Shown piece by piece: positions 1 to 55,726 of a DNA stretch of 55,726 nucleotides. Origin of the DNA: Yinghuangia soli (GTDB lineage: Bacteria; Actinomycetota; Actinomycetes; Streptomycetales; Streptomycetaceae). Under the pieces are notes generated by a model that saw only the letters and a program-made list of their open reading frames with translations, ran no database searches and was not told where the DNA came from. Each line of letters begins with the position of its first letter. Position 1 is the first letter of the stretch. The stretch is from the NCBI RefSeq assembly GCF_021502675.1, contig NZ_JAKFHA010000006.1:288127-343852 (forward strand), in the 5' to 3' direction. A program made the position numbers and the translations under genes.

Positions 1-3
1 GAA

Positions 4-49
4 ACGCCGCGGACGCCCGACCGGTTCTCCGGTCGGGCGTCCGCGGCGT
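4..49 (-). terminator. Strong intrinsic hairpin ending the dehydrogenase operon
   Basis: Perfect 21-bp inverted repeat (4-24 and 29-49) around a 4-base TTCT loop, starting 52 bases beyond the stop codon of the last leftward gene. On the minus strand the stem is followed by TTTC. Its place directly after the acyl-CoA dehydrogenase pair makes it their terminator. Confidence 0.85.
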
Positions 50-100
50 ACTGCGCCTGCCTGACGCTCGTGCTGCCTGTACAGGTCGGCAGACCCCGCG

Positions 101-1087
101 TCAGAGCGTCGCGGCCAGGGCTTCCTCGTTGTCGTCCGCGTCGCCGTACTGAGTGGCATGCACCCAGGCGCGCTTCAGGTAGAGGTGGACGTCGACCTCC
201 CAGGTGAAGCCCATGCCGCCGTGCACCTGGGTGGCGTCCTTGCCGTTGCGGGTGGCCGCGTCGTCGGCCATCAGCTTGGCGGTGGGGACCGCGACCGCGG
301 CGTCGCCGACGACCGGGTCGTCGAGGGTGACCGCGGCCGAGTAGACCGCCGCGCGGGCGATCTCGGTGCGGACCAGCATGTCGGCGCACAGGTGCTTCAC
401 GGCCTGGAAGCTGCCGATGATGCGGCCGAACTGCTCGCGCTCCTTGGCGTACTGGGTGGCCAGCTCGGTGAGCTTGCCGGCGATGCCCAGCTGGACGGCG
501 GCGGTGAGCACCGCGCCCTCGCGGCGGAAGCGGGCCGCGGTCTCCGCGTCGGCGACGAGCTCGCCCTCGGGCAGCGCCTCGACGTGGTGCAGCGGCGTGA
601 ACGGGTCGACCGGGTTCTTGACCGCAGTGCCCGCGACGTCAGCCGGGGCGACCTTGCGGATGCCGTCCTCGTCGAGGATCAGCAGCACGTCGAGGGCGTC
701 CAGGTGCTCGACCAGGATCGGGGACGCGTCGCCCTCGACCACGCCGACGATCAGCTCGCCGGACGCAGCGCCCGCGCCCAGCTCGCCGCCGAGCGAGGCG
801 GCCAGGTGGGTGGCGACCAGCGGGCCGGGGAGGAGGGCGCGGCCCGCCTCCTCGTAGACCAGCGCGGCCTCGGCGGTGCCGAGGCCCACGCCGCCCTCGT
901 CCTCGGCGACGCGCAGCGAGAAGAAGCCGGTCTCGGCCAGCTCCTGCCACAGCTTCTTGTCGACCATGCCGGGCTTGCGGTCGTGGTCGACGAGGTTGCG
1001 CATGCGGTCGCGGTCGAAGCGGCCCTCGCAGAACTCGCGGACGCCGGTGGCCAGGTCGCGCTGGTCGTCACTGAGCTGAAAGTCCAT
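101..1087 (-). CDS. Acyl-CoA dehydrogenase, short partner subunit
   Basis: A 328-residue acyl-CoA dehydrogenase. It has the N-terminal helical domain (about 1-110), a shortened beta domain, and a C-terminal helical domain with the family signatures REQFGRIIGSFQAVKH and QVHGGMGFTWE (the latter near residue 290). It is shorter than the usual 380-400 residues. Paired short and long dehydrogenases of this type form FAD-dependent heterotetramers in actinobacterial sterol-type catabolism (FadE26/27-like), and I infer the same here. The ATG at 1087 was chosen because it overlaps the stop of the upstream partner (TGATG), so translation is coupled. The same frame stays open far upstream, but that is a shadow of the neighbour. 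It is the last gene of the leftward operon. Confidence 0.9.
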   Translation of the reverse strand: MDFQLSDDQRDLATGVREFCEGRFDRDRMRNLVDHDRKPGMVDKKLWQELAETGFFSLRVAEDEGGVGLGTAEAALVYEEAGRALLPGPLVATHLAASLGGELGAGAASGELIVGVVEGDASPILVEHLDALDVLLILDEDGIRKVAPADVAGTAVKNPVDPFTPLHHVEALPEGELVADAETAARFRREGAVLTAAVQLGIAGKLTELATQYAKEREQFGRIIGSFQAVKHLCADMLVRTEIARAAVYSAAVTLDDPVVGDAAVAVPTAKLMADDAATRNGKDATQVHGGMGFTWEVDVHLYLKRAWVHATQYGDADDNEEALAATL

Positions 1088-2274
1088 CAGCGCTCCTTCG
1101 GCAGGCCGAGGATGCGCTCCCCGACGATGTTGCGCTGGATCTGCGAGGTGCCCGCCGCGATCGTGTACGACAGCGAGGACAGCCGCTCGTCCATGAGGTC
1201 GCCGCTCGGCAGCCCGGCCACGTCCTCGACGACCAGGGCGGCCCGGTCGAGCAGGCGGTGGGCCAGCTCGTAGAGCTTCTGCTTGGTCTCGGAGAAGCGC
1301 AGCTTGAACACCGAGCCGCCGACGCCCGGCATGCCGGCGCGTGCGGCCTCGGAGACGTTCCACTTGGTCAGCGCCCACAGCGCCTCGAACTCGGCGGTGA
1401 GGTGGCCCAGCTCGCGGCGCAGCGCGACGTCGTCCCACGCGGTGGCGTCCTTGCGGGTGACCTTCTTGGCCAGCTCGGCGAGTTCGTGCAGCAGGCGCTG
1501 CGAGGCGACGACCTCGGAGACGAACGCGGTGCCGCGCTCGAAGGACAGCGTCACCATGGTGACGCGCCAGCCGTCGTTCTCGTCGCCGACCCGGTTGGCG
1601 ACCGGCACGCGGACGTCGTCGAAGAACACCTCGGCGAACTCCGAGGTGCCCATCACGGTCTCCAGCGGGCGGATCGTGATGCCGGGGGTGTCCATCGGCA
1701 CGATCAGCCAGGTGATGCCCTTGTGCTTGGGGGCGTCCTGGTCGGTGCGGACGAGCATCTCGCAGTAGTCCGCGACCTCGGCGTGCGAGGTCCAGATCTT
1801 CGAGCCGTTGATGACGTATTCGTCGCCGTCCCGCACCGCGCGGCAGCGCAGCGAGGCCAGGTCGGAGCCGGCGCCGGGCTCGGAGAAGCCCTGGCACCAC
1901 ACGTCTTCGCCGGACAGGATGCCGGGCAGGTACTTGCGGCGCTGCTCCTCGCTGCCCGCGGCGTTGATCGTCGGGCCGGCGTGCAGCAGGCCGACGAAGT
2001 TGGCGCCGACGTACGGGGCTCCGGCGCGCTCGGTCTCCTCGAGGAAGATCAGGTGCTCGGTCGGAGTGGCGCCCTTGCCGCCGGCCTCGACCGGCCAGTG
2101 GATGCCGGCGTACCCGGCGTCGAAGAGCATGCGCTGCCACGTGGTGTCGTACGCGCGGCGGCCGGGCCAGTCGTTGCGGTCCGGCTTGGGCGGCAGTTTG
2201 GGCAGCGCCTCGTCGAGCCATGCGCGGAGCTCGGCGCGGAAGCTCTCCTCCGCCTCGGTGTACCTCAGGTCCAT
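1087..2274 (-). CDS. Acyl-CoA dehydrogenase, long partner subunit
   Basis: A full-length 395-residue acyl-CoA dehydrogenase that would oxidise an acyl-CoA to its enoyl-CoA with FAD. The N-terminal domain covers about 1-120. The beta domain carries the FAD and substrate motifs WCQGFSEPGAGSDLASL (near 130) and INGSKIWTSHAEVADY. The C-terminal domain ends with IAAGTSQIQRNIVGERILGLP. This motif set resembles the FadE26/FadE28 type that pairs with a shorter partner. The stop codon overlaps the start of the following dehydrogenase by one base. A purine-rich AAGGGGA sequence precedes the ATG. The true acyl substrate cannot be read from the sequence; a bulky cyclic or branched acyl-CoA is an inference from the pairing. 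Confidence 0.93.
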   Translation of the reverse strand: MDLRYTEAEESFRAELRAWLDEALPKLPPKPDRNDWPGRRAYDTTWQRMLFDAGYAGIHWPVEAGGKGATPTEHLIFLEETERAGAPYVGANFVGLLHAGPTINAAGSEEQRRKYLPGILSGEDVWCQGFSEPGAGSDLASLRCRAVRDGDEYVINGSKIWTSHAEVADYCEMLVRTDQDAPKHKGITWLIVPMDTPGITIRPLETVMGTSEFAEVFFDDVRVPVANRVGDENDGWRVTMVTLSFERGTAFVSEVVASQRLLHELAELAKKVTRKDATAWDDVALRRELGHLTAEFEALWALTKWNVSEAARAGMPGVGGSVFKLRFSETKQKLYELAHRLLDRAALVVEDVAGLPSGDLMDERLSSLSYTIAAGTSQIQRNIVGERILGLPKER

Positions 2275-2304
2275 CGGGGGTCCCCTTCTCGACTGGGGCG
2301 GCGC

Positions 2305-3210
2305 TCAGGCGCCGTAGACCGGGGTGGGGGCAGGCGCCTCGTCGACCAGCTTGGCGACGACGGGGCCGAGCTCGCTCGGCTCCCAGCGGCGGCCGGCCTT
2401 GGCCTCGGGGCCGTGCTGCCAGCCGATCGCGACGGAGACCTTGTCGCCCTCGATCTCGAAGCAGCGGCCGGTGATGTCCTTGGACTCGGCGGAGCCGAGC
2501 CACACGACCAGCGGCGAGACGTTCGCCGGGTCGTAGAAGTCGAACGAGCCGTCGGTGGGCGCGGCGACCATGTCGGGCATGGCCTCCTCGGTCATGCGGG
2601 TGCGCGCGGCCGGGGCGATGGCGTTGACGGTGACGCCGTAGCGGCCGAACTCGACCGCGGCGATCTGGGTCAGGGTGAGGATGCCGCCCTTGGCCGAGGC
2701 GTAGTTGCCCTGGCCGACCGAGCCCATCAGGCCCGCGCCCGAGCTGGTGTTGATGACGCGGCCGTCGACCGGGTTGCCCGCCTTGGCCTGCGCGCGCCAG
2801 TAGACGCCGGCGTGCCGCATGGTGGCGAAGTGGCCCTTGAGGTGCACCCGGATGACCGCGTCCCACTCGTCCTCGGAGAGCGAGACGAGCATGCGGTCGC
2901 GCAGGAAGCCCGCGTTGTTGACCAGGACGTCCAGGCGGCCGAAGGTGTCGATCGCGGTCTGGACCAGGCGGCCGGCGCCTTCCCAGTCGGCGACGTCGTC
3001 CGAGTTGATGACGGCCTTGCCGCCCATCGCGATGATCTCGTCGACGACCTGCTGGGCCGGGCCCGGCGAGCGGCCGTCGCCCTGGCGCGAGGCGCCGATG
3101 TCGTTGACGACCACGTGCGCGCCCTCGCGGGCGAACGCCAGCGCATGCTCGCGCCCGATGCCGCCGCCGGCACCGGTGACGATGACGACGCGTCCCTCGC
3201 AGATACCCAT
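2305..3210 (-). CDS. SDR-family hydroxyacyl-CoA / 17-beta-HSD4-type dehydrogenase
   Basis: A 301-residue classical-type short-chain dehydrogenase. The cofactor-binding TGAGGGIGREHALAF lies near residues 12-26, NNAG near 97-100, and the catalytic Ser-Tyr-Lys set in NTSSGAGLMGSVGQGNYASAK near 150-170. The extended length and the EGDKVSVAIGWQHGPE segment match the branch resembling the N-terminal domain of multifunctional enzyme type 2, which oxidises 3-hydroxyacyl-CoA or steroid alcohols. It is the first gene of the leftward set, 30 bases ahead of the long dehydrogenase, so a dehydrogenation followed by hydroxyacyl oxidation route is plausible. The substrate is not determined. Confidence 0.9.
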   Translation of the reverse strand: MGICEGRVVIVTGAGGGIGREHALAFAREGAHVVVNDIGASRQGDGRSPGPAQQVVDEIIAMGGKAVINSDDVADWEGAGRLVQTAIDTFGRLDVLVNNAGFLRDRMLVSLSEDEWDAVIRVHLKGHFATMRHAGVYWRAQAKAGNPVDGRVINTSSGAGLMGSVGQGNYASAKGGILTLTQIAAVEFGRYGVTVNAIAPAARTRMTEEAMPDMVAAPTDGSFDFYDPANVSPLVVWLGSAESKDITGRCFEIEGDKVSVAIGWQHGPEAKAGRRWEPSELGPVVAKLVDEAPAPTPVYGA

Positions 3211-3317
3211 GTCGGCTCTACCGGTCCCCTCTGGAAGTACCCCTGGTCTGCCCTGGAGTCTTTGGGCGACTCCGGGGGGCGGCGCGTGCGCCGCACCCGG
3301 GAGTCTAGATCTGACGG

Positions 3318-3339
3318 CTAATCAAATGACGATTAGTCA
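3318..3339. promoter_or_regulatory. Inverted repeats upstream of the SDR gene, candidate operator
   Basis: Two overlapping palindromes: CTAATC/GATTAG arms (3318-3323 and 3331-3336), and TGACG-ATT-AGTCA (3327-3339). The second matches 10 of 13 positions of the palindrome before the acyl-CoA synthetase gene and has the same spacing. It sits about 120 bases upstream of the SDR start in an AT-rich patch. Binding is inferred. Confidence 0.5.
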
Positions 3340-3456
3340 AATACCCGGAGACGGCCCGCCGGACGCGTCGATTCCGCGTCGCGACGGGCCGGCCCCGTTC
3401 CCCCGTGCTGCCCTGCGTACTGCCCTGCGTGCCGCCTGCCCGCTGGTATGTCCGAC

Positions 3457-4698
3457 CTACTTGTCGAAGTCCAGGTTGAGCATGCGGATCGCGTTGCCGC
3501 GGATGATCTTGTAGACGGTCTCCTTGTCGAGGCCGGCCAAGTGCTCCTCGGCGATCTTCTTGGTGTGCGGCCAGGTCGAGTCGACGTGCGGGTAGTCGGT
3601 CTCGAAGGTCACGTTGTCCACGCCGATGACGTCGAGCGAGTTGACGCCGTGCTGGTCGCGGAAGAAGCACGCGTACATGTTCTGCCGGAAGTAGAACGAC
3701 GGGCGCTCGGGCAGCGCGTCGCCGACGCCGGCCCACGCGCGGTGCTCCTCCCACACGTCGTCCATGCGCTCCAGCGCGTAGGGGATCCAGCCCATCTGAC
3801 CCTCGGAGTAGGCCAGCTTGAGCCGCGGGAAACGCGCCGGGATGCCGGCGAAGATGAAGTCCGCCATGGACGCCATCGCGTTGTTGAAGCTCAGCGAGGC
3901 CTGGACGGCCGCGGGCGCGTCGGGGGACGCGGCGGGCATCGTCGAGGACGAGCCGATGTGCATGTTGATGGTGACCTCGCGCTCCTCGCAGATGCGGAAG
4001 AACGGGTCCCAGTAGCCGGTGTGGATGCTCGGCAGGCCCAGGAACGCCGGGATCTCCGAGAAGCACACCGCGGTGACGCCCCGGTCGGCGTTGCGGATGA
4101 TCTCCGCGACGGCCAGGTCGACGTCCCACAGCGGGATGATGATCAGCGGGATCAGGCGGCCGCCCGAGTCGCCGCACCACTCTTCGACCATCCAGTCGTT
4201 GTACGCACGCACACAGGCGAGCGCGACTTCCTTGTCCTTCGCCTCGGAGAAGGTCTGACCGCAGAAGCGCGGGAAGGTCGGGAAGCACAGGGAGGCCTCG
4301 ACATGGTTGATGTCCATGTCCTTGAGGCGCTCCTTGGGGTCGTACAGACCCGGGCGCATCTCCTCGCGGGTGATGCCCTCGAGCGTCATCTGGTCGCGGC
4401 TGAAGCCGACGGCCGCGATGTTGCGCTTGTACGGGAAGCGCAGGTCTTCGTAGAACCACCAGTCCGCGAGCGGCCCGTCCGGGTCGGTCGTGATCTTGTA
4501 GCTGGCACCGGTGTACTGCAGCTCGCCGATGCCGGTCTGGACGTGCTTGGGACCCCGGTCGTGGTACTTGGCCGGCAGCCAACGCTCGAACAGGTGCGCC
4601 GGTTCGATGACGTGGTCATCGACACTGATGATCTTCGGAAGTTCTCCGAAGCTGTTGCCGGACTCGGTGGCGTCCTGCTCGGGCAGGTTGGCGCTCAT
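3457..4698 (-). CDS. Metal-dependent amidohydrolase (amidohydrolase 2 family)
   Basis: A 413-residue TIM-barrel hydrolase of the amidohydrolase-2 family, which also contains ring-cleaving hydrolases and nonoxidative decarboxylases. The N-terminal motif VDDHVIEP (residues about 26-33) supplies the first metal-site residues. NMHIGSSST (about 245) carries a barrel histidine, and FETDYPHVDSTWP near 370 carries the late Asp/His metal site. AGGAGGGG lies just before the ATG. It is divergent from the isochorismatase-like gene across a 97-base interval holding two palindromes, and it reads in the same direction as the dehydrogenases. Close relatives are common in actinobacterial acyl-CoA and sterol-like gene clusters. 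The exact reaction, hydrolysis or decarboxylation, cannot be settled by sequence. Confidence 0.85.
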   Translation of the reverse strand: MSANLPEQDATESGNSFGELPKIISVDDHVIEPAHLFERWLPAKYHDRGPKHVQTGIGELQYTGASYKITTDPDGPLADWWFYEDLRFPYKRNIAAVGFSRDQMTLEGITREEMRPGLYDPKERLKDMDINHVEASLCFPTFPRFCGQTFSEAKDKEVALACVRAYNDWMVEEWCGDSGGRLIPLIIIPLWDVDLAVAEIIRNADRGVTAVCFSEIPAFLGLPSIHTGYWDPFFRICEEREVTINMHIGSSSTMPAASPDAPAAVQASLSFNNAMASMADFIFAGIPARFPRLKLAYSEGQMGWIPYALERMDDVWEEHRAWAGVGDALPERPSFYFRQNMYACFFRDQHGVNSLDVIGVDNVTFETDYPHVDSTWPHTKKIAEEHLAGLDKETVYKIIRGNAIRMLNLDFDK

Positions 4699-4717
4699 CG
4701 GCCCCTCCTACGGACTT

Positions 4718-4740
4718 AAATCTGATGGACCGTCAGATTT
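4718..4740. promoter_or_regulatory. Palindromic operator candidate in the divergent promoter
   Basis: Inverted repeat AAATCTGA (4718-4725) / TCAGATTT (4733-4740). Its centre, TGATGGACCGTCA (4723-4735), matches the palindromes at 4773-4785 and 7557-7569. The size and symmetry are typical of TetR-family operators. It lies 20 bases upstream of the amidohydrolase start, where bound protein would block transcription. Confidence 0.65.
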
Positions 4741-4771
4741 AGCGTAATCTCTCCCCGCAGGCAACAGCAAG

Positions 4772-4786
4772 CCGACGGTCCGTCAG
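4772..4786. promoter_or_regulatory. Second operator copy overlapping the ribosome binding site of the isochorismatase-like gene
   Basis: CCGACGGTCCGTCAG repeats the core of the palindrome 50 bases to the left. Its right end runs into the AGGAGG Shine-Dalgarno sequence (4785-4790) of the gene starting at 4796. A repressor bound here would lie at or just after the transcription start. Confidence 0.6.
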
Positions 4787-4795
4787 GAGGCTCAC

Positions 4796-5413
4796 ATGGC
4801 ACTCGATCTGGGGACATTGCTCGCCCCGGGTACGACCGCGCTGGTCACCCAGGAATGCCAGAACGGCGTGATCGGGAAGGACTCCGTCTTCCCCGCACTG
4901 GCCGAGCAGACCCAGGGTCTGATTCCGGCCATCGACCAACTGTGCAAGACGGCCCGCGCGGCCGGCGTCCCGGTCCTGCACGCCCTGGCGCTGCGGCGCC
5001 CGGACGGCGCCGGCGCGAACCGGAACGCCCGCATGTTCGGCGCCGCAGCCAAGGCATCCGTGCAGCTCACCCCGGGATCGGTGGCCGCAGAGGTCGCAGA
5101 AGGCATCGAAGTGGCCGACTCCGACCTGGTCCTGACGAGGTATCACGGACTGGGACCGATGGCCGATACCGGTCTTGCCGCGGTGCTGCGCAATCTGGGT
5201 GCGACGACCATCGTGGGCGTCGGCGTCTCGCTCAACGTCGGCATGATCAACTTCGCGATGGACGCCGTCAACGCCGGCTTCCAGTTCGTCATCCCGCGCG
5301 AAGCGGTGGCCGGCTTCCCCGCCGAATACGCCGAAGCGGTCCTCGCCAACACGCTCGGCGCTGTGGCGACGATCACCACGACGGACGACGTCATCGCCGC
5401 CTGGTCGCGCTGA
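4796..5413 (+). CDS. Isochorismatase-fold protein lacking the cysteine hydrolase triad
   Basis: A 205-residue protein with the fold pattern of the isochorismatase-like cysteine hydrolases. It has a first strand ALVTQECQNGV, a central GATTIVGVGVSLNVGMINFAMDA region and a terminal strand ending in TTTDDVIAAW. The family needs Asp, Lys and Cys. Here the Asp position is Glu20, the Lys region reads LTRYHG (Thr114/Arg115), and the nucleophile position after the GV-x-x-x-V motif is Gly149. It is therefore probably not a cysteine hydrolase; it may bind a ligand or use different chemistry. AGGAGG precedes the ATG by five bases. It faces the amidohydrolase gene and is followed by a clean terminator. 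Confidence 0.85.
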   Translation: MALDLGTLLAPGTTALVTQECQNGVIGKDSVFPALAEQTQGLIPAIDQLCKTARAAGVPVLHALALRRPDGAGANRNARMFGAAAKASVQLTPGSVAAEVAEGIEVADSDLVLTRYHGLGPMADTGLAAVLRNLGATTIVGVGVSLNVGMINFAMDAVNAGFQFVIPREAVAGFPAEYAEAVLANTLGAVATITTTDDVIAAWSR

Positions 5414-5433
5414 CGGCAGGGTCTCGACGCGGA

Positions 5434-5460
5434 TGTGGGGCGGTCGATGACCGCCCCACA
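5434..5460 (+). terminator. Intrinsic terminator after the isochorismatase-like gene
   Basis: Perfect 12-bp stem TGTGGGGCGGTC / GACCGCCCCACA with a 3-base loop, 21 bases past the stop codon. There is no T-tract, as is usual in high-GC actinobacteria. It also lies between convergent genes and may act in both directions. Confidence 0.8.
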
Positions 5461-5494
5461 CGCATGTCGCCGTCCGGCCAGAAGTCCCCTGCGA

Positions 5495-5731
5495 TCAGCC
5501 TGGGTCCTCCTCGGAGTTCCGGGCGGCCGCACCCAGGGCAGCGCCCAGGTAGGCCGCGAAGGCGCCGAGAATCAGAAAAGAGGCAAGTCTTTCCGCCCAA
5601 CCCGAGAGGTTGATGTTCGCTGCGCTGCCGGCCGCGATCGCCACGGCTGCGGCCACCCAGAACTGCCGCCTCCGCAGCATCCACCTGATATTGGCCCAGA
5701 AGGTGTTCGGCATCGTCACCACCGCCCCCAT
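5495..5731 (-). CDS. Small two-helix membrane protein, unknown function
   Basis: A 78-residue ORF. It has a basic segment RWMLRRR (about 17-23), a first hydrophobic helix FWVAAAVAIAAGSAA (about 24-38), an amphipathic stretch and a second helix ASFLILGAFAAYLGAALGAAA (about 49-69), then an acidic tail. The pattern fits a small inner-membrane protein with both ends probably in the cytoplasm. An internal ATG at 5713 behind GGTGGTG is an alternative start. I do not recognise a family. It is isolated between two terminators, so no operon partner helps to assign a role. Confidence 0.5.
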   Translation of the reverse strand: MGAVVTMPNTFWANIRWMLRRRQFWVAAAVAIAAGSAANINLSGWAERLASFLILGAFAAYLGAALGAAARNSEEDPG

Positions 5732-5835
5732 GCCGCCCGCCCCCGCGGTCCGGCACCACCAGCATGGGCCCGCGCCCGCAGCCCCCGCAACGAGGCGGCA
5801 TCACGAATCGGGCGCGGCCGACGGACGGTGCGCAA

Positions 5836-5879
5836 AGGCCGGGCGGCCACCGGCATCAGTGCCCGTGGCCGCCCGGCCT
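5836..5879 (-). terminator. Intrinsic terminator of the acyl-CoA synthetase gene
   Basis: Perfect 15-bp arms (5836-5850 and 5865-5879) around a 14-base loop, followed on the minus strand by TTTG. It lies 28 bases past the stop of the acyl-CoA synthetase gene. Confidence 0.8.
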
Positions 5880-5907
5880 CGCTTCGTACGTCTGCTCTGA
5901 TGCCGCG

Positions 5908-7473
5908 TCAGCGGGCTTCGGGGGCCCAGGGCTTGGCGTTGTACTCGTCGCGGATCTTGAACTTGAGGACCTTGCGGAGCGTCTCGTTGCGCGGCAGCGC
6001 GTCGACGATCTCCAGCTGCTCCGGGATCTTCTGCACCATCAGGCTCGCGTCCTTCAGGTACTGCACCATCTCGGCGAACGTCAGGTCCGCCTCGCCCGGC
6101 TGCCGCTCGACCACCGCGCACACGCGCTCGCCGCGCTCGCGGTCGTTGAGGCCGACGACCGCGACGTCCGCGACCTTCGGGTGCGCGAAGAGCAGGTCCT
6201 CGATCTCCCGGGCGGAGATGTTCTCGCCCTTGCGGATGATCACGTCCTTGAGCCGGCCGGTGAGGGCCAGGTGGCCGTCCGCGCGCAGCTTGCCCAGGTC
6301 GCCCGTGTGGTAGAAGCCGTCCTCGTCGAACGCGTCCTTGGTGAGGGCCGGGTCGGTGTAGCCCTTGAAGACCATCGGGCCGCGCAGCCGGACCTCGCCC
6401 TCCTCGTCCGGGCCGGCGAGCGAGCCGTCGGCGCGCACGATGCGCACCTCGATGCCGTACACCGGCTTGCCCTCGCTGTACGTCAGCTGGTCCTCGGAGT
6501 CGTTCGGACCGCCCTGCGCGATCATCGGCGACTCGGTCATGCCGTACCCGTGGCACAGCACGGCCTGCATCTCGTCGACGACCTCGCGGAACAGCTCCGG
6601 CGGCTTGGGCGCGCCGCCGCCCGAGACGATGCGCAGCGTCGGGATGACCTTCACGCCCGGCTGCTTGCGCTGCTCGTTGAGGAAGGCCACGTAGAACGCG
6701 GTCGAGCCGCCGACCATCGTGACGCCGAGGCGCGCGTACACCGGGATGACGCTCGCCGGGTCGAAGGTCTCGATGATCACCGCGGGGAAGCCGGTGATCA
6801 GCAGCGTGTTGACGTAGTCCGGACCGGCGATGTGCGCGTACGGGAACGCGATCGAGCCGATGTCGCTCTCCGACATGTCGAGCGCCTTGGCCAGGCCGAT
6901 GCCGCCCGCGATCAGCGTGCCGTCGGTGTGCTGCACGCCCTTCGGGTCGGACGTGGTGCCCGAGGTGTAGTACAGCCAGCGGACCTCGTCGCCGTCGGTC
7001 GGCGCGGGCGGCAGCGTGGCGGGGTCGCCCTCGGGCAGCTCGTCGTACGCCACCAGGACCTTGAGGCCGCCGGGGACCTCCTTGGCCAGCGCCTCGCCCA
7101 TCGCGACGAAGTCGAAGCCCTTCCAGGTGCCGGGGGTGAGGTAGACCTCGGCGTTCGTCTGGCGAAGGCAGAAGCCGACCTCCTTCTCCCGGTAGAACGG
7201 GATGATCGGGTTCTGCACCGCACCGAGGCGGGCCAGCGCGGTGGCCGCCACGATCGACTCGATGCGGGTGGGCAGCTGCCAGGTCACCCGGGTGCCGGCG
7301 GTGATGCCGAGCGCGTGGTAGCCGGCCGCGACCCGCTCCGCCCACGCCTTGAACTCGCCGAAGGTGACCGTGCGGTCCTCCGGGTCGAGCAGCATCGGGG
7401 TGTCGGGCGAGGACGCCGCGCGGCGCTCGACGAGCTCCCACAGCGTCTTGGCGTCGTAGATCGGATCAGACAA
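5908..7473 (-). CDS. AMP-forming acyl-CoA synthetase (FadD/cyclohexanecarboxylate-CoA ligase type)
   Basis: A 521-residue class I adenylate-forming enzyme that would activate a carboxylic acid to its CoA thioester with ATP. Motifs in order are the P-loop YYTSGTTSDPKG (about 170), the aromatic/acyl pocket CHGYGMTES (about 325), the hinge region DGFYHTGDLGKLRADGHL and GRLKDVIIRKGENIS (about 405-430), and the catalytic C-terminal Lys in PRNETLRKVLKF. The TTG at 7473 was preferred over the GTG at 7485 because GGAGGG sits four bases before it, whereas the GTG has no ribosome binding site. A 15-bp palindrome related to those at 4.7 kb lies upstream. It probably supplies acyl-CoA to the dehydrogenases of the same cluster. 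Confidence 0.92.
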   Translation of the reverse strand: MSDPIYDAKTLWELVERRAASSPDTPMLLDPEDRTVTFGEFKAWAERVAAGYHALGITAGTRVTWQLPTRIESIVAATALARLGAVQNPIIPFYREKEVGFCLRQTNAEVYLTPGTWKGFDFVAMGEALAKEVPGGLKVLVAYDELPEGDPATLPPAPTDGDEVRWLYYTSGTTSDPKGVQHTDGTLIAGGIGLAKALDMSESDIGSIAFPYAHIAGPDYVNTLLITGFPAVIIETFDPASVIPVYARLGVTMVGGSTAFYVAFLNEQRKQPGVKVIPTLRIVSGGGAPKPPELFREVVDEMQAVLCHGYGMTESPMIAQGGPNDSEDQLTYSEGKPVYGIEVRIVRADGSLAGPDEEGEVRLRGPMVFKGYTDPALTKDAFDEDGFYHTGDLGKLRADGHLALTGRLKDVIIRKGENISAREIEDLLFAHPKVADVAVVGLNDRERGERVCAVVERQPGEADLTFAEMVQYLKDASLMVQKIPEQLEIVDALPRNETLRKVLKFKIRDEYNAKPWAPEAR

Positions 7474-7555
7474 CGTGCCCTCCACCAGAAAAGGTTCGCA
7501 ACCCGGCTGCCCCGCGCGCCTCGCCGCGCTCGCACGACGGGCACAGCATGCCGAC

Positions 7556-7570
7556 CTGACGGTACGTCAG
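7556..7570. promoter_or_regulatory. Palindromic operator candidate before the acyl-CoA synthetase gene
   Basis: CTGACG-GTA-CGTCAG is a perfect 6-bp inverted repeat with a 3-base centre, about 80 bases upstream of the TTG start. It shares its core with the sites at 4723-4735 and 4773-4785, which links the promoters of the cluster. Confidence 0.6.
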
Positions 7571-7666
7571 AAGAGGTATTCGCCGGAAGGGTGGGGCAGC
7601 TCACGCAGGTGAATTGGATCACCGGATCGCTGTCTTTCCGGGCAAGGTATGCCTACCCTGCCCGGT

Positions 7667-8101
7667 ATGAAGGTGCCGTTCCGCCGGGACCACTCCGGGC
7701 CGCCCCCGCCCACCGCGCCCCCCGAAGGCGCACTGCGCGTCGGGGCACTGGCGGACGTGCCGGAAGGCACCGTACGGCGCATCGCGGACCGCCCCGCGAT
7801 CGCCCTCGTCCGGCACGGCGACACCGTCCACGCCTTCGAAGACCGCTGCCCTCATGCCGGAGCACTGCTCTCCCGCGGCACGGTCGCCGGCGACGAGATC
7901 ACCTGCCCCTCGCACCGCGGCATCTTCCGCGTCGACACCGGCAAGTCCCTGGGCGACTTCAATTGCAGGGCACTGCGGACCTACGCCGTCGCCGTGGTGG
8001 ATGGCATCGTCTATGTCGACACCTGCGCCCGCGCCCCACGAGACGCCAAACGCGGAAAGTGCCCGGATGCGGAGACCCGCGCAACCGGCCGCTCGGCCTG
8101 A
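7667..8101 (+). CDS. Rieske [2Fe-2S] ferredoxin
   Basis: A 144-residue single-domain Rieske protein. The two cluster-binding boxes are CPHAG (about residue 62) and CPSHRG (about 81), spaced as in biphenyl-dioxygenase-type ferredoxins, where two Cys and two His hold a 2Fe-2S cluster. A proline-rich N-terminus (about 10-25) and a charged C-terminal tail (about 120-144) flank the domain. It would pass electrons to an oxygenase or serve as a nitrite-reductase-small-subunit-like module; no oxygenase lies next to it. I chose the ATG at 7667 because TACCCT ends seven bases upstream, the arrangement of a leaderless transcript. An in-frame ATG at 7649 is the alternative. Confidence 0.85.
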   Translation: MKVPFRRDHSGPPPPTAPPEGALRVGALADVPEGTVRRIADRPAIALVRHGDTVHAFEDRCPHAGALLSRGTVAGDEITCPSHRGIFRVDTGKSLGDFNCRALRTYAVAVVDGIVYVDTCARAPRDAKRGKCPDAETRATGRSA

Positions 8102-8200
8102 CGCGGGAGTCACTGCCTCCATGAGGCCGGCCTCTGCGGCACAGGACCGCCAATAGACCAGGGCGCTTCGACAACGGGAGTCCAACGCCACCAGTCTCTC

Positions 8201-8236
8201 TTGACCAGAATTCTGGGCTGACCTAGAATTCTGGTC
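8201..8236 (+). promoter_or_regulatory. Leaderless promoter and palindromic operators of the toxin-antitoxin operon
   Basis: TTGACC (8201-8206), a 17-base spacer and TAGAAT (8224-8229) form a near-consensus housekeeping promoter whose start point would fall at or next to the ATG at 8237. A perfect palindrome CCAGAATTCTGG (8205-8216) covers the -35 end, and a second copy CTAGAATTCTGG (8223-8234) covers the -10. This layout suits autorepression by the antitoxin. Confidence 0.8.
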
Positions 8237-8521
8237 ATGCGTACATTGTCGCTTGCCACAGCCAAGACCCAGCTCTCGGCCGTCGTCGACGAGGTGGTTC
8301 GCACCCACGAGCAGATCACAGTGACCCGCAATGGCGAGCCTGCCGTCGTGATACTGGCCATCGAAGACTACGAAGCTCTGCAGGAGACGCTGGAGTTGCT
8401 TGCCGACGGTGCGGCTCGCGCCCGGGTGACGCAGGCCCAGATCGACATCGCGGACGGGGACTTCACCGACGCGGACGAAATGGCCGCCCTCATGGCCGAG
8501 CGGCGGCGCCTCAGTGAGTAG
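8237..8521 (+). CDS. Phd/YefM-family antitoxin
   Basis: A 94-residue antitoxin. The N-terminal part fits the Phd/YefM DNA-binding fold: SLATAKTQLSAVVDEVV (about 5-21), then ITVTRNGEPAVVILAIEDYEAL (about 27-48). The acidic, Ala-rich C-terminal half is the likely toxin-neutralising tail. Phd proteins bind palindromes in their own promoter and block the partner toxin; two such palindromes overlap the promoter here. There is no Shine-Dalgarno sequence and the ATG lies 7 bases after a TAGAAT -10 box, so the transcript is probably leaderless. The stop codon lies 8 bases inside the toxin gene, which couples expression of the pair. Confidence 0.9.
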   Translation: MRTLSLATAKTQLSAVVDEVVRTHEQITVTRNGEPAVVILAIEDYEALQETLELLADGAARARVTQAQIDIADGDFTDADEMAALMAERRRLSE

Positions 8522-8807
8522 TGCCACCCCCGTCACCCCGGAGCCCTACGCGCTCCGCATCGCTCCCGGAGCCCGGCGCGCGCTGACCGACCGTCTTCCG
8601 GCTGCAGTCGCCTTTGCGGCCTTCGAGTTCATCAACGGGCCGCTCCGCATATCCCCCTACCGCGTCGGCAAGCCTCTCCATGAGCCGTTCGAGGGCTTGT
8701 GGTCAGCCCGCCGCGGCACGTACCGCATCCGCTACTCCATCGACGAGAAGGCCCGGACCATCGACGTCCTCGACATTGCCCCGAGGGCGGACGCCTACCG
8801 GACGTAG
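8514..8807 (+). CDS. RelE/ParE-family toxin
   Basis: A 97-residue RelE/ParE-superfamily toxin. The pattern is LRIAPGARRALTDRLP (about 13-28), the small-domain core KPLHEPFEGLWSARRGTYRIRYSID (about 52-76) and a terminal strand VLDIAPRADAYR. In RelE relatives, Arg and Tyr/His residues in these strands support ribosome-dependent mRNA cleavage; the conserved R-x-x-YRIRY and a late R-x-D-x-YR are present here. The GTG at 8514 is taken as the start because it overlaps the antitoxin gene by eight bases. Ribonuclease activity is inferred from the family; a ParE-like gyrase target cannot be excluded. Confidence 0.88.
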   Translation: MSSATPVTPEPYALRIAPGARRALTDRLPAAVAFAAFEFINGPLRISPYRVGKPLHEPFEGLWSARRGTYRIRYSIDEKARTIDVLDIAPRADAYRT

Positions 8808-8836
8808 TGCCTCGGCGATGCCGGACAATGGAGGGC

Positions 8837-10159
8837 ATGTCCTCCGCCCCCTCCGCCCTTCTCGACGAGATATTGCACGGGCTGCTTGCCGCGACCGGCG
8901 ATGACGCCGTACAGGCCGTCGTCGACTCCGGGGCCTCGCGGCTGGCCGCCGAGGCCGAGGTGTGGCCGGATGCGAGCCGGGCTTACCTCGCGCTCGCGGA
9001 GCGGGTCGCCGCCGGATGCTGGGCGCGGGGGTGGCAGCCGGCGGATGTGGTGCGCATGGCGGCGCGGGCCTTTGCCGACGAGCGGCCTGCGGACCGGCAC
9101 CTGCGGATCGCCGTCGACCTGGTCGCCGCCGCGCAGCGGCGTGAGTCGGCGACCCGCGGCGCCCGCTGGGCCCGGCAGATCCGCGACGCGGGGGCCGAGG
9201 TGTGGTGGGACGACGATTCCGCCTATCTCTCCGCGGTCGCCGCCCGTGAGAACCTCACCCGCTTCGAGTGCGCGGGCTACGCCCTCGAAGTGCTCCGGCT
9301 GCTCGCCCGGCTGCCGGGCATCACGCCGCTGCACGCGGAGGCGGCCGAAAGCGCCCCGCGTCCGGCCCGCGGCACGCGCGGCGCCGAGGGCGAGCCGCCG
9401 CGCATGCTGGCCCGGATCCGCGCGCTGCTCGCCAAGGCCGAGTCGACCGAGTTCCCCGAGGAAGCGGAGGCGCTGAGCGCCAAGGCCCAGGAGCTGATGG
9501 CCCGGCACAGCATCGACGCGGCCCTGCTGGCCGCGGACGGCGGCGCGGGGCGCCCGGGCGGCACGCCGGGGGCCGTGCGGATCGGCGTGGAGAGCCCGTA
9601 CGACGAGGCCAAGGCCATGCTGCTGGACGCCGTGGCCGAGGCGAACCGCTGCCGCACGGTGTGGTCGCCGGAATTCGGCTTCTCGACGGTCATCGGCTTC
9701 GACCCGGACCTGGACGCCGTGGAACTCCTCTATACGTCGCTGCTCGTCCAGGCCACCGGCGCGATGACCCGGGCCGGCGGCCGTTCCCGCGGCGGCCGGA
9801 GCCGGAACAAGTCGGGGTCGCGGGACTTCCGGCAGTCGTTCCTGATCGCGTACGCCGACCGCATCGGCGAGCGGCTCGCCGCCGCGGCCGAGCGGGCCGA
9901 GAAGGAGGCCGCCCGCGAGGCGGCCGCGGCGTCCGCCCCCGAGGGCGGGGCCGAAGCCGGGACCGGATCGGATGACCGGCTCCTTCCGGTGCTGGCCGGC
10001 CGCGACGTCGCGGTGCAGGAGGCCACCGAGGAGATGTTCCCGACCCTGACCACGCACCGCGTCCGGATCCGCGACGAAGAGGGCTGGGTCCACGGCAAGG
10101 CGGCCGCCGACCAGGCCACCCTGCAGCCGCGCGCCGTCGGCCGCCGCGGCGGGCACTGA
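8837..10159 (+). CDS. DUF2786-domain protein
   Basis: A 440-residue soluble protein with a DUF2786 segment near residues 190-230 (RMLARIRALLAKAESTEFPEEAEALSAKAQELMARH). This helical domain of unknown function is common in actinobacteria and phages. An N-terminal helical region (1-170) and a C-terminal region rich in Arg and Ala with a charged coiled-coil-like stretch (about 345-375) flank it. The start at 8837 sits seven bases after GACAAT, possibly leaderless; the ATG at 8828 is the alternative, and a GGAGGG lies too close to 8837 to act normally. Only 13 bases separate its end from the convergent DUF4328 gene. No biochemical role is known to me. Confidence 0.8.
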   Translation: MSSAPSALLDEILHGLLAATGDDAVQAVVDSGASRLAAEAEVWPDASRAYLALAERVAAGCWARGWQPADVVRMAARAFADERPADRHLRIAVDLVAAAQRRESATRGARWARQIRDAGAEVWWDDDSAYLSAVAARENLTRFECAGYALEVLRLLARLPGITPLHAEAAESAPRPARGTRGAEGEPPRMLARIRALLAKAESTEFPEEAEALSAKAQELMARHSIDAALLAADGGAGRPGGTPGAVRIGVESPYDEAKAMLLDAVAEANRCRTVWSPEFGFSTVIGFDPDLDAVELLYTSLLVQATGAMTRAGGRSRGGRSRNKSGSRDFRQSFLIAYADRIGERLAAAAERAEKEAAREAAAASAPEGGAEAGTGSDDRLLPVLAGRDVAVQEATEEMFPTLTTHRVRIRDEEGWVHGKAAADQATLQPRAVGRRGGH

Positions 10160-10172
10160 CCGAAACTGCGCG

Positions 10173-11432
10173 TCAGGCCGGCTTGTCGCCCGTGTCGGCC
10201 TCGGCACCCGTGGCACCCGTGGCACCCGTGACGTCCTCGGCACCCGCCTCGCCCTTGGCCTCGGATGGTCCCGGTTCGGCCGGCGCGTCCTCGGCTCCCG
10301 GAGGTGGAGCCGGCACCGCGGGCGCCGAAATCACGGCGACTCCCGAAGCCTCCGCAGCCGCCGCCGCGGCGAGTGGCGGTGCGAGGGGCACCGCAGGGCC
10401 GACGGGGACCGCGACCTCAAGACCGGAGGCCGGGGCGTGCCCGGCCGCCGGGGCCCAGCCGTTCAGCGGTGCGCCCCACGCTCCCGGCGGCAGCGCCCAC
10501 GTCGCCTGCGGGCCGCTCATCGCCCAGAGCTGGGCGGTGCGTTCCTCCTGCATGGCCGTGATGCGGCGGACGATCAGCAGCGCGCCGACCCCGGCGGCGA
10601 GCATCAGAAGGTCCGATACGGCGAGCACCAGGTCCGAGGCCCGGATGTCCTCGGCGCTCCCCGAGCCCGGCATGGCGAGCGGGATCCGCGACAGCACCCA
10701 GGACAGGACGAACGGCAGCCACCAGGCGACGATCAGCTTGGTCCGCCCGATGAAAGCCGCGCTGTCGTTCTTGCCCTGCGAGGCGTCGCTGCCCTTCCAG
10801 ACGTCGTCGACGACCCGGGCCCCGAACCAGAGGTTGAGGATCGGGCAGAACCAGCTGCCGATCGTCCAGCCGACCCCCAGCTGCGGCGTGTACAGGCCGA
10901 AGAGATCGATGTTCTTGCGCGCCCGGAACAACCAGACGATGAACACGACGCCGGCGGCGATGAGCGCGGCCAGGGAGGCCACCCCCGCGATCGCCACGAA
11001 CCTGTCCGCGGAGTTCACGTCGTCCATGGACACGGCGAGGAGACCGCCCGAATCCAGGTCCGCCATCAGCGAGGCCCGCCGGAACAGCGCGACCGCCGAC
11101 AGCAGCGATGTCGCCATCGCCAGCCCCAGGGTCACGTAGACCCACACGGCCAGTCCGCGGACCGGCTTCAGCTGCATCAACTGCCAGCCTTGGGCGGGCA
11201 TCTGCACATGCGTGCCGACCCGCGCGGCCTTGACCGCCGCCTCGGCGTGCAGCGCGTCCGAGGCCGAGCGCCAGTCCACGTCGCCGCGGTCCTCCGCCCA
11301 GCTCCAGGCGGCTTCGTCGGCCGGATCGGGACGGGACGCATCCGCGGAGTCCGCGGCGCCGGCCATGGGTCTGCCGCAGTTGGTGCAGCGGGTGGGCAGC
11401 GTCGAGCGCGCGCCGCAGTCGGAGCAGAGCAA
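10173..11432 (-). CDS. DUF4328 membrane protein with N-terminal zinc ribbon
   Basis: A 419-residue membrane protein. The N-terminus LLCSDCGARSTLPTRCTNCG is a four-Cys zinc ribbon. A soluble stretch follows, then a DUF4328 region with about four to six transmembrane helices (roughly 105-310, including VWYVTLGLAMATSLLSAV-like, ALIAAGVVFIVWLFRAR and LLMLAAGVGALLIV segments), and a long Ala/Pro/Gly-rich cytoplasmic or extracellular tail. The TTG at 11432 was chosen because CGGGGGAATC sits before it, as in the paralogue at 18084-18920, and both proteins then begin with the ribbon. Upstream in-frame ATGs have no such signal. The function is unknown; it lies downstream of the SIMPL gene. Confidence 0.8.
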   Translation of the reverse strand: MLCSDCGARSTLPTRCTNCGRPMAGAADSADASRPDPADEAAWSWAEDRGDVDWRSASDALHAEAAVKAARVGTHVQMPAQGWQLMQLKPVRGLAVWVYVTLGLAMATSLLSAVALFRRASLMADLDSGGLLAVSMDDVNSADRFVAIAGVASLAALIAAGVVFIVWLFRARKNIDLFGLYTPQLGVGWTIGSWFCPILNLWFGARVVDDVWKGSDASQGKNDSAAFIGRTKLIVAWWLPFVLSWVLSRIPLAMPGSGSAEDIRASDLVLAVSDLLMLAAGVGALLIVRRITAMQEERTAQLWAMSGPQATWALPPGAWGAPLNGWAPAAGHAPASGLEVAVPVGPAVPLAPPLAAAAAAEASGVAVISAPAVPAPPPGAEDAPAEPGPSEAKGEAGAEDVTGATGATGAEADTGDKPA

Positions 11433-11565
11433 GGTGATTCCCCCGGGGACAAGGGTCCGGCCAACCAGTCGGCGGCCGAAAGGCGTAGCGCGCATCATGC
11501 CGTGCGGCGCCTTCCACGTCACGGGGGATTCCGATGCCCGGGTCGCGCAGTCCTCGTACCGCGGT

Positions 11566-12210
11566 TCAGCGGGCGTCGAGAGCGAATCCCATCGCCACGA
11601 CCGCGCGCACCGCGACCTTGCCCGAACTCAGGGAGCGCGCGCCGGAACCGCCTGCGCCGCCGCCCGCGCGGAGGTAGTTCGGCATAGCGTCGGGGTCGAC
11701 CTCCCGGATGGACACCACCGGACCGAGCCGCACACCGGCGGCCTCCGCGTACGCCTCGGCCTTCGCACGCGCCGCGGCCACCGCGGCCACCCGGGCCCGG
11801 GCGTGGAGGTCCTCCTTGGCCGCGACGTCGAAGACGACGTCGTCGACCTGGTTCGCGCCTGATGCGACGGCGTCGTCGAGCACGGTCTCCAGGAGGTCGA
11901 GATCGTGCAGTTCGACGGTGAACGCCGCGGTGCACTGGTAGCCGAGGAAGATCCGCGGGTGGCCGTGCTCCCACGCCGACGCGAGGCCGAGCCGCGACAC
12001 GGTCACCGCTTCGTCCGGGACACCGTGCCCGCGGAGCACCTCGCGTACCCGATTCACCGCGGCCCGGGTGACCGCGAAGGCCTCGGCCGGCTTCGGCTTG
12101 GTCTCGCTTATCGATATACGTACGCGCGCCAGATCGGGGACGGCGTCCACGCTTGCCGCGCCGGTCACCGACACGCCCCACGCGGACTCCCCGGGATGAG
12201 AGTCGATCAT
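11566..12210 (-). CDS. SIMPL (DUF541) domain protein
   Basis: A 214-residue SIMPL-family protein. The domain spans nearly the whole chain: GVSVTGAASVDAVPDLARV (about 11-29), a middle SRLGL...GYQCTAAFTVELHDLD (about 70-100), VDDVVFDVAAKEDL (about 120-135), then the Ala-rich helix typical of the family and a final strand. Bacterial SIMPL proteins are often periplasmic or surface proteins of unclear role; here no signal peptide is visible, so it is probably cytoplasmic. The ATG at 12210 starts near the domain; a longer ORF from 12267 adds Trp/Arg-rich residues that look non-native. It is divergent from the PLP decarboxylase gene. Confidence 0.8.
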   Translation of the reverse strand: MIDSHPGESAWGVSVTGAASVDAVPDLARVRISISETKPKPAEAFAVTRAAVNRVREVLRGHGVPDEAVTVSRLGLASAWEHGHPRIFLGYQCTAAFTVELHDLDLLETVLDDAVASGANQVDDVVFDVAAKEDLHARARVAAVAAARAKAEAYAEAAGVRLGPVVSIREVDPDAMPNYLRAGGGAGGSGARSLSSGKVAVRAVVAMGFALDAR

Positions 12211-12343
12211 CCGGTCATCGAACCAGGGCAGAAGGGCCCTCGGCCAGTGCATTTGCCGCTGTCGCACCGTCCCTGCGATCGGCAGGTGGAGGGTCGGCGA
12301 ACGGACGGCGGCACCAGCGCTCTTCGGCTGATTTACTGCCGAT

Positions 12344-13786
12344 ATGACTGATCCACTGAGGGACCGTCAGGACGCCGCCGCCGCGCTGGAACGCGTCTTC
12401 CGCGCCGCCGGCCCCTACCTCGACGGCCTGCACGACCTGCCCGTGCACGACGTGTCGGCCGAGGAACTGGCGGACTCCCTCGGCGGGCCGCTGCCCGAAA
12501 AGGGCGCCGGGACGCTTGCCGGCATCGACCGCTTGGTGCAGGTCGCCACGCAGGCCGCGACGCACTCGTCCGGTCCGCGCTTCTTCCATCTCGTGGTCGG
12601 CGGGTCGACCCCGGCGGCGATGGCCGCCGACTGGACGACCTCGCTGATCGACCAGGTCGCGGGGCTGAACGTCTCGTCGCCGCTGGCCGCCCGCGTGGAG
12701 ACCATCGCGCTCGACTGGCTGAAGGAACTCTTCGGCATACCCGCCTCGTTCGGCGGCGTGATCACCCCGAGCGCGACGCTCGCCCACGTCACCGGCCTCG
12801 CCTGCGCCCGCGCCTGGTGGGCCGAGCGGCACGGCGTCGACGTGGTCGCGCAAGGCCTGGCCGGACTGCCCGCGATGCCCGTCCTCACCAGCGGCCTGGT
12901 GCACGCGAGCACCCGCAAGGCGCTGCAGATCCTCGGCTGCGGCCGAGACACCCTGCGCATGTTCGCGCGCGACGACACCGGACGGGTCGACCTCCCCGCG
13001 CTCGAGGCCGCACTCGCCGAACTCGACGGCGCTCCCGCAGTGATCGTCGGCAACCTGGGCGAGGTCTACGCGGGCGACTCCGACCCGCTCGACGCCATGG
13101 CCGACCTGGCCGAGCGGTACGGCGCATGGCTGCATGTGGACGGCGCGTTCGGGCTGTTCGCGGCCGTGTCCCCGCGTACCGCAGCGCTGGCCGCGGGACT
13201 GGACCGGGCCGACTCCATCACGGGCGACGGCCACAAGTGGCTGAACGTCCCGTACGACACGGGATTTTCGTTCATCCGCAACCCCTCGGACCAAGTGCGG
13301 GCATTCGGAGGTTGGGGCGCCTCCTACCTCCCCGAAGCTCCGGGCGCCCGGGTCGACTACAACACTCTCGGACCCGAATCGTCGCGGAGGGCGAGGGCGT
13401 TCCCGGTGTGGGCCACCCTGAACGCGTACGGCCGCGACGGCTACCGCGCCATGGTCGAACGCCATCTCGACGTGGCCGAGCACCTGGGCCGCCTGGTCGA
13501 CGAGGCCCCCGACTTCGAACTCCTGGCACCGGTGCAGCTGTGCATCGTCTGCTTCCGCTACGCCCCGCCCGGCGTTCCGGAGGACCGGCTCGACGCCCTC
13601 AACGCCGAACTGGGCGAGGCCCTCCTCGGCGACGGCCGCGTCTTCGCAGGCATGGCCAACTACCGCGGCCGCAAGGTGCTGCGTTGCGCCATCGTCAACT
13701 GGCGGACCACGGAACCCGACGTGGAGCTCTTGCTCACCGTCCTCCGCGAGGTGGCCGCCGACCTGGCCGCGGACGACCGGCCGTAG
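12344..13786 (+). CDS. PLP-dependent group II amino acid decarboxylase
   Basis: A 480-residue pyridoxal-phosphate enzyme of the group II decarboxylase family (aromatic amino acid, glutamate, diaminobutyrate and similar decarboxylases). Visible elements are the substrate-domain sequence RFFHLVVGGSTPAAMAADW (about 80-100), GGVITPSATLAHVTGL with the cofactor phosphate-binding region (about 140), the Asp-bearing WLHVDGAFGLF (about 260) that contacts the pyridine nitrogen, and the Schiff-base lysine in TGDGHKWLNVPYDTG (about 293-307). Family members release CO2 from an L-amino acid to give an amine. The substrate cannot be assigned; no amine-pathway gene is adjacent. It is convergent with the SnoaL-like gene over a strong hairpin. 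Confidence 0.9.
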   Translation: MTDPLRDRQDAAAALERVFRAAGPYLDGLHDLPVHDVSAEELADSLGGPLPEKGAGTLAGIDRLVQVATQAATHSSGPRFFHLVVGGSTPAAMAADWTTSLIDQVAGLNVSSPLAARVETIALDWLKELFGIPASFGGVITPSATLAHVTGLACARAWWAERHGVDVVAQGLAGLPAMPVLTSGLVHASTRKALQILGCGRDTLRMFARDDTGRVDLPALEAALAELDGAPAVIVGNLGEVYAGDSDPLDAMADLAERYGAWLHVDGAFGLFAAVSPRTAALAAGLDRADSITGDGHKWLNVPYDTGFSFIRNPSDQVRAFGGWGASYLPEAPGARVDYNTLGPESSRRARAFPVWATLNAYGRDGYRAMVERHLDVAEHLGRLVDEAPDFELLAPVQLCIVCFRYAPPGVPEDRLDALNAELGEALLGDGRVFAGMANYRGRKVLRCAIVNWRTTEPDVELLLTVLREVAADLAADDRP

Positions 13787-13811
13787 CCGGCCCCCGCACG
13801 GGGGGGCCGGC
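13786..13811. terminator. Bidirectional terminator between convergent genes
   Basis: 10-bp arms GCCGGCCCCC / GGGGGCCGGC with a 6-base loop. It starts at the last base of the decarboxylase stop codon and ends 22 bases before the stop of the opposing SnoaL-like gene. Confidence 0.75.
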
Positions 13812-13833
13812 GTACGCGTCCGCTCCTCCGCGG

Positions 13834-14244
13834 TCAGTCGGCGCAGTTGTGGTACGCCGCGACCTGCCAGGTCGCGGCGCCGGGGGGGGGGGCCCCCCCC
13901 GGGGCCCCCCCCCCACCCGGCGGGGGGCCCGCCCCCGGCCCCCCCCCGCCGACGGCGCTGCGGGCGGTGACGATTGCCGACTGCGCATCCGCGCCCAGCA
14001 ACCGGACCCCGTCGATCCGGTCGCGGACCGTGGAGCCCTTGAGCGGACCGGCGAATCCGGCGGCCATCTCGGCGCGGATCGCCTCCCGGCCGTTCCGGAA
14101 GGATCCGGGCAGGGCAGCGGTCGCCTCAGGTGTGTAGAGGGCAGCGAACGCGGCGGCGTCGTTGGCCTCCCAGGCTGCGTACACGTCCTGGATCAGGGAC
14201 CGGACCTGCTGCTCGGCGGTGTGCTGCGTGGCGGTGGTGGTCAC
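13834..14244 (-). CDS. SgcJ/EcaC-type SnoaL-like protein, sequence damaged in the middle
   Basis: A 136-residue NTF2/SnoaL-fold protein of the SgcJ/EcaC group. The N-terminal EQQVRSLIQDVYAAWEANDAAAF (about 10-32), FRNGREAIRAEMAAGF and the final strand TWQVAAYHNC agree with the family. Residues about 95-121 are almost only Gly, Pro and Ala because the DNA there is a run of G and C homopolymers; family members have two ordinary beta strands in this place. The frame and length are kept, so the gene is probably intact in the cell and the assembly is wrong. The GTG at 14244 follows CAGGAGGA. It is divergent from an ECF sigma gene whose product carries the same fold at its C-terminus. Confidence 0.75.
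   Translation of the reverse strand: MTTTATQHTAEQQVRSLIQDVYAAWEANDAAAFAALYTPEATAALPGSFRNGREAIRAEMAAGFAGPLKGSTVRDRIDGVRLLGADAQSAIVTARSAVGGGGPGAGPPPGGGGAPGGAPPPGAATWQVAAYHNCAD
13881..13950. other. GC-homopolymer block, probable assembly or base-calling artefact
   Basis: Seventy bases made up almost entirely of runs of G and C, with one A in the middle. The block lies inside a coding region and directly beside a near-perfect palindrome (CGCCGCGACCTG / CAGGTCGCGGCG, about 13855-13879). The rest of the gene has normal codon use. A similar block occurs at 36464-36524, again at a strong hairpin. Confidence 0.7.
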
Positions 14245-14410
14245 GACTTCCTCCTGCAAGATCGACGGGATGTCGCCGATACCTACTGCCGAGCCGCGCC
14301 CAATTCATCGCCCCTGGTCCCCCGATCACCGATGACTTTCGGGCCGGCCGCCGGTACGTACGGTTCCAGGCGTCGGCGGAGCCGACCTCACGGCGAGAAA
14401 GGCAGCACGT

Positions 14411-15535
14411 ATGGCCCCCACCGACACCCGCCCCGACGACGTCGCCGATCCTGCCCTCGACCTCGACCTCGACCTCGACCTCGGTCTCGCCCCTGGCCCT
14501 GGCCTCGCCGACCCGTCATCCGACCCCGCCGCCGAGTTCACCCGCCGCACCGATCCGCACCGCCGCGAGCTCCTGGCCTACTGCTATCGCATGCTGGGCT
14601 CCGCCCACGATGCCGAAGACCTCGTCCAGGACACCTTCCTGCGCGTGTGGCGGGCGTACGACCGCTACGACCCGCAGCGCGCGAGCATGCGCACGTGGCT
14701 GTACCGGATCGCCACCAACGTCTGCCTCACCGCCCTGGAGTCGCGTACCCGCCGCCCCCTCCCGAGCGGCCTCGGCGCACCCGACGACGACCCGCTGACC
14801 CCCTTGGAGTTCGCCCCCGAGGTCCCGTGGATCCAGCCGATCCCGGACGCCTGGCTCGCCGACCCGGGCCAAGTCGTCGCGGCCCGCGGAAGCCTGCGCC
14901 TCGCCTGGGTCGCCGCCGTCCAGTACCTGCCTGCACGGCAACGTGCCGTCCTGATCCTCCGCGACGTCCTCGAATGGTCCGCCGCCGAGACCGCCGCCCT
15001 CCTCGAAACCACCCCGGCCGCCGTCAACAGCGCTCTCCAGCGCGCCCGCGCCCGACTCGCCGGATCCGGCCTCGCCGAGACCCGCATAGCCGAAGAACCC
15101 GCCGACCGCCGAGTCGTGGACCGCTACGCCGCCGCCTTCGAGAAGGCCGACATCGAGGCCCTGACCGCCCTCCTCGCCCACGACGCCATCCTCGAAATGC
15201 CCCCGGTCAGCACCTGGTTCATCGGCCGCGAACGCTACGCCGGCTTCATGGCCTGGGTATACGACGCCAACGGCACCGACTGGCAAGTCCTCCGCACCGC
15301 GGCCAACGGCCAACCCGCAATCGCCGCCTACGTACGCCGCACCAGCCCCGCCCCGGACCTCGGACTCAGCCCCGGACTCAGCCCGGACGCGGTCTCCGAA
15401 GCCGCCACCTACAAACTCCACACCCTCCAGGTCTTCGACCTCATCGCCGGCCGCATCACCCGCAACACCGTTTTCCAGTCCCCCGAAGTCCTCGCCTCCT
15501 TCGGCCTCCCGGAGACACTTCCCCCGGCGTCCTGA
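14411..15535 (+). CDS. ECF sigma factor with C-terminal SnoaL-like domain (SigX5-like)
   Basis: A 374-residue extracytoplasmic-function sigma factor. Region 2 is at about 45-115 (LLAYCYRMLGSAHDAEDLVQDTF and MRTWLYRIATNVCL), region 4 at about 160-220 (YLPARQRAVLILRDVLEWSAAETAALL, TPAAVNSALQRARARL), and a SnoaL-like domain follows from about 235 (VDRYAAAFEKADIEALTALLAHDAILEMPP). The EVPWIQPIPDAWL linker is typical of the SigX5-like group, where the SnoaL domain takes the place of a separate anti-sigma. The N-terminus has a Asp-Leu repeat encoded by a tandem hexamer. AAAGG lies before the ATG. It faces a stand-alone SnoaL-like gene, so the two may be functionally linked. Confidence 0.9.
   Translation: MAPTDTRPDDVADPALDLDLDLDLGLAPGPGLADPSSDPAAEFTRRTDPHRRELLAYCYRMLGSAHDAEDLVQDTFLRVWRAYDRYDPQRASMRTWLYRIATNVCLTALESRTRRPLPSGLGAPDDDPLTPLEFAPEVPWIQPIPDAWLADPGQVVAARGSLRLAWVAAVQYLPARQRAVLILRDVLEWSAAETAALLETTPAAVNSALQRARARLAGSGLAETRIAEEPADRRVVDRYAAAFEKADIEALTALLAHDAILEMPPVSTWFIGRERYAGFMAWVYDANGTDWQVLRTAANGQPAIAAYVRRTSPAPDLGLSPGLSPDAVSEAATYKLHTLQVFDLIAGRITRNTVFQSPEVLASFGLPETLPPAS
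14455..14484 (+). repeat. Tandem CCTCGA hexamer inside the sigma factor gene
   Basis: Four perfect CCTCGA units plus one CCTCGG. They encode the alternating Asp-Leu stretch near residues 16-25. Such in-frame hexamers change length easily by replication slippage without breaking the frame. Confidence 0.85.
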
Positions 15536-15573
15536 CCGCGGTGTCCTGACCGCGGCGGCCCGGCCCACCGCGG

Positions 15574-16437
15574 CTAAACGCGGCAGAGGTCCAGGACTTC
15601 GGCCTCCGGGACGAAGCCCGCCTTCGTGTAGGTGGCCACCGCTGCGGTGTTCGCGCTCGCGGTGGCGACGATGGCGCTCGATGCGTCCAGCGCGCGGAGT
15701 GCGGCTGCCGCGGCGAGGGTGATGGATACGCCGTGGCCGAGGCCGCGGTGGTTGCGGTGGACGCCCATGGGTTCGAGCAGCCCCGGCCTCCCCGGGCCGG
15801 CCGACCACACCATGCAGGCTGCCACTGCGTCACCGCCGTCGTCGTAGCCGACCAGGCAGCGCGCGTCGGCGAAGGCAGGTCCGGCCGCCAGTGCGTGCCA
15901 GCGTTCTTCGGAGAACGTCGAACCCTCGAACGCTGCCCGCTGCACCTCGGCAAAGACGTGCGCCTGGGCCGGGCCGACGGTCTCGATCCGCAGCGCCGGT
16001 TGCCGGACCGGCGCTGCAAGGTTGCGGCGCAGTTGTGTCCACGGTTCATCGGTCTGCCATCCGGCCTCGGCAAGCGCTTCGCGGACCGACGCACCGGCTG
16101 CCGCCTCGATGTTCGCCTTGCCCGCGGGGAGGATCCCGCGCTCCGGGTCGTCGATGTCCGCGGCCAGTCGTGCGGCGAGTTCCTCGTCTCGGAGGGCATC
16201 GGGTGCGGTCGCCAGCCGGAGCAACCCTGGTCCGTCGAGGAGGCCGATCGCGACGATGCGGCCGTCCCGGCTCCAGGTCCGTACGGCGGCGGCGGTCGTG
16301 TCGACGCCCGTACGCCAGAACCAGCCGACGTCACCGGGATGCAGTTGCAGGGGCGCGTCGTCCTGCTGCCAGGTGCGCAGCGCCTCCAGGATTTCGCCCA
16401 GTCCGTCTGCGTCCGGCTTGCCCGTCACGATTGCCAT
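15574..16437 (-). CDS. GNAT-family N-acetyltransferase, tandem-domain length
   Basis: A 287-residue acetyltransferase. The C-terminal GNAT domain (about 145-287) shows motif A in MGVHRNHRGLGHGVSITLAAAAALRALDAS, where R-x-x-R/H-G-x-G/A binds acetyl-CoA, then VATASANTAAVATYTKAGF. The N-terminal half (about 1-140) has the size and strand order of a second, degenerate GNAT domain, as in mycothiol-synthase-like tandem proteins. The ATG at 16437 gives a start at the domain edge; no clear Shine-Dalgarno sequence is present and an ATG at 16473 is possible. The acceptor substrate is unknown. It converges with the sigma gene at its left. Confidence 0.85.
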   Translation of the reverse strand: MAIVTGKPDADGLGEILEALRTWQQDDAPLQLHPGDVGWFWRTGVDTTAAAVRTWSRDGRIVAIGLLDGPGLLRLATAPDALRDEELAARLAADIDDPERGILPAGKANIEAAAGASVREALAEAGWQTDEPWTQLRRNLAAPVRQPALRIETVGPAQAHVFAEVQRAAFEGSTFSEERWHALAAGPAFADARCLVGYDDGGDAVAACMVWSAGPGRPGLLEPMGVHRNHRGLGHGVSITLAAAAALRALDASSAIVATASANTAAVATYTKAGFVPEAEVLDLCRV

Positions 16438-16714
16438 GGAGGAGATCACACACTGCGGGTCTGCGGCGCGCATCCGCTTTTCGGTCGGGTGGGCTCGTAC
16501 CGTCCCCGGCGGCGGTCAAGTAGCGAACGACTGTTCCAGCATGTCCCGTTCAGGTGTCACGTGTCGCCTTGCCGATGCCCCGGCAAGCGCCTGATTCTCC
16601 TTGTCAAAAAGTGAACTGAGTTCATCTTGTGGGCTCACGAGCATGCGGCAATACTGCTCCGGCACCACGACGAGAGCTCGTTCCAGGCAAGCGCGGATCG
16701 GTTGGGGGCCGTAG

Positions 16715-18058
16715 ATGCGTTCCACAGGTGCCAGGCGCAAAGCGGTCATCGGCCGCTTGCCGCGAAGCTTCGCCGCGCTGGTGTGCGTCGCCGCGCTGGC
16801 GGCGGTCGGCTGCAGCCGCGAGGGGGCCGATCGGAAGCCCGAGGGCAGCGGCAGCCGGCCCGCAATCACCGCAAATGCCCCAGGCGCTTCGACTGCTCCG
16901 GGCGTTGCCGCCTTCACCCCGGAGACGCCCGGCCCGGCCGGCGACGCGTTCTTCGACCCGCCCGCACCGCTGCCGCAGCTCAAGCCGGGCGATGTGATCC
17001 GGTACCGGCCGTTCGACATACCCCAGGGCTTCCTGGACGGCGCTGCCAAGGAAGTGGTCGTCATGTACGCGACCACCGGCTACGACGGCAAACCGGTTGC
17101 CACCACCGGCGTCGTCCACCTGCCGCCGGGCCCGGCGCCCGCGGGCGGCCGGCCGGTGGTGACGTCCAACCACGGCACCACGGGCGAGGCCCCGATCTGC
17201 GGACCGTCGCGCGGCTGGTGGGCGAAGACCGGGATCTTCGACAACCAAGAGGACTTCGAGAGCCTGACGGAGTCCCTGCTCAAGCGGGGTTTCGCGGTCG
17301 TGGAGCCGGACTACCTCGGCCTGGGCGCCACCGGCACGCCGCATGCGTACCTGTACGGGAAGTCGGTGGCGTACAGCACGCTCGACCTGATCCGCGCGGC
17401 CCGCAACCTTGACCCGGGCGTCGGGAAGACCTCCTTCTTCACCGGCGGTTCGCAGGGCGGGCACGCGGCTCTGTTCTCGGCGCACTACGCGCCGGAGTAC
17501 GCACCGGAGTTGGACGTCAAGGGCGTCATCGCGGAGGCCCCTGCGGTCGGCATGGACTTCATGGCCGACATGATCGCCGAGGGCTCCGAGACGACCGCGC
17601 CGTACATCGGCATATTCCTCGGGCTCGTACGCGCCGCGGACATCGCCGAACGGGACACCATCCAGATCGAGAAGTTCCTTACGCCGGACGCCATCGCGTT
17701 CACCCGCACGCGTCCGAGCAACGAGCAGTGCATGGGCGGCGGCGGTGAGGCACCGAAGCCCGACAACGTGCTGCTGCCCGGTGCCGACCTGGGTCCGATC
17801 AACACGTACCTCAAGGCCAACGCCACCTCGTCGGTCAAGCTGCGCGTCCCGGTGCTTGTCGCGCAGGGCGACAAGGACATCCTGAGCTCGATGAACCGCT
17901 CGATGGCCGAGGGCCTTTGCCAGAACGGCATGAGTGTCGAGTTCAAGGCCTACGCGGAGGGCGAGCACACCCTTGGGCCGCTGCTGACCGCGGATGGCAC
18001 GGCGTGGATCATGGCTCGCCTCAACGGTGAACCGCCGACCAACGCCTGCGTGTTCTGA
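16715..18058 (+). CDS. Secreted lipase / alpha-beta hydrolase (secretory lipase family)
   Basis: A 447-residue exported hydrolase. The first 33 residues form a signal peptide (basic GARRKAVIGRLPR, hydrophobic SFAALVCVAALAAVGC) whose Cys33 may be lipidated, though the -3 residue is not ideal. The mature part has an alpha/beta hydrolase fold with the nucleophile Ser in FTGGSQGGHAA (G-x-S-x-G, about 250), a likely acid in VAQGDKDILSS and the catalytic His in EGEHTLG near 425. It matches the secretory lipase (LIP) family, which hydrolyses acylglycerols or other esters outside the cell. GGGGG precedes the ATG. It is convergent with the second DUF4328 gene. The exact substrate is open. Confidence 0.9.
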   Translation: MRSTGARRKAVIGRLPRSFAALVCVAALAAVGCSREGADRKPEGSGSRPAITANAPGASTAPGVAAFTPETPGPAGDAFFDPPAPLPQLKPGDVIRYRPFDIPQGFLDGAAKEVVVMYATTGYDGKPVATTGVVHLPPGPAPAGGRPVVTSNHGTTGEAPICGPSRGWWAKTGIFDNQEDFESLTESLLKRGFAVVEPDYLGLGATGTPHAYLYGKSVAYSTLDLIRAARNLDPGVGKTSFFTGGSQGGHAALFSAHYAPEYAPELDVKGVIAEAPAVGMDFMADMIAEGSETTAPYIGIFLGLVRAADIAERDTIQIEKFLTPDAIAFTRTRPSNEQCMGGGGEAPKPDNVLLPGADLGPINTYLKANATSSVKLRVPVLVAQGDKDILSSMNRSMAEGLCQNGMSVEFKAYAEGEHTLGPLLTADGTAWIMARLNGEPPTNACVF

Positions 18059-18067
18059 CCGCGACGC

Positions 18068-18104
18068 GGCCGCTCGGACGGCATCACACGCCGGACGAGC
18101 GGCC
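18068..18104. terminator. Hairpin between lipase and convergent DUF4328 gene
   Basis: Arms GGCCGCTCG (18068-18076) and CGAGCGGCC (18096-18104), with an extra inner GGC/GCC pairing. It begins ten bases past the lipase stop and overlaps the last codons of the opposing gene. Confidence 0.6.
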
Positions 18105-18920
18105 CTCGCGGGGCGCTTCGAGCTCCGCGATGCGCTCCCCTTGAAACGCAGAGATCTTGCCGACCACGATCATCGCGAAGAGCCCCGCCACGGCGAAGAC
18201 GATGCTCGCGACCGCCGACATGCGGTCCACGGTGCGCACACCGTCAAGCGTGCTGTCGTCGACCACCCAGGCAGCGGCCCTGGACAAAAGCACCGCGAAG
18301 ACGAGGAGCCCCCACCAGCAGAGAATCCACTGCTTCCGCCCGAACCCCGGGGAAGCATCCGCCTCTTGCTCCGTCGCATCAGTCACCCGACGCGCTTCAC
18401 TGCCACGCCATATGTCACTCGCGATCATCGCCGGGAACAGCAGATTCAAGATCGGGACGAACCAGCAGCCGACGGACCAGCCAGGCCCGAGATCCGGCTT
18501 GTGCAGCCCGAAGTACGCGATGTTCGTACGGGAGCGGTGGAACCAGGTGATGAAGACGATGCCGGCCACCAGGGTCGCCAGAAGCACGATCCACCCCGTG
18601 GTCACCACAAACGTGTCCGCGGACTCCAGGTCGTCGATGTTCACATTCCCGGCCTTGATGTCACCGACGAGGGAGGCCCGCATGAGCTGGGCAATCGCCG
18701 CCAGGACGTACGCGACCATGGCAATGGCGAGCGTGATCTGCACCCCGCCGGTGAGTCCCTCGACAGGCTCCGGAAAACCAGGCGGACCACTCGACGCACC
18801 CCGCGCCTCGGCACCGGGACCAGAACCAGAACCAGAACCCACCGAACCGGCTGTGACTCCGGCGCAGTTCGGGCATCGCTCATCGTGCTCCGAAGAAGCA
18901 CCACATCCAGGACAAGGCAT
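18084..18920 (-). CDS. DUF4328 membrane protein with zinc ribbon, paralogue of the 10173-11432 gene
   Basis: A 278-residue membrane protein. The N-terminus MPCPGCGASSEHDERCPNC is a four-Cys zinc ribbon, then a Gly/Ser/Pro linker and a DUF4328 region with about four to five helices (near 70-95, 118-142, 165-200, 225-265). Shared stretches with the larger paralogue include the STxAFxGxRGLARP-free ribbon layout, SRTNIAYFGLHKPDLGPGWS versus the related ARKNIDLFGLYTPQLGVGWT, and VGCWFVPILNLLFPAMIASDIWRGS. The ATG at 18920 follows GGGGGGATCC, nearly the same signal as in the paralogue. The role is unknown; a membrane sensor with a zinc-bearing cytoplasmic head is one possibility. Confidence 0.85.
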   Translation of the reverse strand: MPCPGCGASSEHDERCPNCAGVTAGSVGSGSGSGPGAEARGASSGPPGFPEPVEGLTGGVQITLAIAMVAYVLAAIAQLMRASLVGDIKAGNVNIDDLESADTFVVTTGWIVLLATLVAGIVFITWFHRSRTNIAYFGLHKPDLGPGWSVGCWFVPILNLLFPAMIASDIWRGSEARRVTDATEQEADASPGFGRKQWILCWWGLLVFAVLLSRAAAWVVDDSTLDGVRTVDRMSAVASIVFAVAGLFAMIVVGKISAFQGERIAELEAPREGRSSGV

Positions 18921-19052
18921 AGGGATCCCCCCGCGGATCTCAGGCAGCCGAGCGGACGACAACCACACGTACGCAGCGCGCATCCTGCCAGCTCTGCGCA
19001 ACGCCGTCAGCAGTTCGCGCCCTGCCGCCTTGGGCGCTGCGGCCCTCGCGTC

Positions 19053-20021
19053 CTAAGGCACCGCGGTCAGCTTGTCCGGGTTGCGGACGACATCGACGGC
19101 GACGATGCGGTCGCGGTCGACCAGGAAGGAAGCCACGGTCACTTCGCCCTCGGCGTCCCGGATGACGAGGCCAGGGGCGCCGTTGACGGTTCGGATGCGC
19201 GCGTCGCCGAGCGCGCCGACCGAAAAAGCCAGCAGGAAGGCGGCCACGTCGGCGGCGCCCTGCTTGATCGAGAGCAGTGCACGTACCTTGCCGCCGCCGT
19301 CCGCACGCAGCACGACGCCCGGGTCGAACAGCCGCATCAGCTCGTCGAGATCGCCGTCGTTGCAGGCTCGCGCGAAGGCACCGACCAACTGGCGCTGGCG
19401 CTCATGGGTGGGCGGAAACGCCGGGCGTTCCAGGGCGACTTTGGCACGGGCCCGGGAGGCCAGCTTGCGCACGGCCGCCGGCGTCCGGCCCACGACCTCG
19501 GCGATCTCGTCGAACGGCAGCCCGAAGACGTCGTGCAGCAGGAACGCGGAACGCTGCGCCGGGGACAACTCCTCCAGGACGACGAGTAGCGCCATGCTGA
19601 CGGATTCGTCGAGCGTGACCCGGTCGGCGGGGTCGGCCGCGGCATTGCCGACCGCCGGGCCGCCGGCGGCGCGGACCGGCTCGACGAGCGGCTCGGGCAG
19701 CCACGTCCCGACGTACCGCTCACGGCGCACCCGGGCGCTGCCGAGCACATCGAGGGCCAGCCGTCCGACGGTGGTGGTCAGCCAGGCACCGAGGTCGCGG
19801 ATGCCGGCGGTGTCGTCGAGATTGCGCAGGCGCAGCCAGGCGTCCTGGACGCAGTCTTCGGCTTCCGCGAGGGAACCGGTGGTCGTGTAGGCGACGCGGA
19901 GCAGGCGGGGCCGGAGCTGCTCGAAGGCCAGCGCGAGCTCGTCTTCGCGCGCTCGCGCGGCGAGGGGCTGCGGGCCGAGGGGCTGAGGGCCGAGGGGCTG
20001 CGGGCTGGTGTCGGGCATCAT
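19053..20021 (-). CDS. ECF41-family sigma factor (SigJ-like) with C-terminal SnoaL-like extension
   Basis: A 322-residue sigma factor. Region 2 (about 28-95, RPRLLRVAYTTTGSLAEAEDCVQDAWLRL) and region 4 (about 135-195, LSPAQRSAFLLHDVFGLPFDEIAEVVGRTPAAVRKLASRAR) are followed by an NTF2/SnoaL-like tail. Conserved ECF41 marks are visible: WLPEPL between the regions, DGGGK in the tail and NPDKL close to the end. In this group the tail controls sigma activity instead of an anti-sigma protein. I chose the ATG at 20021 because it lies eight bases after the -10 of a matching promoter; 20027 and 20018 are nearby alternatives. Usual ECF41 neighbours are COE-type enzymes; here the divergent gene is an MMPL exporter. 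Confidence 0.92.
   Translation of the reverse strand: MMPDTSPQPLGPQPLGPQPLAARAREDELALAFEQLRPRLLRVAYTTTGSLAEAEDCVQDAWLRLRNLDDTAGIRDLGAWLTTTVGRLALDVLGSARVRRERYVGTWLPEPLVEPVRAAGGPAVGNAAADPADRVTLDESVSMALLVVLEELSPAQRSAFLLHDVFGLPFDEIAEVVGRTPAAVRKLASRARAKVALERPAFPPTHERQRQLVGAFARACNDGDLDELMRLFDPGVVLRADGGGKVRALLSIKQGAADVAAFLLAFSVGALGDARIRTVNGAPGLVIRDAEGEVTVASFLVDRDRIVAVDVVRNPDKLTAVP
19963..20006 (-). repeat. 15-bp tandem repeat near the 5' end of the ECF41 gene
   Basis: Three copies (19963-19977, 19978-19992, 19993-20006) of a 15-base unit, which encode the repeated PQPLG peptide at the N-terminus of the sigma factor. The unit is a multiple of three, so copy number can vary without a frameshift. Confidence 0.8.
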
Positions 20022-20029
20022 GCCCATGA

Positions 20030-20055
20030 GACGACATGGCCCGAGCGGATGTGAC
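20030..20055 (-). promoter_or_regulatory. ECF41-type promoter of the sigma gene
   Basis: On the minus strand GTCACA (20055-20050), a 16-base spacer, then CGTC (20033-20030). The published ECF41 target consensus, as I recall it, is TGTCACA-N16-CGTC. The start codon ATG at 20021 follows eight bases later, so the mRNA is probably leaderless. This indicates autoregulation. Confidence 0.8.
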
Positions 20056-20091
20056 CTCGGGGCCGGAAGTCTTTCCGCTGGCCCCTGGCGA

Positions 20092-20117
20092 GTCACATCC
20101 GGCGGGGCAACGTCGTC
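20092..20117 (+). promoter_or_regulatory. ECF41-type promoter of the MMPL gene
   Basis: GTCACA (20092-20097), a 16-base spacer, then CGTC (20114-20117), with the ATG at 20126 exactly eight bases later. Spacing and start-codon distance equal those of the divergent sigma promoter. The two -35 elements also share the longer GTCACATCCG. Confidence 0.8.
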
Positions 20118-20125
20118 TGCAGGTC

Positions 20126-22390
20126 ATGGACGCCAACGAACCTGCCGCAAACCGGAACACAGGCACCACTGCGACTGCTTCGCCGCCCCCGGTGGACCGT
20201 CGCGCAGCGGATCGCCCCGAAACCGAAAGTCCCCCGCCGAACGGCATCTTCGCCCGCGTGGCCGGCTTCGCGCACCGGCGCAAGTGGGCGGCGCTGGTCC
20301 TGTGGATACTCGTCCTCGCGGGTGTGCAGGCAAGCGCGGTCATCGCCGGAAACGACTACCGGGAGGACTACTCCCTGCCCGGTACGCAATCCCAGCGGGC
20401 CGCCGACCTGCTCGCCGAGCACGGCGCCGCGCGGGCCGCGGACACCGTGCCGATCGTGCTGGCCGTCGACGCGGAACGCGGCGCGGTCCCGTCCGCGGGA
20501 CTGCGCGACGCAGCCGTCCGCGACCAGGTGACGCGGATGCTCGCCCAGGTCGCGCGCACAGCCACGGTGACGGGCGTACGCAGCCCCTTCGACGATCCGT
20601 CCGCAATCTCCGCCGACGGACGCATCGGCTACGCGACCGTCTCGCTCTCCGTCCCGGCCAAGGAGATGACCAAGGCGGACGCCCAAGGCCTGCACGACGC
20701 CGTGACGCCCTTCGCGGGCGAGGGGCTGCGCATCGAACTGGGCGGTGACGTAGGACGATTGCTGGCAGCCGGAGAAGGCGGGCTCGCCGAGGGCGCAGGG
20801 CTGCTGGCAGCGCTGGTGATCCTCGTCCTCATGTTCGGTACGGTCCTGGCCGCCGGACTACCCGTCGTCACCGCGGTGTTCGCGGTCGGATCGACCCTGG
20901 CCGCGGTCGTGCTCGCGTCCCATGTCTTCACGATCGCGGACTGGACGCCGTACGTGATGATGCTGGTCGGCCTCGGTGTCGGCATCGACTACGCGCTGCT
21001 GATCTTCGCCCGCTTCCGGTCCGAACTCCTGCGCGGCCGAACACCGCGACAAGCAAACGTCATTGCCCTCGACGCCGCCGGACGCTCGGTCTTCGTGGCC
21101 GGCTGCACGGTCATCGTCGCGCTGCTGGGCCTGGTGGCACTCGGCCTCGGCTCGCTGCGCGGTATGGCCTTGTCCGTGGCCCTGACCGTCCTCGTGACCA
21201 TGCTCGCCGCCCTCACCCTCCTCCCCGCGCTGCTCGCGGTGTTCGGCGACCGCTTCGCCCGCACGTTCCGCGCCAAGCACGAGCGCCGGACCGCCCGCCG
21301 CGGGCCTGTCGCCGAGGGTGCGGTGTGGCGGCGCCTCGCCCGCCGCGTCCAACGCCGCCCCCTGCTCGCGCTGCTCACCGGGCTGCTGTCCCTCGGCGCG
21401 CTGGCCCTGCCGGCCCTCGACCTGCGCCTCGGCTTCGCCGACGCGGGCAACGACGCCCCGGGAACGACCAGCCGCAAGGCGTACGACCTGCTGTCCGAAG
21501 GCTTCGGGCCCGGCTTCAACGGCCCGCTCATCGTGGTCGCCGAAAGCGGCACCGGCGACGCCGCAACTCCGCTCCGCTCCGCCGCGGCGGCCCTGACCCA
21601 GGTGCCCGGCGTCACCGCGCTCGGCCCGGTCACCCCCATCGGCGACGGCAGCATCGCCACTGTCATGGTCTTCCCGAGCACTTCGCCGCAGGCCGAGGAA
21701 ACCTCACGCCTGGCCACCCGCCTGCGCGACGGCATCCTCCCGGACCTCGCGTCCGAGACCGGCACGACGTACCTGCTGGGCGGTACCACGGCCGCCGCCC
21801 AGGACTACGCGGACAAGGTCGCCGGCCGGATGCCGCTCTTCGTCCTGATCGTGGTCGGCCTCTCGATCCTGCTCCTGATGATCGTCTTCGGCTCGCTGCT
21901 CGTGCCGCTCAAGGCCGCGTTCTTCAACCTGCTCAGCATCGCCGCGGCCCTCGGCGCCATGGTGCTGGTCTTCCAGTACGGCATGTTCGGCATCGAGCCG
22001 GCCCCGATCGAGGCGTTCCTCCCGGTCATGGTCTTCGCCATCGTCTTCGGCCTGTCCATGGACTACGAGATCTTCCTCGTCGCCCGCATGCGCGAGGAAT
22101 GGCGCCGCACCGGCAACCCCACCGAAGCCGTCCGCGAAGGCCTGGCCCACACCGGCTCGGTCATCACCGCCGCCGGCGCCATCATGATCGCCGTCTTCGG
22201 CGCCGTCATGCTCAGCCCCGACCGCCTCCTCCAGCAGACCGGCTTCGGCATGGCGGTCGCCGTCTTCGTCGACGCCGTCATCATCCGCTGCCTCCTCGTC
22301 CCGGCCACCATGCACCTCCTGGGCCGCCGAGCCTGGTGGCTCCCCCGCCCCCTGTCCCGCCTGCTCCCCCACGTCGAAGTGGAACGCTGA
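20126..22390 (+). CDS. MMPL-family RND exporter
   Basis: A 754-residue RND-superfamily transporter of the MmpL/ActII-3 type. The layout is one helix (about 50-70), a large extracytoplasmic loop, five to six helices (about 205-375) holding GLGVGIDYALLIFARFR, a second single helix (about 415-435), a second loop, and a final helix block (about 565-735) holding FGLSMDYEIFLVARMREEW. The paired GxxxDY motifs carry the Asp-Tyr residues used for proton transport. Substrates of relatives are lipids or hydrophobic metabolites. The start at 20126 is preferred over 20036 because the ECF41-type promoter ends eight bases before it and the longer start would overlap the opposing promoter. It is probably a direct target of the adjacent sigma. 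Confidence 0.92.
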   Translation: MDANEPAANRNTGTTATASPPPVDRRAADRPETESPPPNGIFARVAGFAHRRKWAALVLWILVLAGVQASAVIAGNDYREDYSLPGTQSQRAADLLAEHGAARAADTVPIVLAVDAERGAVPSAGLRDAAVRDQVTRMLAQVARTATVTGVRSPFDDPSAISADGRIGYATVSLSVPAKEMTKADAQGLHDAVTPFAGEGLRIELGGDVGRLLAAGEGGLAEGAGLLAALVILVLMFGTVLAAGLPVVTAVFAVGSTLAAVVLASHVFTIADWTPYVMMLVGLGVGIDYALLIFARFRSELLRGRTPRQANVIALDAAGRSVFVAGCTVIVALLGLVALGLGSLRGMALSVALTVLVTMLAALTLLPALLAVFGDRFARTFRAKHERRTARRGPVAEGAVWRRLARRVQRRPLLALLTGLLSLGALALPALDLRLGFADAGNDAPGTTSRKAYDLLSEGFGPGFNGPLIVVAESGTGDAATPLRSAAAALTQVPGVTALGPVTPIGDGSIATVMVFPSTSPQAEETSRLATRLRDGILPDLASETGTTYLLGGTTAAAQDYADKVAGRMPLFVLIVVGLSILLLMIVFGSLLVPLKAAFFNLLSIAAALGAMVLVFQYGMFGIEPAPIEAFLPVMVFAIVFGLSMDYEIFLVARMREEWRRTGNPTEAVREGLAHTGSVITAAGAIMIAVFGAVMLSPDRLLQQTGFGMAVAVFVDAVIIRCLLVPATMHLLGRRAWWLPRPLSRLLPHVEVER

Positions 22391-22403
22391 CCCAGCCGGA
22401 TCG

Positions 22404-22430
22404 CGCGGCGCTGCCCCGAGCAGCGCCGCG
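22404..22430 (+). terminator. Terminator of the MMPL gene
   Basis: Perfect 11-bp stem CGCGGCGCTGC / GCAGCGCCGCG with a 5-base loop, 14 bases after the stop codon. Confidence 0.8.
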
Positions 22431-22542
22431 GCGAAGCCGGTGCCCGTTTCGACCTCCGACACCGCGTCGCTGAACCGCACATCAGCTGCCGCGGCCGCCG
22501 CCCATCCCTCGGAATTTCGGACGTGGCACCGTACGCCGCGGG

Positions 22543-22740
22543 TCAGTCCTGCGGTCCCCGGAAGCCCTCTGGTGAAAGGTTCCTCAACGCGGCGATCTCG
22601 ATCTTGCGGGTGGGTGGCAGCATGGCGTGGGGCTTGGGCCGCGTCGAGTCGGTAACCCGCTCGCAGTTCCAGCAGTAGAGCGCGCTGGGCCACTCCAGGT
22701 CGGGCTCCACGGGCCCGCCGCACTGCGGACAGTCGGCCAT
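22543..22740 (-). CDS. Small zinc-ribbon protein
   Basis: A 65-residue protein starting MADCPQCGGPVEP with a second pair CWNCERV near residue 22, a CxxC-CxxC zinc ribbon. The C-terminal half is basic and has no recognised domain. GAGAGGGTGG lies just before the ATG. It is the last gene of the leftward XRE/DUF397 operon, 20 bases after the DUF397 gene. Small ribbon proteins of this sort often bind nucleic acid or partner proteins, but nothing here proves it. Confidence 0.7.
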   Translation of the reverse strand: MADCPQCGGPVEPDLEWPSALYCWNCERVTDSTRPKPHAMLPPTRKIEIAALRNLSPEGFRGPQD

Positions 22741-22760
22741 GCCGCCACCCTCTCTACTGG

Positions 22761-22955
22761 CTACGCCGTGAGGTCGAACTCCCCGGCCTTGGCAGCTTCG
22801 ATGAACACCGCCCATTCCTGCGGAGAGTACTCCTGCACGTTGCCTGTGTTGCTGTTGCGCACGGCGACCACGCCCGGCACGTTCGTGGCGACTTCCACGC
22901 ACCGGCGGTCGTTCGGGTCGTACTTGCAGCGGCTGCCCGTTCGGAACTCGTACAC
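22761..22955 (-). CDS. DUF397 protein
   Basis: A 64-residue DUF397 protein. The family pattern is visible as a Cys-containing CVEVATNVPGVVAVRNS (about 19-35) and the terminal FTxxEWxxFxxxxKxGEFDL-like stretch YSPQEWAVFIEAAKAGEFDL (about 43-62). DUF397 proteins are usually encoded next to XRE/DUF5753 regulators in Streptomyces (WhiJ-type loci) and act as their small partners or modulators. The GTG at 22955 has GAGGAGG seven bases upstream. It lies nine bases after the 48-residue ORF in the same operon as the XRE gene. Confidence 0.85.
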   Translation of the reverse strand: MYEFRTGSRCKYDPNDRRCVEVATNVPGVVAVRNSNTGNVQEYSPQEWAVFIEAAKAGEFDLTA

Positions 22956-22964
22956 GGTGCCTCC

Positions 22965-23111
22965 TCAGTCGTCTTCCTTGATGACCCACACGCCATCGAC
23001 CTTGTGGACGGTGGCCCCCTGCCGCTTCACCTGGTCAGGGTTGAGCGGCAGACGGTAGACCCAGTCGTCCCGGGGCTCAGGTACGGGCACTCTCGCCGTT
23101 TGCTGACGCAT
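22965..23111 (-). CDS. 48-residue conserved-looking small protein
   Basis: A short ORF coding for a Pro-rich, basic protein with a WVYRLPLNPDQVKR centre (about 16-29) and the C-terminal VHKVDGVWVIKEDD. A GGAGGG sequence precedes the ATG by about ten bases. The tight spacing (nine bases) to DUF397 supports real translation. I do not recognise a family. It overlaps the end of the 83-residue ORF upstream by 35 bases in another frame, a common form of coupling. Confidence 0.55.
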   Translation of the reverse strand: MRQQTARVPVPEPRDDWVYRLPLNPDQVKRQGATVHKVDGVWVIKEDD

Positions 23112-23328
23112 GGTCGCTCTGCCCTCCGTCATGAATGGGGTCACCGTCGAGGGACACCACTCGGGCCAGAGGAGTCGACCACTCGACTCCGCCCCGGACC
23201 GGGCGCAACCATGCAGCGTCACCGATGACGTCCATCAAGTGGCCGATATTGCCGGTCAGTTGATCCCTGACAGGCTGCCCTTGGTGCCGCCGGATCAGGA
23301 CTTGCAAGGCCGAGATGTCGAGTCCCAT
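23077..23328 (-). CDS. 83-residue hypothetical protein
   Basis: An ORF with ordinary actinobacterial codon use, starting MGLDISALQVLIRRHQG and ending in a polar tail. It has a helical N-terminal half and no transmembrane segment. It lies between the XRE gene (86-base gap) and the 48-residue ORF, on the same strand. No family is recognised. The third-position GC pattern favours a real gene, but no strong Shine-Dalgarno sequence is visible. Confidence 0.5.
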   Translation of the reverse strand: MGLDISALQVLIRRHQGQPVRDQLTGNIGHLMDVIGDAAWLRPVRGGVEWSTPLARVVSLDGDPIHDGGQSDHASANGESART

Positions 23329-23414
23329 GTCCGGACACTAGGACGATCCACTGCCCGGACAGCGATGCGATTCTCGAATATTCTTCGGCCTGCCGTGCTG
23401 CTTCTCGGTCCTTC

Positions 23415-24257
23415 TCACGCAGTCGGCAAGGCAACTCGAGCACGCGCGATCAGGTGCTGGGCTTCCTTGCCGAAGACTGCGGCCTCGGCAAGCATCTGCC
23501 ACACCCTCAGGTACAAGGCGACGTTCTCCGGCTCTTCAAGCCAAAGCTCGGCGTGCCAATCCTCGGCGATCACGAGCCTCTCGTCGTACACCCAGAATCC
23601 GTTTGCCGGCGGGATCTTAAGCCGCGCACGCAGCGGGACGATCCCGAGGGAAACCGTGTCGATCCCGACGACTCCGGCGAGGCGATCCAGTTGACCCGCC
23701 ATAACGGAGGGTGGGCAGACCAACGTGGACAGGGCTGCCTCGCTCATGACGATGTGGAACTTCTTGCCTGCGGCGTAGAGGACTTCCTGCCGTCGCACTC
23801 GGGCTCGTACCGCATTCTCGACATCCCGCACGGAGCGGTGCAGCAGTTGATATCCGGTGAAGATATGCCGGGCATATTCAGGCGTCTGGAGCACCCCGAC
23901 AATCATCGCGCCTTCCCAAGCACGCAGTACGGAGGCGCGTTCGTACTCGGCTCGCAGCGCGTCCTGAACCGGGGCATGCCCAGCCGCCAGTTGCCTTCGC
24001 CATGAGCGGTAGTGCGTCTCCAGATTGCGTAGGCGTACCACCAGTTCCGCAGTCGCCGACGGTGCACCGGTTCCGCGAGCCCAGGCCACGAGATCGCCTT
24101 CGGTCGCCGTCTGGCGTCCGGTCTCCAGTTTGCTGACCTTCGACTGCGGCCAGCCGAGCAAGTCGGCCAGTTCTCGGCCGGTGAGATTCGCGGCGGTCCG
24201 CAGCTCCCGGAGTCGAGTGCCGAGCAGCACCCGAGCCTGTTGGAAGTCCGTACTCAC
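23415..24257 (-). CDS. XRE-family regulator with DUF5753 (WhiJ-like)
   Basis: A 280-residue regulator. The helix-turn-helix is at about 10-65 (LRELRTAANLTGRELADLLGWPQSKVSKLETGRQ), followed by a DUF5753 region (about 100-275) with the typical YERASVLRAWEGAMIVGVLQTPEYAR and RQEVLYAAGKKFHIVMSEAAL stretches. Such proteins are abundant in Streptomyces and usually pair with DUF397 proteins to control development or local genes. The GTG start overlaps the stop of the DUF6879 gene (GTGA), so the two are translationally coupled. The DUF397 gene lies four genes downstream rather than directly adjacent, which is less usual. Confidence 0.92.
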   Translation of the reverse strand: MSTDFQQARVLLGTRLRELRTAANLTGRELADLLGWPQSKVSKLETGRQTATEGDLVAWARGTGAPSATAELVVRLRNLETHYRSWRRQLAAGHAPVQDALRAEYERASVLRAWEGAMIVGVLQTPEYARHIFTGYQLLHRSVRDVENAVRARVRRQEVLYAAGKKFHIVMSEAALSTLVCPPSVMAGQLDRLAGVVGIDTVSLGIVPLRARLKIPPANGFWVYDERLVIAEDWHAELWLEEPENVALYLRVWQMLAEAAVFGKEAQHLIARARVALPTA

Positions 24258-25006
24258 ATGGCAGAAGGTAGCTGAGCGGCGAACACCTCAAAGGGCACTG
24301 CGTGATGCCAGGCGGCGTCCCTCACCTGGCAGGCGCGCGACACCTCCACAGGGTCGGTGATCAGCTCCACGCTTGCCAGGGAGTCATCGTCCTCGAAGAC
24401 CAACCGAGCGATCACCCGCGAGTCGAAGAGCCAGAAATCCTCGTCCGGAAGCTGCAGACGCTTGGCATCGGCCCGCCGCAAGTTGCGAATGTCCTCACCT
24501 ACGGCAGCATTTCGCCGGGCACCGTCGAGCAGGTACCGCTGCCCAACCGTCGGCGGAGCATCGACGATCCGTACGCGTTCGAAGCGCTTGCCCAGCGCGG
24601 ACTGTTCGCGGCGCGACACGCACCACGGGTCGTCAAGGTCGTACCCCGCCGGGTCGCCGGCCACGAAACGACGGTAGGTGTCCGTCAGCTCGTCGGCTCG
24701 GTAAGCACGTCGGGACTCCAGGCGCCACGCTGTGTGCGCGAATGTCTCGAACATTGCGTCGAACTCGTCGAAGCCGATGAGCACCGGAACCCGCTCCGCG
24801 TCCTTCGGGCCGAACACCGCCAGCAACTCCCTTGGCACAACCACAAATCCCTCGTGTGCTTCCACATTACGCAGTTGCGACAGATCGGCGGGATCGGTCA
24901 CAGCCTTGCCTTGCACGAGGTACTCACCGGAGTCCAGATCTTCGTACAGCGACGGGCACCCGTTGTTTCCGGAGTTGGTCCCGACGAAGCGCAGGCGTCT
25001 GGCCAC
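24254..25006 (-). CDS. DUF6879-family protein with fused N-terminal small domain
   Basis: A 250-residue protein. Residues about 1-70 (RRLRFVGTNSGNNGCPSLYEDLDSGEYLVQGKAV to RELLAVFG) resemble a small protein that, from memory, Streptomyces encode separately just ahead of DUF6879. Residues about 75-250 (GFDEFDAMFETFAHTAWRLESR, VSRREQSALGKRFERVRIVD, FWLFDSRVIARLVFED) match DUF6879, a family tied to XRE/DUF397 loci. Here both parts are in one open frame. The GTG at 25006 follows GGGAGG. It is the first gene of the leftward regulatory operon and overlaps the XRE start by four bases. Its biochemical role is unknown. Confidence 0.75.
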   Translation of the reverse strand: MARRLRFVGTNSGNNGCPSLYEDLDSGEYLVQGKAVTDPADLSQLRNVEAHEGFVVVPRELLAVFGPKDAERVPVLIGFDEFDAMFETFAHTAWRLESRRAYRADELTDTYRRFVAGDPAGYDLDDPWCVSRREQSALGKRFERVRIVDAPPTVGQRYLLDGARRNAAVGEDIRNLRRADAKRLQLPDEDFWLFDSRVIARLVFEDDDSLASVELITDPVEVSRACQVRDAAWHHAVPFEVFAAQLPSAM

Positions 25007-25377
25007 ACAGGCCTCCCTTCGGGTCACCCTGACCTCTCTCAGGATGGCAACCGCAGGGTCCATGGGGGACCGCTTTGGGCAACTCTCCCTGTGCTCATCC
25101 TTGTTGAGGTCGTTGACCCGATGCTCTGCCGAGTCGCCGCCTGGGCCTTGAAACCGGCCACGCCCATGATCGCGGGCGCGGCCTACCCCGATCCCGCCGT
25201 CGTGAAGAACCTGCGACCCGCGTGAAGCGGCACCGCCAGGGGCTTCATCTGCAGCACCGAAGCAGGGCAGCCCGAGCTTGTGAGGGCCTTGGGGTCTTTG
25301 GGGCGCCGCCGCCCGGACAGGGCGGCGGCGCGTCACTGCGCCGGGTCTGCTGATGCGCGGTGGCTAGAGTCGGACGA
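25007..25377. other. Intergenic region with the first interspersed repeat
   Basis: About 370 bases between the divergent DUF6879 operon and the 154-residue gene. The left part must hold the promoter of the leftward operon, but I see no convincing -35/-10 pair. The right part contains repeat copy A with its hairpin and, at 25365-25370, a TAGAGT box just before the next gene. Confidence 0.6.
25190..25331 (+). repeat. Interspersed repeat, copy A
   Basis: First of four related units downstream of hemB. It contains AGCGGCACCG, the shared core CCCGAGCTTG (25271-25280) and a 12-bp hairpin GCGCCGCCGCCC / GGGCGGCGGCGC (25303-25331). Read rightward in the frame of base 25190 it translates, after one TGA, into a peptide with CSTEAGQPEL, matching copies B and C without indels. 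Confidence 0.8.
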
Positions 25378-25842
25378 ATGACGCGCCACCCAATCGACAG
25401 TGCTGGTCCTTTGGCACGCCAGGTCTGCAGCAGACTTGCACCGTCCGGCCCTGAAGCGGCGCTGGGGCAGATCCTCCACATTGTGCGGACGTACCAGGCT
25501 CTCGAATTCGACGTTGCCGAGATCGGCGACGCCGACGGCTTCCTGTTTCAGTACGGCGGCAACGTGCTGGACGTCGGGGCACCCTTCGCACTGAGCTTCG
25601 TACGGCAACTTGAGCAGGTCGACGCGGACGGCGAGTTCGTGGCGTTCTTCCAGGTCGGCTTCGCGTTCAAGTTCGCCATGGACGCCGACCTCAAGGGCCT
25701 GCAGAACTCGCACGACTGGTGGTTCCGGGGCCAGACGCAGCCGTTCGACGAATGGCTCGCGAAGGTGTCCGAGGATCGCGTCTGGCCGCTTGTCCGCGAC
25801 CGCGGGCCGTCGCGCTTCGACATCGTGTACGGGCAAGTCTGA
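25378..25842 (+). CDS. Hypothetical 154-residue protein
   Basis: A soluble protein with an acidic pI tendency. It has an N-terminal helix region, an alternating pattern TYQALEFDVAEIGDADGFLFQYGG (about 40-63), FALSFVRQLEQVD (about 73-85), FVAFFQVGFAFKFAMD (about 90-105) and a Trp-rich HDWWFRGQTQPFDEWL (about 115-130). I do not recognise the family. The ATG at 25378 was chosen because TAGAGT (25365-25370) ends seven bases before it, which fits a leaderless mRNA; no Shine-Dalgarno sequence is present for this or for the GTG at 25360. It is followed by a strong hairpin and lies between repeat copies A and B. Confidence 0.7.
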   Translation: MTRHPIDSAGPLARQVCSRLAPSGPEAALGQILHIVRTYQALEFDVAEIGDADGFLFQYGGNVLDVGAPFALSFVRQLEQVDADGEFVAFFQVGFAFKFAMDADLKGLQNSHDWWFRGQTQPFDEWLAKVSEDRVWPLVRDRGPSRFDIVYGQV

Positions 25843-25870
25843 ACGTCGTCGGTCGAAGCAGGTGTCCCAT

Positions 25871-25899
25871 GCGCGGCGCTGCCTCGGGCAGCGCCGCGC
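25871..25899 (+). terminator. Terminator of the hypothetical gene
   Basis: Perfect 13-bp stem GCGCGGCGCTGCC / GGCAGCGCCGCGC with a TCG loop, 29 bases after the stop codon. Confidence 0.85.
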
Positions 25900-25900
25900 A

Positions 25901-26021
25901 GAACCTTGGCTGTTCGTTCGGGGACTCGCCTGCAGCACCGAAACAGGGCAGCCCGAGCTTGCGAGGGCCTTTGGCTCTTTAGCGCGCCGCCGCCCGGACG
26001 GGCGGCGGCGCAACGTCTCGC
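25901..26021 (+). repeat. Interspersed repeat, copy B
   Basis: Core CCCGAGCTTG at 25942-25951 and hairpin GCGCCGCCGCCC / GGGCGGCGGCGC at 25984-26011. It reads in the same peptide frame as copies A and C (CSTETGQPELARAF) and is followed by ACGTCTCGC, also present after copy C. Confidence 0.8.
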
Positions 26022-26087
26022 CGCCGGCTTCGGGGCTGACTCCCCTTAGCTCGCAGGTCGTTGAACTGCCGCGCCCGGACGACCTCC

Positions 26088-26239
26088 GATCCGGCGGTCG
26101 TGGGCGACCTGCGATGGGCATGGAGCGGCACCGTTTGGGGACTCGCCTGCAGTACCGAAGCAGGGCAGCCCGAGCTTGCGAGGGCCTTTGAGTCCTTGGG
26201 GCGCCGCCGCCCGGGGAGGGCGGCGGCGTAACGTCTCGC
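26088..26239 (+). repeat. Interspersed repeat, copy C
   Basis: The most complete unit: core CCCGAGCTTG at 26169-26178 and hairpin CGCCGCCGCCC / GGGCGGCGGCG at 26202-26228. Its frame is open from 26088 (GDLRWAWSGTVWGLACSTEA...) to a TAA directly after the hairpin. Confidence 0.8.
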
Positions 26240-26249
26240 GGCCGTGGAC

Positions 26250-26330
26250 GACCTTCTATGGGCGTGGATCGGCACCGTTTCGGGACTCGTCGGCGGTCCC
26301 GAAACAAGGGGACCCGAGCTTGCGAGGTCC
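26250..26330 (+). repeat. Interspersed repeat, copy D (partial, no hairpin)
   Basis: Carries TGGATCGGCACCGTTT and the core CCCGAGCTTG (26313-26322). It keeps the peptide frame (WAWIGTVSGL...GPELARSV) and ends in TAG next to the hemB stop. It lacks the hairpin. Confidence 0.7.
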
Positions 26331-26332
26331 GT

Positions 26333-27331
26333 TTAGTGGAGTTTGCGGGCGGCTTCGGTGGCCCAGTAGGTGAGGATGCTGCTTGCGCCGGCGCGGCGGA
26401 TGCTGGTCAGGGTTTCCATGATGACGCGGTCGCGGTCGATCCAGCCGTTGGCGGCGGCGGCTTCAACCATCGCGTACTCGCCGCTGACCTGGTACGCGGC
26501 GACCGGAACGTGGACCTCGTCGGCAATGCGGCGGACGATGTCGAGGTAGGACATCGCCGGCTTCACCATGACCATGTCGGCGCCCTCGGCGATGTCCAGG
26601 AGGACCTCGCGGAGCGACTCGTCGGCATTCGCCGGGTCCTGCTGGTACGTCATGCGGTCGCCCTGGAGGGTCGACTCCACTGCCTCGCGGAACGGGCCGT
26701 AGAAGCCGCTCGCGTACTTGGCGCTGTAGGCGAGGATCGAGGTGTCGGTGTGGCCTGCGGCATCCAAGGCCCGGCGGACGTGGCCGACCTGGCCGTCCAT
26801 CATGCCGCTCGGGCCGAGCATGTGGGCGCCCGCCTCGGCCTGGACGATGGCCATCTCGGCGTAGCGCGCGAGGGTGGCGTCGTTGTCGACCGTGCCGTCC
26901 TCGCGCAGCACGCCGCAGTGGCCGTGGTCGGTGAACTCGTCGAGGCAGAGGTCCGACATGATCACGGTCGCGTCGCCCACCTCGGACGCGACGTCGCGGA
27001 GCGCGACCTGCAGGATGCCGTCGGGGTCCGTCCCTGCCGTGCCGCAGGCGTCCTTGGCGGACGGGATCCCGAACAGCATCAGGCCGCCCACACCGAGGGA
27101 AACGGCCTCGTGGGCGGCTTTGCGCAGCGTGTCGCGGGTGTGCTGGACGACGCCCGGCATGGACGAGATCGGGATCGGTTCGGCCGCGCCCTCGCGGACG
27201 AACAGCGGCAGGATCAGGTCCGCGGGGTGCAGCCGGGTCTCCGCGACCAGACGGCGCACCGCCGGGGTCCGGCGCAGCCTCCTCGGTCGAACCAGAGGGA
27301 ACCCGCCGGACCCTGACGATGCGTCAGTCAT
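26333..27331 (-). CDS. hemB: Delta-aminolevulinic acid dehydratase (porphobilinogen synthase)
   Basis: A 332-residue enzyme that condenses two 5-aminolevulinates to porphobilinogen in tetrapyrrole synthesis. The two active-site lysines lie in [14 protein letters not shown] (about 200) and [14 protein letters not shown] (about 255). The metal region reads [14 protein letters not shown], with two of the three cysteines of zinc-type enzymes, a mixed form common in actinobacteria. The ATG at 27331 lies four bases after the hemD stop; GGAGGAAGG at the end of hemD may serve it. It is the last gene of the rex-hemACDB operon, whose transcription ends within or beyond the repeat tract downstream. Confidence 0.95.
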
Positions 27332-27335
27332 GGGA

Positions 27336-28943
27336 CTACTTCGCCTTCCTCCGCGAACCGGGGCGGCGCTCACTGGGCTTCGTCACCGGTTCGCCTGCTT
27401 CGATGAGGGACGTACGCCGCGCCGCGCCGAACTCGGCGAGCGCTTCTGCCAAGGCTGCCACAGAAGGCTCCGGCGCCATGACATCCACGCGCAATCCGTG
27501 CTCTTCCGCGGTCTTCGCGGTCGCCGAGCCGATGCACGCGATCACCGTGACGGCGTGCGGCTTGCCCGCGATGCCGACCAGGTTGCGGACCGTCGAGGAC
27601 GAGGTGAACAGGACCGCGTCGAAGCCGCCGCCCTTGATCGCCTCGCGGGTGTCGGCCGGCGGCGGCGCCGCGCGCACGGTGCGGTACGCGGTGACGTCGT
27701 CGACCTCCCAGCCCAGTTCGACCAGGCCGGCGACGAGGGTCTCGGTCGCGATGTCGGCGCGCGGCAGGAAGACGCGGTCGATCGGGTCGAAGACCGGGTC
27801 GTACGGCGGCCAGTCCTCCAGGAGCCCGGCGGCCGACTGCTCGCCGGACGGCACCAGGTCGGGCTTCACGCCGAACTCGATCAGCGCGCGGGCGGTCTGC
27901 TCGCCCACCGCGGCGACCTTGATGCCCGCGAAGGCGCGGGCGTCCAGGCCGTATTCCTCGAAGCGCTCGCGCACCGCCTTGACGGCGTTGGTCGAGGTGA
28001 AGGCGACCCACTCGTAGCGTCCGGTGACCAGGCCCTTGATGGCCCGCTCCATCTGCTGCGGGGTACGCGGCGGCTCGACCGCGATGGTCGGCACCTCGTG
28101 CGGCACCGCACCGTACGAGCGCAGCTGCTCGGACAGCGACGCCGACTGCTCCTTGGTGCGCGGCACCAGCACGCGCCAGCCGAAGAGCGGCTTGGTCTCG
28201 AACCACGAGAGGTTGTCGCGCTGTCCGACCACGTCGCCGACGACCACGACGGCCGGCAGCGTCACGCGCGCGGCCTTGAGGTCCGCGGCCACGGCGGCCA
28301 GCGTCGAGACGACGGTGCGCTGCTCGGTCGTGGTGCCCTGGGTCGTCACCGACACCGGGGTGGCCGGCTTGCGCCCGCCCGCGACCAGCTCCTGCGCGAT
28401 CTCGGCGATCTGGTCGACCGCACCGCGCAGTACCAGGGTGCCGTCGGTCGCGCCGACGGTCGCCCAGTCGATGGAGGCCTCGGCTATGTCGAGCACGCGT
28501 ACGCCGCCGCCCGCGCGCGGGCCGGTCAGCGGCACGCCCGCGTACGCCGGGACCGCCGTGCACACCGGCACGCCGGGCACGACCTCGAACGGCACCTTGG
28601 CCTTGGCCACCGCGCTGATCTCGTCCACCGCGCCCTGGTCGACGACCGGGTCGCCGTCCACGGTGCGCACCACGGTGCGTCCCGAACGGGCCGCGGTCAC
28701 GAGCAGCTTGGCGCGGCCGGCCGCGGCCAGCGGCTCGCCGTCCTCGGCGGCCGCGGGGTCCACGACCTCGACGTCCGGACGGCAGTGGAACAGCACCTGG
28801 GCCCGGGTCGACGCGTCGGCGACGACGACGTCGGCCTCGGCCAGCACCTCGACGGCGCGCAGGGTCAGCAGCCGGGGATCGCCGGGACCGGCGCCGACGA
28901 AGGTGACAGTACCGCTGGGCTTCTTCTTCGCTCTGGGGCTCAA
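27336..28943 (-). CDS. hemD: Fused uroporphyrinogen-III methyltransferase-like / uroporphyrinogen-III synthase
   Basis: A 535-residue fusion. The N-terminal half (about 10-245) is SUMT-like, with [23 protein letters not shown] and [25 protein letters not shown]. The C-terminal half (about 260-520) is a HemD-type synthase that closes the tetrapyrrole ring with inversion of ring D ([43 protein letters not shown]). The SUMT motif R-x-KGGDP-x-x-FGRG is degenerate here ([13 protein letters not shown]), so methyltransferase activity is doubtful. The TTG at 28943 overlaps the hemC stop (TTGA) and starts at the domain edge. Longer in-frame starts lie inside hemC. Confidence 0.92.
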
Positions 28944-29902
28944 GGGACGCGCTCCCCCATAAGACCGGCGGCACCCCGGGCGAGCATCTCTGCGGCCAAT
29001 TCGCGGCCGAGGGATGCTGCCTCGTCGAGGGGTCCGGTGGCGGACAACCGCACGCTGTGGGAGCCGTCGCCGTTCGCGACGACCGCCCGCAGGTACAGCT
29101 CGGTGACCTCCTCGCCGTCGGACTCTCCCACGGACACGTCCGCGAGAGCGCCCACCGGAGCCGAGCAGCCGGCTTCCAGTTCGGCGAGCAGCATGCGCTC
29201 GGCGAGCACGGCGGCCCGGGTGTCCGGGTCGTCGAGCACGGCGAGCAGTTCGACGAGTGCCGCGTCCGTGGACACGCACTCGACGGCCAGCGCCCCTTGA
29301 CCCGGGGCCGGCAGCATTTGGAGCGGGTCGAGGACCTCGGTGGCCTCGTCCGCACGGCCGAGACGGGCCAGGCCCGCCTTGGCGAGGACGACCGCGTCGA
29401 GCTCCCCGGACGTCACGTACCCGATGCGGGTGTCGACGTTGCCGCGGATCGGCACGATCTCGTGGCCCAGGCCCAGCGCGCGCAACTGCGCGGCGCGGCG
29501 CGGCGAACCGGTGCCGATCCGCGAGCCGGCGGGCAGTTCGCCGAGCGTCAGGCCGTCGCGGGCGACCAGCGCGTCGCGCGGGTCCTGGCGCGGCGGTACG
29601 GCGGCCAGGGTGAGGCCCTCGGGCTCGGCGGTGGGCAGGTCCTTGAGCGAGTGCACCGCGAAGTCGATGCTCCCGTCCAGGAGTGCGTCGCGCAGCGCGG
29701 AGACGAAGACGCCCGTGCCGCCGATCTGCGCCAGGTGCTCGCGCGAGGTGTCGCCGTACGTGGTGATCTCCACCAGCTCGACCTGACGGCCGGTCAGCTT
29801 GGTGAGCGCCTCGGCGACATGGCCGGACTGGGCCATCGCCAGCGCGCTGCGCCGGGTGCCGAGCCGCAGCGGAGCCTCGGCGGCGTGCGATGCCTCGGTC
29901 AT
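28940..29902 (-). CDS. hemC: Hydroxymethylbilane synthase (porphobilinogen deaminase)
   Basis: A 320-residue enzyme that polymerises four porphobilinogens into hydroxymethylbilane. Visible landmarks are [13 protein letters not shown] (13-25), the catalytic Asp80 in [14 protein letters not shown], the basic [14 protein letters not shown] (130-143) and the dipyrromethane-cofactor Cys246 in [11 protein letters not shown]. Length and order are normal. The start ATG overlaps the hemA stop (ATGA) and its own stop overlaps the hemD start, so hemA, hemC and hemD are coupled in translation. Confidence 0.96.
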
Positions 29903-31317
29903 GCCGCACCTTCCTCTCCGGCGGCCTGCGCCGGGATGCCGGGCACGTCCGCGCCCAGCACCTGCGCGAAGTCGATGTCGCCACTGCCCGGGTCGCCGGC
30001 CGTGTCGCCGGCCGGCAGGTCGGCGCGGCTGACCGCGGCCATCGGGCCCGGGCCCAGGTCGAACAGGGTGCGCAGGGCCTCGGCGTACGACGCCCCGCCC
30101 GGCTCGCCGGCCAGCTGCTTGACCCGCACCGTCGGCGCGTGCAGCAGCTTGTCCACGATACGGCGGATGGTCAGCTCGACCTCGGCGCGCTCCTTGGCGG
30201 CCAGGTCCGGGGTACGCCCGGCCAGGCGCTCCAGCTCGGCGCGCACCACGTCGGCGGCCATCGCGCGCAGCGCCACGACCGTCGGGGTGACCACCTGTGC
30301 GCGCTGCGCGGCGGCGAACTCGGCGACCTCGTCGCCGACCAGGCGGCGTACGACGTCGACATCGGCGGTGCCCGAGGCGCCCGAGCCGACGTCGGCGAGG
30401 AGTTCCAGGTCGACCAGGTGCACGCCGTCCATGCCGCGCACCGCGGGGTCGACGTCGCGCGGCAGCGCCAGGTCGATCAGCACCAGCGGGCGCTCGGTGC
30501 CGCGCTCGCGGCGCGCCGCGAGGACCGCCTCGACCTCGGCCGCGGTGATGACCAGGCCGGTCGCGCCGGTACAGGAGATCACCAGGTCCGCGGCGGACAG
30601 CGCGTCGGGCAGCGCGGTCATCGGCACGGCCCGGCCGCCGACCTGGTCAGCGAGGTGCTCGGCGCGCTCGTACGTGCGGTTCGTGATGGCGATGTGGCCC
30701 GCGCCCTGGCGCTGCAGGGTGGTCGCGGCCAGCGCGCTCATCGAGCCCGCCCCGACCACCAGCGTCCGGGTGCCGCCCACCGGCCCGGCGGCCAGCTCGG
30801 CCTGTTCGAGGCCGACGGTCACCAGCGACTGCCCGGCGCGGTCGATGTCGGTCTCGCTGTGTGCGCGCTTGCCGACCCGCAGCGCCTGCTGCGCCAGGTC
30901 GTTGAGCACGCGGCCCGCGGTGTCGTACTCCTGCGCGAGCGCAAGTGCGGTCTTCAGCTGGCCAAGGATCTGGCCCTCGCCGACGACCATCGAGTCGAGG
31001 CCGCACGCCACCGAGAACAGGTGGTGCACCGCCCGCTCTTCGTAGTGCACGTACAGGTGCGGGGTCAGCTCTTCGATGCCGACGCCGGTGTGCTGCGCGA
31101 GCAGCCGGGACAGGTCGGCGACGCCGCCGTGGAAGCGGTCCACGTCGGCGTACAGCTCGACCCGGTTGCAGGTGGAGAGCAGCAGCGACTCCGCGACCGG
31201 TTCGGCGGCCGCGACGTCCTGCAGCAACTTGGCCTGCGCGTCACCGGATACGGCGACGCGCTCCAACAGGCTGACCGGCGCGGTGCGGTGGCTCAGCCCG
31301 ACGACGAGAACACTCAT
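29899..31317 (-). CDS. hemA: Glutamyl-tRNA reductase
   Basis: A 472-residue enzyme that reduces glutamyl-tRNA to glutamate-1-semialdehyde with NADPH, the first committed step of C5-pathway heme synthesis. Residues 1-150 form the catalytic domain with the thioester Cys50 in [11 protein letters not shown]. The NADPH domain has [15 protein letters not shown] (about 178-192) and [14 protein letters not shown]. The C-terminal dimerisation helices follow, with an extra Gly/Pro/Asp-rich tail. The ATG at 31317 was chosen because GAGGTG precedes it and because a 26-codon ORF ends exactly on it (ATGA). It is the second large gene of the Rex-controlled operon. Confidence 0.96.
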
Positions 31318-31394
31318 GCCGCACCTCGCTGGCGCTCGGCGCCGCATTCGCGAAATGCATCCTCTTGTTGGATTCGCTCGCTGCGCTCGCTCAT
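31314..31394 (-). CDS. 26-residue mini-ORF ending on the hemA start codon
   Basis: ATG at 31394, stop TGA at 31316-31314 sharing ATGA with hemA. The peptide starts MSERSERIQQEDAF, is highly charged and ends in Gly-Ala-Ala. A 23-codon ORF with related DNA and peptide (MSER...RRDAFGE, ending in Ala-Ala) sits in the identical position before acuC at 41934-42005. No Shine-Dalgarno sequence is obvious for the mini-ORF itself, while its 3' end contains the GAGGTG used by hemA. It may act as a leader peptide or coupling element; I know of no described family for it. Confidence 0.5.
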   Translation of the reverse strand: MSERSERIQQEDAFRECGAERQRGAA

Positions 31395-31440
31395 CGCGCC
31401 ACCAAGGACGGAACGGAACTGACGTGCGTGGTCCGGACGT

Positions 31441-32199
31441 TCACGCCGGCATCACCTCGGGCAGGTCTCCGGCCGGGCCGCCCGCCGGGGAGGCGGCAGG
31501 CTGCGCGGCGGCAGGAAGGTCGGGGGCAGCGGGGTCGACAGCCGACTTGCGCTGCTCGTGGAAGGCCAGGATCTGCAGCTCTATCGACAGATCGACCTTG
31601 CGCACGTCGACGCCCTCAGGGACGGAGAGGACGGTCGGGGCGAAGTTCAGAATGCTCGTGATACCGGCCGCGACGAGCCGGTCGCACACGCCCTGCGCGG
31701 CAGGCGCAGGGGTGGTGATGACCCCGATCGAGACGTGGTCGTCGCGCACGATCTGCTCGAGGTCGTCCATGTGCCGCACGACCATCCCGGCTATGCGCTG
31801 GCCCGCGACCGCGCGGTCGGCATCGAGCAGGGCCGCGACGCGGAACCCGCGGGACGCGAACCCGCCGTAGTTGGCTAGTGCGTGCCCCAGGTTGCCGATG
31901 CCGATGATGGCGACCGGCCAGTCCTGGGTCAGCCCGAGCTCGCGGGAGATCTGGTAGACGAGGTACTCGACGTCGTAGCCGACTCCGCGGGTGCCATAGG
32001 AGCCCAGGTACGAAAGGTCCTTGCGCAGCTTCGCGGAGTTGACCCCGGCAGCGGCCGCGAGTTCCTCGGAGGACACGGTCGGCACGCCGCGCTCCGAGAG
32101 CGCGCTCAGCGCCCGGAGGTACAGCGGGAGCCGCGCCACCGTCGCCTCGGGAATACCGCGTCCCCGGTGCGCCGGTCGCTCGGTACGGCCTGTAGCCAC
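31441..32199 (-). CDS. rex: Redox-sensing transcriptional repressor Rex
   Basis: A 252-residue repressor that binds DNA when NADH is low. The winged helix is at about 5-80 (IPEATVARLPLYLRALSAL, AAGVNSAKLRKDLSYLGSYGTRGVGYDV). The Rossmann domain follows with the NAD(H)-binding IIGIGNLGHALANYGGF (about 96-112). A Pro/Ala-rich tail (about 225-252) is an add-on beyond the usual 210-230 residues. The GTG at 32199 follows AGGAG. It heads the rex-hemACDB operon, and a Rex operator with an overlapping promoter lies about 50 bases upstream, so autoregulation is expected, as shown for S. coelicolor. Confidence 0.96.
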   Translation of the reverse strand: MATGRTERPAHRGRGIPEATVARLPLYLRALSALSERGVPTVSSEELAAAAGVNSAKLRKDLSYLGSYGTRGVGYDVEYLVYQISRELGLTQDWPVAIIGIGNLGHALANYGGFASRGFRVAALLDADRAVAGQRIAGMVVRHMDDLEQIVRDDHVSIGVITTPAPAAQGVCDRLVAAGITSILNFAPTVLSVPEGVDVRKVDLSIELQILAFHEQRKSAVDPAAPDLPAAAQPAASPAGGPAGDLPEVMPA

Positions 32200-32236
32200 G
32201 GTGCTCCTGTGGGTGGGACCTGCGGTTTCGAATGCC

Positions 32237-32265
32237 AGGTTAGGCTTTTGTGAACGTGTGCACAA
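32237..32265 (-). promoter_or_regulatory. rex promoter with Rex operator
   Basis: The 18-base TTGTGAACGTGTGCACAA (32248-32265) differs in one base from the palindromic Rex operator TTGTGAA-N4-TTCACAA. On the minus strand TTGTGC (32265-32260), a 17-base spacer and TAACCT (32242-32237) form a promoter, so the operator covers the -35 box and most of the spacer. NADH would relieve repression. Confidence 0.88.
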
Positions 32266-32359
32266 AGCTGATGTCCGTTTTGTGTACCTGCCGTGACATG
32301 CATCACGCGCCGGTTCCCGGATCTCCCTGTGAGGTCGCTCACACAAGGTGACGCGCCAC

Positions 32360-32641
32360 TCACGCCAGGGCAGCGCGCAGGCGCCGCTCGTCGACCCGCC
32401 AGAAGTCGTGCTGGCGGCCGTCCACGAAGGTCACCGGGATCTGCTCGCGGTACTCCTCTTCGAGCTCGGGATCCGTCGTGATGTCCACCTCCTCGAAGGC
32501 CACGCCCAGTTCGGCGGTGACCCGCACGATCACCGCGCGCGCGTCGTCGCACAAGTGGCAGCCCGGCCGGGACAGCATCGTCACGAGCTGCGCCGACGGG
32601 CCCTGCGGAGTGGCGGCGGACCGCCTGCGGAAGAGGCTCAC
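32360..32641 (-). CDS. Glutaredoxin-like protein
   Basis: A 93-residue thioredoxin-fold protein with the redox motif [10 protein letters not shown] (CxxC, about residues 24-27) after the first strand, the cis-Pro segment [12 protein letters not shown] (about 67-78) and a final helix. It matches the glutaredoxin-like (DUF836) family found next to hemA and rex in actinobacteria (Rv0508-like). Substrates are unknown; these organisms use mycothiol rather than glutathione. The GTG at 32641 gives a typical N-terminus, but GGAGG abuts it, so the ATG at 32692 cannot be ruled out. It is transcribed toward rex, 160 bases upstream. Confidence 0.85.
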
Positions 32642-32829
32642 CCTCCGATTGTCGCCGCCCGCGGAGGCGATCGGGACCAACGCGCCGGGCATCCGGCCGC
32701 TGCCCCGGCGCGCGGCGGTCGAATCCGATCACCGGCGATCCGGACCCGGCACTTCCATGTCGCCCGAACGACAACGGACCAACACATGACCGCCACACGA
32801 CTGCAACGCAAGGCCGTTACGCTCGCGGT

Positions 32830-33819
32830 ATGGCCCTGCTGCGCCGGAGTGTCCGCATTCGCTCGCGTGCCTCGCTGAACCGCGCCGTGAAAGCCGGAGA
32901 GGCCGCGGCGGCCGCCGCCCATGCCTCGGTGCAGGCCGGCCGCACCGCCGGAGCCGAGGACGGCACCGGGACCACAGCCGACAGCGCCACCGCCGCGACG
33001 CCCTCCGGCGCCGCCGCGGAACCCCCCGCGGAAACCCTCGAACCGGTCGTCCTGGGCGCGGCGTTCTTCGACCTCGACAACACCGTCATGCGCGGCGCGT
33101 CGGTCTTCCACCTGGCCCGCGGCCTGTACGCACGCCGCTTCTTCGAGAAGCGCGACATCATGCGTTTCGGCTGGCAGCAGGCCCGGTTCCGGCTCGGCGG
33201 CGAGCACATGGGCCACGTCGGCGACGCGCAGGAGACCGCGCTGTCGTTCGTGAAGGGCTACTCGATCGAGGAAGTCACCGCTCTCGGCGAGGAGATCTTC
33301 GACGAGTACATGGCCGACAAGATCTGGCCCGGTACGCGCGCCCTCGCGCAGATGCACCTCGACGCCGACCGGCAGGTGTGGCTGGTCACCGCGGCACCCA
33401 TCGAGATCGCCACCACCATCGCCGACCGGCTCGGCCTGACCGGTGCGCTCGGCACCGTCTCGGAGACCCGCGGCGGACGCTACACCGGGCGCCTGGTGGG
33501 CGAGTTGCTGCACGGCGAGGCCAAGGCCGAGGCGGTCCGCGGACTCGCCGCACGCGAACACCTCGACCTCGCGGACTGCTCGGCGTACAGCGACTCCGCC
33601 AACGACATCCCGATGCTGTCGCTGGTCGGCGACCCCTGCGCGGTCAACCCGGACACCCGGCTGCGCCGCCACGCCCGGGAACACGGCTGGCGCGTCAAGG
33701 ATTACCGCACCGGACGCAAGGCCGCGAAGATCGGCATCCCGGCCGCGGCCGGACTCGGCGCGGTGGCCGGCGCCCTCGCCGCGGGCACCGCGGTACGCCG
33801 CCGCGCGGCCCTGTCCTGA
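32830..33819 (+). CDS. HAD-IB family phosphatase (SerB-like)
   Basis: A 329-residue HAD-superfamily hydrolase. An Ala-rich, low-complexity N-terminus (1-70) precedes motif [12 protein letters not shown] (about 76-86, nucleophile Asp), motif [10 protein letters not shown] (about 180), a Lys near KAEAVRGLA (about 235) and motif [16 protein letters not shown] (about 250-263). A hydrophobic helix (about 305-323) near the C-terminus could anchor it to the membrane. The family member in mycobacteria (Rv0505c region) is called SerB1, but lipid-phosphate substrates are also possible. The ATG follows TACGCT by six bases and has no Shine-Dalgarno sequence, so the mRNA may be leaderless. Confidence 0.9.
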
Positions 33820-34146
33820 CCTCTCCCGCGGCCCCTCGGCCCCTCCCCGTCGGCGTGCCCATGCGGCGCGGGACGTGTACCACCGTGTCCTGACACGCCC
33901 AACACGCGGAGATGTGCGGCTTATAGCACTCGGCGTTCAGCGCGTCCCGGGAATGGCCCAAACAGCACACTTCCGCTGGCCATGCGGGTAGCTTCGCATC
34001 GCCGATGAGCACACTTGGTATTCCTTCCTTTACTAAGCGTTATTCTCGATCGGCGCACAGCAGTCCCCGTTGTCCCTACGATGGGTGACCGTCCCCGCAC
34101 ATTTAGTCATGACGCCGATGATGATGCCGACGCAACAGGGAGTCCC
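33820..34146 (+). other. Long upstream region of bldN
   Basis: A 327-base region without a supported gene; an ORF from 34015 stays open but starts far from a ribosome binding site. It contains a CGTGTC/GACACG inverted repeat (33884-33897), a BldD-like palindrome (34030-34042) and a TATTCT box (34041-34046). Long, multiply regulated upstream regions are expected for bldN. Confidence 0.6.
34030..34042. promoter_or_regulatory. BldD-type operator candidate upstream of bldN
   Basis: TTACTAAGCGTTA fits the BldD pseudo-palindrome, recalled as TnACnC(A/T)GnGTnA, at every fixed position but one. It lies about 105 bases before the bldN start and overlaps a possible -10 TATTCT. BldD represses bldN in S. 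coelicolor. Confidence 0.55.
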
Positions 34147-34929
34147 GTGCACCGAATCGTCCGGGTTGACGTGACCGGGCTGGCGACGCTTCGAGCGGCG
34201 GTGAGCGCCGCGCTCGACCCCTGGCCCAACGACTTCGCCCTCGCCGCCGTCACGGACGCCGGGCAGACCCGTGAGGGCGTTTTCTCCGGCGTGGTCCCCC
34301 GGGCGGCCCGTACCGGCACCACCGAGCCGGCCCGCCCGGCCCGCGGTTCCGGCTACACCCGCGGCACCGCCCCCGACGGCGAGGCCGGGCGCATCATGGC
34401 GCTGGTCGAACTCGCCCAGGACGGCGACGGCGAAGCATTCGCCCAGTTGTACGACAACTACCTCGACACGGTGTACCGCTACATCTACTACCGGGTCGGC
34501 GGCCGGGCCATCGCCGAGGACCTCACCAGCGAGACCTTCCTCCGGGCCCTGCGCCGCATCGGCACGTTCACCTGGCAGGGCCGCGACTTCGGCGCATGGC
34601 TCGTGACGATCGCCCGCAACCTGGTGGCCGACCACTTCAAGTCCAGCCGCTTCCGGCTGGAGGTCACCACCGGCGAGATGCTCGACGCCAACGAGGTCGA
34701 GGCCAGCCCCGAGGACTGCGTCCTCGAATCGCTGTCCAACGCCGCTCTTCTCGACGCCGTCCGGCGTCTCAACCCGCAGCAGCAGGAGTGCGTCACGCTG
34801 CGTTTCCTGCAAGGACTTTCGGTCGCCGAGACGGCCCGCATCATGGGCAAGAACGAAGGCGCCATCAAGACCCTGCAGTACCGCGCGGTACGCACCCTGG
34901 CCCGGCTGCTCCCGGAGGACGTGCGGTGA
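34147..34929 (+). CDS. bldN: Developmental ECF sigma factor BldN
   Basis: A 260-residue sigma factor required in Streptomyces for aerial hyphae formation through chaplin and rodlin genes. The first about 85 residues (VDVTGLATLRAAV onward) correspond to the N-terminal pro-sequence that is cleaved from BldN in S. coelicolor. Region 2 follows (FAQLYDNYLDTVYRYIYYRVGG, AEDLTSETFLRALRRIGTF, about 97-140), then ARNLVADHFKSSRFRLEVTTG, and region 4 (LNPQQQECVTLRFLQGLSVAETARIMGKNEGAIKTLQYRAV, about 210-250). Identity to the known protein in these regions is very high by eye. The GTG at 34147 has GGGAG five bases before it and gives the known N-terminus. The anti-sigma gene rsbN follows. Confidence 0.96.
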   Translation: MHRIVRVDVTGLATLRAAVSAALDPWPNDFALAAVTDAGQTREGVFSGVVPRAARTGTTEPARPARGSGYTRGTAPDGEAGRIMALVELAQDGDGEAFAQLYDNYLDTVYRYIYYRVGGRAIAEDLTSETFLRALRRIGTFTWQGRDFGAWLVTIARNLVADHFKSSRFRLEVTTGEMLDANEVEASPEDCVLESLSNAALLDAVRRLNPQQQECVTLRFLQGLSVAETARIMGKNEGAIKTLQYRAVRTLARLLPEDVR

Positions 34930-34939
34930 ATCACACTTC

Positions 34940-34968
34940 CGTAACCCCCGAGGGCATCGGCTCGTTCT
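34940..34968 (+). promoter_or_regulatory. Candidate BldN-dependent promoter of rsbN
   Basis: CGTAAC (34940-34945), a 17-base spacer and CGTTCT (34963-34968) resemble the BldN promoter pattern that I recall as CGTAAC-N16-CGTTGA, with the spacing one base long. It lies between bldN and rsbN. In S. venezuelae rsbN is transcribed from its own BldN-dependent promoter. Confidence 0.55.
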
Positions 34969-35074
34969 CCCAGATAGCGACCCCCGCGGGGGCGCCACGC
35001 GGCGGGGAGCCGACTCACGGCCCCCGACCCGTAGACGTCCCTGGACGGGCTTCCGGGGAGAGGAGGTGCGGCCC

Positions 35075-36409
35075 GTGAGCATCGCGGTTGTTGACCGGCG
35101 ACGTGTATTGGCCTTCGCCGAGGCACTGGAACAGATCGAATCCGGCACCGCGCCGCGCCGGGGGGCGACCCGCGCGGGCGGAGACGGGCACGGCGGCAGC
35201 CGCGGGAGCGGCGGCCACGGGGGCGGCGGGGGCGGCCACGACGGGGACGGCCACGACGACGCGTCCGACGACGCCGGCCTGCACGCGGCCATGCGCGCGG
35301 TGGCCATGCTGCACGCCGAAAGCGCGGCAGGCCCGGCACCGTCCGCGGACTTCCGGACCGCGCTGCGCAGCCGGCTGCTCGACGAGGCATCGGCTCTCCC
35401 GGCCGCCGTCGCCTCGGTCCCCGCGCCGCGCGGCGCGCACCGCAAGGCGGCTCCCGTCCCGCGGCAGCGCACGGTCCGCTGGCGGCGCCGCTGCGCGGTG
35501 GCCGGCACCGTCCTCGTCTTCACCGCGGGCGGCCTCGGCGGCATCGCGGTGGCCAGCTCGGACGCGCTGCCCGGCGACATGACGTACGGCGTGAAGCGCG
35601 CCGTCGAGGACATCCAGATCTCGATGGCCGGCTCGGACCGCGAGCGGGGCGAGCGCTACCTCGCCCAGGCCCGCACCCGGCTCGCCGAGGCCGAGCGGCT
35701 GCTCGACCGCGACGGCGACGGCGCGATCGGCAAGAGCACCATCGGCCACCTGCGCAACGTGCTCGACGACATGCGCTCGGAGACCGAGAACGGCCGGGCG
35801 CTGCTCACCCGGTCGTACCAGGCGAACCAGGCCAAGATCGGCCCGATGCGGGACCTCGCCGACTTCGCCCGGACCGGCACCGAGCGCATGGAGCGCATCG
35901 ACGCCCGGCTGCCCGGGGACGTCGCCACCGAGCGCAACATGGTGTGGAACCTCCTGCTCGACATCCACCGGCAGGTCGCGCCCATCCCGGGCGTGTTCAC
36001 GCCCAAGGAGTTCGAGCAGGCCGGCAAGGGCGCGACCACCGGCCCCGGGCGCGGCACCACGCCGGTCGTCCCGGGCCAGGCGAACCCGTCGGGCGGCGCG
36101 ACCGTGCCGCCCGCGGCGGGCGCCGACGGCCTCGTCCCGCCGCTCGCGGGACAGCCGGGCGGAGTCCCGGCGGCCCCGGGGGCGAGCACGCCGCCGGCCG
36201 GCGGCGGGATCCTGCCGAGCGTCAACGTGCCGCTGCTGGAACCGACCCCCGCTGCCACGGACTCGCCTTCGCAGAGTCCGAGCCCGGTGGGCGTCGAGGT
36301 CCCGGCGCCGGTGCTGCCTCCGGTGGGATTGAGCATCCCGCCGCTGCTGCCCGGCCTGCCGGGCATCGGCATCACGATCGGCGGCCCGCCGGCGACGGAG
36401 AACCCCTGA
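35075..36409 (+). CDS. rsbN: Membrane anti-sigma factor RsbN (DUF5667)
   Basis: A 444-residue single-pass membrane protein, the partner of BldN. The cytoplasmic part (1-137) holds a sigma-binding helix region (RRRVLAFAEALEQIESG, about 8-24; ADFRTALRSRLLDEA, about 91-105) interrupted by a Gly/His/Asp-rich insertion (about 35-65). One transmembrane helix spans about 138-160 after the basic RWRRR. The outer part begins with DALPGDMTYGVKRAVEDIQ, the DUF5667 signature, and continues as a helical domain, then a long Pro/Gly/Ser tail. RsbN holds BldN at the membrane until release. The GTG at 35075 follows GAGAGGAGG. Convergent with the acyltransferase gene. Confidence 0.92.
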   Translation: MSIAVVDRRRVLAFAEALEQIESGTAPRRGATRAGGDGHGGSRGSGGHGGGGGGHDGDGHDDASDDAGLHAAMRAVAMLHAESAAGPAPSADFRTALRSRLLDEASALPAAVASVPAPRGAHRKAAPVPRQRTVRWRRRCAVAGTVLVFTAGGLGGIAVASSDALPGDMTYGVKRAVEDIQISMAGSDRERGERYLAQARTRLAEAERLLDRDGDGAIGKSTIGHLRNVLDDMRSETENGRALLTRSYQANQAKIGPMRDLADFARTGTERMERIDARLPGDVATERNMVWNLLLDIHRQVAPIPGVFTPKEFEQAGKGATTGPGRGTTPVVPGQANPSGGATVPPAAGADGLVPPLAGQPGGVPAAPGASTPPAGGGILPSVNVPLLEPTPAATDSPSQSPSPVGVEVPAPVLPPVGLSIPPLLPGLPGIGITIGGPPATENP

Positions 36410-36448
36410 TCCGCACCGCCGCAAGCACGATGCGGACCAGGTAGGAAG

Positions 36449-36541
36449 ACATGTGAACGCGGTGGGGGGGGGGGGCGGCCCGCGCCGCGGGGGCCCCCGG
36501 CCGCGTCACCCCCCGGCCCCCCCACCACCGCGTTCACATGT
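36449..36541. terminator. Long bidirectional hairpin with a GC-homopolymer core
   Basis: Perfect 17-bp arms (36449-36465 and 36525-36541) enclose about 59 bases made mostly of G and C runs. It lies between the convergent rsbN and acyltransferase genes, where a bidirectional terminator is expected. The arms end in GGTGG / CCACC and continue as homopolymers, so the true stem tip is probably shorter and the central bases misread. Confidence 0.65.
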
Positions 36542-36565
36542 CGTCGCGAGAGCCTCGCGCAGGCG

Positions 36566-37759
36566 TCAGAAGAACACCGAACGCCGCTGCATCAGCACCC
36601 GGTAGATGGTGTGCTGGATCGTCTCGCGCACCTCGTCGGTCAGGTTGAAGACCACCATCGGATCGTCCGCGGTCTGCACCGGGTAGGCGTCGGTGCGGAT
36701 CGGTTCGCCGAACTCGATGTGCCAGCGCGTCGGGAGCGGCAGCAGCCCGACCGGGCCGAGCAGCGGGAACGTCGGCGTCACCGGGAAGTACGGCAGCCCC
36801 AGCAGCCGGGCCAGCGTCCGGAAGTTCCCGATCATCGGGTAGATCTCCTCGGCGCCCACGATCGCGCACGGCACGATCGGCACCCCGGTGCGCAGCGCCG
36901 ACGACACGAAGCCGCCGCGCCCGAACCGCTGCAGCTTGTAGCGGTCCTTGAACGGCTTGCCGAGCCCCTTGTAGCCCTCCGGCCACACGCCCACCAACTC
37001 GCCCTGCGACAGCAGCCGCTCGGCATCCGCGGGATGCGCCAGCGTGTGCCCGCTCTTGCGGGCCAGCTGGCCGACCAGCGGCAGCTGGAAGACCAGGTCG
37101 GCGCCGAGGAGCCGCAGATTGCGTCCCTCAGGGTGGTGGTCGTGCACCGCGACCTGCGTCATCAGCGCGTCCAGCGGCAGCGTCCCGGAGTGGTTCGCGA
37201 CGATCAGCGCGCCGCCCTTGTCCGGGATGTTCTCCAGGCCCTTCACCTCGACCCGGAAGTACTTGTCGTAGACCGGACGCAGGATCGACATGATCAGCGC
37301 ATCAGTGAGCTCCTGGTCGAAGCCGAACTCGTCGACTTCGTAATCGCCGGTGATGCGCCGCCGCACGAACGCCAGGCCGTCCGCCGCCTTGTCCTCCCAG
37401 CCCGGGCCGGCCAGGCCGTCCGCGAGACCGCGCGCGGCGCCGCCGACCATGCTGCCCAGCGTGCCGCCGAGCGCACCCGCCAGACCGCCGAAGAGCTTGC
37501 CGCCCCCGCGTGCGCCGGGGTCGTCCGCCGGGCCGTCCGCGGGGGTGTCCACGGCCCGCACCGGACTGTGTCCGCCGGGCCGCCGCCGGGCCGCCGATTC
37601 GCGGACCGGGACCTCCTCGTCGACCCCGTACGCACCGGCCGGTTCGGCGGCCGCCGCCACGGACCGGGCGGTCCGCGGCGTCCGGCGGCTGCCCCGCGCC
37701 CCGGTTCCCCGGGCGCCGCCCGCGGAGCCGTCGAACGGGATGATCCGGGCGTCACCCAT
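36566..37759 (-). CDS. PlsC-type lysophospholipid acyltransferase
   Basis: A 397-residue acyltransferase. A disordered Ala/Arg/Gly-rich N-terminus (1-130) precedes the PlsC domain (about 155-385). Its motifs are the catalytic VANHSGTLPLDALM (H-x4-D, about 187-200), LPLVGQLARKSGHTL, GVWPEGYKGLGKPF (in place of the usual FPEG, about 258) and VPIVPCAIVGAEE (about 293). Such enzymes move an acyl chain from acyl-CoA or acyl-ACP to a lysolipid at the inner membrane face. The equivalent mycobacterial gene (Rv0502) sits next to the same epimerase gene. AGGAGG precedes the ATG; the start overlaps the end of the epimerase gene by eight bases. Confidence 0.9.
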   Translation of the reverse strand: MGDARIIPFDGSAGGARGTGARGSRRTPRTARSVAAAAEPAGAYGVDEEVPVRESAARRRPGGHSPVRAVDTPADGPADDPGARGGGKLFGGLAGALGGTLGSMVGGAARGLADGLAGPGWEDKAADGLAFVRRRITGDYEVDEFGFDQELTDALIMSILRPVYDKYFRVEVKGLENIPDKGGALIVANHSGTLPLDALMTQVAVHDHHPEGRNLRLLGADLVFQLPLVGQLARKSGHTLAHPADAERLLSQGELVGVWPEGYKGLGKPFKDRYKLQRFGRGGFVSSALRTGVPIVPCAIVGAEEIYPMIGNFRTLARLLGLPYFPVTPTFPLLGPVGLLPLPTRWHIEFGEPIRTDAYPVQTADDPMVVFNLTDEVRETIQHTIYRVLMQRRSVFF

Positions 37760-38792
37760 CGGAACTCCTCCTGGTCAGCAGTAGGGACGCGACGCGGTCC
37801 GGCACCTGGCCGACGCGCTCCGGGTCGAGCAGGCCGCGCAGTCCGCGGCCCCGGGCAAAGTCCTCGAACGTCTCCGCGGTGGTCCGCCGCGGCACGAACT
37901 CCAGCCGCTCCCGGGCACGCGTGGTGTCCACCACGCGCCCGTGGGTCAGCAGCCGCACCTGCTCCGCGGACAGGTTCGCGACGCCGAACCGGCGCAGCCC
38001 CTGCCCGACCAGGCCGACCGCGGGAGACGGCACCGGCACCACGGGCCGGCCAAGCCGCCGCGCGGCCTGGGAGAGCAGCAGGATGCCGGAGCCGGCGATG
38101 TTGTACGTGCCGGGCTGCCCGGCGGTCATGGCCACCCGCAGCGCGTCGAGCGCGTCGTCCTCGTGCAGGAACTGCAGCCGCGGGTCGTAGCCGAGCACGG
38201 TCGGCAGCAGCGACAGGCCGAAGTAGTCGGCCATCGGCGAGGCGATCGTGGGGCCGAGGATCGGCGCGAACCGCAGCACGGTCACCGGCACGTCCGGGCG
38301 CCGGCGCGCGAAGCCGCGCACGTACCCCTCGACCTCGACGGCGTCCTTGGCCCAGCCCGAGGCGGGCGGGACCCGCGGCTCCATGTCCTCTTCGAAGATG
38401 GCCGGGTCGCGCGGCGAGGCGCCGTAGACGGCGGTGGTCGAGCGCACCACCAGATTGCGGACCGAGGGCGCCTTCTGGCACGCAGCGAGCAGCTGCATGG
38501 TGCCGATGACGTTGGTCTCCTTGGTCGCGGTCGAGGTGCCCGGGTATCCGGCCGGCGGCGTCTCGGCCGGGCTCAGGTGCACCACGGTGTCCACCGATGC
38601 GGACGCGACCACCTTGGCGATCATCGGGTTGCGGATGTCGGCGTGCACGAATTCGACGCCGTCCAGCTCGTACCGCGGCTCGACCGCATCCACGCCGATG
38701 ACCCGCTCGACCCCGGGGGTGCGCAGGATCATCCGGGCGAAGCGGCTGCCGAGATCGCGCGTCACACCGGTGACGAGAACGACCTTGCTCAT
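37752..38792 (-). CDS. NAD-dependent epimerase/dehydratase-like extended SDR
   Basis: A 346-residue extended short-chain dehydrogenase relative. The N-terminus VVLVTGVTRDLGSRFARMI (4-22) is a modified nucleotide-binding loop, followed by the acidic residue in GVDAVEP and the conserved VVHLSPAE (about 85) and RFAPILGP (about 185). The catalytic YxxxK of active epimerases is not present: the corresponding stretch is PPASGWAKDAVEV, where Ser takes the Tyr position. The protein may therefore bind NAD and a ligand without ordinary epimerase chemistry. The homologue next to the acyltransferase in mycobacteria is annotated GalE2. The ATG at 38792 follows GGAAGGAA. Confidence 0.88.
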   Translation of the reverse strand: MSKVVLVTGVTRDLGSRFARMILRTPGVERVIGVDAVEPRYELDGVEFVHADIRNPMIAKVVASASVDTVVHLSPAETPPAGYPGTSTATKETNVIGTMQLLAACQKAPSVRNLVVRSTTAVYGASPRDPAIFEEDMEPRVPPASGWAKDAVEVEGYVRGFARRRPDVPVTVLRFAPILGPTIASPMADYFGLSLLPTVLGYDPRLQFLHEDDALDALRVAMTAGQPGTYNIAGSGILLLSQAARRLGRPVVPVPSPAVGLVGQGLRRFGVANLSAEQVRLLTHGRVVDTTRARERLEFVPRRTTAETFEDFARGRGLRGLLDPERVGQVPDRVASLLLTRRSSDG

Positions 38793-39090
38793 GGGTTCCT
38801 TCCCCGAGTTGTCGGCGGGCGCGGGCCGCGGCGGCCACCGCATACGTCCGGTGTCCGGCCGCGCACATCAGGCGACGAGACTCAACGTAGTCGCCGCCGA
38901 GGTGCTCCGGGACCGGGTTAACCAGTCGTTCACACCGAACGGCCGAGCGAAACCCAACGCCTGGCCGAACGCCCTGCCCGCGGTCCCCTCCCGGAAACGC
39001 GCAAGGCCGCCGCCTCGTGCCCGCAAGGGGCACCGAGGCGGCGGCCTGAAGCGTCGGCGAGCCGATTCCCGCGCATGCGCGGGGCAGCCG
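38793..39090. other. Intergenic region between bS22 and the epimerase gene
   Basis: About 298 bases. It holds the bS22 terminator (39004-39047) and must hold the promoter of the leftward epimerase-acyltransferase pair. A TTAACC stretch at 38918-38923 is the most AT-rich spot, but no convincing -35/-10 pair stands out. Confidence 0.5.
39004..39047 (-). terminator. Terminator of the bS22 gene
   Basis: 14-bp stem AGGCCGCCGCCTCG / CGAGGCGGCGGCCT, extended by five inner pairs (TGCCC/GGGCA) past one bulged base. It begins 44 bases after the bS22 stop. Very strong and well placed. Confidence 0.85.
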
Positions 39091-39189
39091 CTACTTCTTG
39101 TTGCGGCGCTGGACCCGCGTCCGCTTGAGCAGCTTGCGGTGCTTCTTCTTGGCCATGCGCTTACGACGCTTCTTGATGACAGAGCCCAC
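39091..39189 (-). CDS. Ribosomal protein bS22 (AURKAIP1/COX24 domain)
   Basis: A 32-residue, extremely basic protein ([16 protein letters not shown] at the start, ending RRNKK). It matches the actinobacterial small-subunit protein bS22, first seen in mycobacterial 30S structures and related to the mitochondrial AURKAIP1 domain. The GTG at 39189 has GAGGG about five bases before it and gives the conserved MGSVIKK start. It follows the HTH regulator gene in this direction, the same pairing as in mycobacteria (Rv0500A/Rv0500B) and Streptomyces. Too short for most gene finders but well supported. Confidence 0.93.
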
Positions 39190-39552
39190 GGAAACCCTCG
39201 CTCACGTGTACATACGGACGACCCCGCCTGCGCGGAGAGAACGGGATCACCCCCGGCTCGCGGGGGTGCATTCCACTGCGCGGAGCCGAGTCAGCCCGCA
39301 CGTCTGGCGCATAGCCTACTCGCCGACCCCGAGCACCCCGAAATGAGGAGGCCCGGGACGTTTGCGGCGTACGGCGATTCCCGGGCGCCATCGTGCCCGG
39401 CGGGCGCCCGGGACCGGGTCGCGTGCCGTTCCACCACCGGCTTTGCGGGCCGGCGGCATGCCGGTATTGCGCCGGTGTGACTTGCCGGTTTCCTGCCGTT
39501 CCGCGCGCCGCAGTGCGGGGCCCTACGCGGGCTCGTCGTACGAGTCCCGCAG
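39190..39552. other. Intergenic region between the HTH gene and bS22
   Basis: About 360 bases. The first about 30 (39523-39552) are the former 3' end of the HTH gene, cut off by an in-frame TAA. The rest must hold the bS22 promoter and contains a CACCCCCG/CGGGGGTG hairpin (39248-39268). No further gene is supported. Confidence 0.6.
39248..39268 (-). terminator. Short hairpin upstream of bS22
   Basis: 8-bp arms CACCCCCG / CGGGGGTG with a 5-base loop, about 60 bases before the bS22 start. It could end transcripts of the HTH gene or act as a 5' leader structure of bS22; position alone does not decide. Confidence 0.45.
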
Positions 39553-39726
39553 TTAGTCGTGGACGGCTTGTTCCGGAACCCGGAACGACCGCCCAACCCT
39601 GATCGCGGGCATCTCACCGCTGTGCACCAGCCGGTACACAGTCATCTTCGACACCCGCATCACCGCAGCCACCTCGGCCACAGTCAGAAAATTGACCTCG
39701 TTGAGAGGCCTCTCTCCAGAAGCCAT
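39553..39726 (-). CDS. Excisionase-type HTH regulator (BdtA-like), trimmed by an early stop
   Basis: A 57-residue MerR/excisionase-type DNA-binding protein: NFLTVAEVAAVMRVSKMTVYRLVHSGEMPAIRVGRSFRVPEQAV. Orthologues next to bS22 are near 65-70 residues and include the S. coelicolor BldD target BdtA, as I recall. Here codon 58 is TAA. The next bases continue in frame as LRDSYDEPA and then TAG (39525-39523), exactly the family C-terminus, so a Tyr codon (TAC) has probably become TAA. The DNA-binding core is intact, so the protein may still work. ATG at 39726. Confidence 0.85.
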   Translation of the reverse strand: MASGERPLNEVNFLTVAEVAAVMRVSKMTVYRLVHSGEMPAIRVGRSFRVPEQAVHD

Positions 39727-39874
39727 GCCGCACCTGAACCATTCAGCACGCGACGGGCACCGGCTTCCCCTCCGGTGACATCCACACGCACGTGCGTTCT
39801 TTCAGGGTAGTGGCGGGTGGTACCAGTGGGGAAGAGGAGGAGTTATTCGGCCCGTTTCGCCCATCCGGCTTGAT

Positions 39875-40693
39875 TCAGGACAGTCCTGCCCGATCCAGTA
39901 CGTACGCCAGCAACGGGCGGTACAGATGGGGCTGGACGTTGTCGTCGAGCGGCACCGCCACCTCGACCGTGCCCTCCTCGGCCCCCACGAAAAGTGCGGG
40001 GTCGTTGCAGTCCGCGAAGCCGATCGCGGACACGCCGGCCTGGCCCGCGCCGCCCGCCCAGCCGTGGTCGCCGACCACCAGGCCGGGCAGTCCGGCGCCG
40101 TTGTCGGCGAGCTCGGCGAGCATCGCGCGGATCGGGCGGGCCGAGTGCGTGTGCCGGGGTGTGCCGATGTCGTCGACCACCACGCCGACCCAGCTGCGGT
40201 AGTCGATGGACCGCGTCTTCGCGCCCTCCGAGGCGGGGGTCTGGTAGGTCCAGTCGCGGCCGGGGCGCAGGAGGGTACACCCGGCATCCTCGAGCGCGCG
40301 CGCCAGCGGGCGGTAGAAATCCAGGAGCCCGTCCGGGTGGCCGGTGGCGACCAGCACGGTCTCGCCGCGCTGCGCGGCGAGCGCGAGGCGGTCCGCGTAG
40401 GCGTCCAGTGCGGCGATCGTCAGGTCCGGGTCGATGGTGTCCTGGCCGTGGATGTGGCCCGGGTCCGCGACGACTCCGCAACGGCGGACCATCACCGCGA
40501 GCACCTCGTCCGGCGTCCAGGATCCGTCCGGTTCGAGGCCGAAGAGATAGCCGGGGTGGCGTTCGCTCATCAGCCGGAAGTGCCGCAGGTTGTTCTCGCG
40601 CGGCGTGGCCACGTCGCCCGCGATGCGGCTGCGCACCAGGTGGGCGCGCAGTTGCGGAGGATCGGGGACCTTCCCGTGGCCGACTGCCGTCAC
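39875..40693 (-). CDS. Phosphatase-like protein of actinobacteria
   Basis: A 272-residue soluble protein of a group annotated phosphatase in Streptomyces. Visible stretches are the N-terminal AHLVRSRIAGDVATPRENNLRHF (about 15-37), GVVADPGHIHGQDTIDPD (about 75-92), the nucleotide- or phosphate-binding-like VLVATGHPDGLLDFY (about 115-129) and PGLVVGDHGWAGGAGQAG (about 205-222). His- and Asp-rich loops (DPGHIHGQD, GDHGWAG) suggest metal binding, but I cannot match a defined catalytic motif. The GTG at 40693 has CAGG/GAGG before it; the frame runs open through acuC, which is a shadow. It follows acuC by 56 bases in the same direction. Confidence 0.75.
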   Translation of the reverse strand: MTAVGHGKVPDPPQLRAHLVRSRIAGDVATPRENNLRHFRLMSERHPGYLFGLEPDGSWTPDEVLAVMVRRCGVVADPGHIHGQDTIDPDLTIAALDAYADRLALAAQRGETVLVATGHPDGLLDFYRPLARALEDAGCTLLRPGRDWTYQTPASEGAKTRSIDYRSWVGVVVDDIGTPRHTHSARPIRAMLAELADNGAGLPGLVVGDHGWAGGAGQAGVSAIGFADCNDPALFVGAEEGTVEVAVPLDDNVQPHLYRPLLAYVLDRAGLS

Positions 40694-40749
40694 GTGCACC
40701 TGCCTCAGGTCAGATTCCAGCGTTCGAGTCCGGAGTTCGATCCGGTGCT

Positions 40750-41937
40750 TCAGATGTCGAACAGAGGGTCGAGTCCGTGCGCCGGGAAGACCGCCCGCCG
40801 GGTCGCGAGGACCGCCTGGTCGAGCCGGTCGGCCGGGTCGTAGCCGCCCGCGAACGGGCGGAAGACCGGGGTGCGGCCGTCGGTCATGCGGTACGGCCCC
40901 TGGTCGCCGGTCCGGATCCGGACCTGCTCGCGCCACTCGAACGGCAGCTCGGTCTCCGGGTCGATGGGCGCGTGCGCGGCCTCGGCGACCAGGTGCGTCC
41001 AGGTACGCGGCACCACGTCGGTCGCCGCGTAACCGCCGCCGCCGGTGGCGATCCAGCGGCCGCCGCAGAACCGGTGCGCGAGGTCGTGCAGGGCGACCTG
41101 GGCCAGGCGCTGCCCGTCCACGGTCATGCCGAGGTGCGCGAGCGGGTCCTCGATGTGCGTGTCGGCGCCGTGCTGGGTGACGATCGCGTCCGGCCGGAAG
41201 GCCTCGACCAGCGGCGGCACGACGGCGTGGAACGCGCGCAGCCAGCCGGCGTCCGCGATGCCGGGCGGCAGGGCGACGTTGACCGCGGTGCCCTCGGCGT
41301 CCGGGCCGCCGGTCTCGTCCGGGAACCCGGTGCCGGGGTAGAGGAAGCGCGGGCTCTCGTGCAGCGAAATGGTGAGCACGCGCGGGTCGTTCCAGAACGC
41401 GGTCTGCACGCCGTCGCCGTGGTGCACGTCGATGTCCACGTAGACGACGCGCTCGGCGCCGAGTTCGAGGAGCCGGGCGATGGCGAGCGCGGTGTCGTTG
41501 TAGACGCAGAACCCGGCCGCGGCGGACGGCATGGCGTGGTGCAGGCCGCCCGCGAAGTTGACCGCGTGCGGGGCGGCGCCGGACCAGACCGCGTCGGCGG
41601 CGGCCAGCGAGCCGCCCGCGATCAGGGCGGACACCTCGTGCATGTTCTTGAACGCCGGGGTGTCGTCGGTGCCGATGCCGCACGAGCCGTCCGCACACGA
41701 AGGATCGGCACCCGCGGCGCGGACCGCGGCGATGTAGTCGGCGGTATGCACGAGTTGCAGCTGCTCGTCGGTGGCGGCTGCCGGGGCGACGACGGCGAGG
41801 CCGTCGGCTCGGTCCAGCCCGTAGGCGCGCACCAGGTCGATGGTGAGCTGCAGGCGGATCGGCTTCATCGGGTGCCAGGCACCGAAGTCGTAGCCGGTCA
41901 TCCGGTCGTCCCACAGGAGTTGCACAGCCTGGCTCAC
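40750..41937 (-). CDS. acuC: AcuC-type acetoin utilisation deacetylase (class I HDAC family)
   Basis: A 395-residue zinc-dependent deacetylase of the class I histone deacetylase fold. The active-site pair is His133-His134 (GGLHHAMPS). Metal ligands are Asp170 and His172 in VDIDVHHGDGVQ plus a later Asp in QHGADTHIEDPL. A catalytic Tyr is expected in ATGGGGYAATDV (about 300). In Bacillus AcuC deacetylates acetyl-CoA synthetase; protein lysine deacetylation is the likely role here. The GTG at 41937 overlaps the stop of a 23-codon mini-ORF (GTGA), and GAGGTGG precedes it. It is part of a leftward row after the MFS gene. Confidence 0.93.
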   Translation of the reverse strand: MSQAVQLLWDDRMTGYDFGAWHPMKPIRLQLTIDLVRAYGLDRADGLAVVAPAAATDEQLQLVHTADYIAAVRAAGADPSCADGSCGIGTDDTPAFKNMHEVSALIAGGSLAAADAVWSGAAPHAVNFAGGLHHAMPSAAAGFCVYNDTALAIARLLELGAERVVYVDIDVHHGDGVQTAFWNDPRVLTISLHESPRFLYPGTGFPDETGGPDAEGTAVNVALPPGIADAGWLRAFHAVVPPLVEAFRPDAIVTQHGADTHIEDPLAHLGMTVDGQRLAQVALHDLAHRFCGGRWIATGGGGYAATDVVPRTWTHLVAEAAHAPIDPETELPFEWREQVRIRTGDQGPYRMTDGRTPVFRPFAGGYDPADRLDQAVLATRRAVFPAHGLDPLFDI

Positions 41938-42005
41938 GCTGCCACCTCGCTTTGCCGGGCCCGGCGTTCGCCGAACGCGTCCCTCCTGCTGGTTCGCTCG
42001 CTCAC
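41934..42005 (-). CDS. 23-residue mini-ORF ending on the acuC start codon
   Basis: GTG at 42005, stop TGA at 41936-41934 sharing GTGA with acuC. The peptide starts MSER, has RRDAFGERRARQ in the centre and ends in Val-Ala-Ala. Both the peptide and the DNA (TGAGCGAGCG at the start, AGCGAGGTG before the next gene) match the mini-ORF before hemA. It begins ten bases after the MFS stop, so it links MFS and acuC in one transcript. The function is unknown; coupling or leader-type control is inferred. Confidence 0.5.
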   Translation of the reverse strand: MSERTSRRDAFGERRARQSEVAA

Positions 42006-42015
42006 GATCAGGAGG

Positions 42016-43263
42016 CTACCGGTCGCGCACCGTCTCCCGGCTGTTGCCGTGACCGGCTTCACCCTGCGGCGCGAACGCGCGCGCCAGGGGCAGCACGGCG
42101 AGCACCAGCACGAGGGGCAGGGCCATCGCGGCCCGGAAGCCGGCCAGGTCGCCGACCACCCCGACGAGCGGCGTGCCGATCAGGAAGCCGGCGTAGTTGA
42201 AGAGGTTGAGGCGGGCGATGGCAGTGTCGGGGTCGTGCGGGCTGGTCGCCGCGCCGGCCGCGAAGGTCTGCGGGACGAGGACGCAGATGCCCAGGCCGAG
42301 AACCGTGAAGCCGGCCAGGGCCACCGCGGCGCCGGGGGCGGCGACCACGACGGCGAAGCCGGCCGCGGCGGTGAGCGCGCCGGCGCGGACCACCGGGAGG
42401 GCGCCCCAGCGGCGTACGCCCAGGTCGCCGATGCTGCGGCCGACCAGTGCGGTGACCATGTAGACGAGGTACGGCAGGGCCGTGTTGTCGTCCATGTGCT
42501 GCACGTCCTCGGCGTACACCGCGCCCCAGCTGGAGACCGCGGAGTCGCCGATGTAGACGAACGTCATGACCGCGCACAGCGGCAGGATCGTGCGCCACGG
42601 CACAGCCGCCGCGGCCCCCGGCGCGTCGACGGCGGGGCGTTCGGGGCGGGTGGGCAGGTAGCGCCGGCCGATCAGGAACGCGGCGGGTGCGGTGATCGCC
42701 GCGCTGATCGCGTACATGACGACCAGGGCGATCTCTTTGTGGTCCGCGAAGGTGGCCAGCCCGGCGCCCGCGATGCCGCCGAGGCTCCAGGCGGCGTGGA
42801 AGCCGTTCATGACGCTGCGGCCCTGCCGGGCCTGGATGCCCACGGCCTGCATGTTCATGGTGGCGTCGACGGCGCCGAGTGCGAGGCCGAACAGCACCAG
42901 CACGGCCGCGAGTTGCCAGACCTGGTCGCCGGCGCCGACACCGATCACGGACGCACACACCACCGGCTGGGCGATGCGCAGCACGTGGTGGCTGCCGTAG
43001 CGGGCGGCGAGCTTCTCGGCGGCCGCGCTGCCGAGACCGGCAATGATCGGTACCAGCGAGAGGACGAGGGTGAGGCCGCCGTCGCCGAGTCCGTAGCGGT
43101 CCTGGATCGCCGGGACCCGGGTGACCAGCACCGCGAACGAGGCGCCCTGGATGAGGAAGCAGGCCAGTACGGCGAGCCTGGCGCGGCGGACGGCGCCGTC
43201 GTCCGGCCGCCCGGGTATCGGGGCGGCGGCTCCGGCGGAGTCCTGAGGTTCGGTGGCCTGCAT
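42016..43263 (-). CDS. MFS transporter
   Basis: A 415-residue major facilitator with twelve predicted helices in two halves (about 27-200 and 222-400) separated by a Pro/Ala-rich loop near 205. Helices include LAVLACFLIQGASFAVLVTR, GGLTLVLSLVPIIAGLGSAA and AVVLVLFGLALGAVDATMNMQAV. The DATMN motif and the GRSVMNGFHAAWSLGG loop resemble fucose-permease/YbjJ-type carriers. The substrate is unknown. The ATG at 43263 is preferred to an upstream one at 43293; TAACGT lies eight bases before it, suggesting a leaderless start. It is the first gene of the row MFS, mini-ORF, acuC, phosphatase-like. Confidence 0.9.
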   Translation of the reverse strand: MQATEPQDSAGAAAPIPGRPDDGAVRRARLAVLACFLIQGASFAVLVTRVPAIQDRYGLGDGGLTLVLSLVPIIAGLGSAAAEKLAARYGSHHVLRIAQPVVCASVIGVGAGDQVWQLAAVLVLFGLALGAVDATMNMQAVGIQARQGRSVMNGFHAAWSLGGIAGAGLATFADHKEIALVVMYAISAAITAPAAFLIGRRYLPTRPERPAVDAPGAAAAVPWRTILPLCAVMTFVYIGDSAVSSWGAVYAEDVQHMDDNTALPYLVYMVTALVGRSIGDLGVRRWGALPVVRAGALTAAAGFAVVVAAPGAAVALAGFTVLGLGICVLVPQTFAAGAATSPHDPDTAIARLNLFNYAGFLIGTPLVGVVGDLAGFRAAMALPLVLVLAVLPLARAFAPQGEAGHGNSRETVRDR

Positions 43264-43347
43264 GGGCCGGGACGTTACTGGCGGGTTCGGCAACTGACGA
43301 GAGGTGCGGACGATCTTTTGCCGGACCGTGGTGCAGCGGTCCCGCCC

Positions 43348-43370
43348 CGCCCCGGATCGTGCCCGGGGCG
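43348..43370 (-). terminator. Terminator of the HAD-proC-putA-like operon
   Basis: 8-bp arms CGCCCCGG / CCGGGGCG with a 7-base loop, about 40 bases after the HAD stop codon. Short GGGTCGGTTCG tandem copies (about 43381-43408) lie between stop and stem. Confidence 0.65.
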
Positions 43371-43410
43371 GAGTCGGGTCGGGGTCGGTTCGGGGTCGGT
43401 TCGGGGTGTC

Positions 43411-44106
43411 TCAGCCGGTGCCGAGGAGCAGGTCGCGGATGTCCGCCATGCGCGCCGCCTGCGCGGTGGCGTCGGCGACGCGGTCGGGCGGGGTCATGGC
43501 GGTGTACGCGTAGACCCGCATGCCCGCGGCGCGGGCGGCGGCCACGCCGAGGGGGCTGTCCTCGACGACCGCGCAGTCCTTCGGCGCGGCGCCCATCTTG
43601 GCGGCGGCGAGCAGGAACAGGTCGGGGGCGGGCTTGCCGTGCGCGACATCCTGGCTGCTGAAGATCGCCGCGTCGGGGAAGCGGTCCAGCAGGCCGGTCT
43701 TCCCCAGCGTGAGGCGGATGCGCTCGTGGGTGCCGGACGAGGCGACGCAGAACGGCACCCCGGCGGCGGTCAGCGCGTCGAGCAGGCCGGCGACGCCGTC
43801 CACGGCGGTGAGCTCGGCGCGGAAGGCCGCGAACACGCGTTCGTGGTACTCGTCCTCGAAGTCGGCCGGGAGTTCGAGGCCGTGCCGTTCCCGGTTGAGG
43901 TCGCGCACGCGCTTCATGGACCCGCCCATGTAGTCGCGGATCGCGTCCTCGGTCGAGGTCGGGACGCCGTACCCGGTGAGCAGTTCGCCGAGGACCGCGT
44001 TGGCGAGGCGCTCGCTGTCCACGAGCACGCCGTCGTTGTCGAAGACCACCAGGCCGGGGCGCGGGCTCGCGCCCCGGCTCGCTGCCTGGCCCTCTGCCTG
44101 GCTCAC
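43411..44106 (-). CDS. HAD-superfamily hydrolase (beta-phosphoglucomutase/phosphatase type)
   Basis: A 231-residue HAD hydrolase. Motif I is VVFDNDGVLVDSE (about 21-33, nucleophile Asp), motif II VPFCVASSGTH (about 118), motif III Lys in AHGKPAPDLFLLAA (about 155) and motif IV CAVVEDSPLGVAAARAAG (about 175-192). A helical cap sits between motifs I and II. This is the phosphoglycolate phosphatase/beta-phosphoglucomutase branch, with small sugar or alcohol phosphates as usual substrates. The GTG at 44106 overlaps the proC stop (GTGA), so it is translated together with proC; a role in cleaning up a metabolite is a guess. Confidence 0.9.
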   Translation of the reverse strand: MSQAEGQAASRGASPRPGLVVFDNDGVLVDSERLANAVLGELLTGYGVPTSTEDAIRDYMGGSMKRVRDLNRERHGLELPADFEDEYHERVFAAFRAELTAVDGVAGLLDALTAAGVPFCVASSGTHERIRLTLGKTGLLDRFPDAAIFSSQDVAHGKPAPDLFLLAAAKMGAAPKDCAVVEDSPLGVAAARAAGMRVYAYTAMTPPDRVADATAQAARMADIRDLLLGTG

Positions 44107-44912
44107 TGCATGCCCTTCGCGAGCTCCTTGGAGCGGTTGGCGGCCGCTTCGAGGGCGGCGAGCAGGGCCGCGCGGACGCCGTGGTTCTCGAGTTCGCGGA
44201 TGGCCGCGATGGTGGTGCCGGCCGGCGAGGTGACCGCCTCGCGGAGCAGCGCCGGGTGCTCGCCGGAGTCGCGCAGCATGACGGACGCGCCGACAGCGGC
44301 CTGCACGATGAGGTCGTGGGCGGCGGCGCGCGGCAAGCCGAGCAGGATGCCGGCGTCGGTCATGGCCTCGACGAGGAGGTAGAAGTACGCGGGTCCGGAG
44401 CCGGACAGGGCGGTGACCGCGTCCTGCTGCTTCTCCGGGACGCGGATGGTCTTGCCGACGCCCTGGAAGATCTCCTCGGTGCGCTTGAGGTGTTCCTCGG
44501 TCGCGTGGGCGCCCGCCGAGATGGCGCTCATGGCCTCGTCGACCAGGGCCGGGGTGTTGGTCATGACGCGGACGACCGCGGTGCCGGGCGCGAGGCGGGC
44601 CTCGATGAACGCGGTGGGCACGCCCGCGGCGCCGGAGACGACGAGCCGGTCGGCGGGGATGTGCGCGCCGAACTCGTCGAGCAGGGCGCCCATGTCCTGC
44701 GGCTTGACGGTGAGGATGAGGGTGTCGGCGGCCTTGGCGGCCTCCGCATTGGTGACCGCCTCGATGCCGTAGCGGTCGTGGAGTTCCTTGGCGCGCTCGG
44801 CCCGCCGCGCGGTGACCAGGAGGTCGCCGGGGCGCTTGCCGCCGCGCAGCATGCCGGACAACAGGGCCTCGCCGATCTTGCCGGCGCCGATCACCGCGAC
44901 CCGCTGGGTCAT
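44103..44912 (-). CDS. proC: Pyrroline-5-carboxylate reductase
   Basis: A 269-residue enzyme for the last step of proline synthesis, reducing pyrroline-5-carboxylate with NAD(P)H. The Rossmann motif VAVIGAGKIGEALLSGML is at 5-22, TVKPQDMGALLDE near 70, and the substrate-binding signature ALSGSGPAYFYLLVEAMTDAG near 165-185, followed by TSPAGTTIAAIREL. Length is typical. GAGGTGG precedes the ATG. It is flanked by proline dehydrogenase (84 bases upstream) and a coupled HAD gene downstream. The position next to the PPX/isomerase group matches Rv0500 in mycobacteria. Confidence 0.95.
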   Translation of the reverse strand: MTQRVAVIGAGKIGEALLSGMLRGGKRPGDLLVTARRAERAKELHDRYGIEAVTNAEAAKAADTLILTVKPQDMGALLDEFGAHIPADRLVVSGAAGVPTAFIEARLAPGTAVVRVMTNTPALVDEAMSAISAGAHATEEHLKRTEEIFQGVGKTIRVPEKQQDAVTALSGSGPAYFYLLVEAMTDAGILLGLPRAAAHDLIVQAAVGASVMLRDSGEHPALLREAVTSPAGTTIAAIRELENHGVRAALLAALEAAANRSKELAKGMQ

Positions 44913-44996
44913 GGCATCCACCTCGTGCTTCCAAGTGCTTCTGGCCGTCGTGCCCGCGCGCCTTTGTGCAGGCACGTCTTCCGGCGCGCGGCCGGG

Positions 44997-45923
44997 TCAC
45001 TTCTTGGTGGCCAGCGAGCGCAGGAAGAACGTCATGTTGGCGGGTCGCTCGGCCAGTCGGCGCATGAGGTACCCGTACCACTGGTCACCGTACGGTACGT
45101 AGACCCGGACCCTCTCCCCCTGGGCGGCCAGGCGGGTCTGCTCGGCGGGGCGGACGCCGTAGAGCATCTGGTACTCGTAGGTGCCCGGTTCGCGCCGGTT
45201 GCGGGCTGCGAGCATGCCGGTGAGCTCGATGAGCCGCGGGTCGTGGGTGGCGGCCATGGGGTAGCCGGGGCCGGCCATGAGGATCTTGAGGCAGCGCACG
45301 TAGTTGCGGTCGACATCGGCGCGGTCGGTGAAGGCGACCGAGGCCGGTTCGTCGTAGGCGCCTTTGCAGAGCCGGACGCGCGATCCAGGGGCGGCGAGGT
45401 CGCGGCAGTCGGCTTCGGTGCGCCGCAGGTAGGCCTGCAGGACGGCGCCCACCCAGGGGTAGTCGGCGCGCAGCAGGTGCAGCACGGCGAGGGTGGCGTC
45501 GGTAGTGGTGTGGTCCTCCATGTCGAGGGTGACCGTGGTGCCGGCCGTCTTGGCGGCCTCGCAGATCGCGCGGGCGTGGTCGAGCGCGACGTCGGCGCCG
45601 TCCGGGAGGTGGCGGCCGATCGCGGAGAGTTTGACGGAGACTTCGGCGCGGCCGGCCAGTCCGGCGTCGTCGAGGCGGCGGAGGAGTTCGACGTAGGCGT
45701 CCCGGGTGGCGCGCGCCTGCCCGGGGTCGCGGGTGTCCTCGCCGAGGTGGTCGATGCTGGCGTACAGGCCCTGGGTGCCGAGGTGTTCGGCGGCCCGGAC
45801 GGCGTCGAAGGCGCGTTCGCCGGCCACGAAGCGGTGCACCAGCGTGCGGGTCACGGGGGCCGTCTCGACCAGGTTCTTGACCTTGTCGCTTCGGGACACG
45901 GAAAGCAGGGCCTGGCGCAGCAC
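44997..45923 (-). CDS. Proline dehydrogenase (monofunctional PutA-type domain)
   Basis: A 308-residue FAD-dependent proline dehydrogenase, which oxidises proline to pyrroline-5-carboxylate at the membrane. The beta/alpha barrel is seen from about 60 onward, with EVSVKLSAIG (about 96), VTLDMEDHTTTDATL (about 132), VLQAYLRRTEAD and RVRLCKGAYDEP (about 185), and the C-terminal signature MRRLAERPANMTFFLRSL, where RR-x-x-E-x-x-x-N binds the substrate carboxylate. The GTG at 45923 follows GAGG. It lies directly before proC on the same strand, so opposing proline enzymes share a row. Confidence 0.93.
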   Translation of the reverse strand: MLRQALLSVSRSDKVKNLVETAPVTRTLVHRFVAGERAFDAVRAAEHLGTQGLYASIDHLGEDTRDPGQARATRDAYVELLRRLDDAGLAGRAEVSVKLSAIGRHLPDGADVALDHARAICEAAKTAGTTVTLDMEDHTTTDATLAVLHLLRADYPWVGAVLQAYLRRTEADCRDLAAPGSRVRLCKGAYDEPASVAFTDRADVDRNYVRCLKILMAGPGYPMAATHDPRLIELTGMLAARNRREPGTYEYQMLYGVRPAEQTRLAAQGERVRVYVPYGDQWYGYLMRRLAERPANMTFFLRSLATKK

Positions 45924-46068
45924 GGATGCCTCGTTTCACGGCTTCGCGGCACGCCCCGCCGGAGAGCGGGACGGCGGACGCAGGAGCCTTTGCGACCCCT
46001 GCGTCCACATTACGTCCGCTACTGTCCGTTTTGCCGGGAGCCGGAAGTGTGAACCCGGGTGCGTGCGG

Positions 46069-47916
46069 TCAGCTCTTGAGCCACCCGGGGGCGGGCAGCA
46101 GCAGCTCGACGTTGCGGTCCCCCGCGGCGCCGCGCTTGCCGTCCTCCGCGGGGTCCTTGCGGTCGCGCTCCTGCCAGTCGTTGGCGGCCAGCTCGCGGGA
46201 GAGGGCGGCCAGCGCGATCGGGTCGTCGAGGCGGCCGCTGTTGGACGGCGGTGCCGCGCTGTCGACGATGGTGCCGAACACCGACAGCGTGCCGTCCTTG
46301 TTGTCGGCGATCTCGACGATGCGGGCCTGCTGGGGCCAGTCGATGTGCGCCGCGGTGTTGACCTCCCAGAAGCCGCCGGGGGCGGCGGCGCCCGCCGGGC
46401 GGGGGTGCGGCCGGACCGCGTTGCGGTGCGAGTGGCCGTTGACCCACGCGACGACGTTCGGGAAGCGCAGCAGCAGCTCGACGAGCTTGGGGCCGAGCAC
46501 GCGGTCCTGGCCGTTGGGGTTGTCCATCGAGGTGGACGTGTGGTGGCTGAACAGCACGAAGAGCTTGTCCGGGGCGGCGTTCTGGACTTCCTTGCCGTCC
46601 GGGCCGAGGTAGCGCGAGCTGCCCGCCTTCAGCTGGCTCTCTATCCAGGCGAACTGCTCGGCGTCCAGGGAGCCTTCGGAGCCGCCGGCCTGGTTGACGG
46701 TGTCCATGGTCAGGCACCGCACCGGGCCGTGGTCGACCGCGTAGTACGCGGTGCCCTTGGCCTTGTTGTCCTCGGTGAAGCCGTGGCCTTCCGGCTTGCT
46801 CGCGGTGCGGAAGTGCTCCTTGATCATGTCGGCGCGCGTCACCGGGCGGCGGTCCGGGTCCGCGCTGACCGGGCGGGACGGCCCGGACAGCAGGGTCTGC
46901 ACGGCCTGCTGGTTGCCGGACTGGACCTGGGCGAGCAGCGCGAGCACGTTGGCGCCGGGCGCCATCCCGATCACCTTGGTGCTGCCGACCGCGGCCTTGG
47001 CGATCGCCTCGCCGGGCAGCAGGTTGCCCTGCGCGAGGCCGTCGTGGTTGCCGTACGCGGTGTACCAGGGGGTCTTCAGGCCGCTGGCCTTGAACGGCTT
47101 GCGGGCCGCGTCCAGCAGGCCGGGGGCGGTCGGGAAGCCGTACTTGGCGCGCGGCCAGTCGTCCGCCGCGCCGGGCGGCGTGCCGTCCGGGTGCCAGTAG
47201 CGCTCGTCGTACGAGATCTGGTCGGCGACGCCCTCGTACTTGGTCTTGTCGCCCGAGTCCGGGGTGATCTGCTGACCGTCCAGCAGGTCGATGTACCAGC
47301 GCAGTTCGTTGTACTGGCAGTTGTCGGTGTTGTCGCCGGTGACGATCGTGAAGGCCACCGGGCCACCGGTCGCCGGGCCCTTCTCGATCTTGTTGACCGC
47401 TTGCACCATGGCCTCGCCGACCTGGGCGGACATCATCTCCTGGGCCCGGTAGGCCCCCTCGACCGGCAGCACCGACGCGAACGGCTCGCCCGGGTCCCGG
47501 TTGCGGTCCAGGAACTCGACGCGGGCCGGCGACTGGCAGTCCAGGATGTGCAGGTCGGAGAGCTGCGTGAAGGCCAGGACCGGCTTGCGGGCCGCGGCGC
47601 GCGTCTTCGCGGCGGCCTCGTCGCCGCCCTTGCCGCCGACCAGTTCGGTGCGCACGATGTACGGCTCGCCGGGCCCCTCGACCACCTTGCGGTAGCCGCC
47701 CGCCCCCGGGGCGGCCAGCACGAGGGTCTTCTCGACCGTGGTGGACCAGGCGTTCGGCGCGAGCGGCGGACCGGTCGGCTGCCCCGGAGCCGGCTTGCCG
47801 CTCTCGGTGGCCTTCGGCTCCTTCGGGTCGTCGTCGTCCGAGCAGCCGCTGAGCACCACGCCGCCTACGGTCGCAGCGCCCGCATATCGCAGGACTTCCC
47901 GCCGACTCACACCCAT
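46069..47916 (-). CDS. Tat-exported metallophosphoesterase lipoprotein
   Basis: A 615-residue secreted phosphoesterase. The N-terminus [22 protein letters not shown] carries a twin-arginine signal and a lipobox (VLSGC, Cys near 25), so a Tat-exported lipoprotein is likely. The metal-binding motifs come in order: [12 protein letters not shown] (about 115), [10 protein letters not shown] (about 190), AYGNHDGL (about 290), FSHHTS (about 455) and WVNGHSHRN (about 490). The layout matches the actinobacterial metallophosphoesterase family known as TIGR03767. Its outer-surface substrate, perhaps a nucleotide or phosphodiester, is unknown. It is divergent from the kinase gene; AGATGGGT surrounds the ATG with no strong Shine-Dalgarno sequence. 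Confidence 0.9.
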
Positions 47917-48050
47917 CTCGCGGCCTCCCCAGTCGTTTCGTCCGTGTGTGGCCGGTTGACGCTACTGGTGCGTAGGGGGCCTTGCAAGGCAACCGCGGCA
48001 CCCGGCCCGGTCCCGGCCCTTATGCTGCGGTCGCGGGGGGGTGGACGCGG

Positions 48051-49673
48051 ATGAGCGAGCGCCGCACGGCGGTTCCGGCCCGGGTGGGGCCGTACCGCAT
48101 CCTGCGCGAGCTGGGCGCAGGCGGGATGGGGCGGGTCCTGCTCGGCGAGGCGGTCTCGGGGCGCCGGGTCGCGGTCAAGCTGATCCATGCGCATCTGCTG
48201 GACGCGCCGCAGGCGCGGGAGCGCTTCGCCCGGGAGATCACGCTGCTGCGCCGCGTCAGCGGGGCCTTCACGGCGCCCGTCGTGGACGCCGACACGGAGG
48301 CCGACGCGCCGTGGGTCGCCACCCAGTTCATCGACGCCCCGACGCTGGAGGACGGGGTCGGGGCGAACGGCCCGCTGCCCGCCGAGCAGGTGTGGCGGCT
48401 GGCCGCCGGGCTGGTCGAGGCGCTGCGCGAGATGGGCCGCGCGGACGTCGTGCACCGCGACCTCAAGCCGAGCAACATCCTGCTGACCGACGACGGCCCG
48501 CGCGTGATCGACTTCGGCATCTCGCACCTCGTCGGCGACGCCCGGATCACGCGGGTCGGGTACTTCATCGGCACGCCGGAGTACATGGCGCCGGAGCAGG
48601 CCACCGAAAGCAGCATCGGGGCGGCGGCGGACGTGTTCGCGCTGGGCGGCGTGGTGCTGTTCGCGGCCACCGGGCACGGGCCGTTCCCGGCCGAGTCGAT
48701 CCCGGCGCAGCTGGTCAAGCTGATGACCGAGGAACCCGATCTGACGGGCCTGCCGGACGAGTTGCGCGAGCTGGTCGCCGGGTGCCTGGCGAAGAAGGCG
48801 GCGGACCGGCCGAGCGCCGACGACCTGGACGCGCTGTTCCGGCAGCGGAGCGGCGTGCCGCGCCCCGCCCGGTTCGCGCCGCGGACCGCGCCGGACGACG
48901 AGCCGGAGCTGTACACGGTCACGTCGCCGCGGCCGGAGCCGTCGCCGGTGCACGAGCTGACGACGTCGCGGCGGCCGACGCCCGAGCCGGCGCCTGCGGG
49001 AACGTCGTGGGCGTGGACCAAGGCGGTCGTCGCCGTGCTTGCGGTGCTCGGCGCGCTGGCGGTGCTGCTGTGGAAGCTGCCGGGGCTGTGGGAGGAAAGG
49101 AGCCCGGGCGGCAAGCCCGGCGACCCGGCTACTGCCACCACGGGCGCGCCGCAGCCCGGCGCAGCACCCTCCGCGCCGCCCGGTTCGGCACCGCCGAGTC
49201 CGGGCGAGCCCGGCTCGTTACCGCCTGCTGGGAGCCTCGCGGGGCTGCCGGCCTGTGCGTCCCCCGGCAATGCGGAGCTGGTCCTGACCGGGAGCAGGCC
49301 GCAGGACAGCAAGTACCGGGTCGGCGAGCAGGTGAAGCTGACGCTGGAGGTCCGCAACACCGGCAAGGAGACCTGCGCGGTCGACCTGTCGCAGAAGACC
49401 GCCACGGTCGAGATCAAGTCCGGTGCCGACCACATCTGGTCGCCCGCCGACTGCGCACCGGCCGAGACCCCGCCGGAGATCACCCAGATCCAGCCCGGCA
49501 AGTCGGTCACGCGCACCTGGACCTGGACGTGGACCCGCAGCGACCCCGCGCGCTGCAACGGCCGGGCGCCCGCACTCGGCACCCCGCCGGTCGGCGCGCG
49601 CATGGCCGCGACCGCCAAGATCTCCGGCATCCAGTGGGCGAGCAAGCCGTACGAGTGGACCGTCTCGGGTTGA
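48051..49673 (+). CDS. Membrane Ser/Thr protein kinase (Hanks type)
   Basis: A 540-residue kinase. The catalytic domain (about 13-275) has the Gly loop LGAGGMGRV (21-29), the ATP Lys43 in VAVKL, HRDLKPSN (135-142, catalytic Asp137), DFG (154-156) and GTPEYMAPEQ. A Pro/Thr-rich juxtamembrane stretch leads to one helix (about 325-343, VVAVLAVLGALAVLLWKL). The extracellular part is a Pro/Ser linker, then an Ig-like domain with LTLEVRNTGKETCAVDL (about 445), resembling BsuPI/CARDB modules rather than PASTA. It probably phosphorylates cytoplasmic proteins in answer to an outside signal. ATG at 48051; the ORF extends to 47982, but that part is not conserved. Confidence 0.93.
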   Translation: MSERRTAVPARVGPYRILRELGAGGMGRVLLGEAVSGRRVAVKLIHAHLLDAPQARERFAREITLLRRVSGAFTAPVVDADTEADAPWVATQFIDAPTLEDGVGANGPLPAEQVWRLAAGLVEALREMGRADVVHRDLKPSNILLTDDGPRVIDFGISHLVGDARITRVGYFIGTPEYMAPEQATESSIGAAADVFALGGVVLFAATGHGPFPAESIPAQLVKLMTEEPDLTGLPDELRELVAGCLAKKAADRPSADDLDALFRQRSGVPRPARFAPRTAPDDEPELYTVTSPRPEPSPVHELTTSRRPTPEPAPAGTSWAWTKAVVAVLAVLGALAVLLWKLPGLWEERSPGGKPGDPATATTGAPQPGAAPSAPPGSAPPSPGEPGSLPPAGSLAGLPACASPGNAELVLTGSRPQDSKYRVGEQVKLTLEVRNTGKETCAVDLSQKTATVEIKSGADHIWSPADCAPAETPPEITQIQPGKSVTRTWTWTWTRSDPARCNGRAPALGTPPVGARMAATAKISGIQWASKPYEWTVSG

Positions 49674-49787
49674 CCGACCGGGCCCGCTTGCCCTGTCTGC
49701 CTTCCCCCGCCGGCGTCGGCTCCCCGTCCCGCCTGCCCGGGTCGGCCTGCCCCGCCCCGGCTGCGTGCCCGGCCCGTGCCGGAAACG

Positions 49788-49826
49788 CCGACTGCCCCCG
49801 CCCCCGGGAGGGGCAGAGGCAGTCGG
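49788..49826. terminator. Hairpin between the convergent kinase and ilvD genes
   Basis: Outer arms CCGACTGCC / GGCAGTCGG (49788-49796 and 49818-49826) with an inner CCCC/GGGG stem. It begins 22 bases beyond the ilvD stop and serves ilvD and perhaps the kinase gene. Confidence 0.75.
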
Positions 49827-49847
49827 GATGCGTGCAGCAGGACCGGG

Positions 49848-51701
49848 TCAGTCCAGCAGCGAGACGTCGCGCACGGCGCCCTTGTCGGCCGAGGTGGCCA
49901 TCGCGGCGTATGCCTTGAGCGCCGTGGAGACCTCGCGCTCGCGCGTGGCCGGCCGGTACTTGCCCAGCGTGCCGAGCAACTTCTCGCGGCGCGCAGCCAG
50001 TTCCTCGTCCGAGACGTCCAGGGCGATGGAGCGGTTCGGGATGTCGATGGAGATGATGTCGCCGTCCTCGACGAGGGCGATGACGCCGCCGGCCGCGGCC
50101 TCCGGGGAGACGTGGCCGATCGACAGGCCCGAGGTGCCGCCGGAGAAGCGGCCGTCGGTGATGAGCGCGCACTTGGCGCCCAGGCCGCGGCCCTTCAGGA
50201 ACGACGTCGGGTAGAGCATCTCCTGCATGCCGGGGCCGCCCTTGGGGCCCTCGTAGCGGACGACGACGACGTCGCCTTCCTTGACGCGCTTGGTGAGGAT
50301 CGCGTCGACCGCTTCCTCCTGCGACTCCACGACGACCGCGGGGCCGGAGAAGGTCCAGATCGACTCGTCCACGCCCGCGGTCTTGACCACGCAGCCGTCC
50401 GCGGCGAGGTTGCCGACCAGGATGCCCAGGCCGCCGTCCTTGCTGTAGGCGTGCGCGGCGTCGCGGATGCAGCCCTTCTCGACGTCGAGGTCGAGGCTCT
50501 CCCAGCGCTCGGACTGGCTGAACGCGGTCGCGGACCGCACACAGCCGGGAGCGGCGTGGAACAGCTCGACGGCCTCCGGCGACGGCGAGCCGCCGCGGAC
50601 GTCCCAGGTCTTGAGCCACTCGGCGAGCGAGTCGGCGTGCACCGCGTGGACGTTCTCGTGCAGCAGGCCGGCCCGCTGCAGCTCGCCCAGCAGGGCCGGG
50701 ACGCCGCCCGCCCGGTGCACGTCCTCGACGTGGTACGGCGCGTTGTTGGGGGCCACCTTGGCCAGGCACGGCACGCGGCGCGACAGGGCGTCGATGTCGC
50801 CCATGTCGAAGTCGACCTCGCCCTCCTGGGCGGCGGCCAGCAGGTGCAGGATCGTGTTGGTCGAGCCGCCCATCGCGATGTCGAGCGCCATGGCGTTCTC
50901 GAACGCGTCGCGCGAGGCGATGCTGCGCGGCAGGGCCGACTCGTCGTCCTGGTCGTAGTAGCGCTTGCACAGCTCGACCGCGGTCGCGCCGGCCTTCTCG
51001 TACAGCGCCTTGCGGGCGGTGTGCGTGGCGAGCACCGAGCCGTTGCCGGGCAGCGCCAGGCCCATCGCCTCGACCAGGAAGTTCATCGAGTTGGCGGTGA
51101 ACATGCCGGCGCACGAGCCGCAGGTCGGGCAGGCGGCTTCCTCGATGCGCTCCAGGTCCTCGTCGGAGACCGCGTCCGAGGCGGAGTCGGCGATCGCGGT
51201 GATCAGGTCGAGGTGCGCGCGCACGGTGCCGTCGACCATGACGGCCTTGCCGGCCTCCATCGGGCCGCCGGACACGAACACCGCGGGGATGTTGAGGCGC
51301 AGCGCGGCCATCAGCATGCCGGGGGTGATCTTGTCGCAGTTGGAGACGCACACGATGGCGTCCGCCTGGTGCGCGTTGACCATGTATTCGACGGCGTCGG
51401 CGATCAGCTCGCGGGACGGCAGCGAGTAGAGCATGCCGCTGTGGCCCATCGCGATGCCGTCGTCGACGGCGATCGTGTTGAACTCGCGCGGGATGCCGCC
51501 GGCCTGCTTGATCGCGTCGGAGACGATGCGGCCCACCGGGGCGAGGTGGGTGTGACCGGGTACGAACTCGGTGAAGCTGTTCGCGACCGCGATGATCGGC
51601 TTGCCGAAGTCCTCGCGCTCGACGCCTGCCGCGCGCAGCAGCGCCCGCGCGCCCGCCATGTTGCGGCCGTGGGTGACCGTCCGAGACCTCAGTTGCGGCA
51701 C
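49848..51701 (-). CDS. ilvD: Dihydroxy-acid dehydratase
   Basis: A 617-residue iron-sulfur enzyme that dehydrates dihydroxy acids to 2-keto acids in valine and isoleucine synthesis. The cluster cysteines are seen in [12 protein letters not shown] (about 120) and [17 protein letters not shown] (about 190-205). Other family marks are [13 protein letters not shown] (about 280), [13 protein letters not shown] (about 480) and [16 protein letters not shown] (about 510). The GTG at 51701 is chosen over one at 51710 because AAAGGG lies eight bases before it and because the product then starts [14 protein letters not shown] like known IlvD. No branched-chain leader peptide is evident in the 200 bases upstream. 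Confidence 0.96.
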
Positions 51702-51856
51702 TGGGAACACCCTTTCGCTCGTAGTCCTGGTCGTACGCAGCGCGCCCGGCGCCCTGGAGGGAGGCCGGGAATCCGACGCATGCGGTACTCACGAGCTTAC
51801 GGCGGCGGCGCGCAAGGCGGGTCGGACGTCCAGGATGCGGCCACCTGGTGAGACGG

Positions 51857-51899
51857 CCGGGCAAACCGGCAGGTGGCAGGCCTGCCTGCGGTTTCCCGG
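51857..51899 (-). terminator. Imperfect hairpin after the TetR gene
   Basis: Arms of 17-19 bases (51857-51873 and 51881-51899), with two unpaired bases and a 7-base loop, directly after the TetR stop at 51903 and about 155 bases before ilvD. It probably separates the two genes. Confidence 0.6.
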
Positions 51900-51902
51900 T
51901 GG

Positions 51903-52523
51903 TCAGGCGCCCTGGAGGTAGCGCTGCAGGGTGGGAGCGATCTCGGCGGTGAGGACCTCGGGGTCGGCCGACGCGATGGGCTCCAGGCACAGCACGTACC
52001 GGGTGAAGGCCACGCCCATGAGCTGCGCGGTGCACAGGTTGGCGCGCAGCGCGGCGTCCCGGACGCCCAGCTCGCGGACCACCCGGCCGATCATCTCGTG
52101 GGTCATGAATTCCTTGATGAGGCCGGCCGCAGGGGTGCCGGACAGGACCGTGCGCAGCATGGCGAGCATGCGCGGCCGGATGTCGGGCTCCTCCCAGAGC
52201 GCGAAGAAGTAGCGGGCCAGGCGCTCGCCCATGCGGTCCGGGCCGTCGGTGGTGAGCTCGGGGACCAGCGCATCCGGGTCGAAGGGCAGGTCGAGGGCCG
52301 CGATGAAGACGTGTTCCTTGGGCCCGAAGTAGTGGTGCACCAGGGCCGGGTCCACGCCCGCGCTGCGGGCTATGCCGCGGACCGAGGTGCCTTCGTACCC
52401 GCTCCGGGCGAACTCGGTGCGGGCCGCCTCCAGGATCTGCCGGCGGGTGTCCGGCGCGCCGGTGCGCCGCCCGGCGGGGCGGCCGGGGCCGCGCCGCTCG
52501 GGAGCGTCCCCCGGCGCGGCCAC
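51903..52523 (-). CDS. TetR-family transcriptional regulator
   Basis: A 206-residue TetR regulator. The HTH is at about 25-72 (TRRQILEAARTEFARSGYEGTSVRGIARSAGVDPALVHHYFGPKEHVF). The ligand domain follows with a WEEPDIRPRMLAMLRTVLSG stretch typical of the TetR C-terminal-17 type. A Pro/Arg-rich tail (1-24) comes before the HTH. The GTG start lies one base after the stop of the isomerase-like gene, so the two are cotranscribed. Its target is unknown; ilvD follows on the same strand beyond a hairpin, and I see no clear palindrome next to its own start. Confidence 0.9.
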   Translation of the reverse strand: MAAPGDAPERRGPGRPAGRRTGAPDTRRQILEAARTEFARSGYEGTSVRGIARSAGVDPALVHHYFGPKEHVFIAALDLPFDPDALVPELTTDGPDRMGERLARYFFALWEEPDIRPRMLAMLRTVLSGTPAAGLIKEFMTHEMIGRVVRELGVRDAALRANLCTAQLMGVAFTRYVLCLEPIASADPEVLTAEIAPTLQRYLQGA

Positions 52524-52524
52524 C

Positions 52525-53442
52525 TCAGATGACCTCGGCCGGGGCGGCCAGGTGCAGGCGGGTGAAGGCGAGGGCCTCGGCCAGGTCGGCCTCGCGCTCG
52601 GCGCGGCCGGAGACCCGCCGGGTGTTGACCTCCAGGACGACGGTGCCGGCGAAGCTCTGCCGGGCGAGCCGCTCCAGCATGGCCGCGCAGGGCTGCGTGC
52701 CGCGGCCCGGGATGAGGTGCTCGTCCTTTATCGAGCCGCTGCCGTCCGCGAGGTGGACGTGGCCGAGGCGGCGGCCCATCTTGGCGGCCAGGGCCATGGC
52801 GTCCACGCGCGAGGTGGCGGTGTGCGACAGGTCGAGGGTGAAGTGCCGGAAGTCCTCGTCGGTCGGGTCCCAGTCGGGCGCGTAGGCGGCGACTTCCTTG
52901 TCGCGGTAGCGCCACGGGTACATGTTCTCGACCGCGAACATCACGTCGGTCTCGTCGGCCATCCGGTGGATGCCGCGGACGAAGTTGCGGGCGTAGTCGC
53001 GCTGCCACCGGAAGGGCGGGTGCACGACGACGGTGCGCGCGCCGAGGCGCTCGGCGGCGACCCGGGCCCGGACCAGCTTCTCCCACGGGTCGGTGCCCCA
53101 GACCCGCTGGGTGATCAGCAGGCAGGGGGCGTGCACCGCGAGGACCGGGATGCCGTGGTGGTCGGAGAGGCGGCGGAGTGCCTCGATGTCCTGGCTGACC
53201 GGGTCGGTCCACACCATGACCTCGACGCCGTCGTACCCGAGCCGGGCGGCCATCTCGAACGCGTCCGCCGTGGTGTCCGGGAACACCGATGCGGTGGACA
53301 GCGCGATCTTGGCGTCCGGCACGCGCAGGATCGCGTCCGGGACGCGCGGTTCCACGGCGGGCACGGACGCGACCGTCGGCACCGCGAGCCCGTTGGCCGG
53401 GCGGCGCGCGAAGTGATCGAACGGATCCCTGGGGGCGGTCAC
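52525..53442 (-). CDS. Sugar phosphate isomerase/epimerase-like TIM barrel
   Basis: A 305-residue xylose-isomerase-like (AP endonuclease 2 family) barrel. The conserved parts are [32 protein letters not shown] (about 46-77), [11 protein letters not shown] (about 99), [11 protein letters not shown] (about 137), [11 protein letters not shown] (about 166), the metal-site [12 protein letters not shown] (about 203) and [11 protein letters not shown] (about 225). A Pro-rich N-terminal tail (1-45) is extra. The mycobacterial homologue (Rv0498) lies next to PPX, as here. The function is unknown. The GTG start is preceded by TACTCTTGGCGC, the same 12 bases that precede the gene at 54554, so a leaderless transcript is likely. 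Confidence 0.88.
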
Positions 53443-53454
53443 GCGCCAAGAGTA
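53440..53454 (-). promoter_or_regulatory. Leaderless start element TACTCT-N6-GTG of the isomerase-like gene
   Basis: On the minus strand TACTCT (53454-53449), TGGCGC, then the GTG start. The identical 15 bases occur at 54542-54556 on the plus strand. TACTCT fits the -10 pattern TAnnnT, with the start point at or beside the GTG. No -35 match is visible. Confidence 0.6.
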
Positions 53455-53538
53455 GAACGCGCGCCCCGCCGCGGGACCCCCCTACCGGCACAGTCACTGC
53501 GCGCTGACCTGGAACGTCCCGTTCCGTACGGACTGCCG

Positions 53539-54468
53539 TCAGTGCCCCATCCAGTCCAGTCGGCGCAGGATGATGCCCTCGCGCAGGGCCCACGGGCAGA
53601 TCTCCAGTTGGTGCACGTCGAGCAGGTCGAGTGCGGCGTCCGCGACGACGGCGCCGGCGACGAGCTGCGACGCCCGGCCCTCGGAGACGCCGGGCAGGGC
53701 GGCGCGCTGCACGGTGCTCATCTCGGCCAGCCGGGGCAGCCAGTCGGCCAGTGCCGAGCGGGTCAGCACGCGGCGGGCGTATGGGCCCTCGCTGGACCCG
53801 GGGGCGCCGGCGATGCGGGCGAGTTGCTTGAAGGTCTTGGAGGTGGCCACCACGTGGTCCGGGCGGCCGAGCCGACTGAACTCGGCGACGGTGCGGGCGA
53901 TCTCGGTGCGCACGTGCTTGCGCAGCACGCGTACCTCTTCGGGGTTCGGCGGGTCGCCGGGCAGCCATGCGCGGGTGAGGCGGCCGGCGCCCAGCGGCAG
54001 CGAGACGGCGGCGTCGGGCTCCTCGTCGATGCCAGCCGCGACTTCGAGCGAGCCGCCGCCGATGTCGAGGACCAGCAGCCGGCCGGACGACCAGCCGAAC
54101 CAGCGGCGTACTGCCAGGAAGGTGAGGCGGGCCTCGTCCGCGCCGGTCAGCACCTGCAGGTCGACGCCGGTCTCGCGGCGCACCCGGGCCAGCACGTCCT
54201 CGCCGTTGGCGGCCTCGCGCAGGGCGGAGGTGGCGAACGGCAGCAGGTCCTCGACGCCCTTGTCCTCGGCGACCTCCAGCGCGTCCGCGACCGTCTCCAC
54301 GAGGCGCTCGACGCCCGGCTCGCCGAGGCTGCCGTCCGGCTCCAGGAGTTCGGCCAGCCGCAGGTCGGTCTTGTGGGAGTACGCAGGCAGCGGCCGGGCG
54401 CCCGGGTGGGCGTCGACCACGAGCAGGTGGACCGTGTTGGAGCCCACGTCGAGAACACCGAGTCGCAT
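53539..54468 (-). CDS. Ppx/GppA-family exopolyphosphatase
   Basis: A 309-residue member of the ASKHA-fold Ppx/GppA family, which splits phosphate from polyphosphate or pppGpp. The N-terminal [16 protein letters not shown] (5-20) is the first phosphate-binding loop, [15 protein letters not shown] (about 79-93) the next conserved segment with Arg, and [16 protein letters not shown] (about 131-146) the second loop with the catalytic Glu. Length near 310 matches the short actinobacterial PPX1 type (Rv0496) without the extra C-terminal HD domain. A start at 54468 gives the canonical beginning [12 protein letters not shown]. It lies between the isomerase-like gene and a divergent Cys-rich protein. 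Confidence 0.92.
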
Positions 54469-54541
54469 GCATCGACGCTAGCTCACCGCGTGCCGCCGGC
54501 GGTGCGCAGCGCGGAGACGTGCCCGCCCCCGTTCCGGCCCT

Positions 54542-54556
54542 TACTCTTGGCGCGTG
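54542..54556 (+). promoter_or_regulatory. Leaderless start element TACTCT-N6-GTG of the Cys-rich protein gene
   Basis: TACTCT (54542-54547), TGGCGC, then GTG at 54554; identical over 15 bases to the element in front of the isomerase-like gene on the other strand. Confidence 0.6.
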
Positions 54557-55309
54557 CCCGAAGTAAGTCTGGATTTCCCCCGTGCCTGGTTCGAGTTCGC
54601 CGACCCCGCTCCCCGCGAGGACCCGGACGACGCCGAGCAGATCTTCCGCTGCGACCTGACCTGGCTGACCTCGCGCTGGACCTGCGTGTTCGGCAGCGGC
54701 TGCCAGGGCATCCAGGCCGGGCGCGCCGCCGACGGCTGCTGCACCCTCGGGGCGCACTGGTCGGACGACGACGACGAGAAGCGCGTCATGGAGTGGGTCG
54801 GCCGGCTCACCCCCGAGACGTGGCAGCACCACGAGACGGGCACCCGGGACGGCGTCAGCGAGCCGGACGAGGACGACGAGATGCGCACCCGCCGGGTGGA
54901 CGGCGCATGCCTGTTCCTCAACCGGCCCGGCTTCGCGGGCGGCGAGGGCTGCGCGCTGCACGCCCAGGCGCTGCGCGAAGGCCGGCATCCGCTGGAGGCC
55001 AAGCCGGACGTGTGCTGGCAGCTGCCGATCCGGCGGACCTTCGACTGGGTCGACCGGCCGGACGAGACGCGGGTGCTGATGGTGGGCATCGGCGAGTACG
55101 ACCGGCGCGGCTGGGGACCGGGCGGGCACGACCTGCACTGGTGGTGCACGGGTGCGACCGAGGCGCATGTGGGTTCGGAGCCGGTGTACGTGTCGTATGC
55201 GCCGGAGCTGCGCGAGCTGATGGGCGACGCCGCGTACGAGGAACTGGCGAAGGCGTGCCAGGCGCACGAGGCGCGGCGGTACGCACCGCATCCGGCGGAC
55301 CCGGCCTGA
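54554..55309 (+). CDS. Cys-rich conserved hypothetical protein
   Basis: A 251-residue soluble protein with paired and clustered cysteines: [20 protein letters not shown] (about 33-52), CCTLGAHW (about 62), [20 protein letters not shown] (about 117-136), [10 protein letters not shown] (about 153) and WWCTG (about 196). The spacing, with CC-x-x-G-A and C-A-L-H elements, recalls iron- or zinc-binding proteins of the YkgJ/DUF3109 kind, but I cannot confirm membership. No signal peptide or transmembrane helix is present. The GTG start sits six bases after TACTCT, with no Shine-Dalgarno sequence, so it is probably leaderless. It is divergent from ppx. Confidence 0.8.
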
Positions 55310-55330
55310 AAAGCCTCTGAGGAGCCTGCT

Positions 55331-55726
55331 TCAGGGCTTGGCGGCGGCCGGCGAGGCGGACTCGGCCGGCGCGGTCGCCGACGGGGTCGGCTCCGGTTCG
55401 GTCGGCGAGGCACTGCCGCCGGACGTCGTGCCCTCGATGGTCACCTGCGAACTGCCCGGCTGGATCCGGACGTCCGCGCTCCAGGAGCCTTGGGGGGCGG
55501 CCGCGGAGTCGACCGTGACGGTCACCGTCTCGGCCGCGCCCGGCGCGAGCGTGCCCGAGCCGCGGCTGAGCCGGAGCCAGTCGGCCGGGGTGGACGCGGT
55601 CCAGTCGACCGGCGAACTGCCGGGATTCCGCAGGGTGATGACGGTGCGGTCGCGGTCGTGCGCGGCCTCGACGACGAGTGCCGCGGGCGGCGCCGGTGCC
55701 GGGCCGGCGGCCGGCGGCGCGGCGAC
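55331..55726 (-). CDS. C-terminal part of an Ig-like (BACON-like) domain protein, cut by the window edge
   Basis: A partial gene of at least 131 residues running in from the right edge; its start lies outside. The visible part has a Pro/Ala linker, then an Ig-like beta sandwich (VVEAAHDRDRTVITLRNPGSSPVDWTAS, ADWLRLSRGSGTLAPGAAETVTVTVD) similar to BACON-type domains of secreted actinobacterial proteins, and a Thr/Pro/Glu/Ser-rich tail. Such modules usually lie outside the cell at the C-terminus of membrane or secreted proteins. What the N-terminal part does cannot be known from this window. Confidence 0.75.
   Translation of the reverse strand, partial: VAAPPAAGPAPAPPAALVVEAAHDRDRTVITLRNPGSSPVDWTASTPADWLRLSRGSGTLAPGAAETVTVTVDSAAAPQGSWSADVRIQPGSSQVTIEGTTSGGSASPTEPEPTPSATAPAESASPAAAKP

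Follow-up and report, generated by a model that had tools for sequence, protein, structure and literature searches.

The two short open reading frames that end on the start codons of hemA and acuC in a 55,726-nucleotide stretch of the Yinghuangia soli genome (the window) represent two copies of a repeat that is dispersed through the genome and apparently mobile, and do not form a sensor leader of two operons. The best explanation, which we hold with high confidence, is that the repeat, about 77 bp long, inserts at start codons and carries a mini-ORF coupled to the gene behind it. The geometry of the copies, the filled and empty sites, the tandem arrays, the retention of frame and the drift of the peptide were all observed directly.

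The genes and element copies given with coordinates in this paragraph are on the reverse strand. The copy before hemA (31318 to 31394) is MIRU-like and measures 77 bp from start codon to start codon; the ATG of hemA follows directly (31317 to 31315), and the 26-codon mini-ORF of this copy (31314 to 31394) has its stop TGA inside the ATGA of hemA. The hemA gene itself (29899 to 31317) encodes a glutamyl-tRNA reductase of 472 amino acids with the Pfam domains GlutR_N, Shikimate_DH and GlutR_dimer. Upstream lies the gene of a rex-like redox repressor (31441 to 32346; Pfam Put_DNA-bind_N and CoA_binding), which we take to be rex, and a linking ORF of 17 codons, VNVRTTHVSSVPSLVAR (31391 to 31444), leads from its stop (GTGA) to the start of the mini-ORF (ATGA). 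The MIRU-like copy before acuC (41938 to 42005) is a 68-bp form followed by the acuC start GTG at 41937; its 23-codon mini-ORF, VSERTSRRDAFGERRARQSEVAA (41934 to 42005), has its stop inside the GTGA of an acuC-like gene of the histone-deacetylase family (40750 to 41937; 395 amino acids; Pfam Hist_deacetyl). An MFS transporter gene (42016 to 43293; Pfam MFS_1) lies upstream, and its stop codon is 10 nt ahead of the acuC mini-ORF. The sequence confirms both mini-ORFs, with the overlaps at hemA and acuC, as originally predicted. Two other repeats were observed in the window: three to four diverged direct repeats of 100 to 143 nt (families D1 and D2) at 25188 to 26337, and an inverted repeat at 36445 to 36545 with a G run and 29-nt arms that are 93% complementary and 43 nt apart.

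The likeness between the DNA of the two mini-ORFs, also part of the original prediction, goes beyond chance and reflects a single repeat. In the 9.7-Mb genome the pattern RTGAGCGAGCG has 30 occurrences and the reversed pattern 7, and 10 of the 30 places proved on reading to be copies of one element. When an 83-nt consensus was compared with the genome by BLAST, 11 copies came up at E<1e-9 (best E 1.8e-32), together with three short copies at E<0.003 and, at E 0.2, the divergent acuC copy. These 15 copies are among 42 matches with E up to 10; the remaining 27 (E 0.008 or worse) were left out of the copy count, and five of them that were inspected (L045-L049) look like other sequence. A 16th, short copy (L070, identical with L017) came from pattern searches, which brings the total to 16 copies of the repeat with short and divergent ones included (L031-L044, L053, L070). 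Fifteen of the 16 lie directly ahead of a gene start. The exception, L038, is truncated, lacks its right end and continues in frame into its ORF; the fused protein begins MSERSERINRGMRFANAA. Among the 15 copies that have a right end, the start codon read there is ATG in 14 and GTG at acuC, and RTGAGY is present in 13. A Shine-Dalgarno-like GAGGNGG precedes the new start codon, and judging by this arrangement both the start codon and that motif seem to be supplied by the element. The genes behind the copies, as named by eye, include those for an MFS transporter, a protease, an FtsW-like protein, an oxidoreductase, an acyl-AMP ligase, a PspA-like protein, a pirin and an ABC ATPase, and no functional theme was apparent among them on inspection by eye.

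In order to compare filled with empty sites, we examined orthologs of the downstream genes in two genomes of the same genus (G001 and G002). The queries were fragments of the proteins encoded behind 12 of the 16 copies (those of L032, L038, L043 and L070 were not included); the ortholog start of L031 could not be aligned, and the orthologs of L070 were taken from other element searches. Of the 12 loci with an informative ortholog, 11 lack the element in one or both of these genomes, and every empty start is RTGAGY. Both genomes lack the element at hemA (L153 in G001, L150 in G002) and at acuC (L149 in G001, L160 in G002). At the ftsW-like gene the empty sequence GTGAGC|AACACG corresponds to GTGAGC[element]ATGAGT|AACACG when filled. 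The empty start is GTGAGC there as well as at the oxidoreductase and acyl-AMP-ligase loci; when these three loci are filled, the old GTG opens the mini-ORF and a new ATGAGY stands behind the element. The gene start is altered from GTG to ATG at L033, L034 and L035. Filled and empty sites within one genus thus indicate a dispersed element, and together with the coupled geometry they bear out, in kind, the original wording of a mobile or recurrent translational-coupling leader. A minisatellite that spreads when RTGAGC-rich gene starts recombine, with no transposition involved, would also leave RTGAGY at both ends and produce tandem arrays, and we know of no mobilising enzyme for the element, which counts in favour of such a process. 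It is nevertheless unlikely, given precise single-copy differences at many unlinked loci of one genus where only a 6-bp target is shared.

The start-codon-inserting repeat would act as follows. It would insert just 3' of an RTGAGY start-codon context, and the old start codon of the target would turn into that of the mini-ORF (here of 26 and 23 codons). The right end would supply the Shine-Dalgarno-like GAGGNGG and a new gene start, mostly ATGAGY, that the mini-ORF stop overlaps (ATGA, -4). Ribosomes starting at the old start would terminate at the new one and re-initiate, so that an insertion would leave expression almost unchanged and the element could spread. Translation of the mini-ORF, re-initiation, the nearly neutral effect and the action of a mobilising enzyme are presumed here.

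The same geometry recurs in other genomes. A search of this and related genomes had first been proposed. The left-end motif TGAGCGAGCN{2,3}GCGAGCGAAYC gave 130 matches, spread over 26 of the 394 actinomycete genomes and 15 of the 138 genera scanned; the reversed motif had no match in the 394 genomes. We read 30 loci out of the 130 matches, drawn from the 26 genomes, with the motif as the sole selection criterion; three of them (L195, L211 and L221) are places that had already been met in other searches. Each of the 30 opens on a start codon at its left end, from which a mini-ORF of 8 to 35 codons runs to a stop that overlaps the next start. When the next ORF is required to encode at least 120 amino acids, 29 of the 30 unique instances are coupled, and the single uncoupled one is an array-internal unit with another unit behind it. 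Coupling in the other two frames is found in 0 and 3 of the 30, and background RTGAGY sites are coupled in 20 of 445 cases (1 of 61 within the window). In a larger set, 116 candidate right ends were reduced to 67 unique gene-adjacent copies by dropping repeats of one context, array-internal units and weak matches; the fused L038, which has no right end, and L044, matched at the left end only, are outside this set. The RTGA overlap ends 65 of the 67. This number includes L043, which is coupled when read from the element start at distance 26 and not from another candidate left start at distance 55, and the two exceptions are L144, which is fused to its gene, and L143, whose left start is lost. 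The mini-ORF of L044 is out of frame, with its stop 5 nt past the gene start.

These results refute a chance likeness of GC-rich, low-complexity sequence, to which we give virtually no credence. The window does hold 12 occurrences of TGAGCGAGCG with at most one mismatch against a mean of 14.25 in shuffles, as chance would predict. The excess of RTGAGCGAGCG, whole-element matches down to the E value of the best BLAST copy, the lack of reversed matches and the coupling of 29 of 30 loci against 20 of 445 are all contrary to it.

Frame is kept where a gene follows, while the peptide and the middle of the element drift. Fourteen of the 15 gene-adjacent copies with a length other than 77 are in frame; with L044 added the count is 14 of 16, for which p is 1.2e-5, or 0.02 if the 68-bp forms are counted once. 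Array-internal units are less constrained, with only one of seven non-77 units in frame. Two arrays have shifted units that run together into ORFs of 75 and 49 codons, still ending on the ATGA of the gene; in array L121 the first ORF ends 51 nt before the gene. Compensating single-base indels cause the middle of the element to be read in two frames across copies. The hemA copy shows one compensating pair that the alignment finds in other copies too, and on reading a second one near the right end, where AGCGAGG is shifted by one base.

The recurrent ends of the peptide, MSERSER or MSELASES at the N-terminus and in many copies AERSE at the C-terminus, could be taken as signs of a conserved family of small proteins with a functional peptide. 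The frames of both ends are already fixed by the start and stop overlaps, the lengths range from 8 to 35 codons, and the right-end peptides vary between taxa. We reject a function of the peptide because the element middle is translated in two frames, which makes such a family highly improbable; for the same reason the DAF shared by the two mini-ORFs does not stand as a conserved peptide motif.

We also considered structure in the transcript. RNAalifold on 16 copies of the genus gave a covariation term of +0.49 with a double change in 1 of 12 pairs, and thus no covariation support; five single-strand folds were unremarkable (z from -1.9 to +0.6), and Rfam had no match in the window at the gathering threshold. 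A central hairpin spotted by eye, a candidate attenuator, was discarded, being unsupported by RNAalifold and by the z scores. The conserved, covarying RNA structure that would mark a structured cis-regulatory leader was not found in these analyses. It was originally suggested that the mini-ORFs sense translation state; a regulatory leader of this kind, responding to translation state or amino-acid supply, would control hemA and acuC. The coupled geometry agrees with it, and so does the unbroken chain from rex to hemA considered below. However, the element is absent from hemA and acuC in both same-genus genomes, the downstream genes have no common theme by eye, the peptide middle lies in two frames and no RNA fold is conserved, and we therefore regard such a leader as very unlikely and abandon the sensor.

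What deserves follow-up in the leader idea is the coupling between rex and hemA. The chain of overlaps from rex to hemA is unbroken in all 30 genomes read (37 had a hemA match): 16 have a direct RTGA overlap, and 14 are linked via one or two mini-ORFs of 12 to 40 codons. Element-like units are present in four of these 14 junctions (G000, G007, G014 and G045), and the linking mini-ORFs of the other ten look unrelated and vary in sequence and length. G001 has a 17-codon ORF, without the element, at the same place. Coupling at hemA thus seems to be under selection irrespective of the sequence that makes the link. At acuC no consistent overlap chain was found across 30 loci; there the absence of the element elsewhere was judged by reading 70 nt, since a motif test missed even the acuC copy of Y. 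soli itself. The average identity of the hemA copy is 85-89% to ten further copies from its genus, against 55-74% to the element copies that precede hemA in three other genera; being closest to copies within the genus, it points to spread inside the genus and not to an old hemA leader. The hemA copy of G045 is 72% identical to copies of its own genome (n=7) versus 75-76% to units from other families, which argues against simple recent spread there.

Head-to-tail tandem units with a period of 77 nt (81 minus the 4-nt overlap) are found in G037, G027, G045 and elsewhere, and such arrays are to be expected if the right end itself serves as a target. Of 61 genomes searched with an E cut-off of 1e-3, 25 gave matches, several of them single weak matches that on reading are not the element (L085, L087-L094). 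The left end, the middle and the right end of the units all tend to vary from taxon to taxon. A separate pattern scan, covering seven stretches, identified Kutzneria and Pseudonocardia as hosts, along with MAGs of Streptosporangiaceae, Nocardiopsaceae and Blastococcus. A MIRU-like, start-codon-inserting mini-ORF element is present in several actinomycete families outside Mycobacterium. One family, f28 (L199-L205, L222-L224), has units that share the left end but have other right ends, of AKRVRP or EGRP type, and L200 has a tandem period of 80 nt. Units also precede the same genes in different genera, namely genes that by eye are argJ- (L072/L146), nuoI- (L082/L119) and eccC-like (L084/L123), as if their conserved RTGAGY starts were repeated targets.

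A wider reading, which we offer tentatively as a possibility, is a class-wide actinomycete superfamily of start-codon-targeted mobile mini-ORFs that remodels operon coupling and has MIRU as its mycobacterial branch. The target would then be the translation-initiation region (Shine-Dalgarno sequence plus RTGAGY), the right end would be a portable Shine-Dalgarno sequence with a start codon, and selection would retain only those insertions that close the ribosome path. The rex-hemA junction, coupled in every genome read, would be a place where the linking mini-ORF has been repeatedly replaced.

Whatever the breadth of the family, insertion of the element has a practical consequence for annotation, since it alters gene starts and offers false upstream ones, as at hemA. 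Within the element, the ATG at window position 31347 shares the frame of hemA, and automatic annotation may call the hemA start too early there.

The original prediction knew of no described family, and here it missed the mycobacterial MIRU, which a passage of a 2025 review (PMC12548453) describes in these very terms: MIRUs seem to be mobile, enter at start codons and are coupled at -4 spacing, with a probably minimal effect on target expression. That passage cites Supply et al. 1997. According to passages of two further sources, MIRU units of 77 bp and 53 bp occur in tandem (PMC4213456, PMC2453075); MIRU loci are described as serving standard tuberculosis typing. Our search of the open-access literature found no report of such elements outside mycobacteria, and searches there with the element peptide (MSERSER) and DNA strings gave nothing relevant. 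The passage of PMC12548453 says only that MIRUs appear mobile; here the exact product of insertion can be read from filled and empty sites in a single genus outside Mycobacterium, which makes it possible to test the target rule, the frame rule and the mobilising mechanism in other species.

We also looked for MIRU itself. A MIRU motif matched 13 of the 394 genomes, all from one genus of another family (g24), and none of its matches was in the Y. soli genome. From this motif and an RRF neighbour that matches entry 1wqf, presumably M. tuberculosis, we infer that g24 is Mycobacterium. Among 20 mycobacterium-like loci read, seven have a short ORF ending in an RTGA overlap with the next gene, three of these seven being one site before frr. 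Two of the loci (L176 and L194) have RTGAGY at both ends, and L194 carries tandem 53-bp units. The right ends of the element and of mycobacterial units are alike (GCCGAGCGCAGCGAGG / GCAGAGCGCAGCGATG); in four comparisons of the element with two mycobacterial units, 16, 425, 194 and 161 of 1000 shuffles reach the score, and the alignment is only suggestive.

Other known systems resemble the element in part. Rickettsia palindromic elements are small repeats tolerated in a coding context by keeping the frame. They insert inside ORFs and add peptide, whereas the element described here inserts at start codons and forms a separate ORF. Insertion 3' of a short fixed target, as in IS200/IS605-type or REP/RAYT elements, would fit RTGAGC|element, but no conserved structure was found in the transcript strand of the element. 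MIRU is similar on four counts: it is a short dispersed repeat (16 copies in Y. soli), inserts at start codons with a -4 overlap (29 of 30 motif-chosen and 65 of 67 gene-adjacent copies here), forms tandem units of about 77 bp (the period-77 arrays of G037, G027 and G045) and is apparently mobile (11 of 12 informative loci with an empty site). The differences are a left end encoding MSRAGDD in MIRU versus MSERSER or MSELASES in the element, hosts that are mycobacterial for MIRU and lie outside Mycobacterium for the element, and the fixed RTGAGY context of the element, which is absent from the passages on MIRU that we consulted. The element works like MIRU, and we classify it as a MIRU-like variant and not as MIRU itself.
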